Below are positions 1-64,000 of a stretch of 64,000 nucleotides of DNA, one piece after another. The stretch spans positions 1-64,000 of the forward strand of contig JAJCZJ010000048.1 of the NCBI GenBank assembly GCA_029262455.1, in the 5' to 3' direction. Numbering within the stretch: the first letter of the stretch is position 1; each line of letters opens with the position of its first letter. The translations under genes were made by a program, and so were the position numbers. The notes under the pieces are model-generated. The model searched no databases and was not told the origin of the DNA. It saw only the letters and a program-made list of their open reading frames with translations. The DNA is from Deltaproteobacteria bacterium (lineage in GTDB: Bacteria > Desulfobacterota > Binatia > HRBIN30 > CADEER01).

Positions 1-433
1 GGCGCGGGCCGCCCATCGAATGCGGCCGTCCCGCAACGATAGAAATCCGTTGGCCACGAATCTCAAAGAAGTGCCGCGAGTAGCCCGCCATCGGCACCTG
101 CCCCAGGGATTGATCGAATTGACGGATCCGGCGGGCCTGGCCAACCGCGAGATTCGCCGACAACCTCGGTCGCTCGAGCGCCTCCGCGATCAACTGGCCG
201 AGGTGGATGGCGTCGTGGTTGCCTGGGATCACGAGCGCCGGGATTCGCAACTTGGAGATCGACGCCAAGATCGGTATCGCCTGACGGTGCCGATACGTTG
301 CGATGTCACCGACGAAGAGAACGAGGTCGTAGTCGGAGCCGTTGAAGTAGTCGACATCAAACTGCTCCCAGCAAAGATGGACGTCGCCAACAACCGCCAG
401 TCGTATCCCGTCGTTTCCGCTACTCTCCAACAA
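1..433 (-). CDS. Metallophosphoesterase, calcineurin-like (3' end beyond window)
   Basis: The reverse strand from 433 to 1 encodes about 144 residues with the signature blocks of calcineurin-like phosphoesterases: GDVHLCWEQ (metal-binding Asp and His), LFVGDIA (GD block) and VIPGNHDAI (GNHD block). The C-terminal histidine blocks lie outside the window. These enzymes hydrolyse phosphomonoesters or phosphodiesters with two metal ions; the substrate cannot be told. No ATG fits: the frame opens after a TAA and the first usable codons are two adjacent TTGs (433 and 430), with a GGAGGA Shine-Dalgarno immediately upstream, so the exact start is uncertain. It follows the SDR gene by 36 bases on the same strand and is probably co-transcribed. 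The family call is firm; the missing start codon is the weak point. Confidence 0.8.
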   Translation of the reverse strand, partial: MLESSGNDGIRLAVVGDVHLCWEQFDVDYFNGSDYDLVLFVGDIATYRHRQAIPILASISKLRIPALVIPGNHDAIHLGQLIAEALERPRLSANLAVGQARRIRQFDQSLGQVPMAGYSRHFFEIRGQRISIVAGRPHSMGGPR

Positions 434-469
434 TCCTCCGTTTTACTCCGCGTATTTCCAGTCTGTCGC

Positions 470-1249
470 TCACGAAGCCTCGAAGGGCCAGTTCGACGCT
501 TCCTGGCCTCCATCGACTTCGAAGGTCTTGCCAGTCACCCAACGAGATGCCGGCGAGGCGAGGTAGAGAACGGCCGTGGCGATGTCGTCGACCTCGCCCA
601 ACGCCCCAAGTGGCGTGAGCGCTTCCATCTTGCTCTTGGCTTCGTCGTCGAGAAATGGCGCAAGCGCCGATGTCAGAGTCGCCCCGACGGCGATGGCGTT
701 GACGCGAACCCGCGGCGCCAGTTCATGCGCCATCACTTTAGTCATATGCGACATCGCCGCTTTGGCGGTCCCGTAGGCGACAAACCCCGGGATCGGCACC
801 CGTCCAGCAGCCGAGGAGATGTTGACGATACTGCCTCCGTCGCCATCGAGCATATGAGGCACCGCGAGTCGGCTGGTCAGGAACGCTGTCGTAACGTTAA
901 ATCGAAATGCTTCGCTGAACATGTTTTCGCTGGTCCTGAGGAACGGCTTGGGCCCGGTACCCCCGACGTTGTTGACTAAGATGTCAATGCGGCCGAATTT
1001 GTCCATCGCCTTGGCAATCAGCGCCTCCGTATCCTCCCGCTTGTTCGCATCACAAATGAGAGGCAACGCCTTGACGCCACGCTTCTCGACCTCTTTGGCG
1101 GTATCGAGAATCTGCTCTTCTGTACGCGCACCGCATACGACGTTGGCACCGACATCCGCAAAAGCGAGGGCCGAGCCACGACCGATGCCGCGGCCGGCGC
1201 CGGTAACAATCGCGGTTTTTCCATCGAGTCTGAAGCGATCGAGAATCAT
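470..1249 (-). CDS. Short-chain dehydrogenase/reductase (classical SDR)
   Basis: A 259-residue NAD(P)-dependent oxidoreductase of normal classical SDR length. Visible motifs are the Rossmann glycine motif TGAGRGIG (residues 16-23), NNVG (93-96, in place of the usual NNAG), the catalytic Ser in NISSAAG (about 145) and YGTAK with Tyr159 and Lys163. The C-terminal FEVDGGQ matches the usual SDR end. I chose the ATG at 1249 because AGGAGAC lies seven bases upstream; the longer frame lacks a ribosome site. The substrate is unknown: hydroxysteroid, 3-hydroxyacyl or similar hydroxyl/keto pairs are all possible. It is divergent from the enoyl-CoA hydratase at 1391 and is followed by the phosphoesterase gene, so a role in acyl or steroid-like metabolism is inferred from context. 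Confidence 0.9.
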   Translation of the reverse strand: MILDRFRLDGKTAIVTGAGRGIGRGSALAFADVGANVVCGARTEEQILDTAKEVEKRGVKALPLICDANKREDTEALIAKAMDKFGRIDILVNNVGGTGPKPFLRTSENMFSEAFRFNVTTAFLTSRLAVPHMLDGDGGSIVNISSAAGRVPIPGFVAYGTAKAAMSHMTKVMAHELAPRVRVNAIAVGATLTSALAPFLDDEAKSKMEALTPLGALGEVDDIATAVLYLASPASRWVTGKTFEVDGGQEASNWPFEAS

Positions 1250-1390
1250 TTTCGTCTCCTGCCAGAAAGCCGGCACCAAATCACAAATCGATCCCAGCGG
1301 CCAAGGCTACGGGGTGGGGTTCGATGATCGATCGCGTTGGCGCTGCTCGGGCAGTTGCTGCTCAGGACCTCGACTTGTTAGAGAAACCGC

Positions 1391-2173
1391 ATGGCAATCC
1401 ACTACGAGACCAACGATCACATCGTCACCATCACCATCGACCGCGCGGAGCGGAAGAACGCAATGGACATGGAGCACTTCATCGGGCTGGCGGACTCTTG
1501 GCGTCGGTTTCGCGACGATCCTGAAGCCTGGGTTGCGATCATCACCGGTGTCGGAACTGCATTCTGCACCGGCGCAGATTTGAAAACGTTTATTCCGCAG
1601 GTAACAGGCGAACTCCCAAAGCCAGACAATTGGCGACCCGAGGACGGCGTCAACGCGGTGCTCAAGGAGTTTGAACTGTACAAACCAATCATCGCGGCGG
1701 TCAACGGCGACTGCGTCGCTGGAGGCATGGAGATGCTCGGTGGGATTGATATCCGCGTCGCATCACCAAACGCGCGCTTCGGAGTACTCGAGCCAAAGCG
1801 AGGCTTGTTTGCCGGCGGTGGCACCACTGTGCGCCTGCCGCGCCAGATCCCGTTTCCAGCCGCGATGGAGTTCCTGCTGACCGCCGACCTGATCAGCGCC
1901 GACCAGGCAATGCAGATGGGTTTACTCAACCGTGTCGTGCCGGCGGACGAACTCATGCCGACCGCGCTCGACTTCGCGAAACGGATCACCGCCAACGCAC
2001 CGCTAGCAGTGCAGGCGACCAAGGAGTCCGCCTTGCAGGGCCTGGCAATGACCTTGCCGGACGCCTACCAGAACGAACGTCGGCTGGCCGGCAAAGTGTT
2101 CGGCACCGAGGATGCGAAAGAGGGACCGCGCGCGTTCGCAGAGAAGCGACCAGCCAAGTGGAAGGCGAAATAG
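1391..2173 (+). CDS. Enoyl-CoA hydratase/isomerase (crotonase family)
   Basis: A 260-residue crotonase-fold protein. The oxyanion-hole segments are GADL (61-64) and the glycine pair at 111-112. Both acidic residues used by true hydratases appear to be kept: Glu114 in GGMEML and Glu134 in FGVLEP. It should add water across, or isomerise, the double bond of an enoyl-CoA in beta-oxidation or a related degradation route. The ATG at 1391 gives the usual N-terminus (AIHYETNDHIVTITIDRAER). An esterase gene follows after 50 bases on the same strand, so the two may form an operon. Substrate chain length cannot be read from the sequence. Confidence 0.9.
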   Translation: MAIHYETNDHIVTITIDRAERKNAMDMEHFIGLADSWRRFRDDPEAWVAIITGVGTAFCTGADLKTFIPQVTGELPKPDNWRPEDGVNAVLKEFELYKPIIAAVNGDCVAGGMEMLGGIDIRVASPNARFGVLEPKRGLFAGGGTTVRLPRQIPFPAAMEFLLTADLISADQAMQMGLLNRVVPADELMPTALDFAKRITANAPLAVQATKESALQGLAMTLPDAYQNERRLAGKVFGTEDAKEGPRAFAEKRPAKWKAK

Positions 2174-2223
2174 CCGCGGGCGAAGTAGGCCCCACCTGAC
2201 TCGAAAAGTGATCGGAGAATCAA

Positions 2224-3117
2224 ATGGCAAGTGAAGAATTGAAAATGGTTGTCGAGCTACTGCGCGGCGCACCGCCGCTGCCCGAGGGCGCCTCGTTCGA
2301 TGAGATGCGCGAGGGCATGGAGCAAATGACCGCGGCCGCGCCGCTCGACGAGGACATACGCTACGAACCCGTCGATGCCGGCGGGGTACCCGCAGAATGG
2401 GCGATCGCAACGAACGCACGCGACGACCACGCTGTTCTGTATCTGCACGGCGGCGGCTACGTCATTGGTTCGGTCCGGACTCACCGCGGCATCGTCGGCA
2501 ATCTCTCGCGCGCAACCGAAGCCCGCGTATTGTCCGTCGACTACCGCCTAGCTCCCGAGCACCCGCACCCAGCGGCGGTCCAGGATGGCACTGCTGCGTA
2601 TCGTTACTTGCTCGACCAGTCCTTCGACCCGAAGCATCTCGCAATCGCCGGTGACTCGGCCGGAGGCGGTTTGACCGCGGCCACCCTGATCGCGCTGCGC
2701 GATAGCGGAGCAGCGTTACCGGCCGCCGGCGCACTGATCTCGCCCTGGCTCGATCTGACGCAAGGCAGCGAGTCGATGAAGACGCGCGCCGCCGAGGACC
2801 CGATGGTCACCAAGGATGGGCTGCAGGCAATGGCCGACGCCTACATCAACGGCGCCGACCCAAAAACGGCGACCATCTCGCCGCTCTTCGCCGAGCTCGC
2901 GGGCCTTCCGCCACTCTTGGTTCAAGTCGGTACCGCCGAAACACTACTCGACGATTCGACTCGCTTCGCCGAGGCGGCAAAGGAAGCCGGAGTCGAAATC
3001 AAGCTCTACGTCTGGTACGACATGATCCACGTCTGGCACGCCTTCGCGGGACTGTTGCCCGAGGGCAAACAAGCCATCGACGACATTGCGGCGTTCTTCG
3101 CACCACGGTGGGAGTGA
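2224..3117 (+). CDS. Alpha/beta hydrolase, hormone-sensitive-lipase (HSL) type esterase
   Basis: A 297-residue esterase/lipase of bacterial family IV. The HGGG oxyanion motif is at 75-78, the nucleophile elbow is GDSAGG with Ser145, the acid is Glu239 or Asp243 in GTAETLLDDS, and the catalytic His is in DMIHVWHAF (about 269). There is no signal peptide, so it is cytoplasmic. Members hydrolyse short to medium acyl esters. A GGAGA ribosome site precedes the ATG. It probably belongs to one transcription unit with the crotonase. A strong 25-bp hairpin lies 48 bases after its stop, between it and the convergent DUF1302 gene. Confidence 0.9.
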   Translation: MASEELKMVVELLRGAPPLPEGASFDEMREGMEQMTAAAPLDEDIRYEPVDAGGVPAEWAIATNARDDHAVLYLHGGGYVIGSVRTHRGIVGNLSRATEARVLSVDYRLAPEHPHPAAVQDGTAAYRYLLDQSFDPKHLAIAGDSAGGGLTAATLIALRDSGAALPAAGALISPWLDLTQGSESMKTRAAEDPMVTKDGLQAMADAYINGADPKTATISPLFAELAGLPPLLVQVGTAETLLDDSTRFAEAAKEAGVEIKLYVWYDMIHVWHAFAGLLPEGKQAIDDIAAFFAPRWE

Positions 3118-3165
3118 TTGGCCCTCGATTGATCTACACAACCCGCCAACACCATAAAAACAATG

Positions 3166-3231
3166 GAGAGTGAGGCTCCTGCCGAGCCGGCTACTTGCGA
3201 TGACACCCGGCTCGGCAGGAGCCTCACTCTC
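3166..3231. repeat. Perfect 25-bp inverted repeat (intergenic palindromic element)
   Basis: Arms 3166-3190 and 3207-3231 are exact reverse complements, with a 16-base loop. The core reads GAGGCTCCTGCCGAGCC. It lies between two convergent genes and could end transcription from both sides, but no T-run follows either arm. Related arms occur at 19235-19321 and 61142-61166, so it is probably an interspersed repeat rather than a plain terminator. Confidence 0.85.
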
Positions 3232-3248
3232 ATGGGACGGGGGCCGTT

Positions 3249-5333
3249 CTAAATCACGTACTCAAACTGGAACAGAAAGTTGTCCCTATCCTGGAGCAAA
3301 CTGATCCCTTGGCCACCCTTCAGATCGGTTGCCGAAAGAAAGTTGTACGTGAAAGTGAAGCGGAACGGATCGACACTGTAGGTCAGAGACGGCTGCAATA
3401 CCCAGGCGTTCGCCCAGTCATAGAATATCGCCATGCTCGGCAGCACTCGGCCTCCGTAGTAGGGCGACGCGATCAGCAAAGTCTGTAAGAACTGATCGAC
3501 CGGGCTGGGAGCGAAGTTCGGCACCGCGGCGTCAGCGTTTTCTCCGAGCGTGCCGAGATAGACGTCGGTAGAGATATTCTGACGTTGCACCGGCAAAACT
3601 TCGCCGAGATTGATCTGCCGCTGTCCAGCGAGGTAGGGGAAGAACCGGCGGCGATTCTCTTCTGAAACCCCGGGCAAATTCGGCAGAGTATCGCGACTCA
3701 AAGGTTCCCTTCGCTCCGCGCCGCGCAAGTGCTTGTAGAAAAACTGCGTCGTGATGAAGAAGCTCGAGTTCGGGTTCAGCCAGCGAAACCATTGGTTGAT
3801 ATCGAGTCCAACCGCTACGTTCCACGAATCACCGGTTCGCGCACCCGCTGAACAGTATTGATCACCATCGAAATTGTCAGGGTCAGCAATCTCTTCTCCG
3901 TTGCTCCTCACGAACTTGCCGCCAGGGCACCCTCCCAAAGAGTGAATGAATGGATCGAGAGAGGTTTGACTGTTGCGCGGCTCGCCTTCGAAGAATGCGG
4001 TTTCAAAACGAACGATCGGCTCGCCGCTGATCCCCAGGGGACGCACCCACTCCGGAGGCAACGCGAAATTGCCGAACACACCGGAAACGCGAACTCGTGG
4101 CGCTGTTTGCTGTGCCCAGATCGTATAATTGCGCTGGGGCCCCAGGTAGCTGTCACGATCTTCCCCGAGCCCTATCGTGGTCGGGAAACCGTTGCTGAGA
4201 ACGCGCACCGCCGGAATGTCAAAATACGTGTAGTAGTGCGCCAAACCGAGAGCCACATCGCCGATCAGGGGCACAGGCGCGCTGAAGCGAAACTGCGCTC
4301 CGCCGCGAGAATCACTTAGTGATCGGTGCGGTTGAAACGTTTCCGTCAGAATCGATTCTGTCGGAGTATGAACGTTCGGCAGCCCCCAAGCCGACCCCTT
4401 TGGAGTCCCAGGCGCGAAACCAACCTCGTCGTCGATCGCAATGAAAGCCTCGATATAGGCCTCATACCATGGGAGGTTCGACAGAACGGACATGCCGGGG
4501 ATACCGGTTTTCGAAAAGTCACCGAGGTACCAAGTCACTCGGGCCATATCGAGCGGGACACGTCGCTCATCGAGACTGACCAGGAATCCACCAAAGCTCG
4601 CGTCCAGGGGGTTGATGTTATCCATAAGACGGAAGATGTCGGTCTCGCCCCAAGCGATAATCTGACGCCCTAGTCGCAAGGTGACTTTGCCCGCCTTCGC
4701 CTGCATGTAGGCTTGGAACAAACGATTCCGCGATGTCCCAACATCACGCAATGTGCGCCGATCACGCGCGGCGATTTCTCGTCGGCTCGGAGACTCCGGA
4801 AACGGCGAGTTCAACACCAGCGCGGCCGGGCTAAACTGCCCGATATCACCGCCTTCAGGGCCGCCACCGGGAATAAACTCGCCGGCGAGGAACTGCTCCG
4901 CGGTGCGGAACTCAGACGGTCCGTAGTCGTAGATACCCTCATACTCGCCGCGGTAGGAAATAAAATACCGCATCTGCTTAATCTTGAAGGGAAGCATTTT
5001 TAACAACGCAAGCGGGCCGAATCCCTCCTTCAGCAGACGGCTGAGATCGTGGCGCACCTCGAGCTCGAGGAAGCCACGGTGCTGACGCACACTACCGGCG
5101 GAAGATTGCGGAAACGTGACATTTCGGGCCACTTGCCGGACGCCGTCCGAGAGAATTTCGGCCGTCGTTTCCTCGGTACCGATACGCACGGCAGTATAGG
5201 CCCGCAGTCCAAACTGGATCTCGCCCTTCTTGTCGAGCGGAACCCCAGCAGCTCCATCGACGAGAAAAACGAGAAGCGAGAGAACCAGCGCACCGCTGTA
5301 GACGCGGCGTGTTACTCGTCTCTGATCAAACAT
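3249..5333 (-). CDS. DUF1302 family outer-membrane protein
   Basis: A 694-residue protein with an N-terminal signal sequence (FDQRRVTRRVYSGALVLSLLVFLVDGAAG). It has the family hallmark RLGRQIIAWGETDIFRLMDNINPLD and many alternating, aromatic-rich beta strands ending in FLFQFEYVI, as expected for an outer-membrane barrel. DUF1302 proteins occur in bacteria that use steroids, terpenes or other hydrophobic compounds and are usually thought to be channels; the biochemical role is not established. I chose the ATG at 5333 (MFDQRR) because GGAGGGGG lies just upstream and the signal peptide then begins properly. It is transcribed divergently from the small secreted protein at 5512 and ends convergently against the esterase gene. 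Confidence 0.88.
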   Translation of the reverse strand: MFDQRRVTRRVYSGALVLSLLVFLVDGAAGVPLDKKGEIQFGLRAYTAVRIGTEETTAEILSDGVRQVARNVTFPQSSAGSVRQHRGFLELEVRHDLSRLLKEGFGPLALLKMLPFKIKQMRYFISYRGEYEGIYDYGPSEFRTAEQFLAGEFIPGGGPEGGDIGQFSPAALVLNSPFPESPSRREIAARDRRTLRDVGTSRNRLFQAYMQAKAGKVTLRLGRQIIAWGETDIFRLMDNINPLDASFGGFLVSLDERRVPLDMARVTWYLGDFSKTGIPGMSVLSNLPWYEAYIEAFIAIDDEVGFAPGTPKGSAWGLPNVHTPTESILTETFQPHRSLSDSRGGAQFRFSAPVPLIGDVALGLAHYYTYFDIPAVRVLSNGFPTTIGLGEDRDSYLGPQRNYTIWAQQTAPRVRVSGVFGNFALPPEWVRPLGISGEPIVRFETAFFEGEPRNSQTSLDPFIHSLGGCPGGKFVRSNGEEIADPDNFDGDQYCSAGARTGDSWNVAVGLDINQWFRWLNPNSSFFITTQFFYKHLRGAERREPLSRDTLPNLPGVSEENRRRFFPYLAGQRQINLGEVLPVQRQNISTDVYLGTLGENADAAVPNFAPSPVDQFLQTLLIASPYYGGRVLPSMAIFYDWANAWVLQPSLTYSVDPFRFTFTYNFLSATDLKGGQGISLLQDRDNFLFQFEYVI

Positions 5334-5511
5334 TCCCCCTCCGTCCGAGCTCGCGGTTTGAAAACATAACCCCCAATAGGGCATTAGTGTCGCACTACAA
5401 ACGAGCTTCCAATGCGTTTAGCCGACCAACACCGACGAAGTCCAGGGAAACACCAAACGATTCGAAATCCGCTCACAGGCGCCCGCGCCTTTCATTCAAC
5501 GAGGTGAATCG

Positions 5512-5862
5512 ATGAACAGAACCGCGAGCACGACTCTGCTAACCGCGGCAATCTCTTGTTTTCTGGCCACCCCCGTTCTCGCGGATATCGGCGCACAGGG
5601 TATGGGGCTCGCTGGCGGAACGGTGACACCAACCATCGGTCTACCGGCCGGCACGATCGCGACGGCGACAGCGACGGCCACCGCACTCCCGCCAACCGAA
5701 ACTCCGATCCCGCCAACACGAACACCACGGCCGACCGAACTCGTCCTCAATGTTGGTGGATGCGCCGTGGCCCAGGCAAATCAAACCGGTGCGCGGGAGC
5801 TGGCAATTTTCCCCGCCTTGGTGTTCCTCGACAGAGCGAGGCGTCGCTTGCGCCGTCGATGA
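5512..5862 (+). CDS. Small secreted Thr/Pro-rich protein with Gly-Gly-Cys and Arg-rich tail
   Basis: A 116-residue protein I do not recognise. Residues 1-24 form a signal peptide ending at VLA-D. A Thr/Ala/Pro linker follows (about 48-76). The end contains GGC (Cys84), a short hydrophobic stretch (LAIFPALVFL, 97-106) and a basic end (RARRRLRRR). That order resembles C-terminal sorting signals such as MYXO-CTERM, although the hydrophobic core is short. The start has GAGGTG six bases upstream. The stop overlaps the start of the DUF35 gene (ATGA at 5859-5862), so translation is probably coupled, which is odd for a secreted protein and a CoA-pathway enzyme. The frame could also be the remains of a longer secreted protein. 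Confidence 0.6.
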   Translation: MNRTASTTLLTAAISCFLATPVLADIGAQGMGLAGGTVTPTIGLPAGTIATATATATALPPTETPIPPTRTPRPTELVLNVGGCAVAQANQTGARELAIFPALVFLDRARRRLRRR

Positions 5863-6296
5863 GCGAGCTGCCGTTTCGCATTCTTCCCCAGATCACGGAT
5901 CTAAACCGCAACTTCTGGACGTCGGGCAGCGACGGGAAGTTGCGGTTTCTCTGCTGCAATCAGTGTGGCTATTTCGTTCACCCTCCGGCACCGATCTGCC
6001 CGCGCGACCTGAGCAAAGATCTCAGCGCGCAGCCGGTGTCGGGGTCGGCCACGGTCGCGACTTTCACGATCAACCACCAAGCATGGATGCCGGGAATCGA
6101 TGCCCCGTACGTCGTGGCGATCGTGGAGATCGACGACCAGCCGTCGGTGCGGCTAACTACAAATATCGTCAACTGCGCCGCCGAAGACATTGCGATCGGG
6201 ATGAAAGTCCGCGTCGTTTTCGAGCACCGTCCGACCCCTGCCGACCAAGAAGATATCTGGATTCCGCTCTTCCAGCCCGCAACAGGTACGTCATGA
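5859..6296 (+). CDS. DUF35 OB-fold protein with zinc ribbon, thiolase partner
   Basis: A 145-residue protein with the rubredoxin-like zinc ribbon plus OB-fold of the DUF35 family (PF12172 with PF01796). The ribbon region has Cys32, Cys33, Cys36 and Cys47 around CNQCGYFVHPPAPICP; the fourth ligand position of the usual CPxC motif is Arg, so the zinc site is incomplete or uses Cys32. The OB part is VSGSATVATFTINHQAW...IVEIDDQPSVRLTTNIV. DUF35 proteins form complexes with thiolase-like lipid-transfer proteins; ChsH2 with Ltp2 in steroid side-chain breakdown is the best-known case. It overlaps the thiolase gene by four bases (ATGA), which fits a complex made in equal amounts. Confidence 0.85.
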   Translation: MSELPFRILPQITDLNRNFWTSGSDGKLRFLCCNQCGYFVHPPAPICPRDLSKDLSAQPVSGSATVATFTINHQAWMPGIDAPYVVAIVEIDDQPSVRLTTNIVNCAAEDIAIGMKVRVVFEHRPTPADQEDIWIPLFQPATGTS

Positions 6297-7504
6297 GCCT
6301 CGATGTCGCAGACCAGATCGAAAAACGCACATGCATCACCGGCATCGGGCAGTCCGAGATCGGCCGGCGACTCTACCGCAATCCACTCGAGCTCACCCTT
6401 GACGCCTGCATCGCAGCGATCAAAGACGCCGGGCTCACGACCAAAGACATCGACGGCATCTCCAGCTATCCCGGGATGGCGCCAACGCCGGCCGGATTCT
6501 CCGGCGCGCACGTGACCGAAGTACACGACGCGCTACGGTTGGAAGTCGGTTGGTTCGGATCGGGCATCGAAACATCCGGCCAACTCGGATCGGTGATCAA
6601 CGCCTGCCTCGCTGTCGGCGCCGGTCTGGCCAATCACGTCCTGTGTTTTCGCAGCGTCTGGGAAGCGAGTGCGCAAGGAGACAAGGGACGCAAGGCGGCG
6701 ATGCCGGGTGCTGGGCACGCGGGCGAGTATCGCGCCAGCGGCATCATGGAGTGGACCCTGCCGTTCTACGCGCCATCGGCAGCGATTTGGATCGCAATGT
6801 TCGCGCAACGCCACTTCCATCAGTATGGAACGACACGAGAGCAGTTGGCGCAGATCGCATTGAACGCCCGCCGCAATGCCGCACTCAATCCAGCCGCGAT
6901 CTACCGTGAACCGATGTCGATGGACGACTACTTCGCGGCTAGAATCATCTCGACACCTTTCTGCCTCTACGACTGCGATGTGCCAGCCGACGGAGCAACC
7001 GCCGTGATCGTGTCACGAAGAGAACGCGCCACCGATTTGCGCAAGCCACTCATTCGCGTCGAAGCAGTTGGTACCGCGCTGCGCGGACGACCATCGTGGG
7101 ATCAATTCGACGATCTCAGCACCATGGCCAACCGCGACGCGGGGGCGCACCTGTGGACGCGAACCGAGCTGAAACCAAGTGATGTCGACGTCGCCGAGAT
7201 CTACGACGGCTTCTCGTTCCTCACCCTGTCCTGGCTCGAGGCGCTCGGTTTCTGTGAAGTCGGCGAAGGCGGGCCTTTCCTCGAGGGCGGCACGCGTATC
7301 GCGCGCGACGGGGAGCTGCCCTTGAACACCAACGGCGGACAGCTCTCTGGCGGCCGTCTGCACGGCTACGGCTTTCTGCACGAAGCCTGCACCCAGCTGT
7401 GGCACGAGGGTGGAGAACGCCAGATTCCGAAGCCGCCACAGGTCGCAGTTGCCGCCGCCGGCGGTGGCAACACCTGCGGCTGCATGCTGCTGGTCCGAGA
7501 ATGA
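6293..7504 (+). CDS. Thiolase-fold lipid-transfer protein (SCP-x/Ltp2-like)
   Basis: A 403-residue thiolase superfamily protein of the non-condensing SCP-x/Ltp2 type. Family blocks are TCITGIGQSEIGRR at the start, SVINACLAVGAGLANHVLC at the nucleophile region, DVDVAEIYDGFSF, and NTNGGQLSGGRLHGYGF followed by AAGGGNTCGCMLLVRE. Members of this branch include Ltp2, which with its DUF35 partner performs a retro-aldol cleavage on steroid side-chain CoA esters using tyrosines instead of the thiolase cysteine. The gene starts inside the stop of the DUF35 gene (ATGA), exactly the pairing expected for that complex. Whether the substrate is a steroid is not shown. Biosynthetic acetyl-CoA acetyltransferase activity is unlikely given the C-terminal HGYGF in place of the GHPxGxTG block. 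Confidence 0.87.
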   Translation: MSLDVADQIEKRTCITGIGQSEIGRRLYRNPLELTLDACIAAIKDAGLTTKDIDGISSYPGMAPTPAGFSGAHVTEVHDALRLEVGWFGSGIETSGQLGSVINACLAVGAGLANHVLCFRSVWEASAQGDKGRKAAMPGAGHAGEYRASGIMEWTLPFYAPSAAIWIAMFAQRHFHQYGTTREQLAQIALNARRNAALNPAAIYREPMSMDDYFAARIISTPFCLYDCDVPADGATAVIVSRRERATDLRKPLIRVEAVGTALRGRPSWDQFDDLSTMANRDAGAHLWTRTELKPSDVDVAEIYDGFSFLTLSWLEALGFCEVGEGGPFLEGGTRIARDGELPLNTNGGQLSGGRLHGYGFLHEACTQLWHEGGERQIPKPPQVAVAAAGGGNTCGCMLLVRE

Positions 7505-7544
7505 GCGCCCGCCGAACTCGTCGTGCCCCACACGACGGCCTCTG

Positions 7545-8384
7545 ATGAAAGAGGGCGGAGCATCGCGGGCATACCGCATTCAGCGCTGGTCGCAGCACGC
7601 TCGACGCGACGAAGAAGATATCATCAGCATCGAAGAACCTCTGGAGATCCGCGTCGACGGCGAGGCAGTCGCGGTGACCATGCGAACCCCAGGTCACGAC
7701 GAAGATCTCGCTGCCGGGTTCTGCCTCACCGAGGCAATCGTCAGCGACCCGGACGACATCGCCCGCGTCGAACCGTGCAATCGATCGACAGACGACAACA
7801 TCATCGACGTGATCACGGCAGGCGACAAGCCGGACGCCGTCGCCCGCGCCCGCCGCACTTCATTCGTCGCCAGCTCATGCGGAATTTGTGGAAAGCAGAG
7901 CCTCGACCGCATTGAACAGCAGGCTGCCCCCTTTGAGACGGGCACTCCGACGATATCGCAGAGCATCGTGGCAATGTTGCCGGAGAGCATGCGGCGACAG
8001 CAAACCGAGTTCTCTCGCACCGGAGGTTTGCACTCAGCGGCGCTGTTCAATCGAGACGGGCATCTCATCGCGCTGCGCGAAGACATCGGCCGCCACAACG
8101 CGGTCGACAAGATCATCGGCCACTGCCTGCTGCAGCGCCGCAAGCTCGCGCAAGACACCATCCTTTTGGTGAGCGGCCGCACCAGCTTCGAAATCGTTCA
8201 GAAGGCCGCGATGGGGAGAATTCCCATCGTCGCCGCAATCAGCGCTCCGAGTTCGCTCGCCATCGACCTCGCAGAGCGCCTGCAAATGACCCTCATCGGC
8301 TTCCTCAGAGACGATCAATTCAACACATACAGCGGAACCGATCGGATCACGGCCGCTGCGGCGGCAAATAGATCATCGAACTAA
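7545..8384 (+). CDS. fdhD: FdhD, sulfurtransferase for formate dehydrogenase maturation
   Basis: A 279-residue FdhD homologue. Family features are EEPLEIRVDGEAVAVTMRTPGHDEDLAAGF near the N-terminus, the redox cysteine pair in SSCGICGK (Cys112 and Cys115), the block LHSAALF...LREDIGRHNAVDKIIG, and VSGRTSFEIVQKA. FdhD carries sulfur from IscS to the molybdenum (bis-MGD) cofactor of formate dehydrogenases. The ATG at 7545 gives the normal N-terminus; it lies 40 bases after the thiolase stop. No formate dehydrogenase or molybdopterin gene is in the window, so its target enzyme must be encoded elsewhere. The family assignment is secure; the neighbours do not explain its placement. Confidence 0.92.
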   Translation: MKEGGASRAYRIQRWSQHARRDEEDIISIEEPLEIRVDGEAVAVTMRTPGHDEDLAAGFCLTEAIVSDPDDIARVEPCNRSTDDNIIDVITAGDKPDAVARARRTSFVASSCGICGKQSLDRIEQQAAPFETGTPTISQSIVAMLPESMRRQQTEFSRTGGLHSAALFNRDGHLIALREDIGRHNAVDKIIGHCLLQRRKLAQDTILLVSGRTSFEIVQKAAMGRIPIVAAISAPSSLAIDLAERLQMTLIGFLRDDQFNTYSGTDRITAAAAANRSSN

Positions 8385-8523
8385 CGCTTTCTGTCAGTAA
8401 AGCCTAAAATTAGCTCGCCTTTATTGCGGCCGCCATTCCATTAGCATTGCTTACGCCAATCTGCTGGCGGTTTCATCCCATAGTCAATTGACGCGCCGCA
8501 TCATTACTGACACCTTAAGGATC

Positions 8524-8579
8524 GTCCGGCGCGCCAGGATACGAACGTGTGCGGTGGCTGTGAGGCTGGCGCGCCGGAC
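8524..8579. repeat. 14-bp inverted repeat in the fdhD downstream gap
   Basis: GTCCGGCGCGCCAG at 8524-8537 is the exact reverse complement of 8566-8579, with 28 bases between. It lies in the 249-base gap between fdhD and the FG-GAP gene. No T-run follows. It could be a factor-dependent terminator, a regulatory fold or a repeat element. Nothing else stands out in this gap. Confidence 0.6.
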
Positions 8580-8633
8580 CCTACGAAGGCTCCCGAATTG
8601 GCAAGGCGGCGCCATCACCGGTAGTGGTGATCC

Positions 8634-10478
8634 ATGCCATTCCGCACCAGTAAGCTCCGCATCTCTACAAGAATTGCTGTCATTGGGCTGCTGGGTGTGA
8701 TCGCGGCCCGTCCGCTCGGCGCGGGGCAGACGCGTTGCGTCGGCGACTGCAACGGCGACGAACGCGTCGTCATCGCCGAGTTGATCCGCGCGGTCAGCGT
8801 GAACCTGGGCCTCTTCGACACTGACTACTGCTCCGCCAGCGACGCCAACGACGACGGCCGCATTCGAATCAACGAACTGATCCAAGCCGTCAACAACGCC
8901 CTCAACGGCTGCGGAGGGTCCGCACCGACGCCGACGCCGACGCCGACGCCGGTCGTAGACACCCCGTTGCCGTGGACCTTCGCGGAAGTCGCCGAGCAGG
9001 CGGGCGCCCAGGTCCTACATGCCCGCGTCTCCGACGACTTCGCCGATCAGCTGGGCGGCGGCGTTGCCGCCGGCGATTACGACGATGACGGCTTGATCGA
9101 TCTTTACGTTGGCGGCGGTCACGCTGGCGCCAACGCTCTGTTGCGCAACCTCGGCGACGGGAGTTTTGTGGAAGTTTCCGAGGCCGGACTGCCGCAAGAT
9201 GCATCGCCGACTGCGGCGCTCACATTCGCTGACATCGACGGCGACAATTCACTCGACCTGATCGTCGGCGGGATTGCCGGATCCGGGACGCGGATTTTCG
9301 GCGGACAAACCAACCACGTCTTCGTCGAGGAAACGGCTGAGTCCAACCTGCGCGGCCTCGACGGCAACACCGTCGGCACCGCGCTGGCGGACTTCGACGG
9401 CGACGGCGATCTCGACTTGTGCCTCGGCCGACGCGGCACGTCATCTTCCGGCGCAGAGCCGGTTGAGCACCTGTTCCGCAACGACGACGACTGGATTCTC
9501 GTGCCGGTCGGGACGGGATTGGGGATTCGCGGTTTGGCGGGCGCCAATGAAGACCTTTCTGTGACGCCGGCCTTTACCGATGTCGACAACGACGGCGACC
9601 AAGACCTCATCTTCGCCAGTGACAGCGGCACCAGCGAGGTGTTTAGGAATCAGTCTGGGACTTCGTTCGCCAAGAGCGACCGCGACCGTGAGCTGACCGA
9701 CGGCGACCGTGAGCTGACCGACGAAAACGCCAGCGGTCTCGCCGGCGGCGACTACGACGGCGACGGCGATCTCGACTGGTTCGTCAGCGGCATCGCCGAT
9801 CCAAACGGCGTCGCGGAAGGTTTCTGGGGCGTTACGGGGAATCGGCTCTTCCGCAACGACGACGCGTCATTCACCGACATCACAGACGTAGCGGAGGTTC
9901 GCACCGGCTCGTGGGCGTGGGCAGCGTGCTCGGCAGACTTCAACAACGATGGTCACCTCGACCTTTTTCAGGTCAACGGGTTCGAACCGCCCGAATCTGA
10001 CGAATTCATCGGCACGCCATCTCCGCTGTTCGTCAACGACGGGGACGGCACCTTCACCGAAATGTCGACGGCTCTAGGACTCGATGATACGAGCAACGGC
10101 CGCGGCCTCGCTTGCTTCGACTACGACCGTGACGGCGACGTAGACATTTTCATCGCCGCCAACAACGGCACCTCGACATTGTGGCGCAACGATGGCGGCA
10201 ATCAACGCGGCCGCTACCTGACCGTCCAGTTGTCTGGGCGCGTACCTAACACCCAAGCGGTCGGCGCACGTGTCACGATCGAAAGCGGCGGCAGGAGGCA
10301 AGTACGAGAACTGAGAGCCGGCGGAGGGTTTTCATCGCAAGTCCCGGGCGAAACCCATTTTGGCCTGGGCAACGCGACAACAATCGAAAGACTTAATGTC
10401 CGTTGGCCGCGCGGCAACGAAAGCGAGCTACGGGATATCGGTGTCGATCAAGTTCTGCAGGTCACCGAGCCTCAATGA
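8634..10478 (+). CDS. Secreted FG-GAP/VCBS repeat protein with EF-hand pair and ASPIC/UnbV end
   Basis: A 614-residue exported protein. After a signal peptide (RISTRIAVIGLLGVIAARPLGAG) come two dockerin-like EF-hand loops (GDCNGDERVVIAEL and DANDDGRIRINEL, each in an ELIxAV context), a (Thr-Pro) linker, then a long array of Asp-rich FG-GAP/VCBS repeats such as ADFDGDGDLDLCLG, FTDVDNDGDQDLIFA and GDYDGDGDLDWFVSG, which normally fold as a calcium-binding propeller. The C-terminus (GRYLTVQLSGRVPNTQAVGARV...ERLNVRWPRG) is an ASPIC/UnbV domain. It is probably a surface or extracellular binding protein. The paired EF-hand module is frequent in this lineage. A 21-bp duplication inside the gene (9683-9724) repeats a seven-residue stretch. 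The ligand is unknown. Confidence 0.85.
   Translation: MPFRTSKLRISTRIAVIGLLGVIAARPLGAGQTRCVGDCNGDERVVIAELIRAVSVNLGLFDTDYCSASDANDDGRIRINELIQAVNNALNGCGGSAPTPTPTPTPVVDTPLPWTFAEVAEQAGAQVLHARVSDDFADQLGGGVAAGDYDDDGLIDLYVGGGHAGANALLRNLGDGSFVEVSEAGLPQDASPTAALTFADIDGDNSLDLIVGGIAGSGTRIFGGQTNHVFVEETAESNLRGLDGNTVGTALADFDGDGDLDLCLGRRGTSSSGAEPVEHLFRNDDDWILVPVGTGLGIRGLAGANEDLSVTPAFTDVDNDGDQDLIFASDSGTSEVFRNQSGTSFAKSDRDRELTDGDRELTDENASGLAGGDYDGDGDLDWFVSGIADPNGVAEGFWGVTGNRLFRNDDASFTDITDVAEVRTGSWAWAACSADFNNDGHLDLFQVNGFEPPESDEFIGTPSPLFVNDGDGTFTEMSTALGLDDTSNGRGLACFDYDRDGDVDIFIAANNGTSTLWRNDGGNQRGRYLTVQLSGRVPNTQAVGARVTIESGGRRQVRELRAGGGFSSQVPGETHFGLGNATTIERLNVRWPRGNESELRDIGVDQVLQVTEPQ
9683..9724 (+). repeat. 21-bp in-frame tandem duplication
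   Basis: Two adjacent copies of a 21-base unit (20 of 21 positions equal) encode two copies of DRELTDG/E inside the FG-GAP gene. It looks like a recent slippage event that adds one calcium-loop-like segment. Confidence 0.8.
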
Positions 10479-10481
10479 TGT

Positions 10482-10512
10482 GAGGGAGGGCGGAACAACT
10501 CCGCCCTCCCTC
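10482..10512. terminator. Hairpin between convergent genes
   Basis: A perfect 13-bp stem (GAGGGAGGGCGGA and its complement) with loop ACAAC starts six bases after the FG-GAP stop. Only a short T-run (CCCTTTAG) follows. It sits between two convergent genes and is a likely terminator for the + strand gene. Confidence 0.6.
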
Positions 10513-10588
10513 CCTTTAGCCAGCGCGCCGGTCGCGCAACGCCACGCTTTTGTCTAGAGGACACCAGCACGCCATGCCAAAGTTCGTT

Positions 10589-12025
10589 CTATTGATCGAT
10601 GAAGTCGGGAATCCCATTGCCATCGGTGTCGAGGCAGGGGCCAATGATCCCGCCGTCGACCGGGCAACCGTCCAAGCAATCCGGTAGACCGTCGCCGTCT
10701 GAGTCGGTGTCGCAGGCGGCACATTGATTGTCCGGGTCTTCCGGGCAGGTATCGATGCAGTCGTTCGCACCGTCACCGTCGCGATCAGCTGCACACGGGC
10801 CGCACTCGTTCTCGGCGTCATCCGGGCAAGGGTCCAAGAAATCTGGAAGCCCATCGCCGTCGGCGTCGGGACAGTTCAGATCTCCATCGGCATCGGGTGG
10901 CAACAGCAGGCAGATGGGAAAGCCCTCGACACAATCGTTGTCGGCATCGTCTGGGCACGGATCGCCACAATCTTCGACGCCGTCGCCGTCACTGTCGCCG
11001 CCCTCCGGGCACGGATCCAGACAATCGGGAAGGCCGTCGCCATCTGTATCGACCGAGCAAGCCTCGCACGCATTCTGGGCGTCATCGATGCACGGATCCG
11101 TGCAGTCGACCAGTCCGTCGCCGTCCGTATCGCGAGCACAAGGGTCGCAAGCATTGGTCGCGTCATCGGGGCACGGGTCTTCGAAGTCAGGCCGCCCATC
11201 ACCATCTGAGTCTGGGCACTCAATCTCGCCATTCTGATTGGGAAAGAACAAGCAGATGGGCAGTCCGCCGAGACACTCGTTGTCGGCGTCTTCCGGGCAC
11301 GGGTCGAAACAGTCCGGCAGACCATCCTCGTCTTCGTCTTGGTTGCAAGGATCGCATTCATTCGCCGCATCGCCAGGACACGGATCGATGCAGTCGGTCA
11401 CACCGTCATCATCTTCATCGGCGGAACATGGATCACAAGCGTTGTTCGCATCGTCCGGGCACGGGTCTTCGCAGTCGGGAACGCCATCGCCATCCTGGTC
11501 GGCGGCGCACGGATCGCAATCGTTGGTCGGATCGTCGGGACACGGATCAATACAGTCCGGCAGATCGTCATTGTCCTGATCCGAAGCGCATGGATCGCAG
11601 GCGTTTTCCGGATCGTCGGGACATGGATCCGAACAATCGGGAGAAAAATCTCCATCGCTATCACTGTTGTCGGAGTTGCAAGGACACAAATCCTCGCAAT
11701 CGGACACACCATCGGCGTCCGAGTCGATCGCGCACGGGTCGCCACACAGCCCCAAAGCCACAACCTCGGACGCCTTGCGAGCCGTCTCGACCAAGACGTC
11801 ATGATCCGCTGCGGCGCGTGCCTCGAGAGCCTCGATCTTCGCTTCCAAACGAGAATTCTCGCGACGCAGGTCGCGCGCCTTCTGTTTCAACCGCTTAGTG
11901 CGAACTCGATAGGAGCGAGTCGCGCGGTCCGCAGCCTCGACCGGCGCAACCTGCGGCGAGCCGATCAAGACGGCAAGTGCGATCACTGCAAACCGCAGCA
12001 TCCTTAGCTGGCTTTTCGAACACAT
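10589..12025 (-). CDS. Secreted thrombospondin type 3 repeat protein with coiled coil
   Basis: A 478-residue exported protein. The N-terminus is a signal peptide (LRMLRFAVIALAVLIGSPQVAPVEAA), followed by a basic coiled coil (KRLKQKARDLRRENSRLEAKIEALEARA). Then about 14 calcium-binding units of the pattern DxDxDGxxDCxDPCP, joined by NACDPCA spacers of roughly 26 residues, with two longer breaks containing ICLFFPN and ICLLLPP. Such arrays form rigid, Ca-stabilised, disulfide-linked rods; the role here could be a surface stalk. I chose the second in-frame ATG (12025) because AAGGAG is seven bases before it but only two before the first (12031). It is divergent from the XRE-like regulator gene across a 134-base gap with a palindromic operator candidate. 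Confidence 0.85.
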   Translation of the reverse strand: MCSKSQLRMLRFAVIALAVLIGSPQVAPVEAADRATRSYRVRTKRLKQKARDLRRENSRLEAKIEALEARAAADHDVLVETARKASEVVALGLCGDPCAIDSDADGVSDCEDLCPCNSDNSDSDGDFSPDCSDPCPDDPENACDPCASDQDNDDLPDCIDPCPDDPTNDCDPCAADQDGDGVPDCEDPCPDDANNACDPCSADEDDDGVTDCIDPCPGDAANECDPCNQDEDEDGLPDCFDPCPEDADNECLGGLPICLFFPNQNGEIECPDSDGDGRPDFEDPCPDDATNACDPCARDTDGDGLVDCTDPCIDDAQNACEACSVDTDGDGLPDCLDPCPEGGDSDGDGVEDCGDPCPDDADNDCVEGFPICLLLPPDADGDLNCPDADGDGLPDFLDPCPDDAENECGPCAADRDGDGANDCIDTCPEDPDNQCAACDTDSDGDGLPDCLDGCPVDGGIIGPCLDTDGNGIPDFIDQ

Positions 12026-12103
12026 CCCCATGACTCCTTCCGTACGATCCGCGGCGCTCTCGCGCGGTCCGCGAACTCATTCAAAATGTCAGTGCCGAGC
12101 GTT

Positions 12104-12124
12104 ATCACACAACTTCTGTGTGAT
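12104..12124. promoter_or_regulatory. Palindromic operator candidate in divergent promoter region
   Basis: ATCACACA, five bases, then TGTGTGAT: a perfect 8-bp inverted repeat whose centre lies 46 bases upstream of the XRE-like regulator start and about 90 bases upstream of the divergent thrombospondin-repeat gene. The position suits a shared operator, most simply for the regulator encoded next to it. Binding is inference. Confidence 0.5.
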
Positions 12125-12159
12125 TGTCAATCAGTTTATGAAGTGCTAGAAGGATTCCC

Positions 12160-12984
12160 ATGGCAGCCGAGGTGACGAGATCGCGCAGGATTGGCGATCT
12201 GTTCTACGAAACCCGGGCAAAAATGGGCCGCGACTACACCGTGCGCCGCTTCGCCGCCGAAGTTCTGCACGACCGCCTCAACGAGAATCTCCTGAGTGCC
12301 ATCGAGAAAGGCACTCGATTTCCCACCGAAGCCCTGGTCCGCCGCCTCGCTTCCGTGCGCGGCGAAGACCCAAAGCATCTGCTTGCTGTACTTTGGCGCG
12401 ACCGAATGATCCACGCCTTCCGCAAAGAACTGGTCCGCGCCCTGCGCGCCCCGCGTGAGATCGGCAATGTCGAAGACGGCGACCTGGCGGTCGTCATCAG
12501 CCGCGCGATATCGTCGCTGCCCGACGACGGTTCCCCGATGGACCGAAAGAAATGGCATGCAGCGTTTCGCCTCGCGCCCAACCGCCAGGCGGGCAGCGTC
12601 GAAGCAACCGACGAGTTGGTCGAGCGCGCCGAGGAAATTCTCGCGGCACGCGACCTCGTAGCAATCAAGGGCTCAGACGTGGCGCTACGCGACCAGAACT
12701 ATGTCGCGTCCGAAGTCCACGAAAGACAGGCTCTCGCAATCGAGTTCTTCGAAATCTTCGCCAAGGGCCTGCTCGACAAGCTCGTGCTCGGTGACGATGG
12801 CGGCGATACCTATCTCCGCAACCACTTCATTCACGTTGAGACAGAGCGATTGCCGCAGCTTCACGCCGAGCTGCATGCTGCGGTCGCGGCTGTCATGAAG
12901 AAATTCGAGACCGACGAAACCGTTGGCGATGCATTTCTCAATGTACTCGTCGACGCGACCACCCTAGGGGTCAAGAAATCATGA
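12160..12984 (+). CDS. XRE-like helix-turn-helix regulator
   Basis: A 274-residue protein. Residues about 10-75 look like an XRE-type helix-turn-helix (IGDLFYETRAKMGRDYTVRRFAAEVL...LLSAIEKGTRFPTEALVRRLASV). The remainder is unrecognised; its last 100 residues (EVHERQALAIEFFEIFAKGLLDKL...RLPQLHAELHAAVAAVMKKF) recall the C-terminal helices of the TIGR02147/DUF4423 regulators, but I cannot confirm that. It is cytoplasmic. AAGGA lies six bases before the ATG. The stop overlaps the start of a thrombospondin-repeat lipoprotein gene (ATGA), and a second such protein is encoded divergently, so it probably controls both surface proteins through the palindrome at 12104. Confidence 0.65.
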   Translation: MAAEVTRSRRIGDLFYETRAKMGRDYTVRRFAAEVLHDRLNENLLSAIEKGTRFPTEALVRRLASVRGEDPKHLLAVLWRDRMIHAFRKELVRALRAPREIGNVEDGDLAVVISRAISSLPDDGSPMDRKKWHAAFRLAPNRQAGSVEATDELVERAEEILAARDLVAIKGSDVALRDQNYVASEVHERQALAIEFFEIFAKGLLDKLVLGDDGGDTYLRNHFIHVETERLPQLHAELHAAVAAVMKKFETDETVGDAFLNVLVDATTLGVKKS

Positions 12985-14345
12985 ACAACGTCGCCCGCGT
13001 TGAGGTTCTCTTCCGATTCTTGTGCATGAGCGTACTGCTGCTGTCGGGCTGCGACGGCGGCACCAGTGGTTTCGACCCGATTCCCAGCGAAAGCGCGATC
13101 ATTGACGGAGTGCGCCGCGATGGGGAATGCCAAGAACACTTGAACCTAACCATCTGCCGCGCCCAGCAAACTCCGGTACTGCCAACAGCTCCGACGACTG
13201 CTACGCCAACCTGCACAAACACCCCAACCCCCACGAACGCCACGACCATTCCCGGCCTCGCAACCCCGACCGCCACCGGAAGGCCGGCAACACCGCCAGC
13301 CCCTACGCGTACACCACCAACTTTCCCTACTCCAAACCCCGAGCCACGCGCACCCGGTATCGGCGTCGATCTGCTCGGAGGGCTCGTCCTTGTACAGTGC
13401 GTGCCCACCGGCGGTCGCATCCGCTGCGACTTCGACCTCACTTTCGCCGCCGTCGACTTCATCGGCGGCGTGTCGTTCCACGTCGCTGCGCGCGACTTGA
13501 ACAGCAATGAGCCGTGGTCCGTCAGCGGTCCCGCATCGCTCCACGGAAGCGGCAGCGAGGACGACGACAACGACGGCTTGCCCAACTGTATCGATGCTTG
13601 TCCCGGCGACCCGTCGAACGCTTGCTCAGACCCCTGCCTTCTCGACACCGACGGCGACGGACTGGCGGACTGTTCGGACCCCTGCCCAGGCGATCCGCGC
13701 GGAGCAGAAGACCTTGATGCCGACGGCAATCCGAACTGCACCGACCCCTGCCCAGTCGACCCCGCCGACGCTTGCATCGACGTTTGCGCAAGAGACTCCG
13801 ACGCCGACGGTTTCGCAGACTGTGAAGAGATCTGCCCCTTTGACCCCGGTTTCGACCCCGATCGAGACGGCGACGGCCTCCCTGACTGCCTGGATCCGTG
13901 CCCCGAGGAAAGCAGTCAGGAGTGCAACGATTTTCGCGATCGCGACGGTGACGGATTGCCCGACTTTCTCGACTTTTGCCCGGACGACCCCGACGACCAA
14001 TGCTTCGACAACTGCGGGGCCGACTTCGATGGCGACGGGGCTCCGTTCTGCGTCGACCCGTGCCCAGCCGACCCCCTCGATCAGTGCCAAAATCCCTGCG
14101 CGCTCGATTCAGACTCCGATGGAATCAAAGACTGCCAGGACCCTTGTCCTTTCTCAGCTGAGTTCGCTGTTCGCACAACCCTGTTGTTGAACATCGACCA
14201 TCAACAACCAACTGCACTCCTCGAGCTCGCAATCCTCGCCTTCTTCGATACGGAACAACCTGTGCCGTCTCAAGTTTCTGAACTCGGCGAAACAGGTGCC
14301 GGCTTTGCCTTCGTAACCGACATTTTAGAAGTACCGACTCGCTGA
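12981..14345 (+). CDS. Lipoprotein with thrombospondin type 3 repeats
   Basis: A 454-residue exported lipoprotein. The N-terminus has a lipobox (LLLSGC, Cys24). A Thr/Pro-rich linker with no clear fold follows (about 55-115), then a short beta region (GIGVDLLGGLVLVQCVPTGGRIRCDFDLTFAAVDFIGG) and eight thrombospondin type 3 calcium units (for example DTDGDGLADCSDPCP and DRDGDGLPDCLDPCP). The last 60 residues (FAVRTTLLLNIDHQQPTALLELAIL...) have no repeat and may pair with the beta region before the array. Its start overlaps the regulator stop, so the two are one operon. It shares its repeat type with the divergent gene at 10589; together they could form a calcium-stiffened surface structure. Confidence 0.83.
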   Translation: MNNVARVEVLFRFLCMSVLLLSGCDGGTSGFDPIPSESAIIDGVRRDGECQEHLNLTICRAQQTPVLPTAPTTATPTCTNTPTPTNATTIPGLATPTATGRPATPPAPTRTPPTFPTPNPEPRAPGIGVDLLGGLVLVQCVPTGGRIRCDFDLTFAAVDFIGGVSFHVAARDLNSNEPWSVSGPASLHGSGSEDDDNDGLPNCIDACPGDPSNACSDPCLLDTDGDGLADCSDPCPGDPRGAEDLDADGNPNCTDPCPVDPADACIDVCARDSDADGFADCEEICPFDPGFDPDRDGDGLPDCLDPCPEESSQECNDFRDRDGDGLPDFLDFCPDDPDDQCFDNCGADFDGDGAPFCVDPCPADPLDQCQNPCALDSDSDGIKDCQDPCPFSAEFAVRTTLLLNIDHQQPTALLELAILAFFDTEQPVPSQVSELGETGAGFAFVTDILEVPTR

Positions 14346-14349
14346 GACG

Positions 14350-16695
14350 TCAGAATCTCTGCGAGACTTCGACACCAAACGAACGAGGTGCCTCAAAGTA
14401 CTGCAACACTACGCCCACGGTATTGGCCGTGGGGAAGTTCTGCTGAAAGTACTCCTCGTCGGTCAGGTTGCGCCCCCAAAAACTAAATTCAGATCGATCA
14501 TCATTAAACCGATAGGTCAGTCGCGTGTGCAGCAGGTGGTAGCCACGCTGAATCGTTTGTGCGAGTTCCGGGCCCTGGTAATGCACCTCACTCCGATAGG
14601 AGTGCTGAAGCGTCGGCGTAATCGAACCCTCCAAACAATCCCATCCGATTTCATCGAGATCGTGGGTGTAAGAAATCGACACCCCCGATTCAAAATCGGG
14701 AACGTTGTTGAACGTTTCTCCACTTCGGTCCAGTAGTTCATCCACCGCGGCGCTCGGGGCGTTCTCAAACCGATCGTACTCCGTGTCGAGAAATCCGGCC
14801 GAGCCATTCACGACAAGGCCGTCGAACGGCCGCAAATCAAATTCGAGCTCGGCACCGCGAATCGAAGCCTCTGCCGCGTTGCGCACAATGACTTCGGCCA
14901 AGACGCTGGCGCCGGCATCGATCACGGAAACTTGGATGTCGTCGTAACGAGAGTAAAACACTGATCCCGAGAAACGCAGCCGCCGATCAAGTGCCACCGT
15001 CTTCACTCCGATCTCATACGACGCGAGATCTTCGCGACGAAAGGGTTCGAGAGCTGCGTCGCTGAGGGAGTTCCCATTGAAACCGCCGCTCTTGAACCCC
15101 TCGCTGTACGTGAAGTAGCCAAGTAAGTGATCGAGTCCGATCGATTCAATCAGCTCCTCCGGCGCAGTTAACGACACACTACCCATCGGCTTCCACGCCT
15201 TGAAGACCGCGGTCTCATCAGCATCGATCAGCGGTTCTCCCGCCACACCGCCAGGTAGAACCTCTGGAGGAATCGTTCGGAGGCGAGCAAACCCCTTTTT
15301 TTCCTCGGTGTAACGCAACCCACCAGTAACACTCAGCCATGGCAGCAATTCGTACGTCGCCTGGCCGAACAAAGCCCAAGACGAGTTGCGAATGCGCGTC
15401 TTCCCATCCGTCGTCGGTCCGAGCGATTGCGGCGCATTCGGGAGAGACAGAATGCTCAAGAACTGGCTGCCTTCTTCCCAAAATCCAAAGGCGCCGGCTA
15501 CAAGCGTTAGGCGGTCGTCGAACCCGCCGAAATCGACGTTGAGCTCCTGGCTAATCTGCCGTTGATACCCGGCGCCGCCGTCAAAGGGCCCATCGCCGCT
15601 GGTCTCAGAAAGCTGCAGCTCCGGTAGGCCAGTGCCATCTCCATCCTCACGGATGCGTGGCCTCTGCTCACGCCAAGACGCGATGTACTTCAGTGAAACA
15701 TCTTCCGCCAGTCCCACTCGTCCAAGATCCCAAACACCGTCGCCCCACGTGCCGTAGCTCTCGATATCGCCGAGCCCCGGAGTGTTGGCCTCAAACCGGA
15801 ACGGCTGCGCCTTGCGACACTCTTCAGCCAGCCCCGGAGAAATCAAACCTCCGAGCGGTGGCGGGTCCGTCGCCACCACGCAACGCCCGCCCTTACCGTT
15901 GGTCTGATCGCGAAACCAGTTGCCCGTCACGTTCAACTCGATCTCGTTTGTCGCAATCAGCCGCAGCTTGCCCAGAAATCCGAGCGCATTGATGTCGTTG
16001 CGGTAACGATCGAGCAACGTGTTCTTGGTGTAGCCGCGCGAGCTCTCGTGTAGAAACGTGAAGCGCGAGAACAACCTCTCTTCGAGACCTCCAAGATTGA
16101 CTGGAGCATTGAGCGTCACACTCGTCCGCACCGTCTCGAAGCTGCCGCCACCGATACGCAGGATTCCCTCGAAGTCTTCCTTCGGCCGTGCCGTCTTGAC
16201 GAGAATCGCACCACCTACGGTGTTCTTCCCGAAGAGAGTGCCCTGCGGCCCGCGCAACACCTCGACCTGCTCGACATCGGCCATGTTCAAGATGCCGCCG
16301 GCTTGGCGCGACAGATAGACGCCATCTACGTAAATGCCGACACCTGGATCAAAGGTAATCACCGGGTCGACCTGACCAACCCCACGGATGAAGACTGCAG
16401 CCCCAGTCCCGCTGCGCCCCGAATAGAAGCTCAGATTGGGGACTAGATCTTGAATCTCATCGAGGCGGGTTACGGCGTTCTCTCGCAACCCAGTCCCGCT
16501 AAGAGCCGTCACGGAAACCGGTGTGTCCTGTAACAACTCGTCACGCTTGCGGGCGCGAACGACAATCTCCTCAATCCGTCCCCGCTCCCCGGCGGCAACT
16601 TCAGCCGCCCAAGCAGTCGGCAAGATCGGTGAGTTCGGCAAGATCGGCGCCGCTGCCAGCAGCACCGTCCACTGAATCAACGAGCGGATCTCCAT
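14350..16695 (-). CDS. TonB-dependent outer-membrane receptor
   Basis: A 781-residue receptor. It has a signal peptide, a TonB box region (IEEIVVRARK), a plug domain (VSVTALSGTGLRENAVTRLDEIQDLVPNLSFYSGR...VYLSRQAGGILNMADVEQVEVLRGPQGTLFGKNTVGGAI) and a barrel ending in the aromatic FGVEVSQRF. The plug wording (GVGIYVDGVYLSR, VLRGPQGTLFGKNTVGG) is that of the large Caulobacter/sphingomonad-like receptor group rather than of classical siderophore receptors. It should import a scarce ligand with ExbBD-TonB energy; ligand unknown. GGAGGGGG lies just before the ATG. It is convergent with the lipoprotein gene, only four bases apart, and is preceded by the GTAC-rich repeat tract. Confidence 0.9.
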   Translation of the reverse strand: MEIRSLIQWTVLLAAAPILPNSPILPTAWAAEVAAGERGRIEEIVVRARKRDELLQDTPVSVTALSGTGLRENAVTRLDEIQDLVPNLSFYSGRSGTGAAVFIRGVGQVDPVITFDPGVGIYVDGVYLSRQAGGILNMADVEQVEVLRGPQGTLFGKNTVGGAILVKTARPKEDFEGILRIGGGSFETVRTSVTLNAPVNLGGLEERLFSRFTFLHESSRGYTKNTLLDRYRNDINALGFLGKLRLIATNEIELNVTGNWFRDQTNGKGGRCVVATDPPPLGGLISPGLAEECRKAQPFRFEANTPGLGDIESYGTWGDGVWDLGRVGLAEDVSLKYIASWREQRPRIREDGDGTGLPELQLSETSGDGPFDGGAGYQRQISQELNVDFGGFDDRLTLVAGAFGFWEEGSQFLSILSLPNAPQSLGPTTDGKTRIRNSSWALFGQATYELLPWLSVTGGLRYTEEKKGFARLRTIPPEVLPGGVAGEPLIDADETAVFKAWKPMGSVSLTAPEELIESIGLDHLLGYFTYSEGFKSGGFNGNSLSDAALEPFRREDLASYEIGVKTVALDRRLRFSGSVFYSRYDDIQVSVIDAGASVLAEVIVRNAAEASIRGAELEFDLRPFDGLVVNGSAGFLDTEYDRFENAPSAAVDELLDRSGETFNNVPDFESGVSISYTHDLDEIGWDCLEGSITPTLQHSYRSEVHYQGPELAQTIQRGYHLLHTRLTYRFNDDRSEFSFWGRNLTDEEYFQQNFPTANTVGVVLQYFEAPRSFGVEVSQRF

Positions 16696-16746
16696 GGCAC
16701 CCCCTCCGCCAGAGAGTCTCCACCATCCGACCTCAAGGGTGCAAGG

Positions 16747-16865
16747 GCGGGGTACATACGAGCGGGGTACATACGAGCGGGGTACCGGGTACGGGGTACA
16801 GGGTACAGCCTACGGGAGAAGGGCGGGTACGGGGTACAAGCAAACCGTACCCCGTACCCCGTACC
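16747..16865. repeat. GTAC-rich direct and inverted repeat tract
   Basis: A 15-base unit GCGGGGTACATACGA occurs twice in tandem (16747-16776) with a third partial copy, followed by CGGGTAC, GGGGTAC and AGGGTAC. The second half folds back: GGGTACGGGGTAC (16825-16837) pairs with GTACCCCGTACCC (16847-16859), and a further GTACCC runs up to the stop codon of amt. It fills almost the whole gap between amt and the TonB receptor start. No spacer/repeat regularity of a CRISPR array is present. Confidence 0.85.
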
Positions 16866-18185
16866 CTAAGAATTATATCCACTCTCTCCGTGATCGGCGA
16901 GATCGAGTCCCATGATCTCGTGCTCTTCGCTCGACCGCAAACCAACGAGGCTGTCGACTAGCTTGAGAATCACTAACGACACGATACCGCAGTATGCGAG
17001 AGTCACGACGATCGCATACATCTGTGTCGCGAGCTGCGACGCAACCGCCAGGCCGTCTTCAGCTCCGCCGAACGTCGAAGAGGCGAGAAAACTGACTAAG
17101 ATCGTCCCAACTAGCCCGCCAAAGCCGTGCACCCCAACGACGTCCAGTGCATCGTCATACCCAAGTCTCTGCTTCAACGAAGTTGCTCCCCAATACGCCA
17201 CCAACGCCGACACAAATCCTATGATGATCGCACCTAACGGCCCGACGTTGCCGGACGCCGGGGTAATGGCGGCAAGGCCGGCGATTGCACCGGTCGCAAG
17301 ACCCAAGGCGCTCGGCTTGCCGTTGCGGACCCACTCGATGGCGCTCCAAGTGACCGCCGCGACGCTCGGCGAAATCTGCGTGACCAGGACCGCCATGGCG
17401 GCCTGCCCATTCGCGGCCAAGGCGCTGCCTCCGTTGAAACCAAACCAACCAACCCACAGCATCCCCGTACCCACCAAGGCCATCGGCAAGTTGTGCGGAG
17501 GCATCGGCTGCGTCGGATAACCCTTGCGCGGACCGACCAAGATGGCCGCCAACAACGCCGCGATACCAGCCGTGATGTGAACGACAATCCCGCCGGCGAA
17601 GTCAAAGACACCCATGTCGCCGAAGTACGAACCGGGGCCGCCCCATACCATGTGACAAACTGGAAGGTAGGCGAACGTGAACCAAAGTACGGAGAACGCC
17701 AACATCGCGGAGAACTTCATTCGCTCGGCAAACGCACCGACGATCAGCCCTGGTGTGATAATCGCAAAGGTCATCTGGAAGACGACAAAAATCGGCTCCG
17801 GGATCGTACCCGCAAGCGAGTCCCGTCCCACGCCGGCGAGGAACATCTTCGATGTCCCTCCGATAAACGAGTGGAGCCCGACCTCGCCCTCGACCATCCC
17901 GGTGCTGTCAAACGCCAGCGAGTATCCGTAGATCACCCAAAGGATCGAGATGACCGCCGTCAAGGCGAAGCACTGCATGTATACGGAAAGCACGTTCTTG
18001 GCCCGCACCAGACCGGCGTAGAACATCGCCAAGCCCGGCACCATCATGAAGAGTACCAACGCGCTGGCCACAATGATCCATGCGGTATCGCCAGGGCTCA
18101 ATTCGTCTCCAGCCAAAGCTGCCGCCGGTTGCGTCAAGATCCACAAAGCACCAACTGCACCAAGCACAGCGTTTCGTTCTCTCAT
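16866..18185 (-). CDS. amt: Ammonium transporter (Amt/Mep/Rh family)
   Basis: A 439-residue transporter with a cleavable-looking N-terminal signal and 11 predicted membrane helices. Family residues are present: the periplasmic signature around PGLAMFYAGLVRAKN, AFAERMKF, and the twin-histidine pore positions in LPVCHMVWGG and VVGVHGFGGLVGT. It conducts ammonium/ammonia across the inner membrane. The start at 18185 is chosen because AGGGGG precedes it; the longer frame has no ribosome site. No glnK/glnB gene follows, although PII regulation is typical for the family. The C-terminus (ILKLVDSLVGLRSSEEHEIMGLDLADHGE) contains the conserved EEExxGLDxxxHGE block that contacts GlnK, so control by a PII protein encoded elsewhere is likely. 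Confidence 0.93.
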   Translation of the reverse strand: MRERNAVLGAVGALWILTQPAAALAGDELSPGDTAWIIVASALVLFMMVPGLAMFYAGLVRAKNVLSVYMQCFALTAVISILWVIYGYSLAFDSTGMVEGEVGLHSFIGGTSKMFLAGVGRDSLAGTIPEPIFVVFQMTFAIITPGLIVGAFAERMKFSAMLAFSVLWFTFAYLPVCHMVWGGPGSYFGDMGVFDFAGGIVVHITAGIAALLAAILVGPRKGYPTQPMPPHNLPMALVGTGMLWVGWFGFNGGSALAANGQAAMAVLVTQISPSVAAVTWSAIEWVRNGKPSALGLATGAIAGLAAITPASGNVGPLGAIIIGFVSALVAYWGATSLKQRLGYDDALDVVGVHGFGGLVGTILVSFLASSTFGGAEDGLAVASQLATQMYAIVVTLAYCGIVSLVILKLVDSLVGLRSSEEHEIMGLDLADHGESGYNS

Positions 18186-18306
18186 GTCGATCCCCCTGAA
18201 AGTATCCCGCCGATCCCTCGAGATCCACGACCAATGCAGCCCAAGGGAGATGAAACGATCTAAACGAGGCACGAGCCTTAGCACCCGGGCCCGAACAGAT
18301 CGAGCC

Positions 18307-19107
18307 TCAGTCCCCCTTCGCGGTCAGGCCACCGTCGACCGGGATGACGGCGCCATTCAAGTAGGACGACGCCGGCAGCGCGATGCTGGCGATGACGTGG
18401 GCGACCTCTTCCGGGGCCCCATAGCGCCGCAGCGGCACCCTGCGCCGGGCGAACTTTTCCTTGTGCTCGTCGGGAATTGCGCTCGTCATGCCAGTATGAA
18501 TCGGGCCCGGGCATACGCAATTGACGGTGATCCCGCGCGCCCCCAACTCGACGGCCAAACTCCGCGTCAGTCCGACTACTCCGTGCTTGGCTGCCGTGTA
18601 GGGAGAGATCCCACGCGACGCACCCAGCCCCTCGGTCGAAGCGATGTTGATGATCCGCCCGGCATCGGAGCGCTCCAAGTGGGGCAGCGCCGCCCGAATC
18701 AATCGCACCTGCCCAGTCAACATGATCTCAAAAGCCCTTTGCCAGACCGTCTCATACCCCTCGGCGTCGACCGGCGCACCAAGCGAAACTCCGGCATTGT
18801 TAACCAGCACATCGAGCCCTCCGAAGCGCTTCGCCACCGCTGCAACGACGGCAATGATCATCTCCGGGTCCGCGACGTCGAGCGGCCAAGCCTCTGCTTG
18901 TCCACCAGCAGCACAAATTTCCTCCGCAACCGAGCGAATTCCATCTTCGTTCAGATCGGTCACCGCAACCCGTACGCCTTCGCTCGCCAGCACGCGCGAC
19001 GTGGCACGTCCCATCCCACTGGCTGCCCCGGTCACCAACGCGGTCTTTCCAACCAGCGATCGGCTGAGACTCGTAAGCTTCGATTCATTGTCCGCGAGGG
19101 CAGTCAT
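18307..19107 (-). CDS. Short-chain dehydrogenase/reductase
   Basis: A 266-residue classical SDR. The N-terminal cofactor motif is TGAASGMG, Asp in TDLNEDG suggests NAD preference, NNAG is intact, and the active site is NIASTEG with YTAAK. The C-terminus VIPVDGGLTAKGD is typical. AAGGAG lies eight bases upstream of the ATG at 19107. The substrate is a hydroxyl or keto compound that cannot be named. It lies upstream of amt on the same strand with a 121-base gap, probably a separate unit. A palindromic repeat element lies in the divergent gap behind it. Confidence 0.9.
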   Translation of the reverse strand: MTALADNESKLTSLSRSLVGKTALVTGAASGMGRATSRVLASEGVRVAVTDLNEDGIRSVAEEICAAGGQAEAWPLDVADPEMIIAVVAAVAKRFGGLDVLVNNAGVSLGAPVDAEGYETVWQRAFEIMLTGQVRLIRAALPHLERSDAGRIINIASTEGLGASRGISPYTAAKHGVVGLTRSLAVELGARGITVNCVCPGPIHTGMTSAIPDEHKEKFARRRVPLRRYGAPEEVAHVIASIALPASSYLNGAVIPVDGGLTAKGD

Positions 19108-19180
19108 GCGCAAGACTCCTTCAGATCCGCACCAGAACACAAGCGACGGCTTTCAACTTCGGGATCGCCCCAAACGGGTA

Positions 19181-19367
19181 GTGGGTCACTTTGATTCTGA
19201 GCTCGGCGCAATCGAAGCGAAGTCGGCGCTTTCAGGGCGAGGCGCCGCCGAGCCTTTCCGGGGTCGAATCGTGTCGCAGCTACCACCCGCCGGAGTTGTA
19301 CGCGGCTCGGCGGCCTCACCCGCCCGGGACCCGGCTGCTCCCGTCCGCTTCAATCAAAGTGACGCAC
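19181..19367. repeat. Composite inverted-repeat element with palindromic core
   Basis: Ends 19181-19196 and 19352-19367 are inverted copies (15 of 16 bases; GTGGGTCACTTTGATT against GTGCGTCACTTTGATT). Inside, 19235-19254 (GGGCGAGGCGCCGCCGAGCC) pairs imperfectly with 19304-19321 (GGCTCGGCGGCCTCACCC). The core resembles the palindrome at 3166 and the arm at 61142. The element occupies most of the 314-base gap between the SDR and the NTF2-like gene. Confidence 0.6.
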
Positions 19368-19421
19368 CACGCCCGAACGGTCCCGGTTGACGCGCGCCGC
19401 ATCGCGCGCTTTGGTTCATCG

Positions 19422-19805
19422 ATGCCCACAACTTCCGAGGAAAGTATCGCAATCGCGCAAATGCTCGTCGATCGATTGCTCGCAGGTGACGCCAACGGGG
19501 TCGGCGATCTCTATAGCGACGAGATGACGGCGTGGCGCAATTCCGACGGTCGCACCCTGGTCAAAAAGCAAGCGCTCAAGGTCGTACGGATCCTGACTGG
19601 AAGCTTGCAAGACCTCCGCTACGAAAACATCAAGGTGACACCCACCGTCAGCGGATTCGTACAACAACACACGATGAAGTGCACGGCACCAAACGGCGAG
19701 CCCGTAGAAGCACACGTCTGCATGATCGCGACCATCGAAGACGGCAAGATTCAGCACGTCTCCGAGTATATGGACACCGCGCAGATGGCCCCGTTGATGG
19801 GGTAG
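19422..19805 (+). CDS. NTF2-like/SnoaL-like protein
   Basis: A 127-residue cytoplasmic protein of the NTF2-like cone fold: an N-terminal helix pair (ESIAIAQMLVDRLLAGDANGVGDLYSDEMTAWRNSDG), then beta strands (ENIKVTPTVSGFVQQHTMKCTAPNGEPVEAHVCMIATIEDGKIQHVSEYMD). Relatives include SnoaL cyclases, ketosteroid isomerase-like enzymes and limonene-epoxide hydrolase-like proteins, often of unknown substrate. I chose the ATG at 19422 because the longer frame runs through the repeat element. No clear ribosome site precedes it. The glycosidase gene begins one base after its stop, so the two are probably translated together. Confidence 0.75.
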   Translation: MPTTSEESIAIAQMLVDRLLAGDANGVGDLYSDEMTAWRNSDGRTLVKKQALKVVRILTGSLQDLRYENIKVTPTVSGFVQQHTMKCTAPNGEPVEAHVCMIATIEDGKIQHVSEYMDTAQMAPLMG

Positions 19806-19806
19806 C

Positions 19807-21561
19807 ATGACACTCACTCTACTACCCCATCCGAGGCACCTCGACGTGGCGGGCGACAGTGCACCGGCAGATCTAGAGATATCTCACACAAGCGATCTCT
19901 CCCTGGCGCCACAAGGATATCAGCTCAACATCAATCCCAGCTCGATCGCGCTGATCTCCGCCGACGCGGCCGGAGAGCGCTACGGCCGCGCAGCACTCGC
20001 ACAGATCAAGTCCCAGTGCGGCCCGTCTCTACCAACTCTCGAGATTCGCGATTGGCCGGACTTCGCGGTGCGCGGCTATATGCTCGACATCAGTCGCGAT
20101 CGCGTCCCGACCCGCGCCACGCTCCAGCGCCTCGTCGAAGTGCTCGATCTGCTGCGCATCAATCACTTCGAACTCTACACCGAACACACCTTCGCCTATC
20201 AACGCCACACGCAAGTGTGGAGAAACGCATCTCCTCTCGACGGTGAAGACATTCGTTGGTTGGACGAGCTCTGCCAACAGCGCGGCATCGAGCTGGCTGC
20301 CAATCAGAACGGCTTCGGCCACATGGAACGCTGGCTCAAACACGAGCCCTACCAACATCTTGCCGAAGCGCCGGGCGGATGGACGACCAGCTGGGGCGCA
20401 CGGTGGCCGGCCGCAGTTCTCCACCCCGACGCCGCCAGTTTAGATCTGGTCCTCGGCCTATACGACGAGCTGCTCCCGCATTTTTCCAGTCGTCGCGTCA
20501 ACATCGGTTGCGACGAGACCTTCGAACTGGGCAAAGGGCGAAGCCGAGAGCGGGTGAGCAATGTCGGGCGCGGCCGGGTCTATCTGGACTTCCTCAAAAA
20601 GATCCTCGACGCGATGCACCGCAGCGACAAAGAGGTCTTGTTCTGGGGCGACGTCATTCGCCAGCATCCGGAGCTAGTCAGCGAGTTGCCAAGGGACCAA
20701 ACGATTCCACTGGTCTGGCACTACGAGGCGCCGATTGAAAACCCCACCCTGCCAAAGGGCCTGGAAACGATCCTGGAAGAAGTCGGCATGTCCGAAGAGA
20801 TCCTGCGCGGCTTCGCCGGTCAGGCCGGCGCCTTCGCCGGCTCGGGATTGCCGTATTGGGTCTGTCCTGGAACCTCGTCCTGGAATTCCCTGCTCGGCCG
20901 AATGGGCAATGCCAAAGCGAATCTCGTCGACGCCGCCAAAGTCGGTCTCGATTCGGGAGCGAGCGGTTACCTGATCACCGACTGGGGGGACAACGGACAC
21001 ATGCAACCGCCGTCCGTTAGCTTCGCGCCTCTGACCTACGGCGCCTGCGTAAGCTGGAGCGTCGACGCAAACCGCGACATCAACCTCGCTGAGGTCTTGG
21101 ATCGATTCGTCTTCGAGGACCCAACTCGGTCTCTAGCCAAAGCATTCTTGTGCGCCGGTCAGGTGTACAAACGCAGTGGCGCCCGCGGGTTCAACGGCAG
21201 CCCACTATTCTACTCGCTGCTCGACGGTCCGGGGATATTCTCTGGAGGAGACGCACCGACTCAACGTGGTATCGACCAAGTTGCGGAGGACCTCGCGTCG
21301 GCCGAGAGAGGAATCGCCGCCGCAACGCCCACCTGCGCGGACGCAGTGATCGTTTGCCGTGAGCTGCAGCAGGCGATCCGGCTGACACGCATGGGCGCCC
21401 GCGAGCTGGCGAAAGCCAACGACCTCTCGGCGCCTGACCCAGTGGACGAGAATGACGCCGCGGCCGTCATCGAAGAGCAACGGTCGTGTTGGTTGCAACG
21501 CAGCCGCCCTGGCGGACTCGCCGACAGCATCGCGAAACTAAAATTCGCTCAATCGGGCTAG
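19807..21561 (+). CDS. Glycoside hydrolase family 20 (beta-N-acetylhexosaminidase-like)
   Basis: A 584-residue cytoplasmic protein with no signal peptide. The N-terminal part (to about 80) is the small GH20-associated domain (GYQLNINPSSIALISADAAGERYGRAALAQI). The catalytic barrel follows: RGYMLDISRDRVPT, HFELYTEHTFAY, and the paired acids in VNIGCDETFEL (Asp236 and Glu237), as used in substrate-assisted hydrolysis of terminal N-acetylhexosamines. The C-terminal half (about 400-584) is helical. It could act on cell-wall fragments, chitin sugars or glycan remnants. It directly follows the NTF2-like gene (one base gap). The GH20 assignment is good, the exact sugar is not determined. Confidence 0.82.
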   Translation: MTLTLLPHPRHLDVAGDSAPADLEISHTSDLSLAPQGYQLNINPSSIALISADAAGERYGRAALAQIKSQCGPSLPTLEIRDWPDFAVRGYMLDISRDRVPTRATLQRLVEVLDLLRINHFELYTEHTFAYQRHTQVWRNASPLDGEDIRWLDELCQQRGIELAANQNGFGHMERWLKHEPYQHLAEAPGGWTTSWGARWPAAVLHPDAASLDLVLGLYDELLPHFSSRRVNIGCDETFELGKGRSRERVSNVGRGRVYLDFLKKILDAMHRSDKEVLFWGDVIRQHPELVSELPRDQTIPLVWHYEAPIENPTLPKGLETILEEVGMSEEILRGFAGQAGAFAGSGLPYWVCPGTSSWNSLLGRMGNAKANLVDAAKVGLDSGASGYLITDWGDNGHMQPPSVSFAPLTYGACVSWSVDANRDINLAEVLDRFVFEDPTRSLAKAFLCAGQVYKRSGARGFNGSPLFYSLLDGPGIFSGGDAPTQRGIDQVAEDLASAERGIAAATPTCADAVIVCRELQQAIRLTRMGARELAKANDLSAPDPVDENDAAAVIEEQRSCWLQRSRPGGLADSIAKLKFAQSG

Positions 21562-21610
21562 CAGTCCATACCGGTCGAGACATCACAGGAACTCTGCGGT
21601 CGGCTTGAAA

Positions 21611-22498
21611 TTACGATGGGCACGATTCACGCCGAATCTTGAGTGCCTCCGGCATCCACTGCTCGAACTGGCGAATTCTCGTCTCGTGGCTCGGATGCGT
21701 CGACATGAACTCCGAAGGCGCCCCCTTGGAGGACCGTCCCATGCGCTCCCACAACTTCGGCGCCTCGGTCGGGTCGAAGCAAGCGCGCGCAACGTAGATC
21801 AATCCCATGTAATCCGCTTCCGATTCGTGGTCACGCGAAAACGGCAACAACACCCCGTATTGAGCGCCAACGCCAAGAGCGCCCATCACCATCTGCTGGG
21901 TACCCATATCCATGTCGCTAAACGCCATCCCGGCCGCCATCGTCCCCATCTGCACGAGTTTCTGGTGCGCCATCCGTTCAGCCCCGTGCCTTGCGATCGC
22001 GTGGGCGATCTCGTGTCCCATGACAACCGCCAGACCATCTACATTTTCGGCGACAGGAACGATCCCCGTATAAACAGCGACCTTACCTCCCGGAAGTGCA
22101 AAGGCATTCGCCTGTTGGGACTCGACGACATTGAACTCCCACTCAAATCCCGGGTCGTGCTCCTTTGCCGCGGTCGCGATTCGCCGCCCAATCTCATTGA
22201 CCGCGGAAACAGTTTCACCACCCTGGAGGATTCGCTCGCGGCCCAAGATCTGTCGGTAGGATTGCAACCCGAGCGCCATCTCTTGTTCGCGACTCATGTC
22301 GACCAGCTGCGAACGTCCGGTCAGCGGCACTTCTTGCTGATTGCTCAGGTAGTAGTACGCACCGTAAATCGCAAAAAGGAGAATCGGTAGCCAACGGACG
22401 CGGCCGCCGCGACGACGGCCACCTCTGCCTCCCAACTGGGAGGGGACTCCGAGCCCGCCTGTGGACCCGTATCCCCTACGTCGTCTACCAAACCTCAA
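21611..22498 (-). CDS. M48 family zinc metalloprotease, membrane-anchored
   Basis: A 295-residue peptidase. Residues 1-35 are very rich in Arg and Gly and cytoplasmic, followed by a single membrane helix (VRWLPILLFAIYGAYYYL), so the catalytic part is periplasmic. The zinc motif is HEIAH (His162, Glu163, His166) with the third ligand in ESEAD (Glu225). This organisation is like the BepA/YcaL-type quality-control proteases of the envelope. The start codon is TTG: the frame has no suitable ATG and GAGG lies five bases before TTG. Its start overlaps the stop of the DUF937 gene by four bases (TTGA), so the two are co-translated. Confidence 0.88.
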   Translation of the reverse strand: MRFGRRRRGYGSTGGLGVPSQLGGRGGRRRGGRVRWLPILLFAIYGAYYYLSNQQEVPLTGRSQLVDMSREQEMALGLQSYRQILGRERILQGGETVSAVNEIGRRIATAAKEHDPGFEWEFNVVESQQANAFALPGGKVAVYTGIVPVAENVDGLAVVMGHEIAHAIARHGAERMAHQKLVQMGTMAAGMAFSDMDMGTQQMVMGALGVGAQYGVLLPFSRDHESEADYMGLIYVARACFDPTEAPKLWERMGRSSKGAPSEFMSTHPSHETRIRQFEQWMPEALKIRRESCPS

Positions 22499-23043
22499 AA
22501 GAACCTCTGCGCCATACTCAGAACATCGTCCAACGCGCTGCCGTCGCGATCCGCATCGAGCAGCTGATTGAGCATACCCAACGCACCCGACCCACCGGTG
22601 TCCGTCGACGTGCTCAACTGCCGGCCATTCTGAGTCTGCTTGCTGAGCATCCCCATCGCCACGGCGGCGACCATCGGCAGCATCTTCTTGATGATGTCCG
22701 AAGAAACTCCGGTTTCTTTTGCGGCGCGGCCGGCAACGTTGCGGCTGACTTCCTTGTTACCGAAGATATGCCCGAGAATTGCGTTACCGTCGTCGATCGT
22801 CTCCCGCTTCCCGAGAACCTCAGGGCGCTCGACATAGCGCTCGTGGCTCCCCTTGCCCAAGGCGTTGATCAACCCGCCGATACCGTTGCCACTCGCTGCA
22901 TTGCGACTGATGCCACGGCCCATTGCAGGAAGTACCGCCTGAACCGCTTGCTGAGCCATTCTCTCATCGATGCCGAGTTCCCGCGCGATCTGTCCAACCG
23001 CGTTCTGCCCAGCGGACTGCCCTAAAAGATCCATCAAATTCAC
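22495..23043 (-). CDS. DUF937 domain protein
   Basis: A 182-residue cytoplasmic protein of the DUF937 family (PF06078): helical repeats with NLMDLLGQSAGQNAVGQIARELGIDERMAQQAVQAVLPAMGRGI and GHIFGNKEVSRNVAGRAAKETGVSSDIIKKMLPMVAAVAMGML. The function of the family is unknown. Start is GTG at 23043 with GGGAGGG six bases upstream; an in-frame ATG three codons later is an alternative. It overlaps the M48 protease gene downstream, suggesting a shared envelope-related role. It is divergent from the small membrane gene at 23117. Confidence 0.85.
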   Translation of the reverse strand: MNLMDLLGQSAGQNAVGQIARELGIDERMAQQAVQAVLPAMGRGISRNAASGNGIGGLINALGKGSHERYVERPEVLGKRETIDDGNAILGHIFGNKEVSRNVAGRAAKETGVSSDIIKKMLPMVAAVAMGMLSKQTQNGRQLSTSTDTGGSGALGMLNQLLDADRDGSALDDVLSMAQRFF

Positions 23044-23116
23044 TAGATACCCTCCCTATCTCCACCGACGCGTCGATCGGTCGAAGTTCGCCGCTGTCAC
23101 GGCTATGCTTTGCGTC

Positions 23117-23353
23117 ATGAACGCAAAATGGTTGATCGCTTTCATCACCCGCTACGGGACCCGGCTCCGCTTCCCACAGCTATTCCTCGTGACCGCCGCG
23201 TTATTTGCCCTCGATGTAATCATCCCCGATTTCATTCCGTTTGCTGATGAAATTCTACTGGCGCTGGCAACCCTCCTCCTCGGCACATGGCAAAAGCAAC
23301 GCTCCGGCGACGAGCCGTACAACGACCAGCAAGCCGACGAGCAGAAGGTCTAG
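23117..23353 (+). CDS. Small membrane protein (DUF6116-like)
   Basis: A 78-residue protein: basic N-terminus (MNAKWLIAFITRYGTRLRFPQLF), one or two membrane segments (LFLVTAALFALDVIIPDFIPFADEILLALATLLLGTW) and an acidic, polar tail. The combination DxxxPDxxPFxDE in a helical hairpin is the pattern of the small DUF6116 family of unknown function, as far as I can recall. The ATG at 23117 is chosen because the upstream codons run into the DUF937 gene; no ribosome site is evident. It is divergent from the DUF937-M48 operon. Confidence 0.65.
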   Translation: MNAKWLIAFITRYGTRLRFPQLFLVTAALFALDVIIPDFIPFADEILLALATLLLGTWQKQRSGDEPYNDQQADEQKV

Positions 23354-23450
23354 AACACAAGATCACGCCACTAGACGCAACCGCAATTATCGTGAGTTTT
23401 GCTGCGTAAGTCGACAAAGAAACCGTAGCGCGCCGCCGCGATTGGGATCC

Positions 23451-24707
23451 TCAGTCGATCTCACCTCCGGATCCTCCCATCGCAGAAGCCGCAGAGAACG
23501 TAAGTCCGCCCTCGTCGACACAACGCAGCGCGACCAAGCGGCGCAAGCCTTCGAGGTCGTCGTGGGCAGGGCAGCTGGCCCAATTGGCCGTCGATCCGGC
23601 AAGCTTCCGCGCCAACGCCCGCGAAACAGCCAGCAGGAACCGACTTCCAACCGGGGCGCCACTCTCGAGGATCCGCCGAAGCGTTGCGTTGTTCAGCGCG
23701 AGCACCCGACACCTCCTCGCGACGCGCACATCCGCGGTTCGCCGCATCGGCAGGAGGAACGCGACCTCGCCTACGATCTCGCCCTCTTTCAACGTCGCGA
23801 GCACTCGCTCGCCATCACATACATCCAAAGCACCTTCCAAGATGAAGTAGATCGTCCGTGAAACGTGGCCCTTGCAAATCAGAGCCGCGCCCGGGCCACA
23901 CTCGAGTATGCAACCATCCGCCAGCAGCGCACGCCGTTGACTGGGATCGATCTCCGCCAACAGACCGCCTTCTCGTTCGAGGCCCGGCTGTTGCCTTCTC
24001 AACCAGTCGGCACACCACTCCTCAATGTCGCGCCAGAATCGCCCGTCCCCTCGATCCGCAATCTTGATGGAGTTCGGATCCGTCAAGAGCGGCTCGATCT
24101 TCTGAAGAACTTCGCACGGGACATCGCGCTCAGCCAAGACTCCGCTCAAGGGTGACGCAACACTCTCGAGATACGGCAAGTCCGCCGCAACGATCACCAG
24201 CGGAACGAGCACACCGTTGCTCGGGTGGTTGTAAAGGCTCCGATAGGGACGAAAGCCCAACGCACAATACAGCCCTACCAAGTGAGGTTCGCAGTCGCAG
24301 AATCCCAGCTCGACACCGTGCTCCGTCGCGAACTCAGCCGCTGCGATCACGAGCTGCAACGGTACCAGTCCACCTCGACACTCCGGCCGGACGACCAATC
24401 TCGAGAAGACTGCGATCTGCTCGGGGCGCAAGACCCCGAGGAACCGCTCGATGTCGTAGGTACGTTTCGTCTGCGGCGAGAACTCCGCATCGCCTCCCCA
24501 ACTGACGCGGAGCGTTCCCATGACGTCGCCGGCAACCTCAGCGAACAACAGGCGTGAGCCTCGATCCTCGTCGTCCTGCAAGGTCAACGACTCGTGATCG
24601 GCCTCTTGAGAAAACAAGTGCTGACCCTCGACATAGAGCTCGTATCTCAGCCTGTAGATCGCTGCGCGTTCGTCCGATGTCTCAGCAGTCCTGACCTGAA
24701 TGTCCAT
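23451..24707 (-). CDS. GNAT/FeeM-like acyltransferase fused to a cyclic-nucleotide-binding domain
   Basis: A 418-residue soluble protein. Residues 1-200 form a GNAT-type fold similar to N-acyl amino acid synthase FeeM and LuxI-like enzymes: IYRLRYELYVEGQHLF, FAEVAGDVMGTLRVSW, VFSRLVVRPECRGG (acyl-donor loop) and YCALGFRPY. Residues about 255-375 form a cyclic-nucleotide-binding domain (ILECGPGAALICKGHVSRTIYFILEGALDV) with the phosphate cassette GEVAFL...RRTADV (about 313-327). An allosteric acyltransferase switched by cAMP or cGMP is the simple reading, as for the mycobacterial cAMP-controlled lysine acetyltransferase, although there the domain order is reversed. Start 24707 has AGGGGG upstream. 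The acceptor and acyl donor (acyl-CoA or acyl-ACP) are unknown. A class III cyclase gene lies 6.4 kb away. Confidence 0.78.
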   Translation of the reverse strand: MDIQVRTAETSDERAAIYRLRYELYVEGQHLFSQEADHESLTLQDDEDRGSRLLFAEVAGDVMGTLRVSWGGDAEFSPQTKRTYDIERFLGVLRPEQIAVFSRLVVRPECRGGLVPLQLVIAAAEFATEHGVELGFCDCEPHLVGLYCALGFRPYRSLYNHPSNGVLVPLVIVAADLPYLESVASPLSGVLAERDVPCEVLQKIEPLLTDPNSIKIADRGDGRFWRDIEEWCADWLRRQQPGLEREGGLLAEIDPSQRRALLADGCILECGPGAALICKGHVSRTIYFILEGALDVCDGERVLATLKEGEIVGEVAFLLPMRRTADVRVARRCRVLALNNATLRRILESGAPVGSRFLLAVSRALARKLAGSTANWASCPAHDDLEGLRRLVALRCVDEGGLTFSAASAMGGSGGEID

Positions 24708-24841
24708 CGTGGCCCCCTGTTCTTCCAGGCTCGGCCTTGGATGGCATACATGATTCGCTAGGGCCGAGCAGCTCGAAACACAGGGAGAGAACAAGCAAGA
24801 CACATTCCAGCAGTCCTTGCCCCACAGCCACAAGGCTCGGC

Positions 24842-24877
24842 CATCGACGCTGCAAACTCATCTTTGCAGCGTCGATG
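24842..24877. terminator. 15-bp perfect hairpin after the giant secreted-protein gene
   Basis: Arms 24842-24856 and 24863-24877 (CATCGACGCTGCAAA and complement) form a perfect stem with a six-base loop. It lies 21 bases beyond the stop of the minus-strand gene ending at 24898 and upstream of the acyltransferase start. There is no T-run; a factor-aided terminator is likely. Confidence 0.55.
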
Positions 24878-24897
24878 ACCGACCGCCCGGCCTGCTC

Positions 24898-27800
24898 CTA
24901 TTGCTCGAAACAATAGATATGGTTCGAATCCGAGCAAAGACTGAAGCCCGACAAGCTCCACGCACCGGAAGCGGCGGTCGTCAAACCGGGGAAGCTAAAG
25001 TCTCCCGAACTACTCGATGACCAATCGACGCAAGAGCTTCCGAAAAACGTGCCACCTATCGGGGTGGTCGCGGTCCAGACCGATCCAACTACGCTCTGAC
25101 CATCCTCCGACAACCCAATGTTGGCGTCCAGAGTTCCGTCGATCAGATCAGCCCAATCCTCGGCGACAATGGTGCCATCGACCAGGACGTAGGGCACGCT
25201 CGACTGCGTGAACCGAGCCGAAGGCGATGTCGCAGAGTCGGAGAGCCAGGCGAGGAATGATCCGCTCAGCCCCTCGGCCGCTGCCAATGAGTTGCATGTC
25301 GCATCGGCACCCGTGATACCGCCGAGATCGCCGTCGTCCACTACACTAGAGACGAACACGGTCTTCGATTCGCATCCGCTGGTGTCGAAAGAACACGACG
25401 GTGCACACGCGAGTTCCCCACTGAACAAGAAGCCGAGGCTCGCACAGCTCTCGCCAGCGAAATCGCTGCCATCACATTGATCCGTGCCATCAACGATTCC
25501 ATTGCCACATGCCGGCAACGCACACGCCGTCGGCGGTGGAGCGTCTTTCGCTTTGAACAAACCGGTCTTGCCGTCCGCAGCACCAACGTCGCGCTTGATG
25601 CTTCCGCCGAAAACTCCACAGACCGCGCTTGTCGCGAAGCGCAGCTGCACACCAACCATATCTTGGGTTGGCTCATCCAGACTGTAGCCGATCTGCGATC
25701 CTCGGCAGACGACCTTTACCAACTTACCTGGTTTCACCACCGCCACCTTGCACGGCCCGTTGGCCAGAGTCTTGTCCTTGTACTTGTAACCCTTGACGCC
25801 GGGAGGCCTGCCAAGCCCCTTCCAGCCACTGGCCGGAAGGTTGAAGGTGTCCGTTTCTCCCGTGGTCGGATTGTAGATCGTCACCGACGCCCCCGCCTGC
25901 GTCGGGGCCTCGGCGCCAATGAGCGCGGGTGCTGAAGCGTCTTTCGAAACGAACACGATCTTGCGCTTGCTCGGATCACCATCCTTGTCCTTGACGACCA
26001 GCTTCTTGCCGCTCAAGGCCGAGCCAAACTGCACATCGCAAGCATCCCCAACTCCATCGCTATCGGTGTCGACCTGCGCGGTATTGGGCTTGGTCGGACA
26101 ATTGTCTTGCTCGTCCGGCACACCATCATCATCGACGTCGTCGGTACTCGTCACGGCGACGATGAGATTCTCCCGACACGTCCCGGACGGGCAGTCTTGA
26201 TCCTGTACGCAACTACCCGGCGACCGCAGAATACAGCGATTGCAATCGGCGTCCGTCGAGCACGACGGCAGATCCGTGTGCCGCCGACACGCCGCAGTGT
26301 TCAAGTCACATGTATCGACCTCACAAAATGCTTCGGTCGAGCAATCGCTATCGACCGTGCAGCTCAGCCCCTCGTCACATCGGCCGCCATCCGCCACGAA
26401 GACCTGACCTTCGTCGTCGCCTGAAAGCGGATCGCCGTCCGGAAAGCTCTCATCGACGGCCCCGATCGTTGTGACCACGTCGTTGCAGAAGTCGTATACC
26501 TGGAGGATCAACTGATTGGTCGTCCCGTCGCCGTTCAGATCGAGTCCGTTCTGCTCCGCTTCGAAAGTCAGAAACGTCACTTTCGAGCCTTCGACTCGAT
26601 AGGGACGGCGCGGATCGCATTCGACGATGAGACACGGCGTCACCGCTTGCGCGGTCGATTTAAGTTCGCGGTTGACCAAATCATACACTTGCAGAACACG
26701 ATCGCTGGTGTCGGAATCTCCACTAGCCGCATTGAGATTCGCGCCCTGGGCGAGTTCGCTAGTGCGAAACGCGACCAGTTGCCGATCGCCACAAGCCGTC
26801 TCCACCGCGCCACCGACGACGAACTCCTCCACCGCCTGCTCGACGTTGACTAGATTCGGCACAGGACCTTCTGCGTAGTACAGTTGCAGCACACGGTCGT
26901 CCTGTAAGCCGTCATTGTTCAGCACGGCGTTCTGGCCGGCCTCGGGAGTGGCGAACACGGCGATGGAGCCGGCCATCTCCAGAGCATCCGCCGCCTGTTG
27001 CGTATCGACCCAGGAGCCTGCCGCGGTTGCGACTCCGTGCAGCTGGACGACCTCATCGTCCTGCAGGGTGTCGAGATTGTAATCGACACCGTCGCCAGAC
27101 TCCGACACCAAGGCGGCAATCCAGCCGGCGGACATGTCCACCGCAATCGCGGAACGACCGAGATTCTCGACAGAGCCGCCGCCCCAACGCTGAACGACAT
27201 CGTCATCCTCATCACCGTCGCCGTTGAGCGGACCGCCCGGACAGCTCGTCGTCCCGACCGCCGACTCCGGCCTGAGGAAAGCGGTGCGACCAGCGGCGGT
27301 CGCGGATTGCTCCGCAGGGCAAAGAGTGGTCGCTGCCCCAGCCGAGACATCGAAGACCTGGAGAACGACATCGTCGAGCTCTCCGTCGGCGAACAATGCG
27401 CCCGCCCCGTTTGGATCGGTAGGATCGAGCCCGCGTACGAAGACATCCTCGACGCCGCTTGTACTCCCTCCAACTAGATCGTCCGCATCATTGTCGAAAA
27501 CGACCTCGCCACTGTCAGCTACACCGAAACGCCAGACCAAACTCCGTCCGAGGGTCTCATCGCCATTCGACGCCACGTTGACTCGTGTCGTGGTTCCCGC
27601 CAGTCGATCCCGCAAGAGGACGTCGAACTCGCCGTTCGTGTCCCCGGCAACCAGCCCAGCAGCGGACGATAAGAACGCAGCAAAGCGCCCGTCGGACGAC
27701 AGAGGAACCGCTACCCCGGGGCTGCAACCGAGCTGGCTCCCGATCGAGCCGACACTGACACGATCTATCGCACCGGTCGCTCGGTCGTAGACAAAACAAT

Positions 27801-30513
27801 CGACGATCAGATTCGAGTCCCCGACCACCAAATTGGTCGCCCCGCTGACGTAGGAAACGAAACGAGCGTCGGGCGTGATCACTGGGGACAGCGAGCCTCC
27901 ACCGACGGACTGCGCTCCACTTGCCGATACACTCACGCGCTCGGTCGTCCCAGCGACGCGGTCCCGAACGAAGATATCGGACTCGCCATTGGTATCGCCG
28001 GCGACTAGATTCGTATGAATTGAGGAGAATGCGATGAAACGTCCATCGGCGGAGATCGACGGATTGCCCGACGCACTCTCGAACGCCCCAGGTGACCCCA
28101 ACGCAGGCCCACCGCCGAGCGCAACATCGATTCTCTCCGTCGTGTTCAAAGTGCGATCGTGGACAAATACATCTTCGTCCCCGGCTGTCTCGACAATTGT
28201 CGGCGACGTCGAGACGAACACGACGTACCTACCGTCGGCTGAAACTCCGATGTCATGGAGATTGTCGACACCGCCCGCCAGTTCTCCTCCACCGGACGCA
28301 ACACTGACTCGCGTCGTCGTCCCCAACAACCGGTCTCGCAGAAAGAGATCGTCACTGGCATTCGTATCGCCCGCGACGAGATCGCTTGCCCTACTGCCGA
28401 ACACCACGAAGCGCCCATCCGGCGTCACCGCGGGCGGAATGAACAGCGACGCGTCGCCAAACACACCTGTCTGCTGCGCCTCCGAACTGCTGACACTGAC
28501 GCGCTCGAAGGTCGAAGTCTGGCGGTCAAGAATGAATGTGTCGTGAACACCGTTTGTGTCGCCGGCAACGAGATCGTCGGCAGGACTGACAAACGCGATG
28601 AACCGACCGTCCGGTGTAATCGACGGCACCGGATTCTCAGCCACACCGCTAGGACCGGGAAAGCTACTCACGCTCACCCAGGACGTGAGTTTGGCGGCAC
28701 GCTCGCGCTCCGAGGCGCGAAAAAATACCCTGCCGCCGTTGACTGCAATGACTCCGCCGTCGACCAACGGCCGGCGTTCGACGACGAGGTCGAGACCGGC
28801 CGTGCGATCACCCGTCTCGTCGAAGACTCGCAAGACGGCGTCTCCATCGCTTCCATTGCCGTCTAAGTCGCAACCAGTTTCAGACGCGAAGTCGCCGATC
28901 CCCTGCTCATTCTCCAGGAACGCCAGAACCTGACCGTCGACCGCCACGGCAGGAAGCTGAAACGGCGGCTGACTGCGCAGCGCAACGGCACGACCGACGG
29001 GGCTGCCGGAAATACCACACCCGGCTGGTATCCCGATCGGCAGAAGCTCTCCCGTCTCCCGATCGCGCCGCGTGACGACGAGGTCAAACTCGTCGCCATC
29101 GCCGTTGCGATCCGTCAGATCGATCGACTCGCGGGTGACGAATGATCGGATCTCGTCACTGGCCAAACCCAACGTGCTCAGGTCGACCGGCAACTCTGCC
29201 TCGAAAGCGTACGATACGCAGAGATCACTACACTCAGCTGAACTCGCACAACTCGATGAGTCCTCCTCGCAGAACCCCGGCAGCGTCCGCCCCAGAACCA
29301 CCGGCCCGGTGGCGATGGCGACTCCGCCAATATCGTAGAGCCTGCCGCAGGGGCCGTCCGCGCCACAGTCCGCATCGACAGAGCAAGTCGTGGTCGGGTC
29401 ACCGACGCAACTCAACTGACATCCGCCACCTGGGCAATCAGGGTGCTGCTCGCAGAGCTGCCCGTCGTTCGCCCCACCCGCGCACGTACCGTGGCGTCGC
29501 CCAGGACGGACGATGGTATACGGGGCATCGGTCGAACCAAAAATCGTCACGACACTCGAAGCCGGCGCATTCGGATCGATTTGCGGTTCGAAGATCGGCG
29601 GTAACTTACCGCCTTCCGGTGTGAAAGAACTCAGGAACACCTGGTCCGGAGCCTGGAACAACACCGGCGGATCGATTCGTACACGCAACAGACGAGGGAC
29701 TGGTACCCCGACATCGTCGACCAACACGCCCGACCAACCACAGGGTAAAAGCAGGTTGCCTGCGCTGTCCACCGCGCCACGTGCCTCAGTAGCCGTGGCG
29801 GTGCATGGAGGACTTTCCGAATAGCATTGCGCCGCGAAGTCATTCGGCGGCGGCAGAGCGGTAAACGAAGGAAAAGTTGCGTTCGGGACGCCAGTGCCGC
29901 ATGCACCGTCGTTGGCGTAGTAGTCATCGATACAGGCGATCAAGCCGCTCTGAGCGCCGCATCCGGCGGAAGCCAAGCCGCAGGGCAAAGGATCGCCAGG
30001 GGCGGTGACTCCGATCCGCGCCGGCCCGGCAAACGTAATGTCGTCATCCACCATGAGCAGCCGGTCGTCGGTATCGGGAAAGCGAAGCCGCAACACGTCG
30101 ACGCCATTGAGATCGACCACCTGCAGTCCAGCCGCCGCACCTGAAATACATGTCGCCGATCCTCCCCCGAGCGCCGCATCACAAGCCGCGATTTGAGGAG
30201 CGACGGCGCTACAGTCGGCAGCCGCTGTCAGTACCACCGCGTTGCTCGGTCCGGTGACTGGATTGAAGACCACCGTGACGACGTGATCGCCAGGCGTGGC
30301 ACCCAAACCCGGTGATCCGCCGTCGCAAGGACGGACCCGAATATCCATCGACTCTCCGGGTCCCGCGAACGGTCGATTCGTAGCGCCGAGAGTACTTTCG
30401 AAACTCATGGCTGTGCCTGGAATGAGGTTGCACCCAGCCTGAGCCCGACTGGAGAACCCGACAAGGGCGATGGATAGCAAAACAAACGACCAATACAGCG
30501 CGCGAAGTTTCAA
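24898..30513 (-). CDS. Giant secreted repeat protein with inserted TolB-like propeller and DUF1554 end
   Basis: An 1871-residue exported protein. Start is TTG at 30513 with AGGGGG upstream, giving a good signal peptide (cleavage after SSRAQA). Order of parts: a Cys-rich N-terminal region (to about 440); several units of a repeat with the ending LNGDGxxxDxVLQVYD; a seven-unit PD40/TolB-like propeller (about 620-1030; units such as TPDGRFIAFVSPADDLVAGDTNGVHDTFILDR); more of the first repeat; a Cys-rich stretch; a thrombospondin-type calcium pair (DDDGVPDEQDNCP); an un-named domain (about 1500-1665) shared with the proteins at 41588 and 50937; a Myxococcus cysteine-rich repeat (CGNGIVDGTDQCD); and a DUF1554 C-type-lectin-like end (KTVFVSSVVDDGDLGG...HIYCFEQ). 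It is probably a surface or extracellular binding protein. Partner unknown. Confidence 0.83.
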   Translation of the reverse strand: MKLRALYWSFVLLSIALVGFSSRAQAGCNLIPGTAMSFESTLGATNRPFAGPGESMDIRVRPCDGGSPGLGATPGDHVVTVVFNPVTGPSNAVVLTAAADCSAVAPQIAACDAALGGGSATCISGAAAGLQVVDLNGVDVLRLRFPDTDDRLLMVDDDITFAGPARIGVTAPGDPLPCGLASAGCGAQSGLIACIDDYYANDGACGTGVPNATFPSFTALPPPNDFAAQCYSESPPCTATATEARGAVDSAGNLLLPCGWSGVLVDDVGVPVPRLLRVRIDPPVLFQAPDQVFLSSFTPEGGKLPPIFEPQIDPNAPASSVVTIFGSTDAPYTIVRPGRRHGTCAGGANDGQLCEQHPDCPGGGCQLSCVGDPTTTCSVDADCGADGPCGRLYDIGGVAIATGPVVLGRTLPGFCEEDSSSCASSAECSDLCVSYAFEAELPVDLSTLGLASDEIRSFVTRESIDLTDRNGDGDEFDLVVTRRDRETGELLPIGIPAGCGISGSPVGRAVALRSQPPFQLPAVAVDGQVLAFLENEQGIGDFASETGCDLDGNGSDGDAVLRVFDETGDRTAGLDLVVERRPLVDGGVIAVNGGRVFFRASERERAAKLTSWVSVSSFPGPSGVAENPVPSITPDGRFIAFVSPADDLVAGDTNGVHDTFILDRQTSTFERVSVSSSEAQQTGVFGDASLFIPPAVTPDGRFVVFGSRASDLVAGDTNASDDLFLRDRLLGTTTRVSVASGGGELAGGVDNLHDIGVSADGRYVVFVSTSPTIVETAGDEDVFVHDRTLNTTERIDVALGGGPALGSPGAFESASGNPSISADGRFIAFSSIHTNLVAGDTNGESDIFVRDRVAGTTERVSVSASGAQSVGGGSLSPVITPDARFVSYVSGATNLVVGDSNLIVDCFVYDRATGAIDRVSVGSIGSQLGCSPGVAVPLSSDGRFAAFLSSAAGLVAGDTNGEFDVLLRDRLAGTTTRVNVASNGDETLGRSLVWRFGVADSGEVVFDNDADDLVGGSTSGVEDVFVRGLDPTDPNGAGALFADGELDDVVLQVFDVSAGAATTLCPAEQSATAAGRTAFLRPESAVGTTSCPGGPLNGDGDEDDDVVQRWGGGSVENLGRSAIAVDMSAGWIAALVSESGDGVDYNLDTLQDDEVVQLHGVATAAGSWVDTQQAADALEMAGSIAVFATPEAGQNAVLNNDGLQDDRVLQLYYAEGPVPNLVNVEQAVEEFVVGGAVETACGDRQLVAFRTSELAQGANLNAASGDSDTSDRVLQVYDLVNRELKSTAQAVTPCLIVECDPRRPYRVEGSKVTFLTFEAEQNGLDLNGDGTTNQLILQVYDFCNDVVTTIGAVDESFPDGDPLSGDDEGQVFVADGGRCDEGLSCTVDSDCSTEAFCEVDTCDLNTAACRRHTDLPSCSTDADCNRCILRSPGSCVQDQDCPSGTCRENLIVAVTSTDDVDDDGVPDEQDNCPTKPNTAQVDTDSDGVGDACDVQFGSALSGKKLVVKDKDGDPSKRKIVFVSKDASAPALIGAEAPTQAGASVTIYNPTTGETDTFNLPASGWKGLGRPPGVKGYKYKDKTLANGPCKVAVVKPGKLVKVVCRGSQIGYSLDEPTQDMVGVQLRFATSAVCGVFGGSIKRDVGAADGKTGLFKAKDAPPPTACALPACGNGIVDGTDQCDGSDFAGESCASLGFLFSGELACAPSCSFDTSGCESKTVFVSSVVDDGDLGGITGADATCNSLAAAEGLSGSFLAWLSDSATSPSARFTQSSVPYVLVDGTIVAEDWADLIDGTLDANIGLSEDGQSVVGSVWTATTPIGGTFFGSSCVDWSSSSSGDFSFPGLTTAASGAWSLSGFSLCSDSNHIYCFEQ

Positions 30514-30846
30514 AGCTTCCCCCTAACGACGACGATCTAGAAATCCCGAATCTCGGAACCTTCCCCGGTTCGACTATTGCAATAGCTGCGGGTCTATTCC
30601 AAGGCTACCCATCACGCTACAATGCAATTGTTACCCCACCTCTGACGATTTTTATTCCCCAAAAATACATTGGACTGCGAGACGACAGACCTGTTCAACA
30701 CCAGTCTAGACTCTGTCACCGCACACTTGCTCGTCTGCCAACCGCGCAGCGAGCTTAGGAGATGTGAATCGCGAGCCGCTGCCTTCGCAGCGCCACGCTT
30801 CCGCGCAACCGCAAGAGCCCGCCTTTCGCAGCGCGCGCCCGGTTTT
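30514..30846. other. Intergenic stretch, upstream region of the giant protein gene
   Basis: I see no gene in this stretch. It holds the ribosome site of the TTG-started gene at 30513 and a relatively A/T-rich part (about 30550-30680) that could contain its promoter, but no box is convincing. The frames here are shadows. Confidence 0.4.
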
Positions 30847-30966
30847 TCACCGGACTAGATGAACCGCCATTCCGACCAATCCGGCAAGCACGACTCCTGA
30901 GAGCACGAAATACACCGAGGCCATCGTGGCCATTGCTTCTACCACTACAAATTCACTGCTCATCAT
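30847..30966 (-). CDS. Possible 39-residue single-span membrane protein
   Basis: The frame MMSSEFVVVEAMATMASVYF continues through a clear membrane segment (VYFVLSGVVLAGLVGMAVHL) and ends in VR. It has the sense of a small single-pass membrane protein with the C-terminus on the positive side. Its stop lies inside a CCGGT-GAAAA-ACCGG hairpin, which may be its terminator. The ribosome site is weak (GGAGA, 13 bases away). It stands alone in the gap between the giant gene and the cyclase. I do not recognise a family. It may be a chance frame. Confidence 0.33.
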   Translation of the reverse strand: MMSSEFVVVEAMATMASVYFVLSGVVLAGLVGMAVHLVR

Positions 30967-31095
30967 GGTCTCAACCCATTCTCCGTTCCGCCAGATAGAA
31001 AGCAGATGGCATGCCAACTCGGTTGAGCCCATCAGCGGAGCAGCGCTGGCGCCGAGCTGCTAAGGAGAGTTTGCGCGACTCCCGCGTTCAGAGGG

Positions 31096-34000
31096 ATGAT
31101 GCTCTGCAGTCTTGAAGGACCAGCCGCCGCGATGTCTCCGATCGAACCTCAAATTGCAACCGATCAAGCACGGGAACAGGATCTCACCGTTCTGTTCGCT
31201 GATATCTCCGGTTTCACCGCCATGTCGGAGAAACTCGACCCAGAGACTGTCACCGACATCATGAACCGCTGCTTCACCGATCTAGAAAGCGTCATCGTCG
31301 GTTACGGCGGTTCTATCGATAAGTATATCGGTGATTGTGTCATGGCCATTTTCGGCCTCAACCAGTCCGGAAGCGATGCGGTGGCGGCCGTCACGACCGC
31401 CGGCGAGCTACTCGCAACGCTCGACGACTTCAATAGCCGCGAAAAGCTGGAGAGCCCGCTCGGTCTCCATATCGGGATCGAATCGGGACGCACCCTAGTT
31501 GGCGAAATCGGCGGCGCCGGCCACCGATCCGTCACGGTCTCCGGCTCCAGCGTCACGATCGCTTCGCGTCTCGAGGACGTCTCTGATGTCGGCGAAATTT
31601 TCGTCGGGCCCAAGACACACTCCGAAACACGCGAAACGTTTGAATATGTCGCGTGCGACCCAGTCCCCGTCCGAGACAGCGCGCAACCGGTGGCTGTCTA
31701 CCAATACCTCCGCAACAAACGTGCGCGCGAAGGCATCAAGCGCGATAGCGAACGCCGCCAGGCAACCGTCGTCTTCGCATCCATCAACGGCTTCAACGAT
31801 CTCGCAGCCACTTTATCCGCCGCTGACTACAATCGCGCACTCAACCTCTGTTTCGGTGTCCTCGAAGCGGCAGTCAAAGCCTACGGCGGCGTCATCGACA
31901 AATACATCGGCGAGACCGTCATGGCTCTCTTCGGCGTACCCGACGCCATCGAAGACGCGCCCAAGCAAGCGATCAACGCGGCAATCGAGATGCGCAAGCG
32001 GCTGTCGGACCTGTACGAACGAGGACAGGTGCCCATCGAATTAACCCTGAGCACCGGGATCAACAGCGGGCTCGTCATCGCCGGTGAGATCGGCGGGCGG
32101 GTCAAGCGCGACTTCACCGTGATGGGAGATACGGTCAACCTCGCGGCGCGCCTGAAAGAAGCCGCCGCGCGTGGTGAGATTCTCATCGGACCGGCAACCT
32201 CTCGCTTCACCGAGGGACATTTCGAACTCCGAGACAGCGCTCCGCTTTCGCTCAAAGGCAAGGCAGAACCCGTCATTGCACGGAGCGTGGAATCCGACAC
32301 CGAGCAACTACACCGCACCTCCTCCGCCGACGGTGGCGCAAAGCGCGTCGGCGCCGACGGCGTGCCTATGGTCGGTCGACGCTGCGAGCTGGAGGAAATT
32401 CGCAACCGGCTCAGTGAACTCATCGGTGGTAAGGGCGGATCGCTAGCGGTTAGCGGCGACGCCGGCGTCGGCAAGACAAGACTCCTCGCGGAGGTTCTGC
32501 AACTGCCGCAAGCACAGGCCGCGACCGTGATCCAGGGACGGTGTATCTCACTCGGGGGGAACTTGAGCTTCCATCCATTCGTCGACCTTCTGCGCCGCTG
32601 GGGGGGTGTTCGCGACGACGACCGGGAAGACCAGGCCGCGCAGAGGGTCGAAAGGGCAATCCGGTCGGCATGCGGGGAGCGTGCCTCAGACATCTACCCT
32701 TTCGTGGCCCGAATGATGGGACTTTCCCTATCGGGTAAAAACTCCGCACGGGTGCAGGGGATCGAGGGTGAGGCCCTGGAGAACATGATCACCAATGCCA
32801 TGCGCGAGTTGCTCAACTCTCTATCGAGTGTGCATCCGGTTTTGCTGATTCTCGAAGACCTGCACTGGGCTGACCAGTCCTCCGTCAAACTGCTCGATAC
32901 GCTACTCAGGCTGCCGGCCCAGTCGCCGGTCTTGTTCCTCTTCTTGACGAGGCCTCACTCGGAAAAGACTTCCGACCACGTCGAAGAGCGCGCCGCCGCG
33001 ATTCTCGGCGACAGCCATCGACGCATCGACCTGACCCCGCTCAGTGATCAAGACTCACTGGTACTTGCCCAGGCGCTTCTCGACATCGAAGACCTGCCGG
33101 TCTCGTTTCGAAACATCGTTACACGCAAAGCCGAGGGCAACCCGTTCTACATCGAGGAGGTCGTTCGCTCGCTCATCGACTCTGGGGCAATCGTCGAGGA
33201 AAACGGTACCCACCGGGTGACGCAAAAGATCGACAGCGTCGAAATCCCCAACACGATTCAAGAAGTCATCATGTCGCGTGTCGATCGACTCGACGAAGCG
33301 ACCCGCCACGTCGTCCAGATCGCTTCGGTGGTCGGTCGATCCGCCCTCTTCAGCATCATCGAAGAAATCCTCAGCAACGACGACAAGCTGGATTCGGCAG
33401 GCGAAGCCGAACTCGAACGCCTCAAAGACAAGCAACTACTGCTCGAGCGTCGGGCAACGTCGATCTCCAGCGCACCAAACGCGGCGATCAGGACGGAACT
33501 CGAGTTCGTGTTCAAACACGCCCTGGCGCAGGAAGCGATCTACGCCTCGCTGCTGCAGAAGGTTCGCCGGGATCTCCACAAGCGGGTCGCCTCCGCCATC
33601 GAGTCGCTCTACACCGACCGCATCTCAGACTTCTACGGAATGCTCGCCTATCACTACAGCCGCACGGATGAGCTCGCGAAGGCAGAGGACTACCTCTTCA
33701 AGGCCGGCGACGAGGCCGCCAACTCGGCCGCATCCGGCGAGGCGCTGAACTATTTCCGCGACGCTTACCGCATATTCCAGGAGATGCACGGCGATGGCGG
33801 TGACCCGGTCCGAAAGTCTGCCCTCGAGAAGCGCATCGCGCTAGCGCTCCTCAACAGCGGCGAACAAACGGAATCCATCGATCACTTCGACGACTCACTA
33901 CGACTACTCGGCGAACCAGTTCCGAAGTCGATCTGGGCAGCCGGAGTACGATTCATCGGCGACATCACGGCAGTCCTCTTCCATGTCTACGTCGGCCATC

Positions 34001-35226
34001 GGTTTCGCAAACCGAGCACCTCGGTCGACTTCGACCACGAGAGCAACGTCTGCGAAATTTTCTACCACCGCGGCCAGGCCGAAACGACGAGCGACCCAAA
34101 ACGACTCTTCCTCGAGTTGCCAAATGGGCTAAGACGCCTCAATCGGATCGACTCGAGCAGAATCGAGAAAGCCGGCTCGATCTACGTCACCGCCGCTCTG
34201 ATCTTCGCGTACTCGGGCGTCTCTTTCCCCATCAGCCGGCGCATGCTCGACATCGCACATTCCCTGGTACGACCGGACAACCCTCGTGATTCATTCGTCT
34301 ACCAAGTGTTCGACTACGTGTACCACTACCTCCTCGGCAATTGGGACGAAGACCATTCCATCCCACACGCTGAAGTGCAGCAAGCTCTCGAACGCGGCCA
34401 GGTCTGGGACGCGACCCTGTTTGTCGGGCTCGAAATCGACCGGCTCGCAAAAAGGGGCGATTTCGATCGGACGCACGCCTACCTCACCATGCTCACCGAG
34501 ATCAACGACAACTACGGCTACACCTACGCCGGCTCCAACCGCAATGGAATGAAAGCGGTCGTGCTCGTCGAACAACGCGACCTCCGCAATGCTGCCGTCC
34601 TGGCGAGAACCCACTACATCGAAAGCGATGAACCGCCGATCCGCGTCTTCTCGCTCGGGCTCGAAGCAAAAGCCCTGGCAATGCTCGGAGACATCGACGG
34701 CGCGAAGGAGGCCCTGGCCCTGGCCGACAAGGCCATCGCAAAGGCCGAGTCAATCTCCTCCTGGCACTTGAGTACCTACTGGACCGCGCAACTCCATTGT
34801 ACGCTCGTACAAATGCGCAGCGACGGCACAGCCCGTGGGGTGGCCCGCGACGCGCGGCGCACAGTCAACCGCGCCGTCCGCACAGCTGGTTATGTCGCAA
34901 AGAACCGCGTCGAAATCCTGCGTCTAGCGGGAGATGTTTGCGCCGTGCTGGGCAATCGCAGCCGTGCACGGAAGTTCTACTCACAATCGTGGGAGACCGG
35001 GGAGAAAATGGGGACGAGGGCCGAGTTGGCCCGCCTGCGCATCTCGCTGGCCAACTTTCTCAATTCTTCCGAGGAGACATTTCTCGGCGCCAAATCATCC
35101 GAACATCGAGCCGCCGGCGAGCAAGAACTCTCCGCAATGAACCTTACTTGGGATTTTGATCCGACTCAGGGTCTCCGCGATACGGATTTCGCGCGGGCCA
35201 CAGAGCCCCGGGGCAGCGCCGCGTAG
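31096..35226 (+). CDS. Tandem class III adenylate cyclase domains with AAA/TPR region
   Basis: A 1376-residue soluble protein. Two class III cyclase domains come first (about 28-205 and 220-395). Domain 1 has the metal aspartates (Asp36 in FADISGF, Asp80 in KYIGD) but Ser151 and Thr154 where the adenine Asp and transition-state Asn belong. Domain 2 is the reverse: Ser229 and Glu273 in place of the metal Asps, while Asp345, Asn348 and Arg352 (VMGDTVNLAARL) are intact. The AAA/STAND ATPase has a P-loop GDAGVGKT (454-461) and Walker B LLILED (587-588). A helical TPR-like C-terminal half follows. The ATG at 31096 or 31099 sits very close to GAGGG; 31132 is an alternative. Five bases separate it from the radical SAM gene. 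It makes cAMP if the two domains pair. Confidence 0.85.
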   Translation: MMLCSLEGPAAAMSPIEPQIATDQAREQDLTVLFADISGFTAMSEKLDPETVTDIMNRCFTDLESVIVGYGGSIDKYIGDCVMAIFGLNQSGSDAVAAVTTAGELLATLDDFNSREKLESPLGLHIGIESGRTLVGEIGGAGHRSVTVSGSSVTIASRLEDVSDVGEIFVGPKTHSETRETFEYVACDPVPVRDSAQPVAVYQYLRNKRAREGIKRDSERRQATVVFASINGFNDLAATLSAADYNRALNLCFGVLEAAVKAYGGVIDKYIGETVMALFGVPDAIEDAPKQAINAAIEMRKRLSDLYERGQVPIELTLSTGINSGLVIAGEIGGRVKRDFTVMGDTVNLAARLKEAAARGEILIGPATSRFTEGHFELRDSAPLSLKGKAEPVIARSVESDTEQLHRTSSADGGAKRVGADGVPMVGRRCELEEIRNRLSELIGGKGGSLAVSGDAGVGKTRLLAEVLQLPQAQAATVIQGRCISLGGNLSFHPFVDLLRRWGGVRDDDREDQAAQRVERAIRSACGERASDIYPFVARMMGLSLSGKNSARVQGIEGEALENMITNAMRELLNSLSSVHPVLLILEDLHWADQSSVKLLDTLLRLPAQSPVLFLFLTRPHSEKTSDHVEERAAAILGDSHRRIDLTPLSDQDSLVLAQALLDIEDLPVSFRNIVTRKAEGNPFYIEEVVRSLIDSGAIVEENGTHRVTQKIDSVEIPNTIQEVIMSRVDRLDEATRHVVQIASVVGRSALFSIIEEILSNDDKLDSAGEAELERLKDKQLLLERRATSISSAPNAAIRTELEFVFKHALAQEAIYASLLQKVRRDLHKRVASAIESLYTDRISDFYGMLAYHYSRTDELAKAEDYLFKAGDEAANSAASGEALNYFRDAYRIFQEMHGDGGDPVRKSALEKRIALALLNSGEQTESIDHFDDSLRLLGEPVPKSIWAAGVRFIGDITAVLFHVYVGHRFRKPSTSVDFDHESNVCEIFYHRGQAETTSDPKRLFLELPNGLRRLNRIDSSRIEKAGSIYVTAALIFAYSGVSFPISRRMLDIAHSLVRPDNPRDSFVYQVFDYVYHYLLGNWDEDHSIPHAEVQQALERGQVWDATLFVGLEIDRLAKRGDFDRTHAYLTMLTEINDNYGYTYAGSNRNGMKAVVLVEQRDLRNAAVLARTHYIESDEPPIRVFSLGLEAKALAMLGDIDGAKEALALADKAIAKAESISSWHLSTYWTAQLHCTLVQMRSDGTARGVARDARRTVNRAVRTAGYVAKNRVEILRLAGDVCAVLGNRSRARKFYSQSWETGEKMGTRAELARLRISLANFLNSSEETFLGAKSSEHRAAGEQELSAMNLTWDFDPTQGLRDTDFARATEPRGSAA

Positions 35227-35231
35227 CAATC

Positions 35232-36836
35232 ATGCTCAACGTCATCATCGTTAAACCAAGCAAGTATGCCGTCGACGGCTACGTCGATCGATTTCGCCGC
35301 GGCTTCATGCCCAACACGACCCTGTACCACCTTGCGGCGATGACGCCAGACATTGTCGGCGATACAGCAATCCGCGTCACGACCATCGATGAGTACATCG
35401 AGACCGACCTCGCCTACCTAGGCCGCCTACACCCGACACCCGGACAGGAAACACTGGTCGCCTTCGCCGGAGTTCAAAGCCACCAATTGAATCGCACCCT
35501 CGACCTGGCGGCGTTCGCAAGACGAAACGGCGTCCGCAACATTGTCGTCGGGGGCCCGCACCCGATGACCTGCGATACCTCTGCGCTCGAGGGTCGCGGC
35601 GTTAGTTTTTGCCGCGCCGAAGCCGAGCTCGTATGGTCGCGCATCCTCGACGATTCGATTCGAGGCACTTTGCTTCCAACCTATGGCTCTGGTGAAAGAT
35701 GGCAGGCGCAGCTGGACCCTCCCGTAGTCCAGCCGCCGAGCGAGAAAGAGATCTGTCGGTACGCGGCACAAATGTTCGGCGTTTACCCAGCACGAGGATG
35801 CCCATATCGCTGCACCTTCTGCTCCGTGATCAAGCTCGCGGGTCACACCGTGCGCGCACAGCCGATCGAGACGACCATGGCGACCCTGCGCGCGGCGAAG
35901 GCAGGCGGCGTGCTGATGATCCATTTCACGACCGACAACTTCAACAAGTACCCCGAAGCTCCGCAGATGCTGCAGGCAATGATCGACGAGTCGATCAACC
36001 TGCCGTTCTTCGTGCAGTGCGATGCCCAGATCGTTCGACAGCCTGATCTTGTCGAACTACTAGCGCGAGCCGGCTGCTATCAGATGTTCCTCGGCTTCGA
36101 ATCACTCGACGAAACGACACTATTGGACGTCAAGAAATCGCAGAACCGCCCCGACCAGTACGGCGAGATCCTTCGCATGTGCGATGACTTCGGAATCGGC
36201 GTGCACTTTTCGAACATCATCGGCTTTCCGAACGACACGCGAGCCTCGATCGAAAGCCACTTGGATACCGTGCGCCGCCTGCGACCAGAGGTCGCGACCT
36301 TCTACATACTGACCCCGTTCCCCGGCACTGAAATGTACGACGAATACCGATCGCAAGGACTGCTGACGGAAGCCAACCTCGACCGCTACGACGCGACCTT
36401 CCCCACCTGGCGACACCCGACCCTTGGCCGCGAAGAACTCCTCGAACTACTCCACACTTGCCATCGAAAGTTCTATTCGGCACCCGATGTCGTAACAAAG
36501 TCTTTGCGCTGGGCTTGGCGCAATCGCCAGAGCGATAACATTCTCCGGAAGATCGCGACGCCGGCGTTCTCGTTTTTGTCGCGCCTCGCAGCTCACAACC
36601 GCCAACACCCACTATCCGGCGGGATCGGTCGCACCACCCTCGATCACTGCTCCAACTATTCCGAGCTCCGTCGGAGTACGTTTGGATTCAACCTGGCGCC
36701 GTTGCCGGAAAGCCTTCACGGTCCGTCAGCGAACTCGCCCGACACCCCAGCAGGCGAGAATCGCTACCCCGGCACAGAGCCAGGCGAACCAGTCCCCCCA
36801 ACGGGCGTAGAACGATTGGTCGCTGCGCGGATATAG
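35232..36836 (+). CDS. B12-binding-type radical SAM protein
   Basis: A 534-residue enzyme. The N-terminal 130 residues have the Rossmann-like cobalamin-binding type of fold (AFAGVQSHQLNRTLDLAAFARRNGVRNIVVGGPHPM), although the DxHxxG ligand motif is not evident. The radical SAM cluster motif is ARGCPYRCTFCSV (Cys190, Cys194, Cys197), with GFESLDE and FSNIIGFPNDT downstream. Members modify lipids, tetrapyrroles, tRNA or natural products; the substrate is unknown. It lies five bases after the cyclase gene and is certainly co-transcribed. The last 37 residues (from 36726) are coded on the strand opposite the 3' end of lnt and look low in conserved content, so the natural end may be less important. 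Confidence 0.85.
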   Translation: MLNVIIVKPSKYAVDGYVDRFRRGFMPNTTLYHLAAMTPDIVGDTAIRVTTIDEYIETDLAYLGRLHPTPGQETLVAFAGVQSHQLNRTLDLAAFARRNGVRNIVVGGPHPMTCDTSALEGRGVSFCRAEAELVWSRILDDSIRGTLLPTYGSGERWQAQLDPPVVQPPSEKEICRYAAQMFGVYPARGCPYRCTFCSVIKLAGHTVRAQPIETTMATLRAAKAGGVLMIHFTTDNFNKYPEAPQMLQAMIDESINLPFFVQCDAQIVRQPDLVELLARAGCYQMFLGFESLDETTLLDVKKSQNRPDQYGEILRMCDDFGIGVHFSNIIGFPNDTRASIESHLDTVRRLRPEVATFYILTPFPGTEMYDEYRSQGLLTEANLDRYDATFPTWRHPTLGREELLELLHTCHRKFYSAPDVVTKSLRWAWRNRQSDNILRKIATPAFSFLSRLAAHNRQHPLSGGIGRTTLDHCSNYSELRRSTFGFNLAPLPESLHGPSANSPDTPAGENRYPGTEPGEPVPPTGVERLVAARI

Positions 36837-38270
36837 CCAGCCGACCGCCGCATCGGCCGCGAACTCCTTGGTCGCCAGTTGAATCGCGCCAGTCGGATCG
36901 ATGACGACCGACGGCCCCGAGGTCGACGATCGGACGAGAAAGCGGCGGTACTCCACGGCGCGAAATCGCGCCATGTCCAACGACTCGCGCGCGAACTGAA
37001 CCGATCCCAGCCACGTGTCATTGGCCAGAGTCACCAATACTTCGGCCCCCGCCCGCACCCGCTCACCTACCAACTCCGGAAACATCACTTCGTTGCAGAT
37101 CGCCACCCCAACTCGACCAATCGGCGTATTGAGGATCTCGAGCTTGCTGCCCGGGACAAACTCTTTCACCCCATCGAACTGACGACGCACCAGGCGAACA
37201 CTCGCCAGCGGATAGTACTCTGCAAACGGCAACAGCTGCTGCTTGTCATAACGACCCGTGATCTTCCCTTGCGAATCAAATACGAACGCCGCGTTGTAGT
37301 ATACGTCACGCTCCCCGCCGCGGTCGCGCGCCGGACCGCCGGCGAGCAGGGGCACCGCCGCAGGTCGCAAAACACTGGCGATCGAGTGCCGGAACATCGC
37401 TTCCTCCTCGGGAAAGAACGTCATCGAAGACTCCGGCCAGATCACCAGATCCACCTGCGATGCTCCGACCAGATCACGCGTCATGCGCAAATAGCGCTCC
37501 AAGCTGATGCCGTAGAACTCCTGCTTCCATTGCCAGCCGAAATCAAGGTTCGCTTGGACCAGGCCCACCGTCTTGCGATGGCCGGCCATGGCTTCGCCTT
37601 CGACGACAAAGTGCTGCAAGCGCAGCGCACCATAGCCTTGCGCCAAGACCACCAGAACGCCGACAATCAAAGCCCCGGACCCCGCGCTGCGTATCCGCGT
37701 GGTGCCGATCGCCAGCAACAGCTCGACCACGGCGAGCTGCACCGCACAGACGAGAAACGACACCCCGTAGATCCCCACCACGTCGGCAATCTGCATCGTC
37801 TGTAGCGCGCCCGCCTGGGTGTAGCCAAGCATCCCGAACGGGTCCTGAAAAAAGAAACGAACTCGCCCGAGCTCGCACGCGGCCCAAGTCGCTGCGCCGA
37901 CCAACGGTACACACCAAGCGGGACATCGAGCGAGACGTCGATACACCGCGGTAAACAACCACACCGACGGCGCCACCGTGAGGAGCCAGACTGCGAGAAA
38001 CATCGCAGCCGCGACGCCGATACCTCGGTCGTAGTAAGTCGATACCGACTCCACCAACCAGGCAGCGACCAGGTAGACTCCGGCCAGTGTCGTCGCGCTG
38101 GTGACGAGAAGAGCCTCGCCCAATCCGCATCGCCGAATCGCCACAAACCAGGGGACGAAAGCCACCCACCCCAACCAATGAACGCTCTCCAATGGGAAGG
38201 CCCACGAGTACAAGAATGGGGTGATCGCGACCGCTACGATTGACGTGGTCTCTGGTCGTCTGCCAAACAC
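36726..38270 (-). CDS. lnt: Apolipoprotein N-acyltransferase
   Basis: About 514 residues. The N-terminal half has six or so membrane helices with the family block FFFQDPFGMLGYTQAGALQTMQIADVVGIYGVSFLV. The C-terminal nitrilase domain has the catalytic triad Glu in VIWPESSM, Lys in GRYDKQQLLPFAEY and Cys in ICNEVMFPE (residues about 280, 343 and 392 from the chosen start). The last membrane helix (WGDWFAWLCAGVAILACW) is intact. It N-acylates the amino-terminal Cys of lipoproteins at the periplasmic face, fitting the many lipoproteins here. The start is uncertain: GTG at 38270 (or TTG at 38273) precedes the first helix; no clear ribosome site. Its 3' end overlaps the radical SAM gene by 111 bases. 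Confidence 0.9.
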   Translation of the reverse strand: MFGRRPETTSIVAVAITPFLYSWAFPLESVHWLGWVAFVPWFVAIRRCGLGEALLVTSATTLAGVYLVAAWLVESVSTYYDRGIGVAAAMFLAVWLLTVAPSVWLFTAVYRRLARCPAWCVPLVGAATWAACELGRVRFFFQDPFGMLGYTQAGALQTMQIADVVGIYGVSFLVCAVQLAVVELLLAIGTTRIRSAGSGALIVGVLVVLAQGYGALRLQHFVVEGEAMAGHRKTVGLVQANLDFGWQWKQEFYGISLERYLRMTRDLVGASQVDLVIWPESSMTFFPEEEAMFRHSIASVLRPAAVPLLAGGPARDRGGERDVYYNAAFVFDSQGKITGRYDKQQLLPFAEYYPLASVRLVRRQFDGVKEFVPGSKLEILNTPIGRVGVAICNEVMFPELVGERVRAGAEVLVTLANDTWLGSVQFARESLDMARFRAVEYRRFLVRSSTSGPSVVIDPTGAIQLATKEFAADAAVGWLYPRSDQSFYARWGDWFAWLCAGVAILACWGVGRVR

Positions 38271-38315
38271 CAAACGACCATTCGCAGTGCTCGACTTCTT
38301 TTTCAACGACGCCCG

Positions 38316-38981
38316 ATGAAGATTCAACGACAAGATTTCTCGGCGCCGGTGCCGTTCCGCCGCTTCTTCAACTTCTGGCAAGCTGCCCTGCGACCGGTTT
38401 ACCGGTACCTATTCGGAATGGACAGCAGCGGCATCGATGCCGTCCCTTGGGGCACCCCCTTCATCATCGCAAGCAATCACCAATCGATGATGGACTGGTC
38501 CTTCTTGGCCTATCACTGTCCCTATCTCGTACGATTCGTCGCTCACCGTGAGTACTTCGAAAACCCGTTCCTGCGAATCGGACTGCGCCTCAACGGAGCA
38601 CTGTGCGTCCGAACCGATCGCCCCGATATCCGCGGAATGCGCGTCGCACGATCGGTCCTCGCCGCCGGCGAACCGCTGGTCATTTTCCCGGAAGGGATGA
38701 TCTCACGCAGCGGCCGCGTCGGGACCGGCCAACCCGGGGTGATCGCACTTGCCTGGCACGCCGGTGTACCGATCGTTCCAGTCGCCATCGACGGCGCCAA
38801 TTCGGCGCTACCTCGAGATCGCTGGATTCCGAGAAAACACCCGGTTGTCGTACGCTTCGGCGAAATTCTACCGCCGCCGCCCGGTCACCCCCCAACGCTG
38901 CGCCGCGAGCTTGCTGAGAAGCTGACGGTCTACATTGAAGCACTCCGTACCGGGATACCAAAACCGCCACGACCGTGGTAA
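38316..38981 (+). CDS. PlsC-like 1-acyl-sn-glycerol-3-phosphate acyltransferase family protein
   Basis: A 221-residue acyltransferase. The family blocks are NHQSMMD (Asn54, His55, Asp60; NHxxxxD), RTDRPD in the substrate region, FPEG (124-127) and VPIVPVAIDGAN. There is a short amphipathic N-terminus and a hydrophobic first helix. It probably esterifies the 2-position of a lysophospholipid, or a related acceptor, with an acyl chain from ACP or CoA. It is divergent from lnt with a short gap; no strong ribosome site is visible before the ATG. A desaturase gene follows on the same strand after a hairpin at 39000, so local genes handle membrane acyl chains. Confidence 0.88.
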   Translation: MKIQRQDFSAPVPFRRFFNFWQAALRPVYRYLFGMDSSGIDAVPWGTPFIIASNHQSMMDWSFLAYHCPYLVRFVAHREYFENPFLRIGLRLNGALCVRTDRPDIRGMRVARSVLAAGEPLVIFPEGMISRSGRVGTGQPGVIALAWHAGVPIVPVAIDGANSALPRDRWIPRKHPVVVRFGEILPPPPGHPPTLRRELAEKLTVYIEALRTGIPKPPRPW

Positions 38982-38999
38982 TATCCGCCTGCAGACAAG

Positions 39000-39021
39000 G
39001 GGGGTGACTTCCATCACCCCC
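39000..39021. terminator. Short hairpin after the acyltransferase gene
   Basis: GGGGGTGA (39000-39007) pairs with TCACCCCC (39014-39021) over a six-base loop, 19 bases after the stop. No T-run, so termination is a moderate inference. Confidence 0.4.
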
Positions 39022-39082
39022 GACGCTTGCCAGCGCTTGTTGGGCGAGACGGGGCAGTCAAGTTGCTACGGTTCCGCGCATC

Positions 39083-40144
39083 GTGAACGGTAACTACGGA
39101 GTGACTTTGAACGCTACGACTCAACGGTTAGCCGATATTGCAGCTGCAATCCCCGACACCTGCTACGACAACCCCGCGCAGCGCGGCTTGATCATCTTCG
39201 AGCGCGACGTTGCCATCTACTTCGCGGCCCTGGCCCTCCTCGCAGCCACCGACTCCATCGCGGTCTCCCTGCTCGGGTGGCTCCTCGCCGGCAACGCGAT
39301 CAGCGCCTTGTTCGTCATCGGCCACGACGCCGCCCACGGAGCACTCTTTCGCAGCCGCCGTCTCAACTACATTGTCGGCCAAATCGCCATGCTGCCGAGC
39401 CTACATGCGTTCAGCGTATGGGCGTACGGCCACAACCGAGTCCACCACGCATTTGCGTGTTGCCAAGGTCTGGACTTCGTGTGGCACCCCGTATCGCCGC
39501 AAGAATACAAATCACTCTCGGCGCTCGGGAAATTCCGCCACAAACTCGAATGGTCGGCAATCGGCTCCGGGTTCTACTACGCGCGGGTCATCTGGTTCGA
39601 TCGCATCATCCAAAGCCCTGCTCCCGCGCGCGGCAAAGCCGAGTTTCGCCGCGACCGCATTGCGGTCGCGGCCTACCTCACAATCTTCCTGCTTGCCGCC
39701 GCCACGCTTGGCTGGGCCCAACAGCCGACTCTGGCCTCTAGCGCATGGTCTGTGTTCGAGCTTTTCGTAGTCCCGTGGGCAATCTGGAACACGATCATCG
39801 GCTGGACCGTGTACATCCACCACATCCATCCGGAAATCGCCTGGATGACACGGCGAAATTGGACCAAGCTTAAAGGTCACGTCGAGGGAACGACCAACTA
39901 CACCATGCCGTGGTGGATCAACCTCATGTGGCACAACATCTTCGACCACACGGCACACCACCTCGACCCGCGTATCCCGTTCTATAACCTACCGAGTGCG
40001 ACCAAGGCCCTGCGACAGGAACACGGAGCGTTGGTCGCGCTGCGCAAGTATCGAGTGCGCGACTACGTGGCGATCACCAAGCGCTGCAAGCTCTTCGACT
40101 TCGACAACGGGATGTGGGTCGACTACCAAGGGCGGCCGGGCTAG
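39083..40144 (+). CDS. Membrane fatty acid desaturase (delta-12-like)
   Basis: A 353-residue membrane desaturase. The three His boxes are HDAAHG (81-85), HNRVHH (117-122) and HTAHH near the C-terminus (about 292-296), with hydrophobic helices between. This arrangement is that of acyl-lipid or acyl-CoA desaturases of the plant/cyanobacterial DesA type. The frame starts at GTG (39083); a second GTG (39101) is also possible and no ribosome site is convincing. Upstream are lnt and the PlsC-like gene, suggesting lipid remodelling. The electron donor is not encoded next door. Confidence 0.85.
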   Translation: MNGNYGVTLNATTQRLADIAAAIPDTCYDNPAQRGLIIFERDVAIYFAALALLAATDSIAVSLLGWLLAGNAISALFVIGHDAAHGALFRSRRLNYIVGQIAMLPSLHAFSVWAYGHNRVHHAFACCQGLDFVWHPVSPQEYKSLSALGKFRHKLEWSAIGSGFYYARVIWFDRIIQSPAPARGKAEFRRDRIAVAAYLTIFLLAAATLGWAQQPTLASSAWSVFELFVVPWAIWNTIIGWTVYIHHIHPEIAWMTRRNWTKLKGHVEGTTNYTMPWWINLMWHNIFDHTAHHLDPRIPFYNLPSATKALRQEHGALVALRKYRVRDYVAITKRCKLFDFDNGMWVDYQGRPG

Positions 40145-40511
40145 CCGCCCGAAGCTCGACAAGTCTACGCACGGCGGGCGCGAAATCGCATCGCATATCG
40201 CGAACATTTAATCGAAGGTCTACCCCCTCGGCACCCCCCGGATCACCTCGGCTGCCTACCAGACTTTGCACCCCCTTGCCGAGATGCCGCAATAGGCCAG
40301 GGTTATCCCCGAGATCGTCGTCTGGCACAGCGAATGCTTCCCAACCTTGTCATCTAGCAACGCCGTCCTCGCAGACGGCCCTGACAATCCGGGAGGGACC
40401 AGGAAAATGGCATCAACAAAGATCGGGGGAGTTTTTGTACTGTCGACGCCCTGCGCGGCGAGATTATTTGCACTCGATCCGAGCACGAAGTGCGATCTCG
40501 GGAGAACGAAA
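40145..40511. other. Intergenic stretch before the Cys-rich secreted protein
   Basis: No gene found in 367 bases. An in-frame ATG at 40407 precedes the chosen start of the next gene, but it would put 35 odd residues in front of a good signal peptide, so I do not use it. No terminator or riboswitch-like fold stands out. Confidence 0.4.
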
Positions 40512-41507
40512 ATGAGAAATTCCATCGCATGGACAATAATGTTCCTCACACTCGCGGGACCGGGCATCGCACAAGTACAGTGCGACCAACGCAGCCCGTG
40601 GCGCCGCATCTTTTGCCAACTCTCACAGTTGGGACCGGTCACGGAATCCGTACGCAACAACACCTCGGCAATTGCTGAGCTACAGAACCGTCCGCCGATC
40701 GACGGGCTGAGTTGTGCAACCGGTGAGATCCCTGTCTTCAATAGTGAGGAATGGGTCTGCGGCGAAGATCAGCAAGCATCCGCAGAGATCATCGCCGAGG
40801 TCGAGGCCAACGCCGCGGCCATCGCCGGCAACGCCGGCGCCATTGCCGGACTTCAAAACCGAATCGGCCTAGCCGACCTCGACTGCGCAACCGACGAGAT
40901 TGCCAAGTTCGACGGCCAACAATGGACTTGCGCTGCGGATCAACAGACGGGCGGAGTCCAGGACGTTATCGACGCAATCTGCCTGCAAGCTGAGCAGATC
41001 GGTAGTGTCCGCCCGCTCGTTTGCGAGCCCCGATGCGGATGTGGGGACAACATTCTCGTTCGAGCAAACGCAACATCGTGCGACGAACAGGCCGACGGCT
41101 CATTCGACATAGGCCTGGCCGAAAATGTCAGCCGCTGCGAAGGGAACGGCCTCTGCCTACTGCCTCAGACGTTCTGTTCGTGCGAGACCTGCACCGGACA
41201 ACTGGGGAATACATTTCCCTGCAACTGCACAGGTTGCGAAGACGGCCAGTTCTGCTCGGCAACCTTTCCTGGTGGGCCGGCGTTCTGCCAAAAAACATGC
41301 AGCGACGATTCCGAGTGCCCAACCGTGGAGGTCAACGCGATCCTCACGTTGGAAGTGAATGGGGCTCCGGGAGAACCGGAACTAAGCCAATGCAACTGTA
41401 CATCTGGCGAAGGCTGCGACGGGGACATCGAGTTACTCAACAGCAACGACGGTCAAGCCTGCCTCGACATCGTGGAAGCCCAGGTCGCGTGCGCCCCAGC
41501 ACCTTGA
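40512..41507 (+). CDS. Cys-rich secreted protein with two internal repeats
   Basis: A 331-residue exported protein I do not recognise. Signal peptide (RNSIAWTIMFLTLAGPGIAQV) with GGGAGA six bases before the ATG at 40512. Two similar units follow: IAELQNRPPIDGLSC...IPVFNSEEWVCGEDQQ and IAGLQNRIGLADLDC...IAKFDGQQWTCAADQQ. They share L-x-C-A-T-x-E-I, a central F and W-x-C-x(2)-D-Q-Q, and are joined by an Ala/Asn/Ile-rich coiled segment (EIIAEVEANAAAIAGNAGAIAG). The C-terminal half is rich in Cys (more than 20) with EGF-like spacing (CEGNGLCLLPQTFCSCETCTG). It is likely an extracellular or surface protein stabilised by disulfides. The terminator at 41549 ends it. Confidence 0.7.
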   Translation: MRNSIAWTIMFLTLAGPGIAQVQCDQRSPWRRIFCQLSQLGPVTESVRNNTSAIAELQNRPPIDGLSCATGEIPVFNSEEWVCGEDQQASAEIIAEVEANAAAIAGNAGAIAGLQNRIGLADLDCATDEIAKFDGQQWTCAADQQTGGVQDVIDAICLQAEQIGSVRPLVCEPRCGCGDNILVRANATSCDEQADGSFDIGLAENVSRCEGNGLCLLPQTFCSCETCTGQLGNTFPCNCTGCEDGQFCSATFPGGPAFCQKTCSDDSECPTVEVNAILTLEVNGAPGEPELSQCNCTSGEGCDGDIELLNSNDGQACLDIVEAQVACAPAP

Positions 41508-41548
41508 GTGCGAAGTGATCCGCACGCGAGCAGTCCGCAAGTAAAGAC

Positions 41549-41580
41549 CCAGCGGGACCCGAAACACCGGGCCCCGCTGG
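41549..41580. terminator. Hairpin between convergent genes
   Basis: CCAGCGGGACCC (41549-41560) pairs with GGGCCCCGCTGG (41569-41580) with one mismatch and an eight-base loop. It lies between the stops of two convergent genes; a bidirectional terminator is likely. Confidence 0.6.
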
Positions 41581-41587
41581 TGAATAC

Positions 41588-44500
41588 TTACTTACACCTG
41601 AGTGTCTTGTTACCAGTGCCCTTGAGTTCGCAATTGGGATCAGCCCCAGTGCTCGGGTTGAAGTCGCGCGTAGCACACTGATCGGCGGCTTGCTGTGCGG
41701 CGCCCCCGAGGGTCAGGATTACTTCGATGTCTTCAACCATCACCTGAAAGTTGTCGCCTTTTCCCTTCAAGACGACCTTGAAGAGTCCCGGAGTTTTATT
41801 TGAGCGGTCGCGAATTAAGACTCTCGTGATCCCAAGGCCAAGAGTATCGTTCCTGTCTTTGAAGACCCAGCGGTTTCCAGCGCCATTCACCTTCCAACCC
41901 ACCGGGACCCCAGCCCCTGGCGGAACAAAACGCGTCGAAAGAACACTTGACGTGTTAGAGTCCACGATCTCGTACGTAAACCCGTTCGCAACCGGATCGA
42001 TCGCCGGAGACAGCGCCGACAGAACGAATTCGCCCTTGATCTTTAGCCTCTCGTCTCCAGCCGGGTTGTTGTTACGCGAAATTTTGAGACGGGCCTTGTT
42101 GATCAAGACACCAGAGTCGCAGGCGGCGGTCCCAGCCGGCGTGGCAGTCGCAGTCGCAGTCCCGGCAGGAGTTGCCGTCGGCGTTGAGGACGCAGTCCCC
42201 GCAGGAGTGGCAGTCGGAGTGAAGGAAGCTGTTCCCGCCGGCGTCGCTGTCGGGGTGAACGTCGCTGTCGAAGTCCCCGCCGGGGTTGCCGTTGGCGTGT
42301 CCGTCGGCGTCGGCGTCGGGCCACCCGGAAAGCTCCCGGGATCGGCCGGGTCTGAGCCCGCATCGACTTCATCCGTGTCGAAGAAACCATCCTCGTCACG
42401 ATCGAGCGCCATGCGTTCGCCAGACCCCGGAGGCGCGCAGGTGTAGGTCAGGTCCTGACCGGCTGTCGCCGCAAGGGCACGCAACTGCGCGTCAGTAAGA
42501 TCGGCTTCACTAGCCCGATCGGTTTCGAACAGATTGCTCGCCGGGTTGTACAAGGCCCCCCGAGATTCCCCGGCGATTGTCCCCTTGACGACGAGCTCAC
42601 ACTCGTTGACCCCGGGCATCCCCACCAACGGGAAGGAGGCCTCCGCACGTTGAATGAGTAGATCGATACGAGGACCAACCGTGCCGCCGTTGGTATCCGT
42701 CAGAGTCGTCTGCTGGCCGACGATCGGCGCGAAGGTCGTGTCGAAAGCCATGATCAGATCTTCGAGGTTGCGTTGCTCGGTATCGTTGATCGAAAAGACG
42801 CCCGAATCCAGAAATGTGAAAACCGTGTCCACGGCACCACTGTGAAGGAAACCGACGCCGCGGACCTGCGGACCTCCGGAACCAAACATTCCGACCTTCT
42901 GATAGGCATTGCGCAGGTGCGGAATCTTGAATTCCTGGGTCAAGCCTTCGATCGACGACCCACCGTCGCCACCGAAAAAGCCCTGCCCTTGGTTCAGAAT
43001 ATGGCAACCGTTGCAATCGAGGACCGTGTCGGTGACACGTCCGAAATAGAGTGTCTCACCCGCTTGTTGAGCTGCGGTCAACGAGTTGTCCAACGCCCGG
43101 ACCGGGTTCGGCGGGTACGCAACATCGAGAATGAAGTTGCCAAACGCCAACATGTCGGCCGGTGGAATCTGATCGTTTGGAGGATCGCCGAGACCGACGA
43201 GACCACCAAAGGCTCCATTGAACTTGAGGAATCCACCCAGCTCGTCGAGCGGATCGCCGCCCGGATCGTTGCCCTCGGTGCGGTCACCGCGCCAGTGCAT
43301 CGGACCCATATTAGCCATGCCGCGCAAGGATTGCGTCGTCATGGGGCCCTTCATCGGGTGGAAGTCGTTACCACTACCAACGGTGAATGGGTTCGGATTG
43401 TTGAGCTCAGTACCGTCTGGATCGCCGAGATCCCAGGCCAAGCTATCGAAGTCTCCAAAGATGTGACACGACGAGCACGACGCCTCTCCGTTCGACGATG
43501 TCGCGATGGCATCGTAGAGGATCGGACGACCGTCTGTGATGTTCGCCGGCTCAGGATTGTAGACCGGCATGTGCGCAATCTCCGTATTCAACACAGTGTC
43601 GATCACAGACACCGAATTGTCGAAACGTGTCAGTACGTAGAGCCGATTGTTGGATTCATCGAGAGCCAAGCCGCTGGGCCCGCCACCCGAAACAGTGATG
43701 TGGCTCAACGCCGACGGTGTAAACGTGTCGGCCTCGAGCTGAGCCGTATCGAAGATCCCCACCTTGCTCGATCCAAAGGCGGCAACATAAAGGGTCGTAC
43801 CTGCCGCGTTGACGGCCATGTCCACCGGCGTCGCCAAGCTGTTGGAGCTGGTACCCGGAGGACTCGGGACGACATCGTAGTCGATGTGCTTGTTGAGATG
43901 GATCGGGGTTACGGTCGAGCCGTCCAATACGGTAATGCGGGCTTCATGCAGATGCCCTCGAACCGTCGCCGGTTCGCCAGCCACCTTTTCACTCGCAGCA
44001 TGGTCTCCCGCACCTTCAAAGCGGACTTCGTTGACCGCCTCGGTATTCGACACGTACACATTGCCGCTCGCCGGGTTGGTGACCATGTTGAAGTTAATCG
44101 TCCCAACGCTCGGGAACGAGTTCACAACCGCACCAGTGGTCGTCGAAATCTCGAACACATCGAGATCGGGAAGTGAAAACCCAACCGGCCAGCTGCGCCC
44201 GAGCTCGTCCTCCCAGTTCCCCGATGTCGGGTTGAACTTAACGATGATGCCGGTTTCAGGCCCATCAATGTTTTCAAAGTTGTCGTTTGGCAACGGTAAG
44301 CCACCCGGCATCAACGCGCCGTTGAAGATACAAGTCCCGGCCGAAGCGCCACCGTCACAAACAGCGCCCTCAAAGATCGCCGTCGTCTGGTTACCGGAAT
44401 GAAAGATCGAGGCGAAGACGGTGTTTCCGTCGTTGCTCACAGTCAGCGCGCGCGGTGTGTCGCCGAACAGCGAAACGACGTTAATCGGATTTCCTTCGAG

Positions 44501-45040
44501 GTTGGTGCCGAGGTTCCCCGGGTCGAAGATCCAAACCAAAGCTCGCCCCACTCCCGGGGTCGTGAGCAGCGGATCAACCGGGTCCGAGGAGTGACCCGCA
44601 CTGTTCTGTCCGCGCCGCGCCGTGGTGATCATCACGCGTTCGCCCACCGTGCCGTTCGAGATAACAATGTCGCGCGGCTCATCGCCGACCAACAATGTGC
44701 GCGTCACTCGCGCCGGACTCGCCGACACATCGACGATGCTAACACTGTCCGAAAGGTGATTGACCACCCAAACCTCGGTGTTGGAGCGCGCCGCTACCGC
44801 AATCGGCTCCATTCCGACAGGAACCGACTCGACATGAGAGAGAGAGCCTCCACCGACGCTGAAAATTTCAAGTCGGTTGTCAGGCGTGTTGATCGCGAAA
44901 AGTCTTGTCCCATCCGGCGACAAGGCCAGCGGCCGCGTCTGCCCGGTCTCAAAAGCGACGAACTGCGCATTCGAAACCGACACCAAACCAAGAACCGCGA
45001 TCGTGCCCAAAACCAGGGCGCGCAATGAGTTATTGCCCAT
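41588..45040 (-). CDS. Secreted YVTN-propeller protein with dihaem cytochrome c region
   Basis: A 1150-residue exported protein. The start at 45040 has AGAGGGGAAC upstream and gives a signal peptide ending in VSNA. Residues about 30-500 form a YVTN-type propeller ([36 protein letters not shown]-like blades). Two haem c motifs follow: CSSCH (Cys522) and CNGCH (Cys676), in a context like the dihaem peroxidase/MauG group (HMxx and TxSxRG segments: [31 protein letters not shown]). A Thr/Pro linker with five or so PTATPAGTA units leads to a C-terminal domain (about 980-1150) that resembles those of the 24898 and 50937 proteins. It may oxidise a periplasmic substrate or pass electrons. Redox partner unknown. 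Confidence 0.83.
   Translation of the reverse strand: [1150 protein letters not shown]
42116..42330. repeat. Tandem repeats coding a Thr/Pro/Ala linker
   Basis: Short, near-perfect DNA repeats (for example CCGGCGTGGCAGTCGCAGTC-like units on this strand) encode PTATPAGTA units of the cytochrome linker. They are coding low-complexity repeats, not a CRISPR array. Confidence 0.6.
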
Positions 45041-45235
45041 GAAAGTTCCCCTCTCCCGTGTGTAAAACCTGCAGACAACCACCTAACATTATTAATACCC
45101 ATGAGTACAAGTAGTTTTTCTACTCGGCCGGGGCAAAAAGTCTTATGTTTTTACGCCCCTTTTTCCATTTGCTGCACCAACTTTGCTTCCCCAATTGACC
45201 AGACACCGCTTCACCAACTATGAGCGCTGGTAACC

Positions 45236-46588
45236 GTGGCAGCGAAAAAGTCCCATACGGCTCGCTCAATTCTCAGTGATGCTAAGAAAAATCCAGCACC
45301 CGTATACCTTTTTTGCGGCGAAACCACTCAAACCGAGGCGCTGGCCCGGCGCCTGGCTGCGATTCTGGTTCCCCCGGAAAAGCAGACGACCAATCTCGAG
45401 ACCTACGACGGGCGTGGCAGTCCATTTGCCTCGGTTCTCGACAGCTGCCGAACCGTCGGACTTTTCGGCGGACGCAAGGTAGCGTGGGTGCGCGAGCCGA
45501 CGTTCTTCGTCGCTGGAGACAAGAAGGGTGACATCGCCGACGCGGCACTAGCAGCCTGGGCTAGCGATCGCCGCAAATCCGCAGCCCAAAAGCTCCTCGT
45601 ATTAGCAACACTCAGCGGTTGGAACGACGCCGACCTCGACGACAGTCCTCTGACTTCGCTCAACAAGACCAAGGCGAAGTCCTTTTTCGGACGCGACTTC
45701 GAAGCAGCAGAGCTCGAAGCTGCCGACGCGATTCGAGCCTACGCGGTGGAGATCGGACTGAGCGTAGCCTCGCAGCGCGACGACGCCGCATTGCTCGAGG
45801 AGTTCTTGGCCTCCGGAGCGGCGGGCGATACGGTCCTGATCTTCACCTGCGCCAATGCCGACAAACGCAAGCGCGTTTTCAAGCAAGTCGAAAAAATCGG
45901 AGTCGTCACCGAACTGTCCGTCGAGCGCGAGCGCAGCGGCGCAATGAAGCAGGAAGCCGTCGCAGCCTTGATCGCCGAGGCCATCAGCGCCCGCGGCAAG
46001 AAGCTTCACCCCGCCGCGCTCCAACTGATCCTGAAGCAGGCCGGCAGCGACCCCGGTCCGCTGCAAGCCGAGCTTGAGAAGCTTTGTCTCTACGCCGGGG
46101 ACAACGAAGTGATTGAGACCGACGACGTGAAAGCGATCATGCGCGACCTCGGCGAATCCTGGATTTTCGACTTCACTCGCGCTCTCTCCCAGCGAAACAT
46201 CGGCGAAGCCCTGCCACTACTGCGTGGCCTCTTCGCGCAGGGCGAGCCTCCCCTCCGACTCCTGGCAATGATGGCGCGCGAGGTGCGCATCCTCCTCGCC
46301 GCACGAGAGATTCTGACGACGTCGCTTGCCTCAACTTGGACCGATCGCACGACCTTCAACCGTTTTCGCGACGAAATGTTGGGCAACATTCCCGAGGAGC
46401 AGAAACAATCTCTTGGCGGCATGCACCCATATGTTCTCTATCTCGCTCTCCAGAACGCCGGACGTACCAGCACCGAACGTTTGGAGAAGGCACTGATCGA
46501 TCTCCACAAGCTCGACGTAGCCTTCAAGTCGTCTCGCACCGATCCAGCAATCCGACTCGAAGCGTTCCTACTCGACATGGCCCGCTGA
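45236..46588 (+). CDS. holA: DNA polymerase III delta subunit (clamp loader)
   Basis: A 450-residue protein matching the delta subunit of the clamp loader: YLFCGETTQTEALARRLAAIL at the N-terminus, a central VTELSVERERS..AVAALIAEAISARGKKLHPAALQLILKQAGSDPGPLQAELEKLCLYAG, and the C-terminal GEALPLLRGLFAQGEPPLRLLAMMAREVRILLAAREIL...LDMAR. It opens the beta clamp as part of the DnaX complex. It is longer than usual (about 340), because of a charged insertion around residues 100-180 (SGWNDADLDDSPLTSLNKTKAKSFFGRDF). Start is GTG at 45236 (no ATG in frame nearby). The gap upstream is A/T-rich and divergent from the cytochrome gene. Confidence 0.88.
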   Translation: MAAKKSHTARSILSDAKKNPAPVYLFCGETTQTEALARRLAAILVPPEKQTTNLETYDGRGSPFASVLDSCRTVGLFGGRKVAWVREPTFFVAGDKKGDIADAALAAWASDRRKSAAQKLLVLATLSGWNDADLDDSPLTSLNKTKAKSFFGRDFEAAELEAADAIRAYAVEIGLSVASQRDDAALLEEFLASGAAGDTVLIFTCANADKRKRVFKQVEKIGVVTELSVERERSGAMKQEAVAALIAEAISARGKKLHPAALQLILKQAGSDPGPLQAELEKLCLYAGDNEVIETDDVKAIMRDLGESWIFDFTRALSQRNIGEALPLLRGLFAQGEPPLRLLAMMAREVRILLAAREILTTSLASTWTDRTTFNRFRDEMLGNIPEEQKQSLGGMHPYVLYLALQNAGRTSTERLEKALIDLHKLDVAFKSSRTDPAIRLEAFLLDMAR

Positions 46589-46800
46589 CCAGTGCTGGAA
46601 GCCGCCGGCCGCCCAATCTTCGATCTTGCTCCTCGATAAGCGACAAGCCGTTCAGCGGCCCGTAAGGGCCGGTTTGTCGACGAACATGCAGTAAATCGAT
46701 GAACCGCTTCCATGTAACGTCCGCGGAATATATTATGCTGGGTGCCGCTGCCGTGATGCATCAACTCAGCGAACGACCGCATCACAGCACGTAGGGCGTA

Positions 46801-47784
46801 ATGGGATCGACCGTGTCACCCAAGGGAACAGAAGCTGCCATCGCGGCCGATCGGCCAGAGTCCACGACCGAGTCGGAGCGACCGGGCCGCACGAAGGCGT
46901 TCATGCGGCGCTGGTCTCTCGATGCGGTGGCGACGTGGTTTCTCGCTCGCACTTGGCTGCCTACGGTGGTCGCGGTACTGCCACTGTCGGCCCTGCGTTA
47001 CTTGAAACAAAACTGCATCCAATGGGCTGGATCACTCGCCTACTACACTCTGCTCGGACTGGTGCCGCTGCTCGTCGTGACCTATTCCGCAGTGACCGGT
47101 GCCGGCCTCCACCGCGAGCTGACACCTTTTATCATGAACACGGTCAGCGCCGGATCGCCCGAGATGGCAATCGAGATCGTCGCGTTCATCGACGCAACGA
47201 ATGTTCGGGCCGTTGCGTTGTTTTCGTCGATGTTTGGCGCGTTCATCGCGCTGCTAATCATCATGGCTAACGCCGAGATGGCGTTCAACTCGATCTGGGG
47301 CGGCATCGCCGGACGATCGCTGCGCCACAAGATGAGTTCGTTTGCCAAGATCGCAGTCATCGCGCCGCTGATGCTGGTGCTCGCACTCGCACTCACCGCC
47401 CTGCTGCGACCGGGCAATCAACTGTACGAGCTACTGCGAAGCTGGCCTTACGGCAACGTCTTGCTGATCCTCCTGTTCCCGCTCGTTCAATTCGGCCTAC
47501 TCTGCGGCAGCTTTACTCTGCTGTTTACAGGACTGCCGAACACTCGCGTGCGGCGCCGCTCCGCCATGGTCGGCGCCGCCGTAGCCGGAGCACTATGGTA
47601 CGGAGCACAGTGGACGTACGTCACCTTCGTCATCGGCACGGTGCGCGACAGCGGAGTCTACGGAGCACTGTGGCAGATTCCGATCTTGTTGGCGTGGCTC
47701 TACCTTGCCTGGAGCATCATCCTGTTCGGCGCCCAAGTATCCCGCGCTCATCAAGAGAGCGTCACCATCCGCAAGCTCGAGTAG
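46801..47784 (+). CDS. YihY/virulence factor BrkB family membrane protein
   Basis: A 327-residue inner-membrane protein with about six helices. The family signature is QWAGSLAYYTLLGLVPLLVV, and GGIAGRSLRHKMSSFAKIAVI and TYVTFVIGTVRDSGVYGALWQIPILLAWLYLAWSIILFGAQVSRA match the UPF0761 (YihY) pattern. The role is not established; the old tRNA-nuclease call is wrong and transport is more likely. It begins 212 bases after holA; an AATATATTATG stretch at 46730-46740 may be part of its promoter. The 47-residue N-terminus is Glu/Arg-rich and unlike relatives. Confidence 0.88.
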   Translation: MGSTVSPKGTEAAIAADRPESTTESERPGRTKAFMRRWSLDAVATWFLARTWLPTVVAVLPLSALRYLKQNCIQWAGSLAYYTLLGLVPLLVVTYSAVTGAGLHRELTPFIMNTVSAGSPEMAIEIVAFIDATNVRAVALFSSMFGAFIALLIIMANAEMAFNSIWGGIAGRSLRHKMSSFAKIAVIAPLMLVLALALTALLRPGNQLYELLRSWPYGNVLLILLFPLVQFGLLCGSFTLLFTGLPNTRVRRRSAMVGAAVAGALWYGAQWTYVTFVIGTVRDSGVYGALWQIPILLAWLYLAWSIILFGAQVSRAHQESVTIRKLE

Positions 47785-47791
47785 CCGTCGT

Positions 47792-50005
47792 TTACTGCAA
47801 GACGCCAAGCGCGCGCAGCGCGGCCAGCCGTTCGTCGGAGAATCCGAGCAACCCGCGCAGGACTGCGTCGCTGTGTTCGCCCAACAGCGGACCGGGCCGC
47901 AAGACCGATGCCGGTGAGCCCGACAGTCGAACCGCCGACGCATCCAACCCAACGGCGTCGCCGGATCCTGCGTCGACCGATATCCACATGCCGCGAGCGC
48001 GGAGATGCTCGTCACGAACCAGCAGATCAACCGCATCGGCAACGCCACCGCACGCCACGCCAGCGCTCTGCAACTCCTCAACTAGCCTCGCAGCCTCGCG
48101 CCTCCTCGTCCACTCCTCCAGGAGTCGGTCGAGATCGCCTCTGTGTTCGAGACGACCGGCGAGCGATGCAAACCTCGCCTCCTTCACCCACGGCAAGTCG
48201 ATGCACTCGGCCAACCGCAACCACTGCTCTTCGTCCATCGCCGTGATCGCGCACCATCGATCGCAAGCGTCATCGGTTGCAGAAGAGTCGTCGGCACATC
48301 GATAGACTCCATGCGGCGCGATCGGTCCCTCCTGAGATGAATTGGCCAACGCATCCGCGCAAGGCACACCATTCGCAGCTGCCAAGAGCGACGGCCCGAT
48401 TAGGCCGGTCAGAACTTCCAACTGCGCAAGGTCGACGACAGAAGCACGATTCTCGGCGACCGCTGCCACCACTGCCAGCGCCGCCACATACCCACTCGCC
48501 ATATCCGAGTACGAATAGCCCAACCCGGCGGCGCGCCCATTCTCGTGACGCATGTGCGCCGTGAACCCAGCCTGCGCCTGCAGCGTCGGACCATAGCTCA
48601 CACCATCACACATCGGCCCACTGTGCCCGAAGCCGGACATGTGAACGATGCGAAGCTCCGGATTGAGCGACAGCAGCTCATCGTCCCCGAGGCCCCAGTT
48701 CACAAGTACCCGGCGGCTAAAATTCTCGACCAAAACGTCACACCGAGCGACCAACGCGCGCAATACCCGCAACCCTTCTTCCTGCTGAAGGTCGAGCACG
48801 ACACTCTTCTTGCCGCGGTTGAGGTTGCCAAAGAGTCCACCGCGCCGCACTTGCTCGGGGTCGCTGTAGGGAGGCTCGATCTTGATGACCTCGGCGCCGC
48901 GATCAGCAAGCACCCGTGTACAAACCGGACCGGCAACCACCCAGGTCAAATCGAGCACGCGCAGACCAGCAAGTGCACCATTGTTCTCAGCCGATCCGGC
49001 GACCAAAGGCCGCGCCACACCGCGCAACTCGCGCCGCACAAGCCGTGCGGCTTGATCGAAGAACTTCCGATCCACCAACTGCGGGTGACGTACCACCTCG
49101 TCGAGCCGCCAAATCGGAGCGAACGGCAGACGACACAACTGCGCCTGTTTGACGATCTCCCTGGACTCGTGGCGACGCGACCATTCCGACAACAAGTCGA
49201 AGAACTCCGCCGCGTGCTCACTGCGATACTCGCGGTCGCTCCAGCGCATGTCGGCCAACCCGGACTCCGGCATCTCGCCCAACACCCACGCGCGCAACAC
49301 ATCCCAATCGCCGAGATGACTCGCCAACACCTCGCGGTCAGCGGTCTCGACCGATCGAAAAGTTCCGCTCCAGTGCAGAGTGCCCCGACGCCGAGCGACT
49401 TCGCCACGCTCGCGATACAGACCGGTCACGTGCTCGAGAGCCCCGACGACGCTTTCCTGCAACGAGACGTCGACGACCTGCCCCACGCCATTGCGCTCGC
49501 GCGCTACCAACGCAAGCAGCACACCCAGGGCCGCCTGCACGCCAGCCATGTGATACGCCTGCAAACCTAGTGGCTGCAGGGGCGCTTCGTCAGGCCACCC
49601 GTTGACGTTCAACATGCCGCCGGTCGCAGCAGCGATAAGATTGCCACCAAGCCACTCCGCCCGCGGCCCATCAAGTCCAAACGGGGAGATATTCGCAACA
49701 ACGAGGCGTGGGTAGCGTTGGACCAAATCGGCGGGCACCAAACCCAAGCAACGAAGCTCGGACGGACGACCGGTCGTAATGAGTACGTCAGCGTCGCCGA
49801 GAAGTCGCTCGGCGTCCGAGTCCGCAGCGAGTCGCTTGCCGCGTTGATAGTACGCATCGAACCAACGCGCGTCCGGTCCGACCTCAGTTGGGCTTGGGAC
49901 AGAAACACGAAAAACACGCGCACCCAGATCAACGAGAACCCTACCGCAAAATGCGCCCGAGAGGTCCGCGCAATCGACAACGCGAAGCTCGGTCAGGCGC
50001 GGCAT
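47792..50005 (-). CDS. Tandem CaiB/BaiF-family CoA-transferase (two fused halves)
   Basis: A 737-residue protein made of two complete type III CoA-transferase halves (about 1-330 and 345-737). The second half has the class features (LDLTWVVAGPVCTRVLADRGAEVIKIEPP, RGKKSVVLDLQ, VLVENFS) and the catalytic Asp501 in YSYSDMASG. At the matching place in the first half is His152 (AYHMAGVQAAL), so only one half can use the usual aspartyl-CoA intermediate. Type III enzymes normally work as interlocked homodimers, so the fusion may fix a one-site dimer. It transfers CoA to an unknown acid. The two-half form is known in some actinobacterial and proteobacterial members of the family. Confidence 0.87.
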   Translation of the reverse strand: MPRLTELRVVDCADLSGAFCGRVLVDLGARVFRVSVPSPTEVGPDARWFDAYYQRGKRLAADSDAERLLGDADVLITTGRPSELRCLGLVPADLVQRYPRLVVANISPFGLDGPRAEWLGGNLIAAATGGMLNVNGWPDEAPLQPLGLQAYHMAGVQAALGVLLALVARERNGVGQVVDVSLQESVVGALEHVTGLYRERGEVARRRGTLHWSGTFRSVETADREVLASHLGDWDVLRAWVLGEMPESGLADMRWSDREYRSEHAAEFFDLLSEWSRRHESREIVKQAQLCRLPFAPIWRLDEVVRHPQLVDRKFFDQAARLVRRELRGVARPLVAGSAENNGALAGLRVLDLTWVVAGPVCTRVLADRGAEVIKIEPPYSDPEQVRRGGLFGNLNRGKKSVVLDLQQEEGLRVLRALVARCDVLVENFSRRVLVNWGLGDDELLSLNPELRIVHMSGFGHSGPMCDGVSYGPTLQAQAGFTAHMRHENGRAAGLGYSYSDMASGYVAALAVVAAVAENRASVVDLAQLEVLTGLIGPSLLAAANGVPCADALANSSQEGPIAPHGVYRCADDSSATDDACDRWCAITAMDEEQWLRLAECIDLPWVKEARFASLAGRLEHRGDLDRLLEEWTRRREAARLVEELQSAGVACGGVADAVDLLVRDEHLRARGMWISVDAGSGDAVGLDASAVRLSGSPASVLRPGPLLGEHSDAVLRGLLGFSDERLAALRALGVLQ

Positions 50006-50156
50006 CGGTGAACTTTACACCCGCGCCAGCCGCTGTGCGAACCAGCCGGCGAAGGCACGTCGGTGCTCGGGCAGGTGGCAAAGTTCGCGAACCTCGGCGG
50101 GCTCGCTGCAACTCTCTTTCTATCCACAAATGGCCGCCGATGGCCGGCAAGGCTAC

Positions 50157-50549
50157 CTATTGGTCATCGCTCAAACATTCCGCTGAAATCTTCTCGTCGA
50201 GCTTCGAGCTGATCCTATGGAACCGATTCCTCAGCAGATGAATCTCTCCCGCCATTCCAAGGTTACCAACCGCCACCTCAAAGGTATTGTCAGGGAGTTG
50301 TCGCAAATGGACTTGGACCTCGAGAGTCTCGGTATCGTAGTCCAAGGTCGGCACGATATTCGCGCCTTTTCGGAAAATGAGGTTGGCCCCTTCTCGGCTC
50401 TCATCCCACCCCTGCGACCTCAGGTAGCTTGCAGTGTAGTCGAAACACTCCGGCCTTGAGTAGGCCTTGGTTACGTAAACGTTGGCGCAAGAAGAAGCGA
50501 TCGCAAGGATCGGCAAACTACTTCTCAAAATGACTTTGGATCTTCGCAT
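50157..50549 (-). CDS. Probable lipoprotein of unknown function
   Basis: About 130 residues. The N-terminus RRSKVILRSSLPILAIASSC ends in a likely lipobox (Cys21). The rest has no known domain (ECFDYTASYLRSQGWDES, LEVQVHLRQLPDNTFEVAVGNLG) and looks beta-rich. I chose the ATG at 50549; the longer frame begins at 50570 and both overlap the upstream gene, which ends at 50518. Overlap and orientation suggest it is translated with the preceding lipoprotein. The small size and lack of family hits keep this moderate. Confidence 0.6.
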   Translation of the reverse strand: MRRSKVILRSSLPILAIASSCANVYVTKAYSRPECFDYTASYLRSQGWDESREGANLIFRKGANIVPTLDYDTETLEVQVHLRQLPDNTFEVAVGNLGMAGEIHLLRNRFHRISSKLDEKISAECLSDDQ

Positions 50550-50922
50550 ACGACTCGCTCGAGACTTCATAGCGCCTACCTCCCGAAACCAGACTGCCCT
50601 TCAGAAGCGAGACCCGAACCACGCGGCCGTCCTTCAGTCGTATGTCAATCGCTCGAAACGATCTCCGCGAGTCTTCACCAGCGCTCTCGGATCGAACGAG
50701 GAGCTCGATCAAAGCCGAAACTTCATCTGCGCCCTTCAGCACACCTTCGACAAACTCACGGTCCCGAAACTCGATCGCCTCAACTTCCGCAGGGCGAATC
50801 TCGCCGAACGGTATCGAGGAATACCGGACTGGCACCGCGAGCGTGGGAAGCTTGAGGTCGATGGGCTTCGAAGCACACGCTGCGAGCAACGCGGCAACCG
50901 ATACACACAAGGTGCGAAGCAC
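50518..50922 (-). CDS. Probable lipoprotein of unknown function
   Basis: About 134 residues. Start GTG at 50922 gives VLRTLCVSVAALLAACAS, a signal with lipobox LAAC (Cys16); AGG lies five bases upstream. The body (PVRYSSIPFGEIRPAEVEAIEFRDREFVEGVLKGADEVSALIELLV...DIRLKDGRVVRVSLLKGSLVSGGRRYEVSSESYAKI) is not a family I know. It begins 14 bases after the propeller-protein stop and overlaps the next lipoprotein gene, so it is part of a three-gene operon of exported proteins. Confidence 0.65.
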   Translation of the reverse strand: MLRTLCVSVAALLAACASKPIDLKLPTLAVPVRYSSIPFGEIRPAEVEAIEFRDREFVEGVLKGADEVSALIELLVRSESAGEDSRRSFRAIDIRLKDGRVVRVSLLKGSLVSGGRRYEVSSESYAKIQSHFEK

Positions 50923-50936
50923 CGCGCCTGCTGTGC

Positions 50937-52697
50937 TCAGAAGCGCGCCCTGAAAGCGGCAGCCGAGTTGGCGGCGGCACTGTCGAAGGCGGCTTGCCAG
51001 CAGGCGCCGTGACCCGTGATCATCTGCGCCGTCACCTCGGTGAACGATCCGATCGGCAATGGGACGGAAAGATTGGCACCTTTGCCCTTTACGAGGAATC
51101 TGCTCCGGCCGGCCTCGCCGGTCTTGAAGCGTACCTTGTCGACCCCATCGGGCGTGCCTGCCACATTCTTGTACTTCGTTTTCGAGCCCTTGTTGTTCGC
51201 CCTCCAACAAGGCTTACCGCCGCATGTGCCGCCTCCCGGCACCGCCGCACTCATGACCAGCGACGGAGCGCCGCCGTCTTCCCGGTACAGGCACATAACG
51301 TAGTCGGTCAGATCATTGGCGGGCGAGCCGACATGACCCACGTCGAAGGCTGGACCGCCGCCCCACTTCCAGAGCAGCTTGCCGCCTCCGGTGTCAGTGA
51401 GCGTAATCGAGCTTTTGCCGGCCTCGAGGCAGTCGGGTTGCGGCGCAGTCGGGCATGTCGGCGGTGTCGTGACCCATCTCCTCGCGAATACGCCTTCTCG
51501 GTCACCGTCTTCATCCTCATCGCATTTGCGATGGGAATTATTGCAGTCGCTCGTCCAGACGGCCACGAACTGGTCCGTACCGTTGGTAGCGATACGCCCG
51601 ATTTCCTGGTCTCCCCCTCCTCTGGCGCTCAAGGGGAACTCCTCACCAACGGGCGTTCCGTCCGAATCGAAATACTTGCCAGCGACCCCGTTGCCGTCGA
51701 AATCCTTGGCCCGATAGGAGACGAGAAAGTTGCCTGAGTCCTGCATTGCAATCCTCGGATCGGTGGCATTCCTTACTTTGTTCACCTGGAACTCCGTGCC
51801 CAGGGCTGTGCCTGTACTATCGAAGCGCTGCGCCACAACGTCGTCGAGGTCGACCGAGGGGGGCGTCCGCGTGTTCGACGTGTATACAACCGTGAAGTTC
51901 CCTAGCGCATCCGACGCGACGTCGACTTTTCCGCCCTGGCGGCCGTCGAGCGCGGTGTTGACCCGAAACTCCCCTCCGATCGGCGCACCCGTTGAGTCGA
52001 ACATCTGCGCCATGACGTTGCGACCATCGGGATCCTCGAGATCGTCGAGATCGCCGTACCACACGACGACGAACGAGTCGTTCGGCAACACGGAAATTGC
52101 AGCGGAGTGTTCGAAACTACCCGCGCCAGTCGTGCTGATCTGAAACTCTCCGCCCAGCGTCGATCCTGCCGAGTCGTATCTCTGCCCGAGGATTGCAACC
52201 GTGGTAGCCGGGTTCCCGAGGAAGATGTGCCAAGCGACGACAAAATTTCCGGCCGAATCATGGGCAATGACAGGATATCTTTGACCGTCCTCCGTCGAAG
52301 TGTTCACATGAATCGTCGTTCCCACAGGCATGCCGAGGTTGTCGTAGCGGTGTGCCAGGATCTCCTTATCATCCGGGCCGGGTTGGGACTCTCGCTCCTC
52401 CCAAACAATTGCGAAACTACCGTCAGACGCCGCGCTGACCTCAGGGTGGCTGGTAGAGTCGCTCGTCACGAGAGTCGTCGTACCAACGGGAAGGCCAGCA
52501 GAATCAAAGCGGTTGAAATACTGACCGCTCGTAGCGGTTTCGGCATCTCGCCAAACGATGGTAACGGTGCCGTCGCCGCCGAAGGCAATCGACTCAGAGC
52601 GTTGAGCATGCACCGTGTAGGTGTTGACCAGGAACGCCTTCGCCTGCAGCGACGAGACCAGGCTCAACGCGCACAACAACAGAACCCATTGGACCAT
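50937..52697 (-). CDS. Secreted propeller protein with shared C-terminal domain
   Basis: A 586-residue exported protein. The ATG at 52697 has GGGAGAT upstream and begins a signal peptide (VQWVLLLCALSLVSSLQAKA). Residues about 30-410 are six or seven repeats with the pattern QRFDSTGxxxGxEFxVN...xxxxGNFxVxW (for example GQRYDSAGSTLGGEFQISTT and AQMFDSTGAPIGGEFRVNTA), so a propeller. A Cys/acidic link follows (CNNSHRKCDEDEDGDREG). The last 160 residues (from about 425) are an un-named domain with WRANNKGSKTKYKN, FLVKGKGANLSVPLP and HGACWQAAF, resembling ends of the proteins at 24898 and 41588. It heads an operon with two lipoproteins. Function unknown; surface role likely. Confidence 0.8.
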   Translation of the reverse strand: MVQWVLLLCALSLVSSLQAKAFLVNTYTVHAQRSESIAFGGDGTVTIVWRDAETATSGQYFNRFDSAGLPVGTTTLVTSDSTSHPEVSAASDGSFAIVWEERESQPGPDDKEILAHRYDNLGMPVGTTIHVNTSTEDGQRYPVIAHDSAGNFVVAWHIFLGNPATTVAILGQRYDSAGSTLGGEFQISTTGAGSFEHSAAISVLPNDSFVVVWYGDLDDLEDPDGRNVMAQMFDSTGAPIGGEFRVNTALDGRQGGKVDVASDALGNFTVVYTSNTRTPPSVDLDDVVAQRFDSTGTALGTEFQVNKVRNATDPRIAMQDSGNFLVSYRAKDFDGNGVAGKYFDSDGTPVGEEFPLSARGGGDQEIGRIATNGTDQFVAVWTSDCNNSHRKCDEDEDGDREGVFARRWVTTPPTCPTAPQPDCLEAGKSSITLTDTGGGKLLWKWGGGPAFDVGHVGSPANDLTDYVMCLYREDGGAPSLVMSAAVPGGGTCGGKPCWRANNKGSKTKYKNVAGTPDGVDKVRFKTGEAGRSRFLVKGKGANLSVPLPIGSFTEVTAQMITGHGACWQAAFDSAAANSAAAFRARF

Positions 52698-53079
52698 GTG
52701 TTTATCTCCCCCGAAGTTTCTACCGCAGCATTGGCGGACGCGCCCCTTTCCGTCAAGTGAGTTCGTAGACACCCCACCTAGCTTCAACAAAATCAAGCAG
52801 TTGGGGTCGAGGTCACTCGTTTTTGGGTGTCCACCCAATTTCCTCCACCCAAGTCGCGCGCTGGGGGGACGCCCAACGTTTCGCGCCGGTTCAATGGGGC
52901 CCCGCGATGATCCCCCCCGAACGAGAAGCCGAAGTAGCTCGTCTCCTCAAGGCGCGGCTGAACACGTTGGGGGCTTGTCTCAAGAAGTGCAGCGCATCGA
53001 GGATCGCGGTCGCTGCGGAGTCTAGGCAGGGCTCGATGTTGAATGGCCCCGGACATGGGGTCACTTCGTCCCCGGAGGC
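52698..53079. other. Intergenic stretch between the desaturase and the propeller protein
   Basis: No gene in 382 bases. TTGGGTG-TC-CACCCAA (52823-52838) is a 7-bp palindrome that may be a terminator or operator. The long open frames here lack start sites and family content. It holds the promoter region of the 52697 gene. Confidence 0.4.
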
Positions 53080-54171
53080 TCAGACCGCCGCGTCTGCTCG
53101 AACCGCTTCCTGCGTCGGCGGCAATGCCAGGCGAGCGATGTTGCCGAGCACGCTGCCGTACTGCTGCCAGAAGCTGCCGGTGTTGTATGGCAGCCCGTAT
53201 TTTTCGCACACGGCACGCACCCGCGGCGCGATCTCCGGGTAGCGCCGCGCCGGGATGTCGGGAAAAAGGTGGTGCTCGATTTGGTGTGAGAGATGACCGG
53301 TCAGGACGTGGAACCAGCTACCACCTTCGATGTTCGCCGATCCCTGCATCTGACGCAGGTACCAGTCGCCGCGGGTTTCACCGACGATCTCTTCTTCGCT
53401 GAATACCTGCGTCCCCTCGGGGAAGTGACCGCAGAAGATGATGACATTGGTCCACACGTTGCGGATTCCGTTGGCGAGAAAATTGCCGAGCAAGACCCGC
53501 GGAGCGTTCCACGGCGCCAGCAGTGGGAAAAGGACGTAGTCCTTGAAGAGCTGGTGCGTGGCCTTGGTTCGGAACTCCTCCCACTTGTGTTCGAACTCCT
53601 CGGCGTCGCCCTTGCCGGCCAGATGGCGTACCGGATCCATGTCGTGGGTGCCGACGCCCCATTGGAACAGCAACGACAGGAGCACGTTCGATACCGGCTG
53701 AAAGAGATGCTTCGGGTGCCAGTACTGTTCTTCGCTCACACGGATGATGCCGTAGCCGACGTCACGGTCCTTACCGATGACGTTGGTGAAGGTGTGGTGC
53801 TCGTAATTATGGTAGTGGCGCCACTGTGACGCGTCGCAGACGATGTCCCATTCATAGGTCTGCGAGTCGAGCGTGGGATCGTTCATCCAGTCGTACTGCC
53901 CGTGCAGTACATTGTGTCCGATTTCCATGTTCTCAAGGATCTTGGCGGTCGACAATGCGAACACGCCAAGGCCGAAACTCGCCGGTGTGAAGCCGAACAT
54001 TAGCAGCGTCCGTCCGGCGATCGCCGATCCGCGGGCGAGGCGGACGACGCCGCGGATGTGAAGCGCGTCTTCCTCGCCGAGATTGTCGAGCACTTCAGCG
54101 CGCAGAGCGTCGAGCTCGCGGCCGAGGGCGCCGATTTGTTTGCGGCTGAGGTGGTCAGCTGGCTTGGTCAT
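53080..54171 (-). CDS. desB: Acyl-CoA/phospholipid desaturase (DesB-like)
   Basis: A 363-residue membrane desaturase. His boxes are HNVLHG (86-90), HNYEHH (121-126) and HQIEHH near 312, with the extra motif MNDPTLDSQTYEWD typical of the Mycobacterium DesA3/Pseudomonas DesB group. It puts a double bond into saturated acyl chains, taking electrons from the ferredoxin reductase encoded just upstream (33-base gap). AAGGAG lies five bases before the ATG. The reductase-desaturase pair beside a FabR/DesT-type repressor is the same combination as the P. aeruginosa desT-desC-desB cluster; the symbol rests on that comparison. Confidence 0.88.
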   Translation of the reverse strand: MTKPADHLSRKQIGALGRELDALRAEVLDNLGEEDALHIRGVVRLARGSAIAGRTLLMFGFTPASFGLGVFALSTAKILENMEIGHNVLHGQYDWMNDPTLDSQTYEWDIVCDASQWRHYHNYEHHTFTNVIGKDRDVGYGIIRVSEEQYWHPKHLFQPVSNVLLSLLFQWGVGTHDMDPVRHLAGKGDAEEFEHKWEEFRTKATHQLFKDYVLFPLLAPWNAPRVLLGNFLANGIRNVWTNVIIFCGHFPEGTQVFSEEEIVGETRGDWYLRQMQGSANIEGGSWFHVLTGHLSHQIEHHLFPDIPARRYPEIAPRVRAVCEKYGLPYNTGSFWQQYGSVLGNIARLALPPTQEAVRADAAV

Positions 54172-54204
54172 GAATTCTCCTTCTTTTGTTGGCGCGCGTT
54201 TTAC

Positions 54205-55299
54205 CTAAATGTCGAGCGTCAGGGCCGAGCGCGCCGCCGAGATGCAAAGCTGGATGACCTGATCCGGTTGATCCGACACCTCGCCGGTGCGCAGGTCCAC
54301 GACCGCCCCCGTGAGCTTGCGACATTTGCAGCTGTGGCAGATTCCCATGCGACAGCCGTACGCGGGCGTGAGACCGGCGGCCTCGGCCTCGGCGAGTAGG
54401 GACCTGCCGCCGCCGGCTACAAACGACACGCCCGAGCGCTGCGCCTGCACCGACTGCGGGACGGAGTCGTCACCGGCAGCGATCACCGGCAATCCGAAGT
54501 GTTCCGCGATCAGGCGGTCTTGGTTTCCCGCGTCGCGCCAAGCCCGTGTGGCGCTGTCGATGAAGCCGGCCGGACCGCACACGAAAACGAGATCGTCAGC
54601 CGTCTGAGCAAGTGGCAACAACGTAGCCGTATCGAGGCGACCAACCTTGCCGCTCAGGTGCAGCCTGAGGTCGAAGTTGGGCCGGCGTCGGGCCAGCTCC
54701 TCCAACTCGTCGCGGAAGATCACTTCGGCTTGCGAACGGGCGCTGTGTACGAACAAAACTCTGGTGTCAGGCCAGCGCGAGCCGAGGTCGCGAAGGATCG
54801 CCATGACCGGCGTAATGCCGCTGCCCGCCGAGAGCATCACGATCCGCCTGGGCAATCGTGCCGGCAACACGAAGTCGCCTTGCGGCGCGCCGAGCGTAAG
54901 GACGTCGCCCACAGCAGCGCACTCGTTCCACCATACCGAGAGCTTACCCCCGGGGCGGCGTTTCACGGTGATAGCGAGCGTTCCGTCGGCATTCGGCGCG
55001 CTGGCGATGCTGAAGGTGCGACGCACACGTCGCCCGCCGATCTCGGCATCGACCAGTACGTGCTGGCCGGCGCGATGCCCGGGCCAGCGCTGATTCGGTC
55101 GCAGGACAAGCGTGCGAACGTCTTCGGTCTCGCGCACGGTGCCGATGATGCGCGCTTTGATGCGGGTAAGTGACCACGTCGCATCGACTTGGCTGACGAG
55201 ATCATCGAGCGCGTCGAGGTCATTGAGCGGCCGCAGCCAAGGGCTCGACAGCAAGCCGGCGACGAAGCCGGAAACGGGGTTGAGAGCGGGTGTCAGCAT
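54205..55299 (-). CDS. desC: Ferredoxin-NAD(P) reductase-like oxidoreductase (DesC-like)
   Basis: A 364-residue protein with an FAD-binding ferredoxin reductase fold (RRTFSIASAPN; RPGGKLSVWWNE), the NAD(P) part (GSGITPVMAIL; VCGPAGF) and a C-terminal plant-type [2Fe-2S] domain with CxxxxCxxC (CRMGICHSCKC) and the last Cys in VIQLCISAA. It delivers electrons to the desaturase encoded next. I chose the ATG at 55299, which has GGAGAC seven bases upstream; the longer frame passes through the operator region. It is divergent from the FabR-like gene. Confidence 0.88.
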   Translation of the reverse strand: MLTPALNPVSGFVAGLLSSPWLRPLNDLDALDDLVSQVDATWSLTRIKARIIGTVRETEDVRTLVLRPNQRWPGHRAGQHVLVDAEIGGRRVRRTFSIASAPNADGTLAITVKRRPGGKLSVWWNECAAVGDVLTLGAPQGDFVLPARLPRRIVMLSAGSGITPVMAILRDLGSRWPDTRVLFVHSARSQAEVIFRDELEELARRRPNFDLRLHLSGKVGRLDTATLLPLAQTADDLVFVCGPAGFIDSATRAWRDAGNQDRLIAEHFGLPVIAAGDDSVPQSVQAQRSGVSFVAGGGRSLLAEAEAAGLTPAYGCRMGICHSCKCRKLTGAVVDLRTGEVSDQPDQVIQLCISAARSALTLDI

Positions 55300-55316
55300 C
55301 GCGGCGTCTCCATTCT

Positions 55317-55365
55317 GGTGAACACCTGTAGACTGAACTAAATATTCAGTCAACACTTGTGTACT
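55317..55365. promoter_or_regulatory. Two tandem FabR/DesT-type operator candidates
   Basis: Sites GGTGAACACCTGTAGACT (55317-55334) and AGTCAACACTTGTGTACT (55348-55365) agree at 13 of 18 positions and are 31 bases apart. Each agrees at 14 of 18 positions with the DesT box as I remember it (AGTGAACGCTTGTTGACT). They lie between the divergent reductase and regulator genes. A GACTGAA/TTCAGTC palindrome (55331-55351) overlaps both. Confidence 0.6.
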
Positions 55366-55424
55366 GAAAGAGATCTGGCACCTCTGGAAAAACGTGTAAA
55401 ATAGTGCTCTTTTGGGAACCATTG

Positions 55425-56156
55425 ATGGCTACAAGTGTGCATCCAAAGAAGAGAGCAAAACGCGGGAATCGGTCGGGTCGCGCCTCCAAGGCAAAGTCTG
55501 ATTCGCCCTCGGCGGGTCGCAGCAGCGACGGTCCGCGCTCGCGCGCGGTCCAGAAGAAGCGAACCCGTAGCGCGCTGATGGAAGCGGCGCTGCGCCTGAT
55601 GAGCACCGGGCGCAGCTACACCAGCCTCAGCCTGCGCGAGATCACGCGTGGAGCCGGTGTCGTTCCGACCTCATTCTACCGTCACTTCCCCGATCTCGAC
55701 GAGCTCGGGCTCGCTTTGGTCGAGGAGACCGGGCTCACGCTGCGACGCCTCTTGCGCGAGGCGCGGCGCGCCGACGTGCCGCCGATCCGGATCATCGCTC
55801 ACTCGGTAGAGATCTACCACCAGTACATTCGCGAGCACCGCCTGCACATTCTCTTCATGGCGAGCGAGCGCTGGGGCGGCTCACCGTTGATCCGTCGTTC
55901 GATCCGCTACGAGACCCAGCATTTCGCTACCGAGATGGCGCAGGATCTGCGCGAGTTGAACCTGCTGCCCGGCCTATCGATGGCAACCCTGCAGATGATC
56001 TGCGGCCTGGTCGTGAACACCATGCTCAACGCAGCGAGCGATTTCCTCGACGTGCCGCCCGACCAGTTCCAGGTCGAAGAGGAGCTCACCGAGAACTTCG
56101 TACGCCAGCTACGCGTCATCTTCCTTGGCGCCACGCAGTGGAAGGACAAGGTCTGA
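55425..56156 (+). CDS. fabR: TetR-family repressor, FabR/DesT-like
   Basis: A 243-residue TetR-type regulator. The basic Ser/Lys/Arg-rich N-terminal extension (about 45 residues) is followed by the helix-turn-helix: RTRSALMEAALRLMSTGRSYTSLSLREITRGAGVVPTSFYRHFPDLDELGLALVEETGLTLRRLLREARR. The last segment (TSFYRHFxDxDELGLxxVxExGLxLRxLxRxAR) is the FabR/DesT family signature, remembered from E. coli and Pseudomonas. It senses the acyl-CoA or acyl-ACP saturation state and represses desaturase genes. The ATG at 55425 is chosen because the earlier GTG (55404) lies in the promoter region. It is divergent from the reductase with two likely operators between. Confidence 0.85.
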   Translation: MATSVHPKKRAKRGNRSGRASKAKSDSPSAGRSSDGPRSRAVQKKRTRSALMEAALRLMSTGRSYTSLSLREITRGAGVVPTSFYRHFPDLDELGLALVEETGLTLRRLLREARRADVPPIRIIAHSVEIYHQYIREHRLHILFMASERWGGSPLIRRSIRYETQHFATEMAQDLRELNLLPGLSMATLQMICGLVVNTMLNAASDFLDVPPDQFQVEEELTENFVRQLRVIFLGATQWKDKV

Positions 56157-56164
56157 GTGAACTC

Positions 56165-56482
56165 GTGCGCACCGCCCACAGGGACGCGCCCGGGTCGAAC
56201 GTGACGACGGTGACCTTAATCGACGCCTTCATGACCGATAATCTGGACGGGGGAATCGTGGGCTTCTTGTACGACGCGAATACCGACGGAGGAACGGATC
56301 TCGGGTTGGTAGACAGCGCCCCATTCCTGTCGTTCACCGACGTCTACATCGACGCGACGGTCCCCACCCTCATCGAGGTGAGTTTTACTGCCGGCAGTGA
56401 AGATACCTCGATTGTGGATCAGAAAATCAGGATTCCGAACTGGCCCTCTTCCGACGCGTTGATCCTGTTGATGCTGCAATAG
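56165..56482 (+). CDS. Possible small hypothetical protein
   Basis: About 105 residues starting at GTG (56165). The content (VTTVTLIDAFMTDNLDGGIVGFLYDANTDGGTDLGLVDSAPFLSFTDVYIDATVPTLIEVSFTAGSEDTSIV) is beta-rich and reads like part of a secreted adhesive domain, but there is no signal peptide or ribosome site. It could be a remnant of a larger gene, or a chance frame. It starts nine bases after the FabR-like stop. Confidence 0.35.
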   Translation: MRTAHRDAPGSNVTTVTLIDAFMTDNLDGGIVGFLYDANTDGGTDLGLVDSAPFLSFTDVYIDATVPTLIEVSFTAGSEDTSIVDQKIRIPNWPSSDALILLMLQ

Positions 56483-56651
56483 GGGCTGGCCGCCCGCCAG
56501 GATAGGACGTGTTGCGCCGGTGCAACGCAGCGTTGTGCTGCCGCCACGCCTGGTTGGTCACGGAGGAAGATCGGTCTACTGTCGCATGGAGGCAACCGTC
56601 GCCTGTTCGCTGGCACATGCCTCGCAGTGTCGTCCGAGTGAGGTGAAACGA

Positions 56652-57197
56652 ATGCAACTAACGGATCGAAATCGCGCCATCTTGCTCGAGTTCGGTATCG
56701 GCGTGCCGATCAACCTGGCACTGGCCGCGGCGCTCTACTACTGGATACTTCCGGCGCCTGCGGCAATGGACACAGCGCCGAGCCGCGTCGTTTTCGCGCT
56801 CCAGTGCAGTGCCCTGCCGGCCCTCTCGATGCTGCTCGGGGTATGGGCGGTCGCGCTGAGTCGTGCGACCTCCGATGCCATCAACCCGCTGGCCGGCAAG
56901 GAGTCCTACACGCTGCAGGTGCATCTTCGCTATCTATCGAACACCGCGGAACAGGTACTCCTCTTTACCCTCTCCGCCGCGGCTCTCAGCACCTTTCTCG
57001 ATCCAGAAACCATTGTGCTAATCCCAACCTTGGCCGTCCTCTTCTTTCTCAATAGGATCGTCTACTGGCTCGGCTATCTTCGAGACCCCATGTACCGCGG
57101 CGTGGGCTTGTCCGGCACCATCTATCCCGTGTCGATCATGACCGTGGTCGCTGCCTACGATGTCGTCCAGCTCTTGGTGGCCGGAGGTACTCCGTGA
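56652..57197 (+). CDS. MAPEG family membrane protein
   Basis: A 181-residue protein with four predicted helices. The MAPEG pattern is seen in NPLAGKESYTLQVHLRYLSNTAEQVLLFTLSAAALSTFLDPE and LFFLNRIVYWLGYLRDPMYRGVGLSGTIYPVS. The family covers membrane glutathione-dependent and eicosanoid-type enzymes in animals; the bacterial members are mostly uncharacterised. The ATG at 56652 has GAGGTG seven bases upstream. It follows the desaturase/regulator region and may act in lipid or peroxide detoxification. Confidence 0.82.
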   Translation: MQLTDRNRAILLEFGIGVPINLALAAALYYWILPAPAAMDTAPSRVVFALQCSALPALSMLLGVWAVALSRATSDAINPLAGKESYTLQVHLRYLSNTAEQVLLFTLSAAALSTFLDPETIVLIPTLAVLFFLNRIVYWLGYLRDPMYRGVGLSGTIYPVSIMTVVAAYDVVQLLVAGGTP

Positions 57198-57781
57198 TCC
57201 GCTGCACCGCAGGGTATCGCCGGAGAGGAACTCATTGACGTCGATGCCGATGCCGGATTGGCGCTACTTCGCCTTGAAAGAATCGGCGTCGTTTTTTCCT
57301 GACATCGGAAACGGTCGCGGAGAAGCATTCTGCGAGGCGGTTTGCGCCTTGTCTGGGGACAGACCAGCGCAAGGTGATAGAGCACTAGAGGGGCGGCGGA
57401 GTCGCGCAACGCGATTTAGGTGTGCGCTGCTGGGACATGATCGACGCGTCGCAATCGGCTTTCGCCTACAGTAAATTCATCGTAAGAATGCGCCCGAGTT
57501 AAGAAGGATGCGAACGACAACATCGCAGATGCGACGATTTCCCCTCGTAGTCGTCCTGCGCGTCGCGACGGGATGCTCGGGTTCGAGGACAACGCAGGAA
57601 GGGTTCTACGATTGGCGGCAGGACACCTGCGCATCGGCCTGCGACTGGGAAGACAGAGCCTCTCTGCGATTCCCCGAAGGGGCGTCAGTACTGGGGAGAA
57701 TTCGTTCGTTCGATCGCGGCTGCCGAGAAGCGCGTCGGGCGCGTGCCGAGATCCGGCTGCACGGCCCGGACCGGGCGCGGC
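57198..57781. other. Intergenic stretch with possible degraded lipoprotein start
   Basis: No convincing gene in 584 bases. A frame at 57508 begins MRTTTSQMRRFPLVVVLRVATGC, which looks like a lipoprotein signal, but then loses sense and runs against the protease 3' end, so it may be a decayed gene. The rest appears non-coding. Confidence 0.35.
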
Positions 57782-60115
57782 CTAGAAGGAGTGGTCCCAA
57801 GCCAACCAAAAGCTCCCTTCGGTCACTTGCTCTTCATCGTCCCTGGAGTTCCAACCGACGGCCGCAAAGTAATACGTTCGGCCCTGTTGCACGTCCAATC
57901 TAGACTCCCTGCCAATACCTCCGTCGACACTGATCGCCGCACCGAACGGAACACTCCAAGTTCCGTCCGAGGAATCAAACGCCAACACCGCCAGGCGCGC
58001 CGTGTGATTCGCACCGAAGAAAAGCCAAAGCGATCCGTCGTCCGGCGCGGTCCACCGAAACCAGACGCTGTTGTCGGGCTGATCAGAAACCCCGGCGTGC
58101 AACTCAGGCTCGTCTGGCTCTGTCGTCGCCTTGCAGTTGTGCCCGTATTCCACCCCGAGCTGGCCCTGCAGCTCGACAGCATTCGCAATGTCATCATTGT
58201 CCGCGGCCGACGTGCAGCCGATGGCGATCTCCGTTTCAAGAGACACAGAACCGAAATCCGACTCCAAGTTCGATAGATTGATCGCCCCCGTATTGAGTCC
58301 AGGCGGGAGTCCGAACACCGGTCCATTGAGCCGGAGCTCGACTTGGCGACTGGAACCCGCCGCCAGCGGATTGTCGAAGCCGTCGGCTGTTAGCCATGCA
58401 GGGTACGTGAGGCCGACGCGCATCGGCTCGGTCCCCTGGTTGGAAAACTCGACGACGTGGCTCGAAATGAATTCTCCATCGCGAGGTCCAAAACGCACCG
58501 CCGCCGAGAGATCTTGCGGCTGGTGGATCTCGAGTCTCGTGTACCTCACTCCGAGTCCTTGCGCGGCGCGAACCAAATCGATCCGAGAAATGGGTCTGCC
58601 AAGAAGATCAGAATGGGCAGGGCTGCCACTTAGGATCAGAACGGCGACGACCTCGCTCGTCGGCAGGTCGCGGAATACTGACTTAACGGCCGCAATCGCC
58701 CCGGCCACTTGCGGCGCCGCAATCGATGTACCAGCTGTGGTTCTGTAAAGACTGTCCAGCTCGCGCCAGCCCGCAGCGTTGGCGACCTCTATTGCCAAGC
58801 CCGGCGCCACCAAGTCGACCTCATCCGACATGTTGGAGGTACCGGTGACAAATTCTACGCCGCCTTCCGAAGTCGATGATGCGGCGACGGCAATCGCTCC
58901 GGACAGACAAGCGGGGTAGGCAATCTGGCCAGAAAGGCCTGCGTTCCCGGTAGCGATCACCGGGGCCACTCCATTCTCCAACAGGATCTCAAAGAATCCA
59001 TTCATCCAGAAGGACTCATCGCGGACACTCTGAGCTGGCTCGCACTTCTTCAAGCCAGGGAGGCTGTCGTTACCCGAGCTGAGGTTGAGCGCCACGAGGT
59101 CCCCTGGGTCCAGTCCCGGCGGAACGTCGACACCGACCGTCCACTGGGTAACGGCGTAGATCACGGTAAACGCCTGCTCCATGGTCGCGTAAAACGACGG
59201 TCTTCCATCGACGATGTCTTGACGTATATCAATAGCGACGGCGACGATGCCCGCCGCCGGCGCTGCGCCGCGAAGACTCGGCTGTGAACCTGCAGCAGAA
59301 GTCGAAGGCTGCTGACCCGGCAGTGGCCCTCGCCCGACAGCGGCGGAAGCAACACCTGTCCCGTGCCGGCAACCCTCCGGCCGCGCATCGCAATTGGAAC
59401 TCACACCGGGACCGACCTCGTACTCGCCACCTCCTGGACACAAGCTCGTCAGTCCGAGGCGCTCATCGTTGCTAGAGAAGCAGACCTCCACAGCGATCGC
59501 GTCACGCAACATAGGATGGCGCTTCTCAAAGCCCGAATCGATGATCACGATCAAATTTTCGCCGCCTCGATTAGCAAATCCCGTCATTCCGATCTCAGGA
59601 TGGTGCACGACGTCCGCCCCGATTTGGGTCATGCTGGCGTCGAGAAAAAGTTCGAGCTCAAGATCGGGCCAGACACCAGACACCGCCTGGTCTTTTTGCA
59701 CCGCCTCGAGTTCCTGCGGCGCCAAGGTTGCTACGACCAAAGGCAACCCCGGGAAACGAGCGACGTTCCAGTCCTTGATCGGGTAGCTCTTCCCGAGCCT
59801 GGACAAGAACCCGTCGACAACTTCCGCGACTACCTTCTCGCCCTGCTGGAACGATTTGGGATCCTTCGGAAACGTAAACACCGAGTCCTTTTGCGCAAGC
59901 GAAATGAATACGCGCGCGAAGCCTTTGTCGAAGGAGTCCGTCCCGGTCTCCTTCTTCTCGAAATCCTTGGAATCATGGGTTGCAGGCCCGCTCCCCCCTG
60001 GTCCGGTCCCCCCAGGCCCACTCCAAGTTTGCGCGCCGCTCAAGAACGGACAAACCAACGAGAAGACGACGACGAACAATCCCAATCGCTTACTGGTAAC
60101 CGCCAAGGAATCCAT
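57782..60115 (-). CDS. Secreted subtilisin-like serine protease (S8)
   Basis: A 777-residue exported protease. Signal peptide (TSKRLGLFVVVFSLVCPFLSGAQT), then a Gly/Pro-rich stretch and a proregion (about 65-160). The S8 triad is Asp193 in IVIIDSGFEKRHP, His251 in CRHGTGVASA and Ser464 in TAGTSIAAPQVAGA, with Asn391 (ATGNAG) for the oxyanion. A C-terminal beta region of about 250 residues follows (SSHVVEFSNQGTEPMRVGLTYPAW; VWFRWTAPDDGSLWLFF), the latter like a PPC-type domain. The start at 60115 is chosen because the long frame upstream is out of context. It should degrade proteins outside the cell. A hairpin at 60452 separates it from the next gene. Confidence 0.87.
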   Translation of the reverse strand: MDSLAVTSKRLGLFVVVFSLVCPFLSGAQTWSGPGGTGPGGSGPATHDSKDFEKKETGTDSFDKGFARVFISLAQKDSVFTFPKDPKSFQQGEKVVAEVVDGFLSRLGKSYPIKDWNVARFPGLPLVVATLAPQELEAVQKDQAVSGVWPDLELELFLDASMTQIGADVVHHPEIGMTGFANRGGENLIVIIDSGFEKRHPMLRDAIAVEVCFSSNDERLGLTSLCPGGGEYEVGPGVSSNCDARPEGCRHGTGVASAAVGRGPLPGQQPSTSAAGSQPSLRGAAPAAGIVAVAIDIRQDIVDGRPSFYATMEQAFTVIYAVTQWTVGVDVPPGLDPGDLVALNLSSGNDSLPGLKKCEPAQSVRDESFWMNGFFEILLENGVAPVIATGNAGLSGQIAYPACLSGAIAVAASSTSEGGVEFVTGTSNMSDEVDLVAPGLAIEVANAAGWRELDSLYRTTAGTSIAAPQVAGAIAAVKSVFRDLPTSEVVAVLILSGSPAHSDLLGRPISRIDLVRAAQGLGVRYTRLEIHQPQDLSAAVRFGPRDGEFISSHVVEFSNQGTEPMRVGLTYPAWLTADGFDNPLAAGSSRQVELRLNGPVFGLPPGLNTGAINLSNLESDFGSVSLETEIAIGCTSAADNDDIANAVELQGQLGVEYGHNCKATTEPDEPELHAGVSDQPDNSVWFRWTAPDDGSLWLFFGANHTARLAVLAFDSSDGTWSVPFGAAISVDGGIGRESRLDVQQGRTYYFAAVGWNSRDDEEQVTEGSFWLAWDHSF

Positions 60116-60451
60116 AACAACACCCGCTTTCTTTGTGTGCACTACGTTCGTCACCTGCGTTCGGAGAACTATAGAAACTTGCCACAAGCTGAGTCCGCGA
60201 AGCTGGAGGGACCCCGGAGGAGAGTCAGGGGAAGTTCGGAGGAATTCCGGGGGGTTGTCGGACGACAGTCCCCCCGCCGTCCAGAGAACCTCTGCCATGC
60301 GCGGGAGCGAGAGTCGCATGCGACATGACATATAAGGCTCGACAGCGGCTCGCTGATCTGGCAATTCGCCTTGTTGGAATGTCGAGTCAGCTCGGCTGCG
60401 TCGGCATTGCGGTGGGAACGCTTTGTTGGGGAACAAGGAGGGCGTTCCAGA
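60116..60451. other. Intergenic stretch upstream of the protease
   Basis: No gene seen in 336 bases on either strand. The frames are extensions of the protease gene without start sites, or antisense shadows. Its promoter should be here, but no boxes stand out. Confidence 0.35.
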
Positions 60452-60487
60452 GGTTGGGTCCCGAGCAACGAAGTTCGGGACCCAACC
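60452..60487. terminator. 13-bp perfect hairpin after the small membrane gene
   Basis: GGTTGGGTCCCGA (60452-60464) and its complement (60475-60487) over a ten-base loop, 40 bases beyond the 60527 stop on the minus strand. No T-run, but the position fits a terminator. Confidence 0.5.
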
Positions 60488-60526
60488 ACCCATCGGGGAA
60501 TTTTCCATTAGCTCCCCGCGATTCGA

Positions 60527-60745
60527 TCAGCCCAAGAGAATCGCCTCGTGCATCACCACGATCGACAGCAACATCACCAATGTCGCTATGACCACCGTGG
60601 CTCCCCCGAGCCGCGATCCATGGAGCGGCATCTGTTGAAGATTACGGGCGGCTTCACCCATGATCACGGTCGCCGCAAACAGGAAGATCCCAACCATCGC
60701 AAACATGAGTGGGGCTAGCCGTATCGTCAGGTCCATTGTCGTCAT
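60527..60745 (-). CDS. Small two-span membrane protein
   Basis: A 72-residue protein, not of a family I know. Two hydrophobic helices (LAPLMFAMVGIFLFAATVIM and GGATVVIATLVMLLSIVVMHEAIL) flank a short basic loop (GEAARNLQQMPLHGSRL). The ATG at 60745 has GAGGG eight bases upstream. A hairpin follows its stop. It stands between the protease gene and the repeat-rich gap. Confidence 0.55.
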   Translation of the reverse strand: MTTMDLTIRLAPLMFAMVGIFLFAATVIMGEAARNLQQMPLHGSRLGGATVVIATLVMLLSIVVMHEAILLG

Positions 60746-61404
60746 GAGTGATTCCCTCGCCTTCTCTGAAGTTGAGAACACAACTTCGCAACCAGCGTGC
60801 CAACCAGAGAAACAGGTCGATTCCGCGGCGAAAAGTGAGGCCGATCACACCTCTGCCAAGCGCGGTTAGCAGCTCGCCGCTAACCCGCCCAGCTGCGAGT
60901 GTCGCGTCCGCTGGTCGAAAACGTATCATCGACCAGTGCAGCGATCTCGGCATCGCGCGCGGGTTTTTGACCGTTCTCCCTCTACCCACAGAATGCAGAT
61001 TCCCCAGACCGGCCGCCGGCCGGAACCCAACCGCTGATGAACGCCGGTCAACGCTAATGCCGGGCCCGACAAACAAGGCCACGTTACGGGAGCAATACCA
61101 AAACAGGGCAGAGACGATCCGAAAAAACCAGATCCGCTACGCGGCTCGGACGGAGCCTCGCCCTCCAAATTTATTCGGATCCGTGTTCATCAGTGTTCAT
61201 CCGTGGCCAAGTTGATCGTCCGCAGCCTCAGCGTTCACCGGAGTTCATCAGCGGGCGTAGCTCGCGATGGGGCATCTGCGGACAAAGAGTTCCTGATAGC
61301 CCAACGCGTCGGGCGCGCTAAGCGTGATGTCGCCCAGTCGCAGCGAAAGCAGCGAATCCGACCGTGGCCCCGATCACCGTACCGGTGACCTCATTCCAAA
61401 ACAT
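60746..61404. other. Repeat-rich non-coding stretch
   Basis: I see no gene in about 660 bases. The centre holds the composite repeat element at 61032-61253. The few long frames have no start or family sense. Confidence 0.4.
61032..61253. repeat. Composite repeat element with inverted ends and ATCCGTG tandem units
   Basis: The ends 61032-61055 and 61230-61253 are inverted copies (22 of 24 bases). Inside are a palindrome-family arm (61142-61166, about 20 of 25 bases shared with the right arm at 3207) and three tandem 10-base units (61179-61208: ATCCGTGTTC, ATCAGTGTTC, ATCCGTGGCC). The gap has no gene. It looks like a non-autonomous mobile or structural element. Confidence 0.6.
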
Positions 61405-61698
61405 TCAGGGAAAGCCACAACCCGGAGTTGCTACCGACACGAGTCCCAAGGGAAACATTGCGAGAAAACCGCACATCGGGCCGCGCAAGTACCACGGCTT
61501 GGGCCAAAATGTGATGCCGACCAAAAACCCGATCAACATCCGCGCGCTGTACCAGCCCCAGACGGCGATCGAACCCTGGACATACAAGACGTTGTATTTC
61601 TCTGGGATCGGCCCGTGCACCAGAGTCGGAAGCCAAGCCAGTGGCAGCCCAATCAGAAAACAGAGCAGCGGATAAGGCAGACGTTCGATCGTTTTCAC
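61405..61698 (-). CDS. Small membrane protein downstream of TolC-like gene
   Basis: A 97-residue protein with about three membrane segments: LPYPLLCFLIGLPLAWLPTLV, GSIAVWGWYSARMLIGFLVGI and GPMCGFLAMFPLGLVSVA, separated by IPEKYNVLYVQ and TFWPKPWYLR. I do not recognise the family. The start is GTG at 61698 with GAGAG some distance upstream; it lies 19 bases after the TolC-like stop, so it is probably co-transcribed. It may be an accessory of the export system, but that is a guess from position. Confidence 0.6.
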   Translation of the reverse strand: MKTIERLPYPLLCFLIGLPLAWLPTLVHGPIPEKYNVLYVQGSIAVWGWYSARMLIGFLVGITFWPKPWYLRGPMCGFLAMFPLGLVSVATPGCGFP

Positions 61699-61717
61699 TG
61701 ACCGCTTTCTCTCAACG

Positions 61718-63514
61718 CTAGAACTTCGCCCACCAAGGGGTGCTCTCTGCCGGGGTTCTGCGCATCTCGATGTTGCGATGATCGAGCAGTGTCCCGTCGA
61801 CCCGCCGCAACTCGGCAAGGTTCGTGTTGTAGCGCGTCAACGCATCGATCTCCGACTGACGCGCCCGTGTCAATCGTTCCTGAAAGTCGATTAGGTCCTT
61901 CGTTGTCGCCAAACCAACCTCGTAGCGCGCCTTCTGATTGCGGACATTCTCTTCAGCCAGTCGACTCGCTACCCGCGTCGCCTGGATGCTCTTCAGGTCA
62001 GAGCGGACATTGTCGATGGCGTTCTTGATCTCGAGAGTCACGTTCTCCTCGAGCTGCCGCAGGGAAAGCTGCGACTGCTCCTTGTTGATCCTCGACTTGG
62101 TGTGCTCAGCCTTGGCTGCCGCATTGGCGATCGGCACTTCGATTTGTATCCCGATATTGTATTGGTAGAAGCGTCCGTCGGTCAGCAAGTTCAACGCGCT
62201 GCTGTAACCGCCATCAACTCTCGGGTCGATCTCGACGGGTTGTCCGAACGCGGTTTCCAGCCCAGGCGCGCCACCCAGGCCGCTCAGCCCGATCGAGCCT
62301 ACGAAGTCGAGGCGAGGTAGCAGTTGATTCTGCGCGGCTCGCTCCAACAAGGCCTTGCTATCGACATCCAATCGCGCAGCGATCAACTCGGGACGCCCCA
62401 ACAGCGCACGCTCGAAGCTGCCTCGCGTGTCGACTTCGTACTCAGACAACACAGGGCGATCGATGGGGTTGAGCCTCGCTACCTGATCCGACTCCGCACG
62501 GCGTGCGTTAACCAAGTTGCTCAACACGTCACGCGAGATTCTTCGCAGGTTCATCGCACGAACCAAGTTCGCTTGGCGCCGGGCCACTTCCGCTTCTGAT
62601 TCGAGTACTGCCGTCTTCGGCAGTGCCCCTACATCGAAGCGGCCCTGATTTTGCCGCGCCAGCTCGCGGGCTAGCTCGAGACCTTGCTCCTCAACCTTCA
62701 CGTTCTCGTTTGTGAGCACTAAGGTCCAATACTGTCGCTCGATCGCCGAGACCAAGTTGGCGACCTGCGCCTTGTATTCAAAGAATGTCGATTCTTCGAT
62801 GTTTTCAGCAACGTCAACGTTCAATAAGGCATAGCGCCACCCAAAGTTTCGCAGCAGCGGCTGATTCAGCGACAGGTTGAGTTCCGTCGAGTACTCGGGC
62901 ACCAACACCGAGATCGGGCTCGGCAGCGTGGTGGTGCGACGGTTTGTCCATTCGAGAGCCAAGTTCCCGCCCGAGATCAGCCCCTTCCGGATGCCGACAT
63001 CCCACACAACGTCACTGCGAAAGGTCTGGCGCGTTCCCTCAGGCAACAGGGCGTTATTGTTGGTCAGGGTGTCGGTCTCGCGTGCCTTCGCAACATTGGC
63101 AAAGATCGCCGGGTCGAACATCGACCTGGCACGGCGAACCTCATTGGTCGCCAATACCGGACTGAGCCGACTGATCTCCAGTCCCGTGTTGTTCTGCAAC
63201 GCCAACGCAATGCACTGTTCGAGGGTCACATCCTGTTCGTCACCCTCTTCCGAAAGGAGTCCAAAGTACCGTCCGTACAGATCGTCGGCTCTTTCCGTGC
63301 TCCACGTCTCGCGCAAAACTGCGACATAGTTCGGGACATCGTCAAGGAATCGACGCTCGTCACTGCGCGAGCCACTGGCATTGACGGGCTGAGCTAGAGA
63401 AACGGTCACCCCGATCAGCAGCGACGCACCCAGAAGGAGTCGCAGAGGGACGCCAGCGGACCCCTGGCTTCTTCCAAACACTCTCTGATTCAGACCATCT
63501 CGCAAAAAGCTCAT
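61718..63514 (-). CDS. TolC-family outer-membrane efflux protein
   Basis: A 598-residue exported protein. After an N-terminal signal (LRLLLGASLLIGVTVSLAQPVNA), the first half has VTLEQCIALALQNNTGLEISRLSPVLATNEVRRARSMFDP and the second has the matching long coiled helices (VTLEIKNAIDNVRSDLKSIQATRVASRLAEENVRNQKARYEVGLATTKDLIDFQERLTRAR). These are the two OEP domains that trimerise into the outer-membrane channel tunnel. It is longer than E. coli TolC. The ATG at 63514 (MSFLRDG) fits the signal; an upstream GTG/ATG extension is unlikely. The membrane-fusion and pump genes are not in the window, so the partner transporter lies elsewhere. It is preceded by an SDR gene on the same strand. Confidence 0.9.
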   Translation of the reverse strand: MSFLRDGLNQRVFGRSQGSAGVPLRLLLGASLLIGVTVSLAQPVNASGSRSDERRFLDDVPNYVAVLRETWSTERADDLYGRYFGLLSEEGDEQDVTLEQCIALALQNNTGLEISRLSPVLATNEVRRARSMFDPAIFANVAKARETDTLTNNNALLPEGTRQTFRSDVVWDVGIRKGLISGGNLALEWTNRRTTTLPSPISVLVPEYSTELNLSLNQPLLRNFGWRYALLNVDVAENIEESTFFEYKAQVANLVSAIERQYWTLVLTNENVKVEEQGLELARELARQNQGRFDVGALPKTAVLESEAEVARRQANLVRAMNLRRISRDVLSNLVNARRAESDQVARLNPIDRPVLSEYEVDTRGSFERALLGRPELIAARLDVDSKALLERAAQNQLLPRLDFVGSIGLSGLGGAPGLETAFGQPVEIDPRVDGGYSSALNLLTDGRFYQYNIGIQIEVPIANAAAKAEHTKSRINKEQSQLSLRQLEENVTLEIKNAIDNVRSDLKSIQATRVASRLAEENVRNQKARYEVGLATTKDLIDFQERLTRARQSEIDALTRYNTNLAELRRVDGTLLDHRNIEMRRTPAESTPWWAKF

Positions 63515-63549
63515 CCTTGACACCCTAGCAGTCCCCGCACGCGAAACGA

Positions 63550-64000
63550 CTACAGCTGGAATCCGGCGCCGATCGGGCACTCGCCGGCGGCGATTTTCTT
63601 TGCGCGATCGGTGAGCGTCGCTTCGACGTTCGGCCGATCGATCATGATGACGAAGTCCCCTGCCTTGATTCCAGCGACGGTCGCCGCGGCGAGCTCGTCC
63701 AGGTCCTGCACCGGCAGATCAAAGCCTACCGCCTTGGCCCCCTCTGTTACTTGCTCGAAGGTCAGCTCCGCCCCGGGCGCGTACGGACGCTCCCGCGATA
63801 GCTCGGAAGGACGATTGCGCGCCGTGGTCCAGATGCCGGTCTTCAACAACCCGCCCGACGGATAGAAGATCGCCGCCCGCAGCTTACTGCCCTCTTCCGC
63901 CGCGAGCTGCGCCCCGAGACATTCCGTCATGATCGACACCGATGCCTTGCTCGACGCGTACACCGACTGATCGGCTAGCGGCGAAATGCCACCGTCGCCC
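63550..64000 (-). CDS. Short-chain dehydrogenase/reductase (5' part beyond window)
   Basis: The C-terminal 150 residues of an SDR: GDGGISPLADQSVYASSKASVSIMTECLGAQLA has the active-site Tyr and Lys (YASSK), followed by a long substrate loop (PSGGLLKTGIWTTARNRPSELSRERPYAPGAELTFEQV) and the end ECPIGAGFQL. The N-terminal cofactor part lies outside the window. The loop resembles SDRs of the lipid or polyketide-like modification group, but no substrate can be given. It ends 35 bases before the TolC-like gene start. Confidence 0.85.
   Translation of the reverse strand, partial: GDGGISPLADQSVYASSKASVSIMTECLGAQLAAEEGSKLRAAIFYPSGGLLKTGIWTTARNRPSELSRERPYAPGAELTFEQVTEGAKAVGFDLPVQDLDELAAATVAGIKAGDFVIMIDRPNVEATLTDRAKKIAAGECPIGAGFQL

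Follow-up and report, generated by a model that had tools for sequence, protein, structure and literature searches.

A putative split-site class III cyclase in a single soluble bacterial chain, and its probable origin apart from human soluble adenylyl cyclase

Can two cyclase domains that have each lost a different part of the active site form one working enzyme inside a single bacterial chain, and where would such an arrangement have come from? Both questions are raised by an open reading frame (ORF) in a 64,000-nucleotide stretch of genome from a Deltaproteobacteria bacterium (the whole stretch analysed is called the window below), for which an initial annotation had proposed a composite catalytic site. 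From the split of the active-site residues, its conservation among homologues and the predicted pairing of the domains, we infer that this ORF quite probably encodes a soluble cyclase of class III (IIIb-like), with adenylyl cyclase as the likeliest activity, whose tandem domains pair within one chain to give one working and one dead site, whose NTPase/TPR half probably exerts control, and whose arrangement arose separately from that of human soluble adenylyl cyclase (sAC, ADCY10).

Domain layout and the divided active site

The ORF at 31096-35226 contains two adjacent PF00211 domains, scoring 83.0 and 79.6 bits (cut-off 21.9), with an AAA_16 domain behind them (Table 1), in agreement with the tandem cyclase domains first read from the sequence. 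The AAA/TPR part that was read behind them is borne out by Pfam for AAA_16 and by a structural model for a TPR-like solenoid, but not by any Pfam TPR family in a scan of the protein. The solenoid call comes from modelling residues 640-1376 (12 sequences, pLDDT 83.7, pTM 0.70), where helices predominate from about residue 824 on, and from weak Foldseek matches (best E 2.6e-5) that include TPR proteins and a STAND-TPR structure. With its Walker A motif and a Walker B-like VLLILED at residue 582, the protein shows a P-loop NTPase followed by a helical repeat solenoid, the layout of a STAND-type regulator. A rough hydropathy scan found no membrane-helix-like stretch (highest 19-residue Kyte-Doolittle mean 1.53). 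Assignment as a TOMM system kinase/cyclase (TIGR03903) was ruled out, the protein scoring 284.6 bits against a family cut-off of 705.75.

Table 1. Features of the tandem cyclase gene and its neighbours, in window positions
Feature	Position	Strand	Basis or remark
cNMP-binding (residues 313-390) and FeeM/GNAT-type acyltransferase (58-214) protein, 460 aa	23451-24833	-	Pfam
PD40/TSP_3 protein, 1871 aa	24898-30513	-	adjoins cyclase
Tandem cyclase - AAA_16 - TPR-like solenoid gene, 1376 aa	31096-35226	+	ORF, Pfam, model
Cyclase domain 1, residues 24-205	31165-31710	+	PF00211, own profile
D36 codon (domain 1)	31201-31203	+	metal Asp
D80 codon (domain 1)	31333-31335	+	metal Asp
Linker between cyclase domains, residues 206-215	31711-31740	+	low pLDDT in model
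Cyclase domain 2, residues 216-399	31741-32292	+	PF00211, own profile
K269 codon (domain 2)	31900-31902	+	
T341 codon (domain 2)	32116-32118	+	
N348 codon (domain 2)	32137-32139	+	
R352 codon (domain 2)	32149-32151	+	
AAA_16 domain, residues 425-614	32368-32937	+	Pfam
Walker A GDAGVGKT, residues 454-461	32455-32478	+	within AAA_16
TPR-like alpha solenoid, about residues 824-1347	33565-35136	+	model, weak Foldseek matches
Radical SAM gene	35232-36836	+	few bases past cyclase stop
Lnt-like (apolipoprotein N-acyltransferase) gene	36726-38381	-	

At six key positions (first Asp, base Lys, second Asp, base Thr/Asp, Asn and Arg) domain 1 reads DKDTTR and domain 2 reads SKETNR; a residue alignment gives DKDLDL for C1 and NKCTNR for C2 of human sAC. 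Domain 1 retains D36, D80, K76, T147 and R158 and has T154 in place of the Asn, and domain 2 retains K269, T341, N348 and R352, its metal Asps being replaced by S229 and E273. The residues on which the original proposal was built (D36, D80, S151, T154, S229, E273, D345, N348 and R352) all lie at the positions it gave, and its description of domain 2, with replaced metal Asps and retained Asn and Arg, stands. The adenine-selecting position, however, had been placed at S151 and D345, and alignment with C2 of sAC and of type II transmembrane adenylyl cyclases (tmACs) puts it seven residues before the Asn, at T147 and T341. This position holds Thr in sAC C2 and Asp in tmAC C2, and the base-facing Lys of the window protein is K76 in domain 1 and K269 in domain 2. 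T405 of sAC C2, which with N412 forms a pair seven residues apart (a numbering reproduced here), and the corresponding Asp of tmAC C2 are what we take to be the base-selecting residues. Roles of D47, D99, K334, N412 and R416 in sAC are listed in Table 1 of PMC12867704. Domain 1 has thus lost the Asn, as had been claimed, but not its base-recognition residues, because T147 and K76 are still there; Arg158 is retained as well.

The two Asps, the Asn and the Arg of one class III site are therefore all present, but across two domains (D36 and D80; N348 and R352). Given DKDTTR and SKETNR, a site made of the domain-1 Asps and the domain-2 Lys, Thr, Asn and Arg is complete, and its mirror image is left without both Asps and the Asn. 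Judged by these residues, neither domain could be complete as a homodimer.

An AF2 model of residues 13-415 (11 sequences, pLDDT 80.5, pTM 0.77) predicts a C1-C2 pseudo-heterodimer arrangement within one chain, the intramolecular dimer that the first reading had envisaged. Aligned with VIA-align over both domains, its best structural match is single-chain human AC9 (Z 39.7, 359 residues, 2.9 A), and human sAC 4usu is also covered in both domains (Z 33.9, 352 residues, 3.0 A); Foldseek superposes the whole chain less tightly, its best AC9 and sAC rows giving query TM 0.72-0.75 and rmsd 6.3-7.7 A. The composite site might instead form between two chains, with the NTPase oligomerising them and activity depending on assembly. 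The residue data fit cis and trans pairing alike, the linker is only some 10 residues long, and oligomerisation is known for STAND NTPases. We nevertheless regard pairing between chains as unlikely, since the model, whose AF2 input was one chain, already gives the C1-C2 arrangement.

Conservation and polarity of the split

Homologues were gathered by one contig scan (499 relatives, best 80 kept) and by whole-genome searches of the window's class (148 genomes), of its own phylum (395 genomes drawn) and of the phyla around loci L016, L069, L028 and L080 (251, 194, 149 and 235 genomes, respectively). Any ORF sharing a 50-residue stretch of its last cyclase domain with one already taken was dropped before counting, which left 37 distinct among the 41 both-domain matches listed in the phylum around L016, and two single-domain ORFs with Asn or Arg missing near locus ends (L237 and L240) were left out of the tandem counts. 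The dereplicated set holds 183 cyclase ORFs, 128 single-domain and 55 two-domain, and in 49 of the latter the domains lie no more than 93 residues apart (adjacent tandems). The window's class contributes 11 adjacent tandems, the phylum around L016 (Chloroflexota) 37 and that around L069 (Nodularia) one.

The split is the same throughout. Under a completeness test of "two Asps + Asn + Arg", the site combining domain-1 Asps with domain-2 Asn and Arg is complete in 49/49 distinct adjacent tandems, which are related sequences and not independent events, and the mirror site is complete in 0/49. Homologues with the same AAA part and with both sites intact or both dead had been named as what would speak against a composite site; none has both complete, and 49/49 have exactly one. 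A P-loop motif follows the cyclase pair in 48/49. Residue loss is not total everywhere, as domain 1 is complete on its own in 5/49 and domain 2 in 6/49. Single-domain ORFs, in contrast, are mostly intact: of 128, 124 retain the first Asp, 125 the second, 121 the Asn and 120 the Arg, and on these counts the division of losses in adjacent tandems appears to be beyond chance. The search profiles A1 and A3 were made from split tandems and may favour recovery of further split tandems. Taken with the predicted model, the conserved split gives good support to the central claim of the initial annotation, one composite site in a single soluble chain.

The same conservation bears on whether the tandem could be a catalytically dead pseudo-cyclase, which would bind a nucleotide (ATP or another) and do no more than signal to the AAA/TPR part. 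A Pseudomonas aeruginosa protein, 6yii, is titled "Class III adenylyl cyclase-like ATP-binding protein" and, compared by title, lends this idea some colour: its fold aligns with both domains of the model (Z 30.4, 352 residues, 17% identity), and a literature search recognised no paper on it. Yet the window protein has one complete Asp, Asp, Lys, Thr, Asn and Arg set, and the Asps, Asn and Arg persist in 49/49 homologues. Such retention would be difficult to account for if catalysis were not under selection, so we hold a dead enzyme to be distinctly unlikely and favour a cyclase with one working site.

Within the window's class close tandems were seen in 10/148 genomes, plus G091. No both-domain matches were listed outside this class in its own phylum (395 genomes drawn, E 1e-60) or in the phylum around L028 (149 genomes, E 1e-50), no close tandems were listed in the phylum around L080 (235 genomes, E 1e-50), and one both-domain match was listed in that around L069 (194 genomes, E 1e-45); in these large searches, the E thresholds and the scoring of some candidates per genome may hide distant tandems.

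A second kind of tandem shows the opposite polarity. In 10 ORFs (L127, L128, L129, L131, L134, L139, L236, L239, L241 and L243; six from the 55 two-domain ORFs and four found additionally) the cyclase domains lie about 220-310 residues apart. All 10 have Asn and Arg in the first domain and both Asps in the second, which has lost either Asn or Arg or both, leaving, by the same test, one complete site of reversed orientation relative to adjacent tandems. The first domain of 9/10 possesses Asps as well (L239, the exception, has Glu at the first Asp) and could therefore act as a homodimer. At the base position these first domains carry Ala, His, Asn or Arg, not Thr.

Relation to human sAC and origin of the tandem

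The closest known system is human sAC. Comparison with PDB sequences put the single-domain cyclases CyaB and CyaC on top, and the likeness to sAC emerged from the residue alignment and the model, not from that ranking. Human sAC is described in text of PMC4506562 as one soluble chain with tandem C1-C2 and a single competent site, and in text of PMC12802110 its full-length form has a P-loop and an autoinhibitory region behind C2; by these accounts, the single-chain split-site layout is already known. The window protein shares with it N-terminal tandem cyclase domains in a soluble chain, Asps from the first and Lys, Thr, Asn and Arg from the second, one site that is putatively competent in the window protein, and a P-loop with further regulatory parts behind the pair. 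It differs in sequence, with only 19% identity between domain 1 and C1 and 24% between domain 2 and C2, and in its linker of about 10 residues against 34 in sAC (216-249, Table 1 of PMC12867704). Bicarbonate in human sAC is bound via K95 and R176, in the region that corresponds to the dead site, according to passages of PMC4506562 and PMC12867704; the window protein has K76 at the K95 column, and S157, with R158 beside it, at that of R176. Activation by bicarbonate and calcium is, in the relevant text of PMC12867704, not general even among animals.

Mammalian membrane cyclases had been the original point of comparison. The likeness is real in that tmACs (AC9, AC5 and AC8) form a C1-C2 pseudo-heterodimer in which Asps and Asn/Arg are divided in the same way, but the comparison overlooked human sAC as the closer system. 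The window protein differs from tmACs, which have two six-helix membrane domains, in showing no membrane-helix-like stretch in the rough scan, and it has Thr, not Asp, at the base position. Bacterial single-domain cyclase-AAA-TPR proteins (for example L122, L124 and L137 of the window's class) are related to the window protein in its second cyclase domain and its AAA part; unlike the tandem, they hold both half-sites in one domain and would be expected to form homodimers.

The trees separate the window's tandem from sAC. In a tree of 59 domains, human C1 groups with the first domains (support 100/99) and C2 with the second domains (99/93) of lineage A (Chloroflexota-type), which comprises eight proteins from the phylum around L016 and L207, human sAC being represented in the trees by one sequence with long branches. 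The nearest row to human sAC is L207 (G826:C26:28400-35400), a bacterial tandem with a P-loop that is 32% identical to C1 and 35% to C2. A lineage B is made up of four further proteins of the same phylum, whose first and second domains all fall in a single set (100/98), and in one of them, L159, the protein's own two domains pair together, perhaps by a further duplication as read from the tree. Domains 1 and 2 of the window protein share a set (100/99) with five single-domain proteins, of which three belong to the window's class, so that domain 1 is not grouped with C1 nor domain 2 with C2. Among own-class tandems, 8/9 first domains form one clade (99/97), that of L011 lying outside, and 9/9 second domains form another (99/93).

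AU tests and the AAA domain were examined as well. Jointly constraining own-class first domains with lineage-A first domains and own-class second with lineage-A second domains costs a delta lnL of 80.8 (p-AU 0.0001, LG+F+G4). Of the single constraints, that on the second domains is rejected (P = 0.003) and that on the first domains is not (P = 0.155); a single clade of all first domains is rejected (P = 0.0004). The AAA tree has a set of 22 members (support 96) made up of the ten own-class tandems, seven single-domain proteins and five spaced tandems. Lineage A (92) and 4/5 lineage-B rows (100) stand separate from it, the fifth, L159, lying elsewhere; own-class tandems do not form one clade within this tree.

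Our first idea, that the protein is an orthologue of animal sAC, with one ancient tandem inherited by both, did not survive the richer trees and the joint AU test, and we now judge it very unlikely. Layout and split are identical in the two proteins, and some AU tests do not reject joining them, namely the first-domain constraint above and those on a smaller set lacking the Chloroflexota tandems (P = 0.50 and 0.60); a tree without Chloroflexota rows leaves sAC on long, unresolved branches. Against these stand the placing of human C1 and C2 in lineage A and of the window's domains with single-domain proteins, the joint rejection, and the agreement of the AAA tree. Together, the domain trees, the AU tests and the AAA tree suggest that the window's tandem came from a single-domain cyclase-AAA-TPR protein within the wider lineage to which it belongs. 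Most likely, as these phylogenies are read, it arose separately and converged on the sAC arrangement; the main alternative is gene conversion between the two domains, which could imitate separate duplications.

More generally, and with about even credence, we propose that a bacterial pseudo-heterodimer with one live and one dead site has arisen independently, on one shared AAA/TPR chassis, three times or more. Close tandems would use the first domain as Asp donor and the second as Asn/Arg donor, those more than 200 residues apart would mirror this, human sAC would derive from one such lineage and the window's class would have re-invented the design, with the dead site freed each time as a potential sensor.

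Two-domain sAC-like cyclases in bacteria were reportedly described by Kobayashi et al. in 2004; together with the animal split-site soluble cyclases that carry a P-loop part, these mean that the window protein is not a new kind. Searches of a literature collection found no description of the window's tandem family, of repeated separate origins of the split or its reversal in spaced tandems, or of human sAC placed beside one bacterial tandem lineage. Potentially new are the repeated origin of the split, the mirror polarity and the placing of sAC (one human sequence on long branches).

Proposed working and genomic surroundings

In the working that we favour, the two catalytic domains would fold onto each other inside one chain, domain 1 giving the metal Asps D36 and D80 and domain 2 giving K269 and T341 for the base and N348 and R352 for catalysis, and ATP would bind between them at the complete site, by analogy with sAC. 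The pseudo-symmetric second site (S229, E273 and T154) would be dead and may act as a regulatory pocket, in which K76 and R158 beside S157 would allow a putative anion site. The STAND-like NTPase and TPR solenoid probably hold or release the catalytic pair on a signal, and by comparison with full-length human sAC this half is the likely switch and, as first proposed, may be the sensor.

Human sAC is a drug target, and little is understood of its large regulatory half. If the reading above is right, bacteria hold an independent parallel of this enzyme, and their full-length proteins may be more tractable than the human form. The dead second site would be an obvious candidate pocket for a regulatory ligand, and a split repeatedly made the same way round would hint at a structural rule by which the domain adjoining the regulator keeps the Asn/Arg helix.

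The surroundings bear on the product. The enzyme could instead make another cyclic nucleotide, such as cGMP or, as in Pycsar, one with a pyrimidine base, and PADLOC PycC models do match the cyclase domains (best E 1.1e-42), as general class III matches. Lys and Thr at the base positions follow the sAC C2 pattern, however, and Pfam found no effector domain in 10 neighbouring ORFs but that of the cNMP-binding acyltransferase, PADLOC having been applied to two neighbours; we give a different product a slim chance and keep to an adenylyl cyclase as the likeliest reading. The genome's inventory for cyclic nucleotides comprises 14 PF00211 and 10 PF00027 (cyclic-nucleotide-binding) matches. The acyltransferase lies about 6 kb from the cyclase and is conceivably its cAMP-controlled effector; no homologue stands beside tandem cyclases in 17 loci compared.

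The same 17 loci contain no homologue of the radical SAM gene, whose nearest NCBIfam model is HpnJ, far under its cut-off. The upstream stretches examined of G002, G068, G103 and G106 hold no homologue of the PD40/TSP_3 protein; L011 (G144) has one immediately upstream of its tandem cyclase, at L011 25-5052, and L224 (G086) also has one upstream. An Lnt-like gene is not found downstream of the tandem cyclase in G144; it is present there in G002, G062, G068, G086 and G103 (L009, L212, L215, L226 and L227), and in the window the radical SAM gene stands between it and the cyclase.
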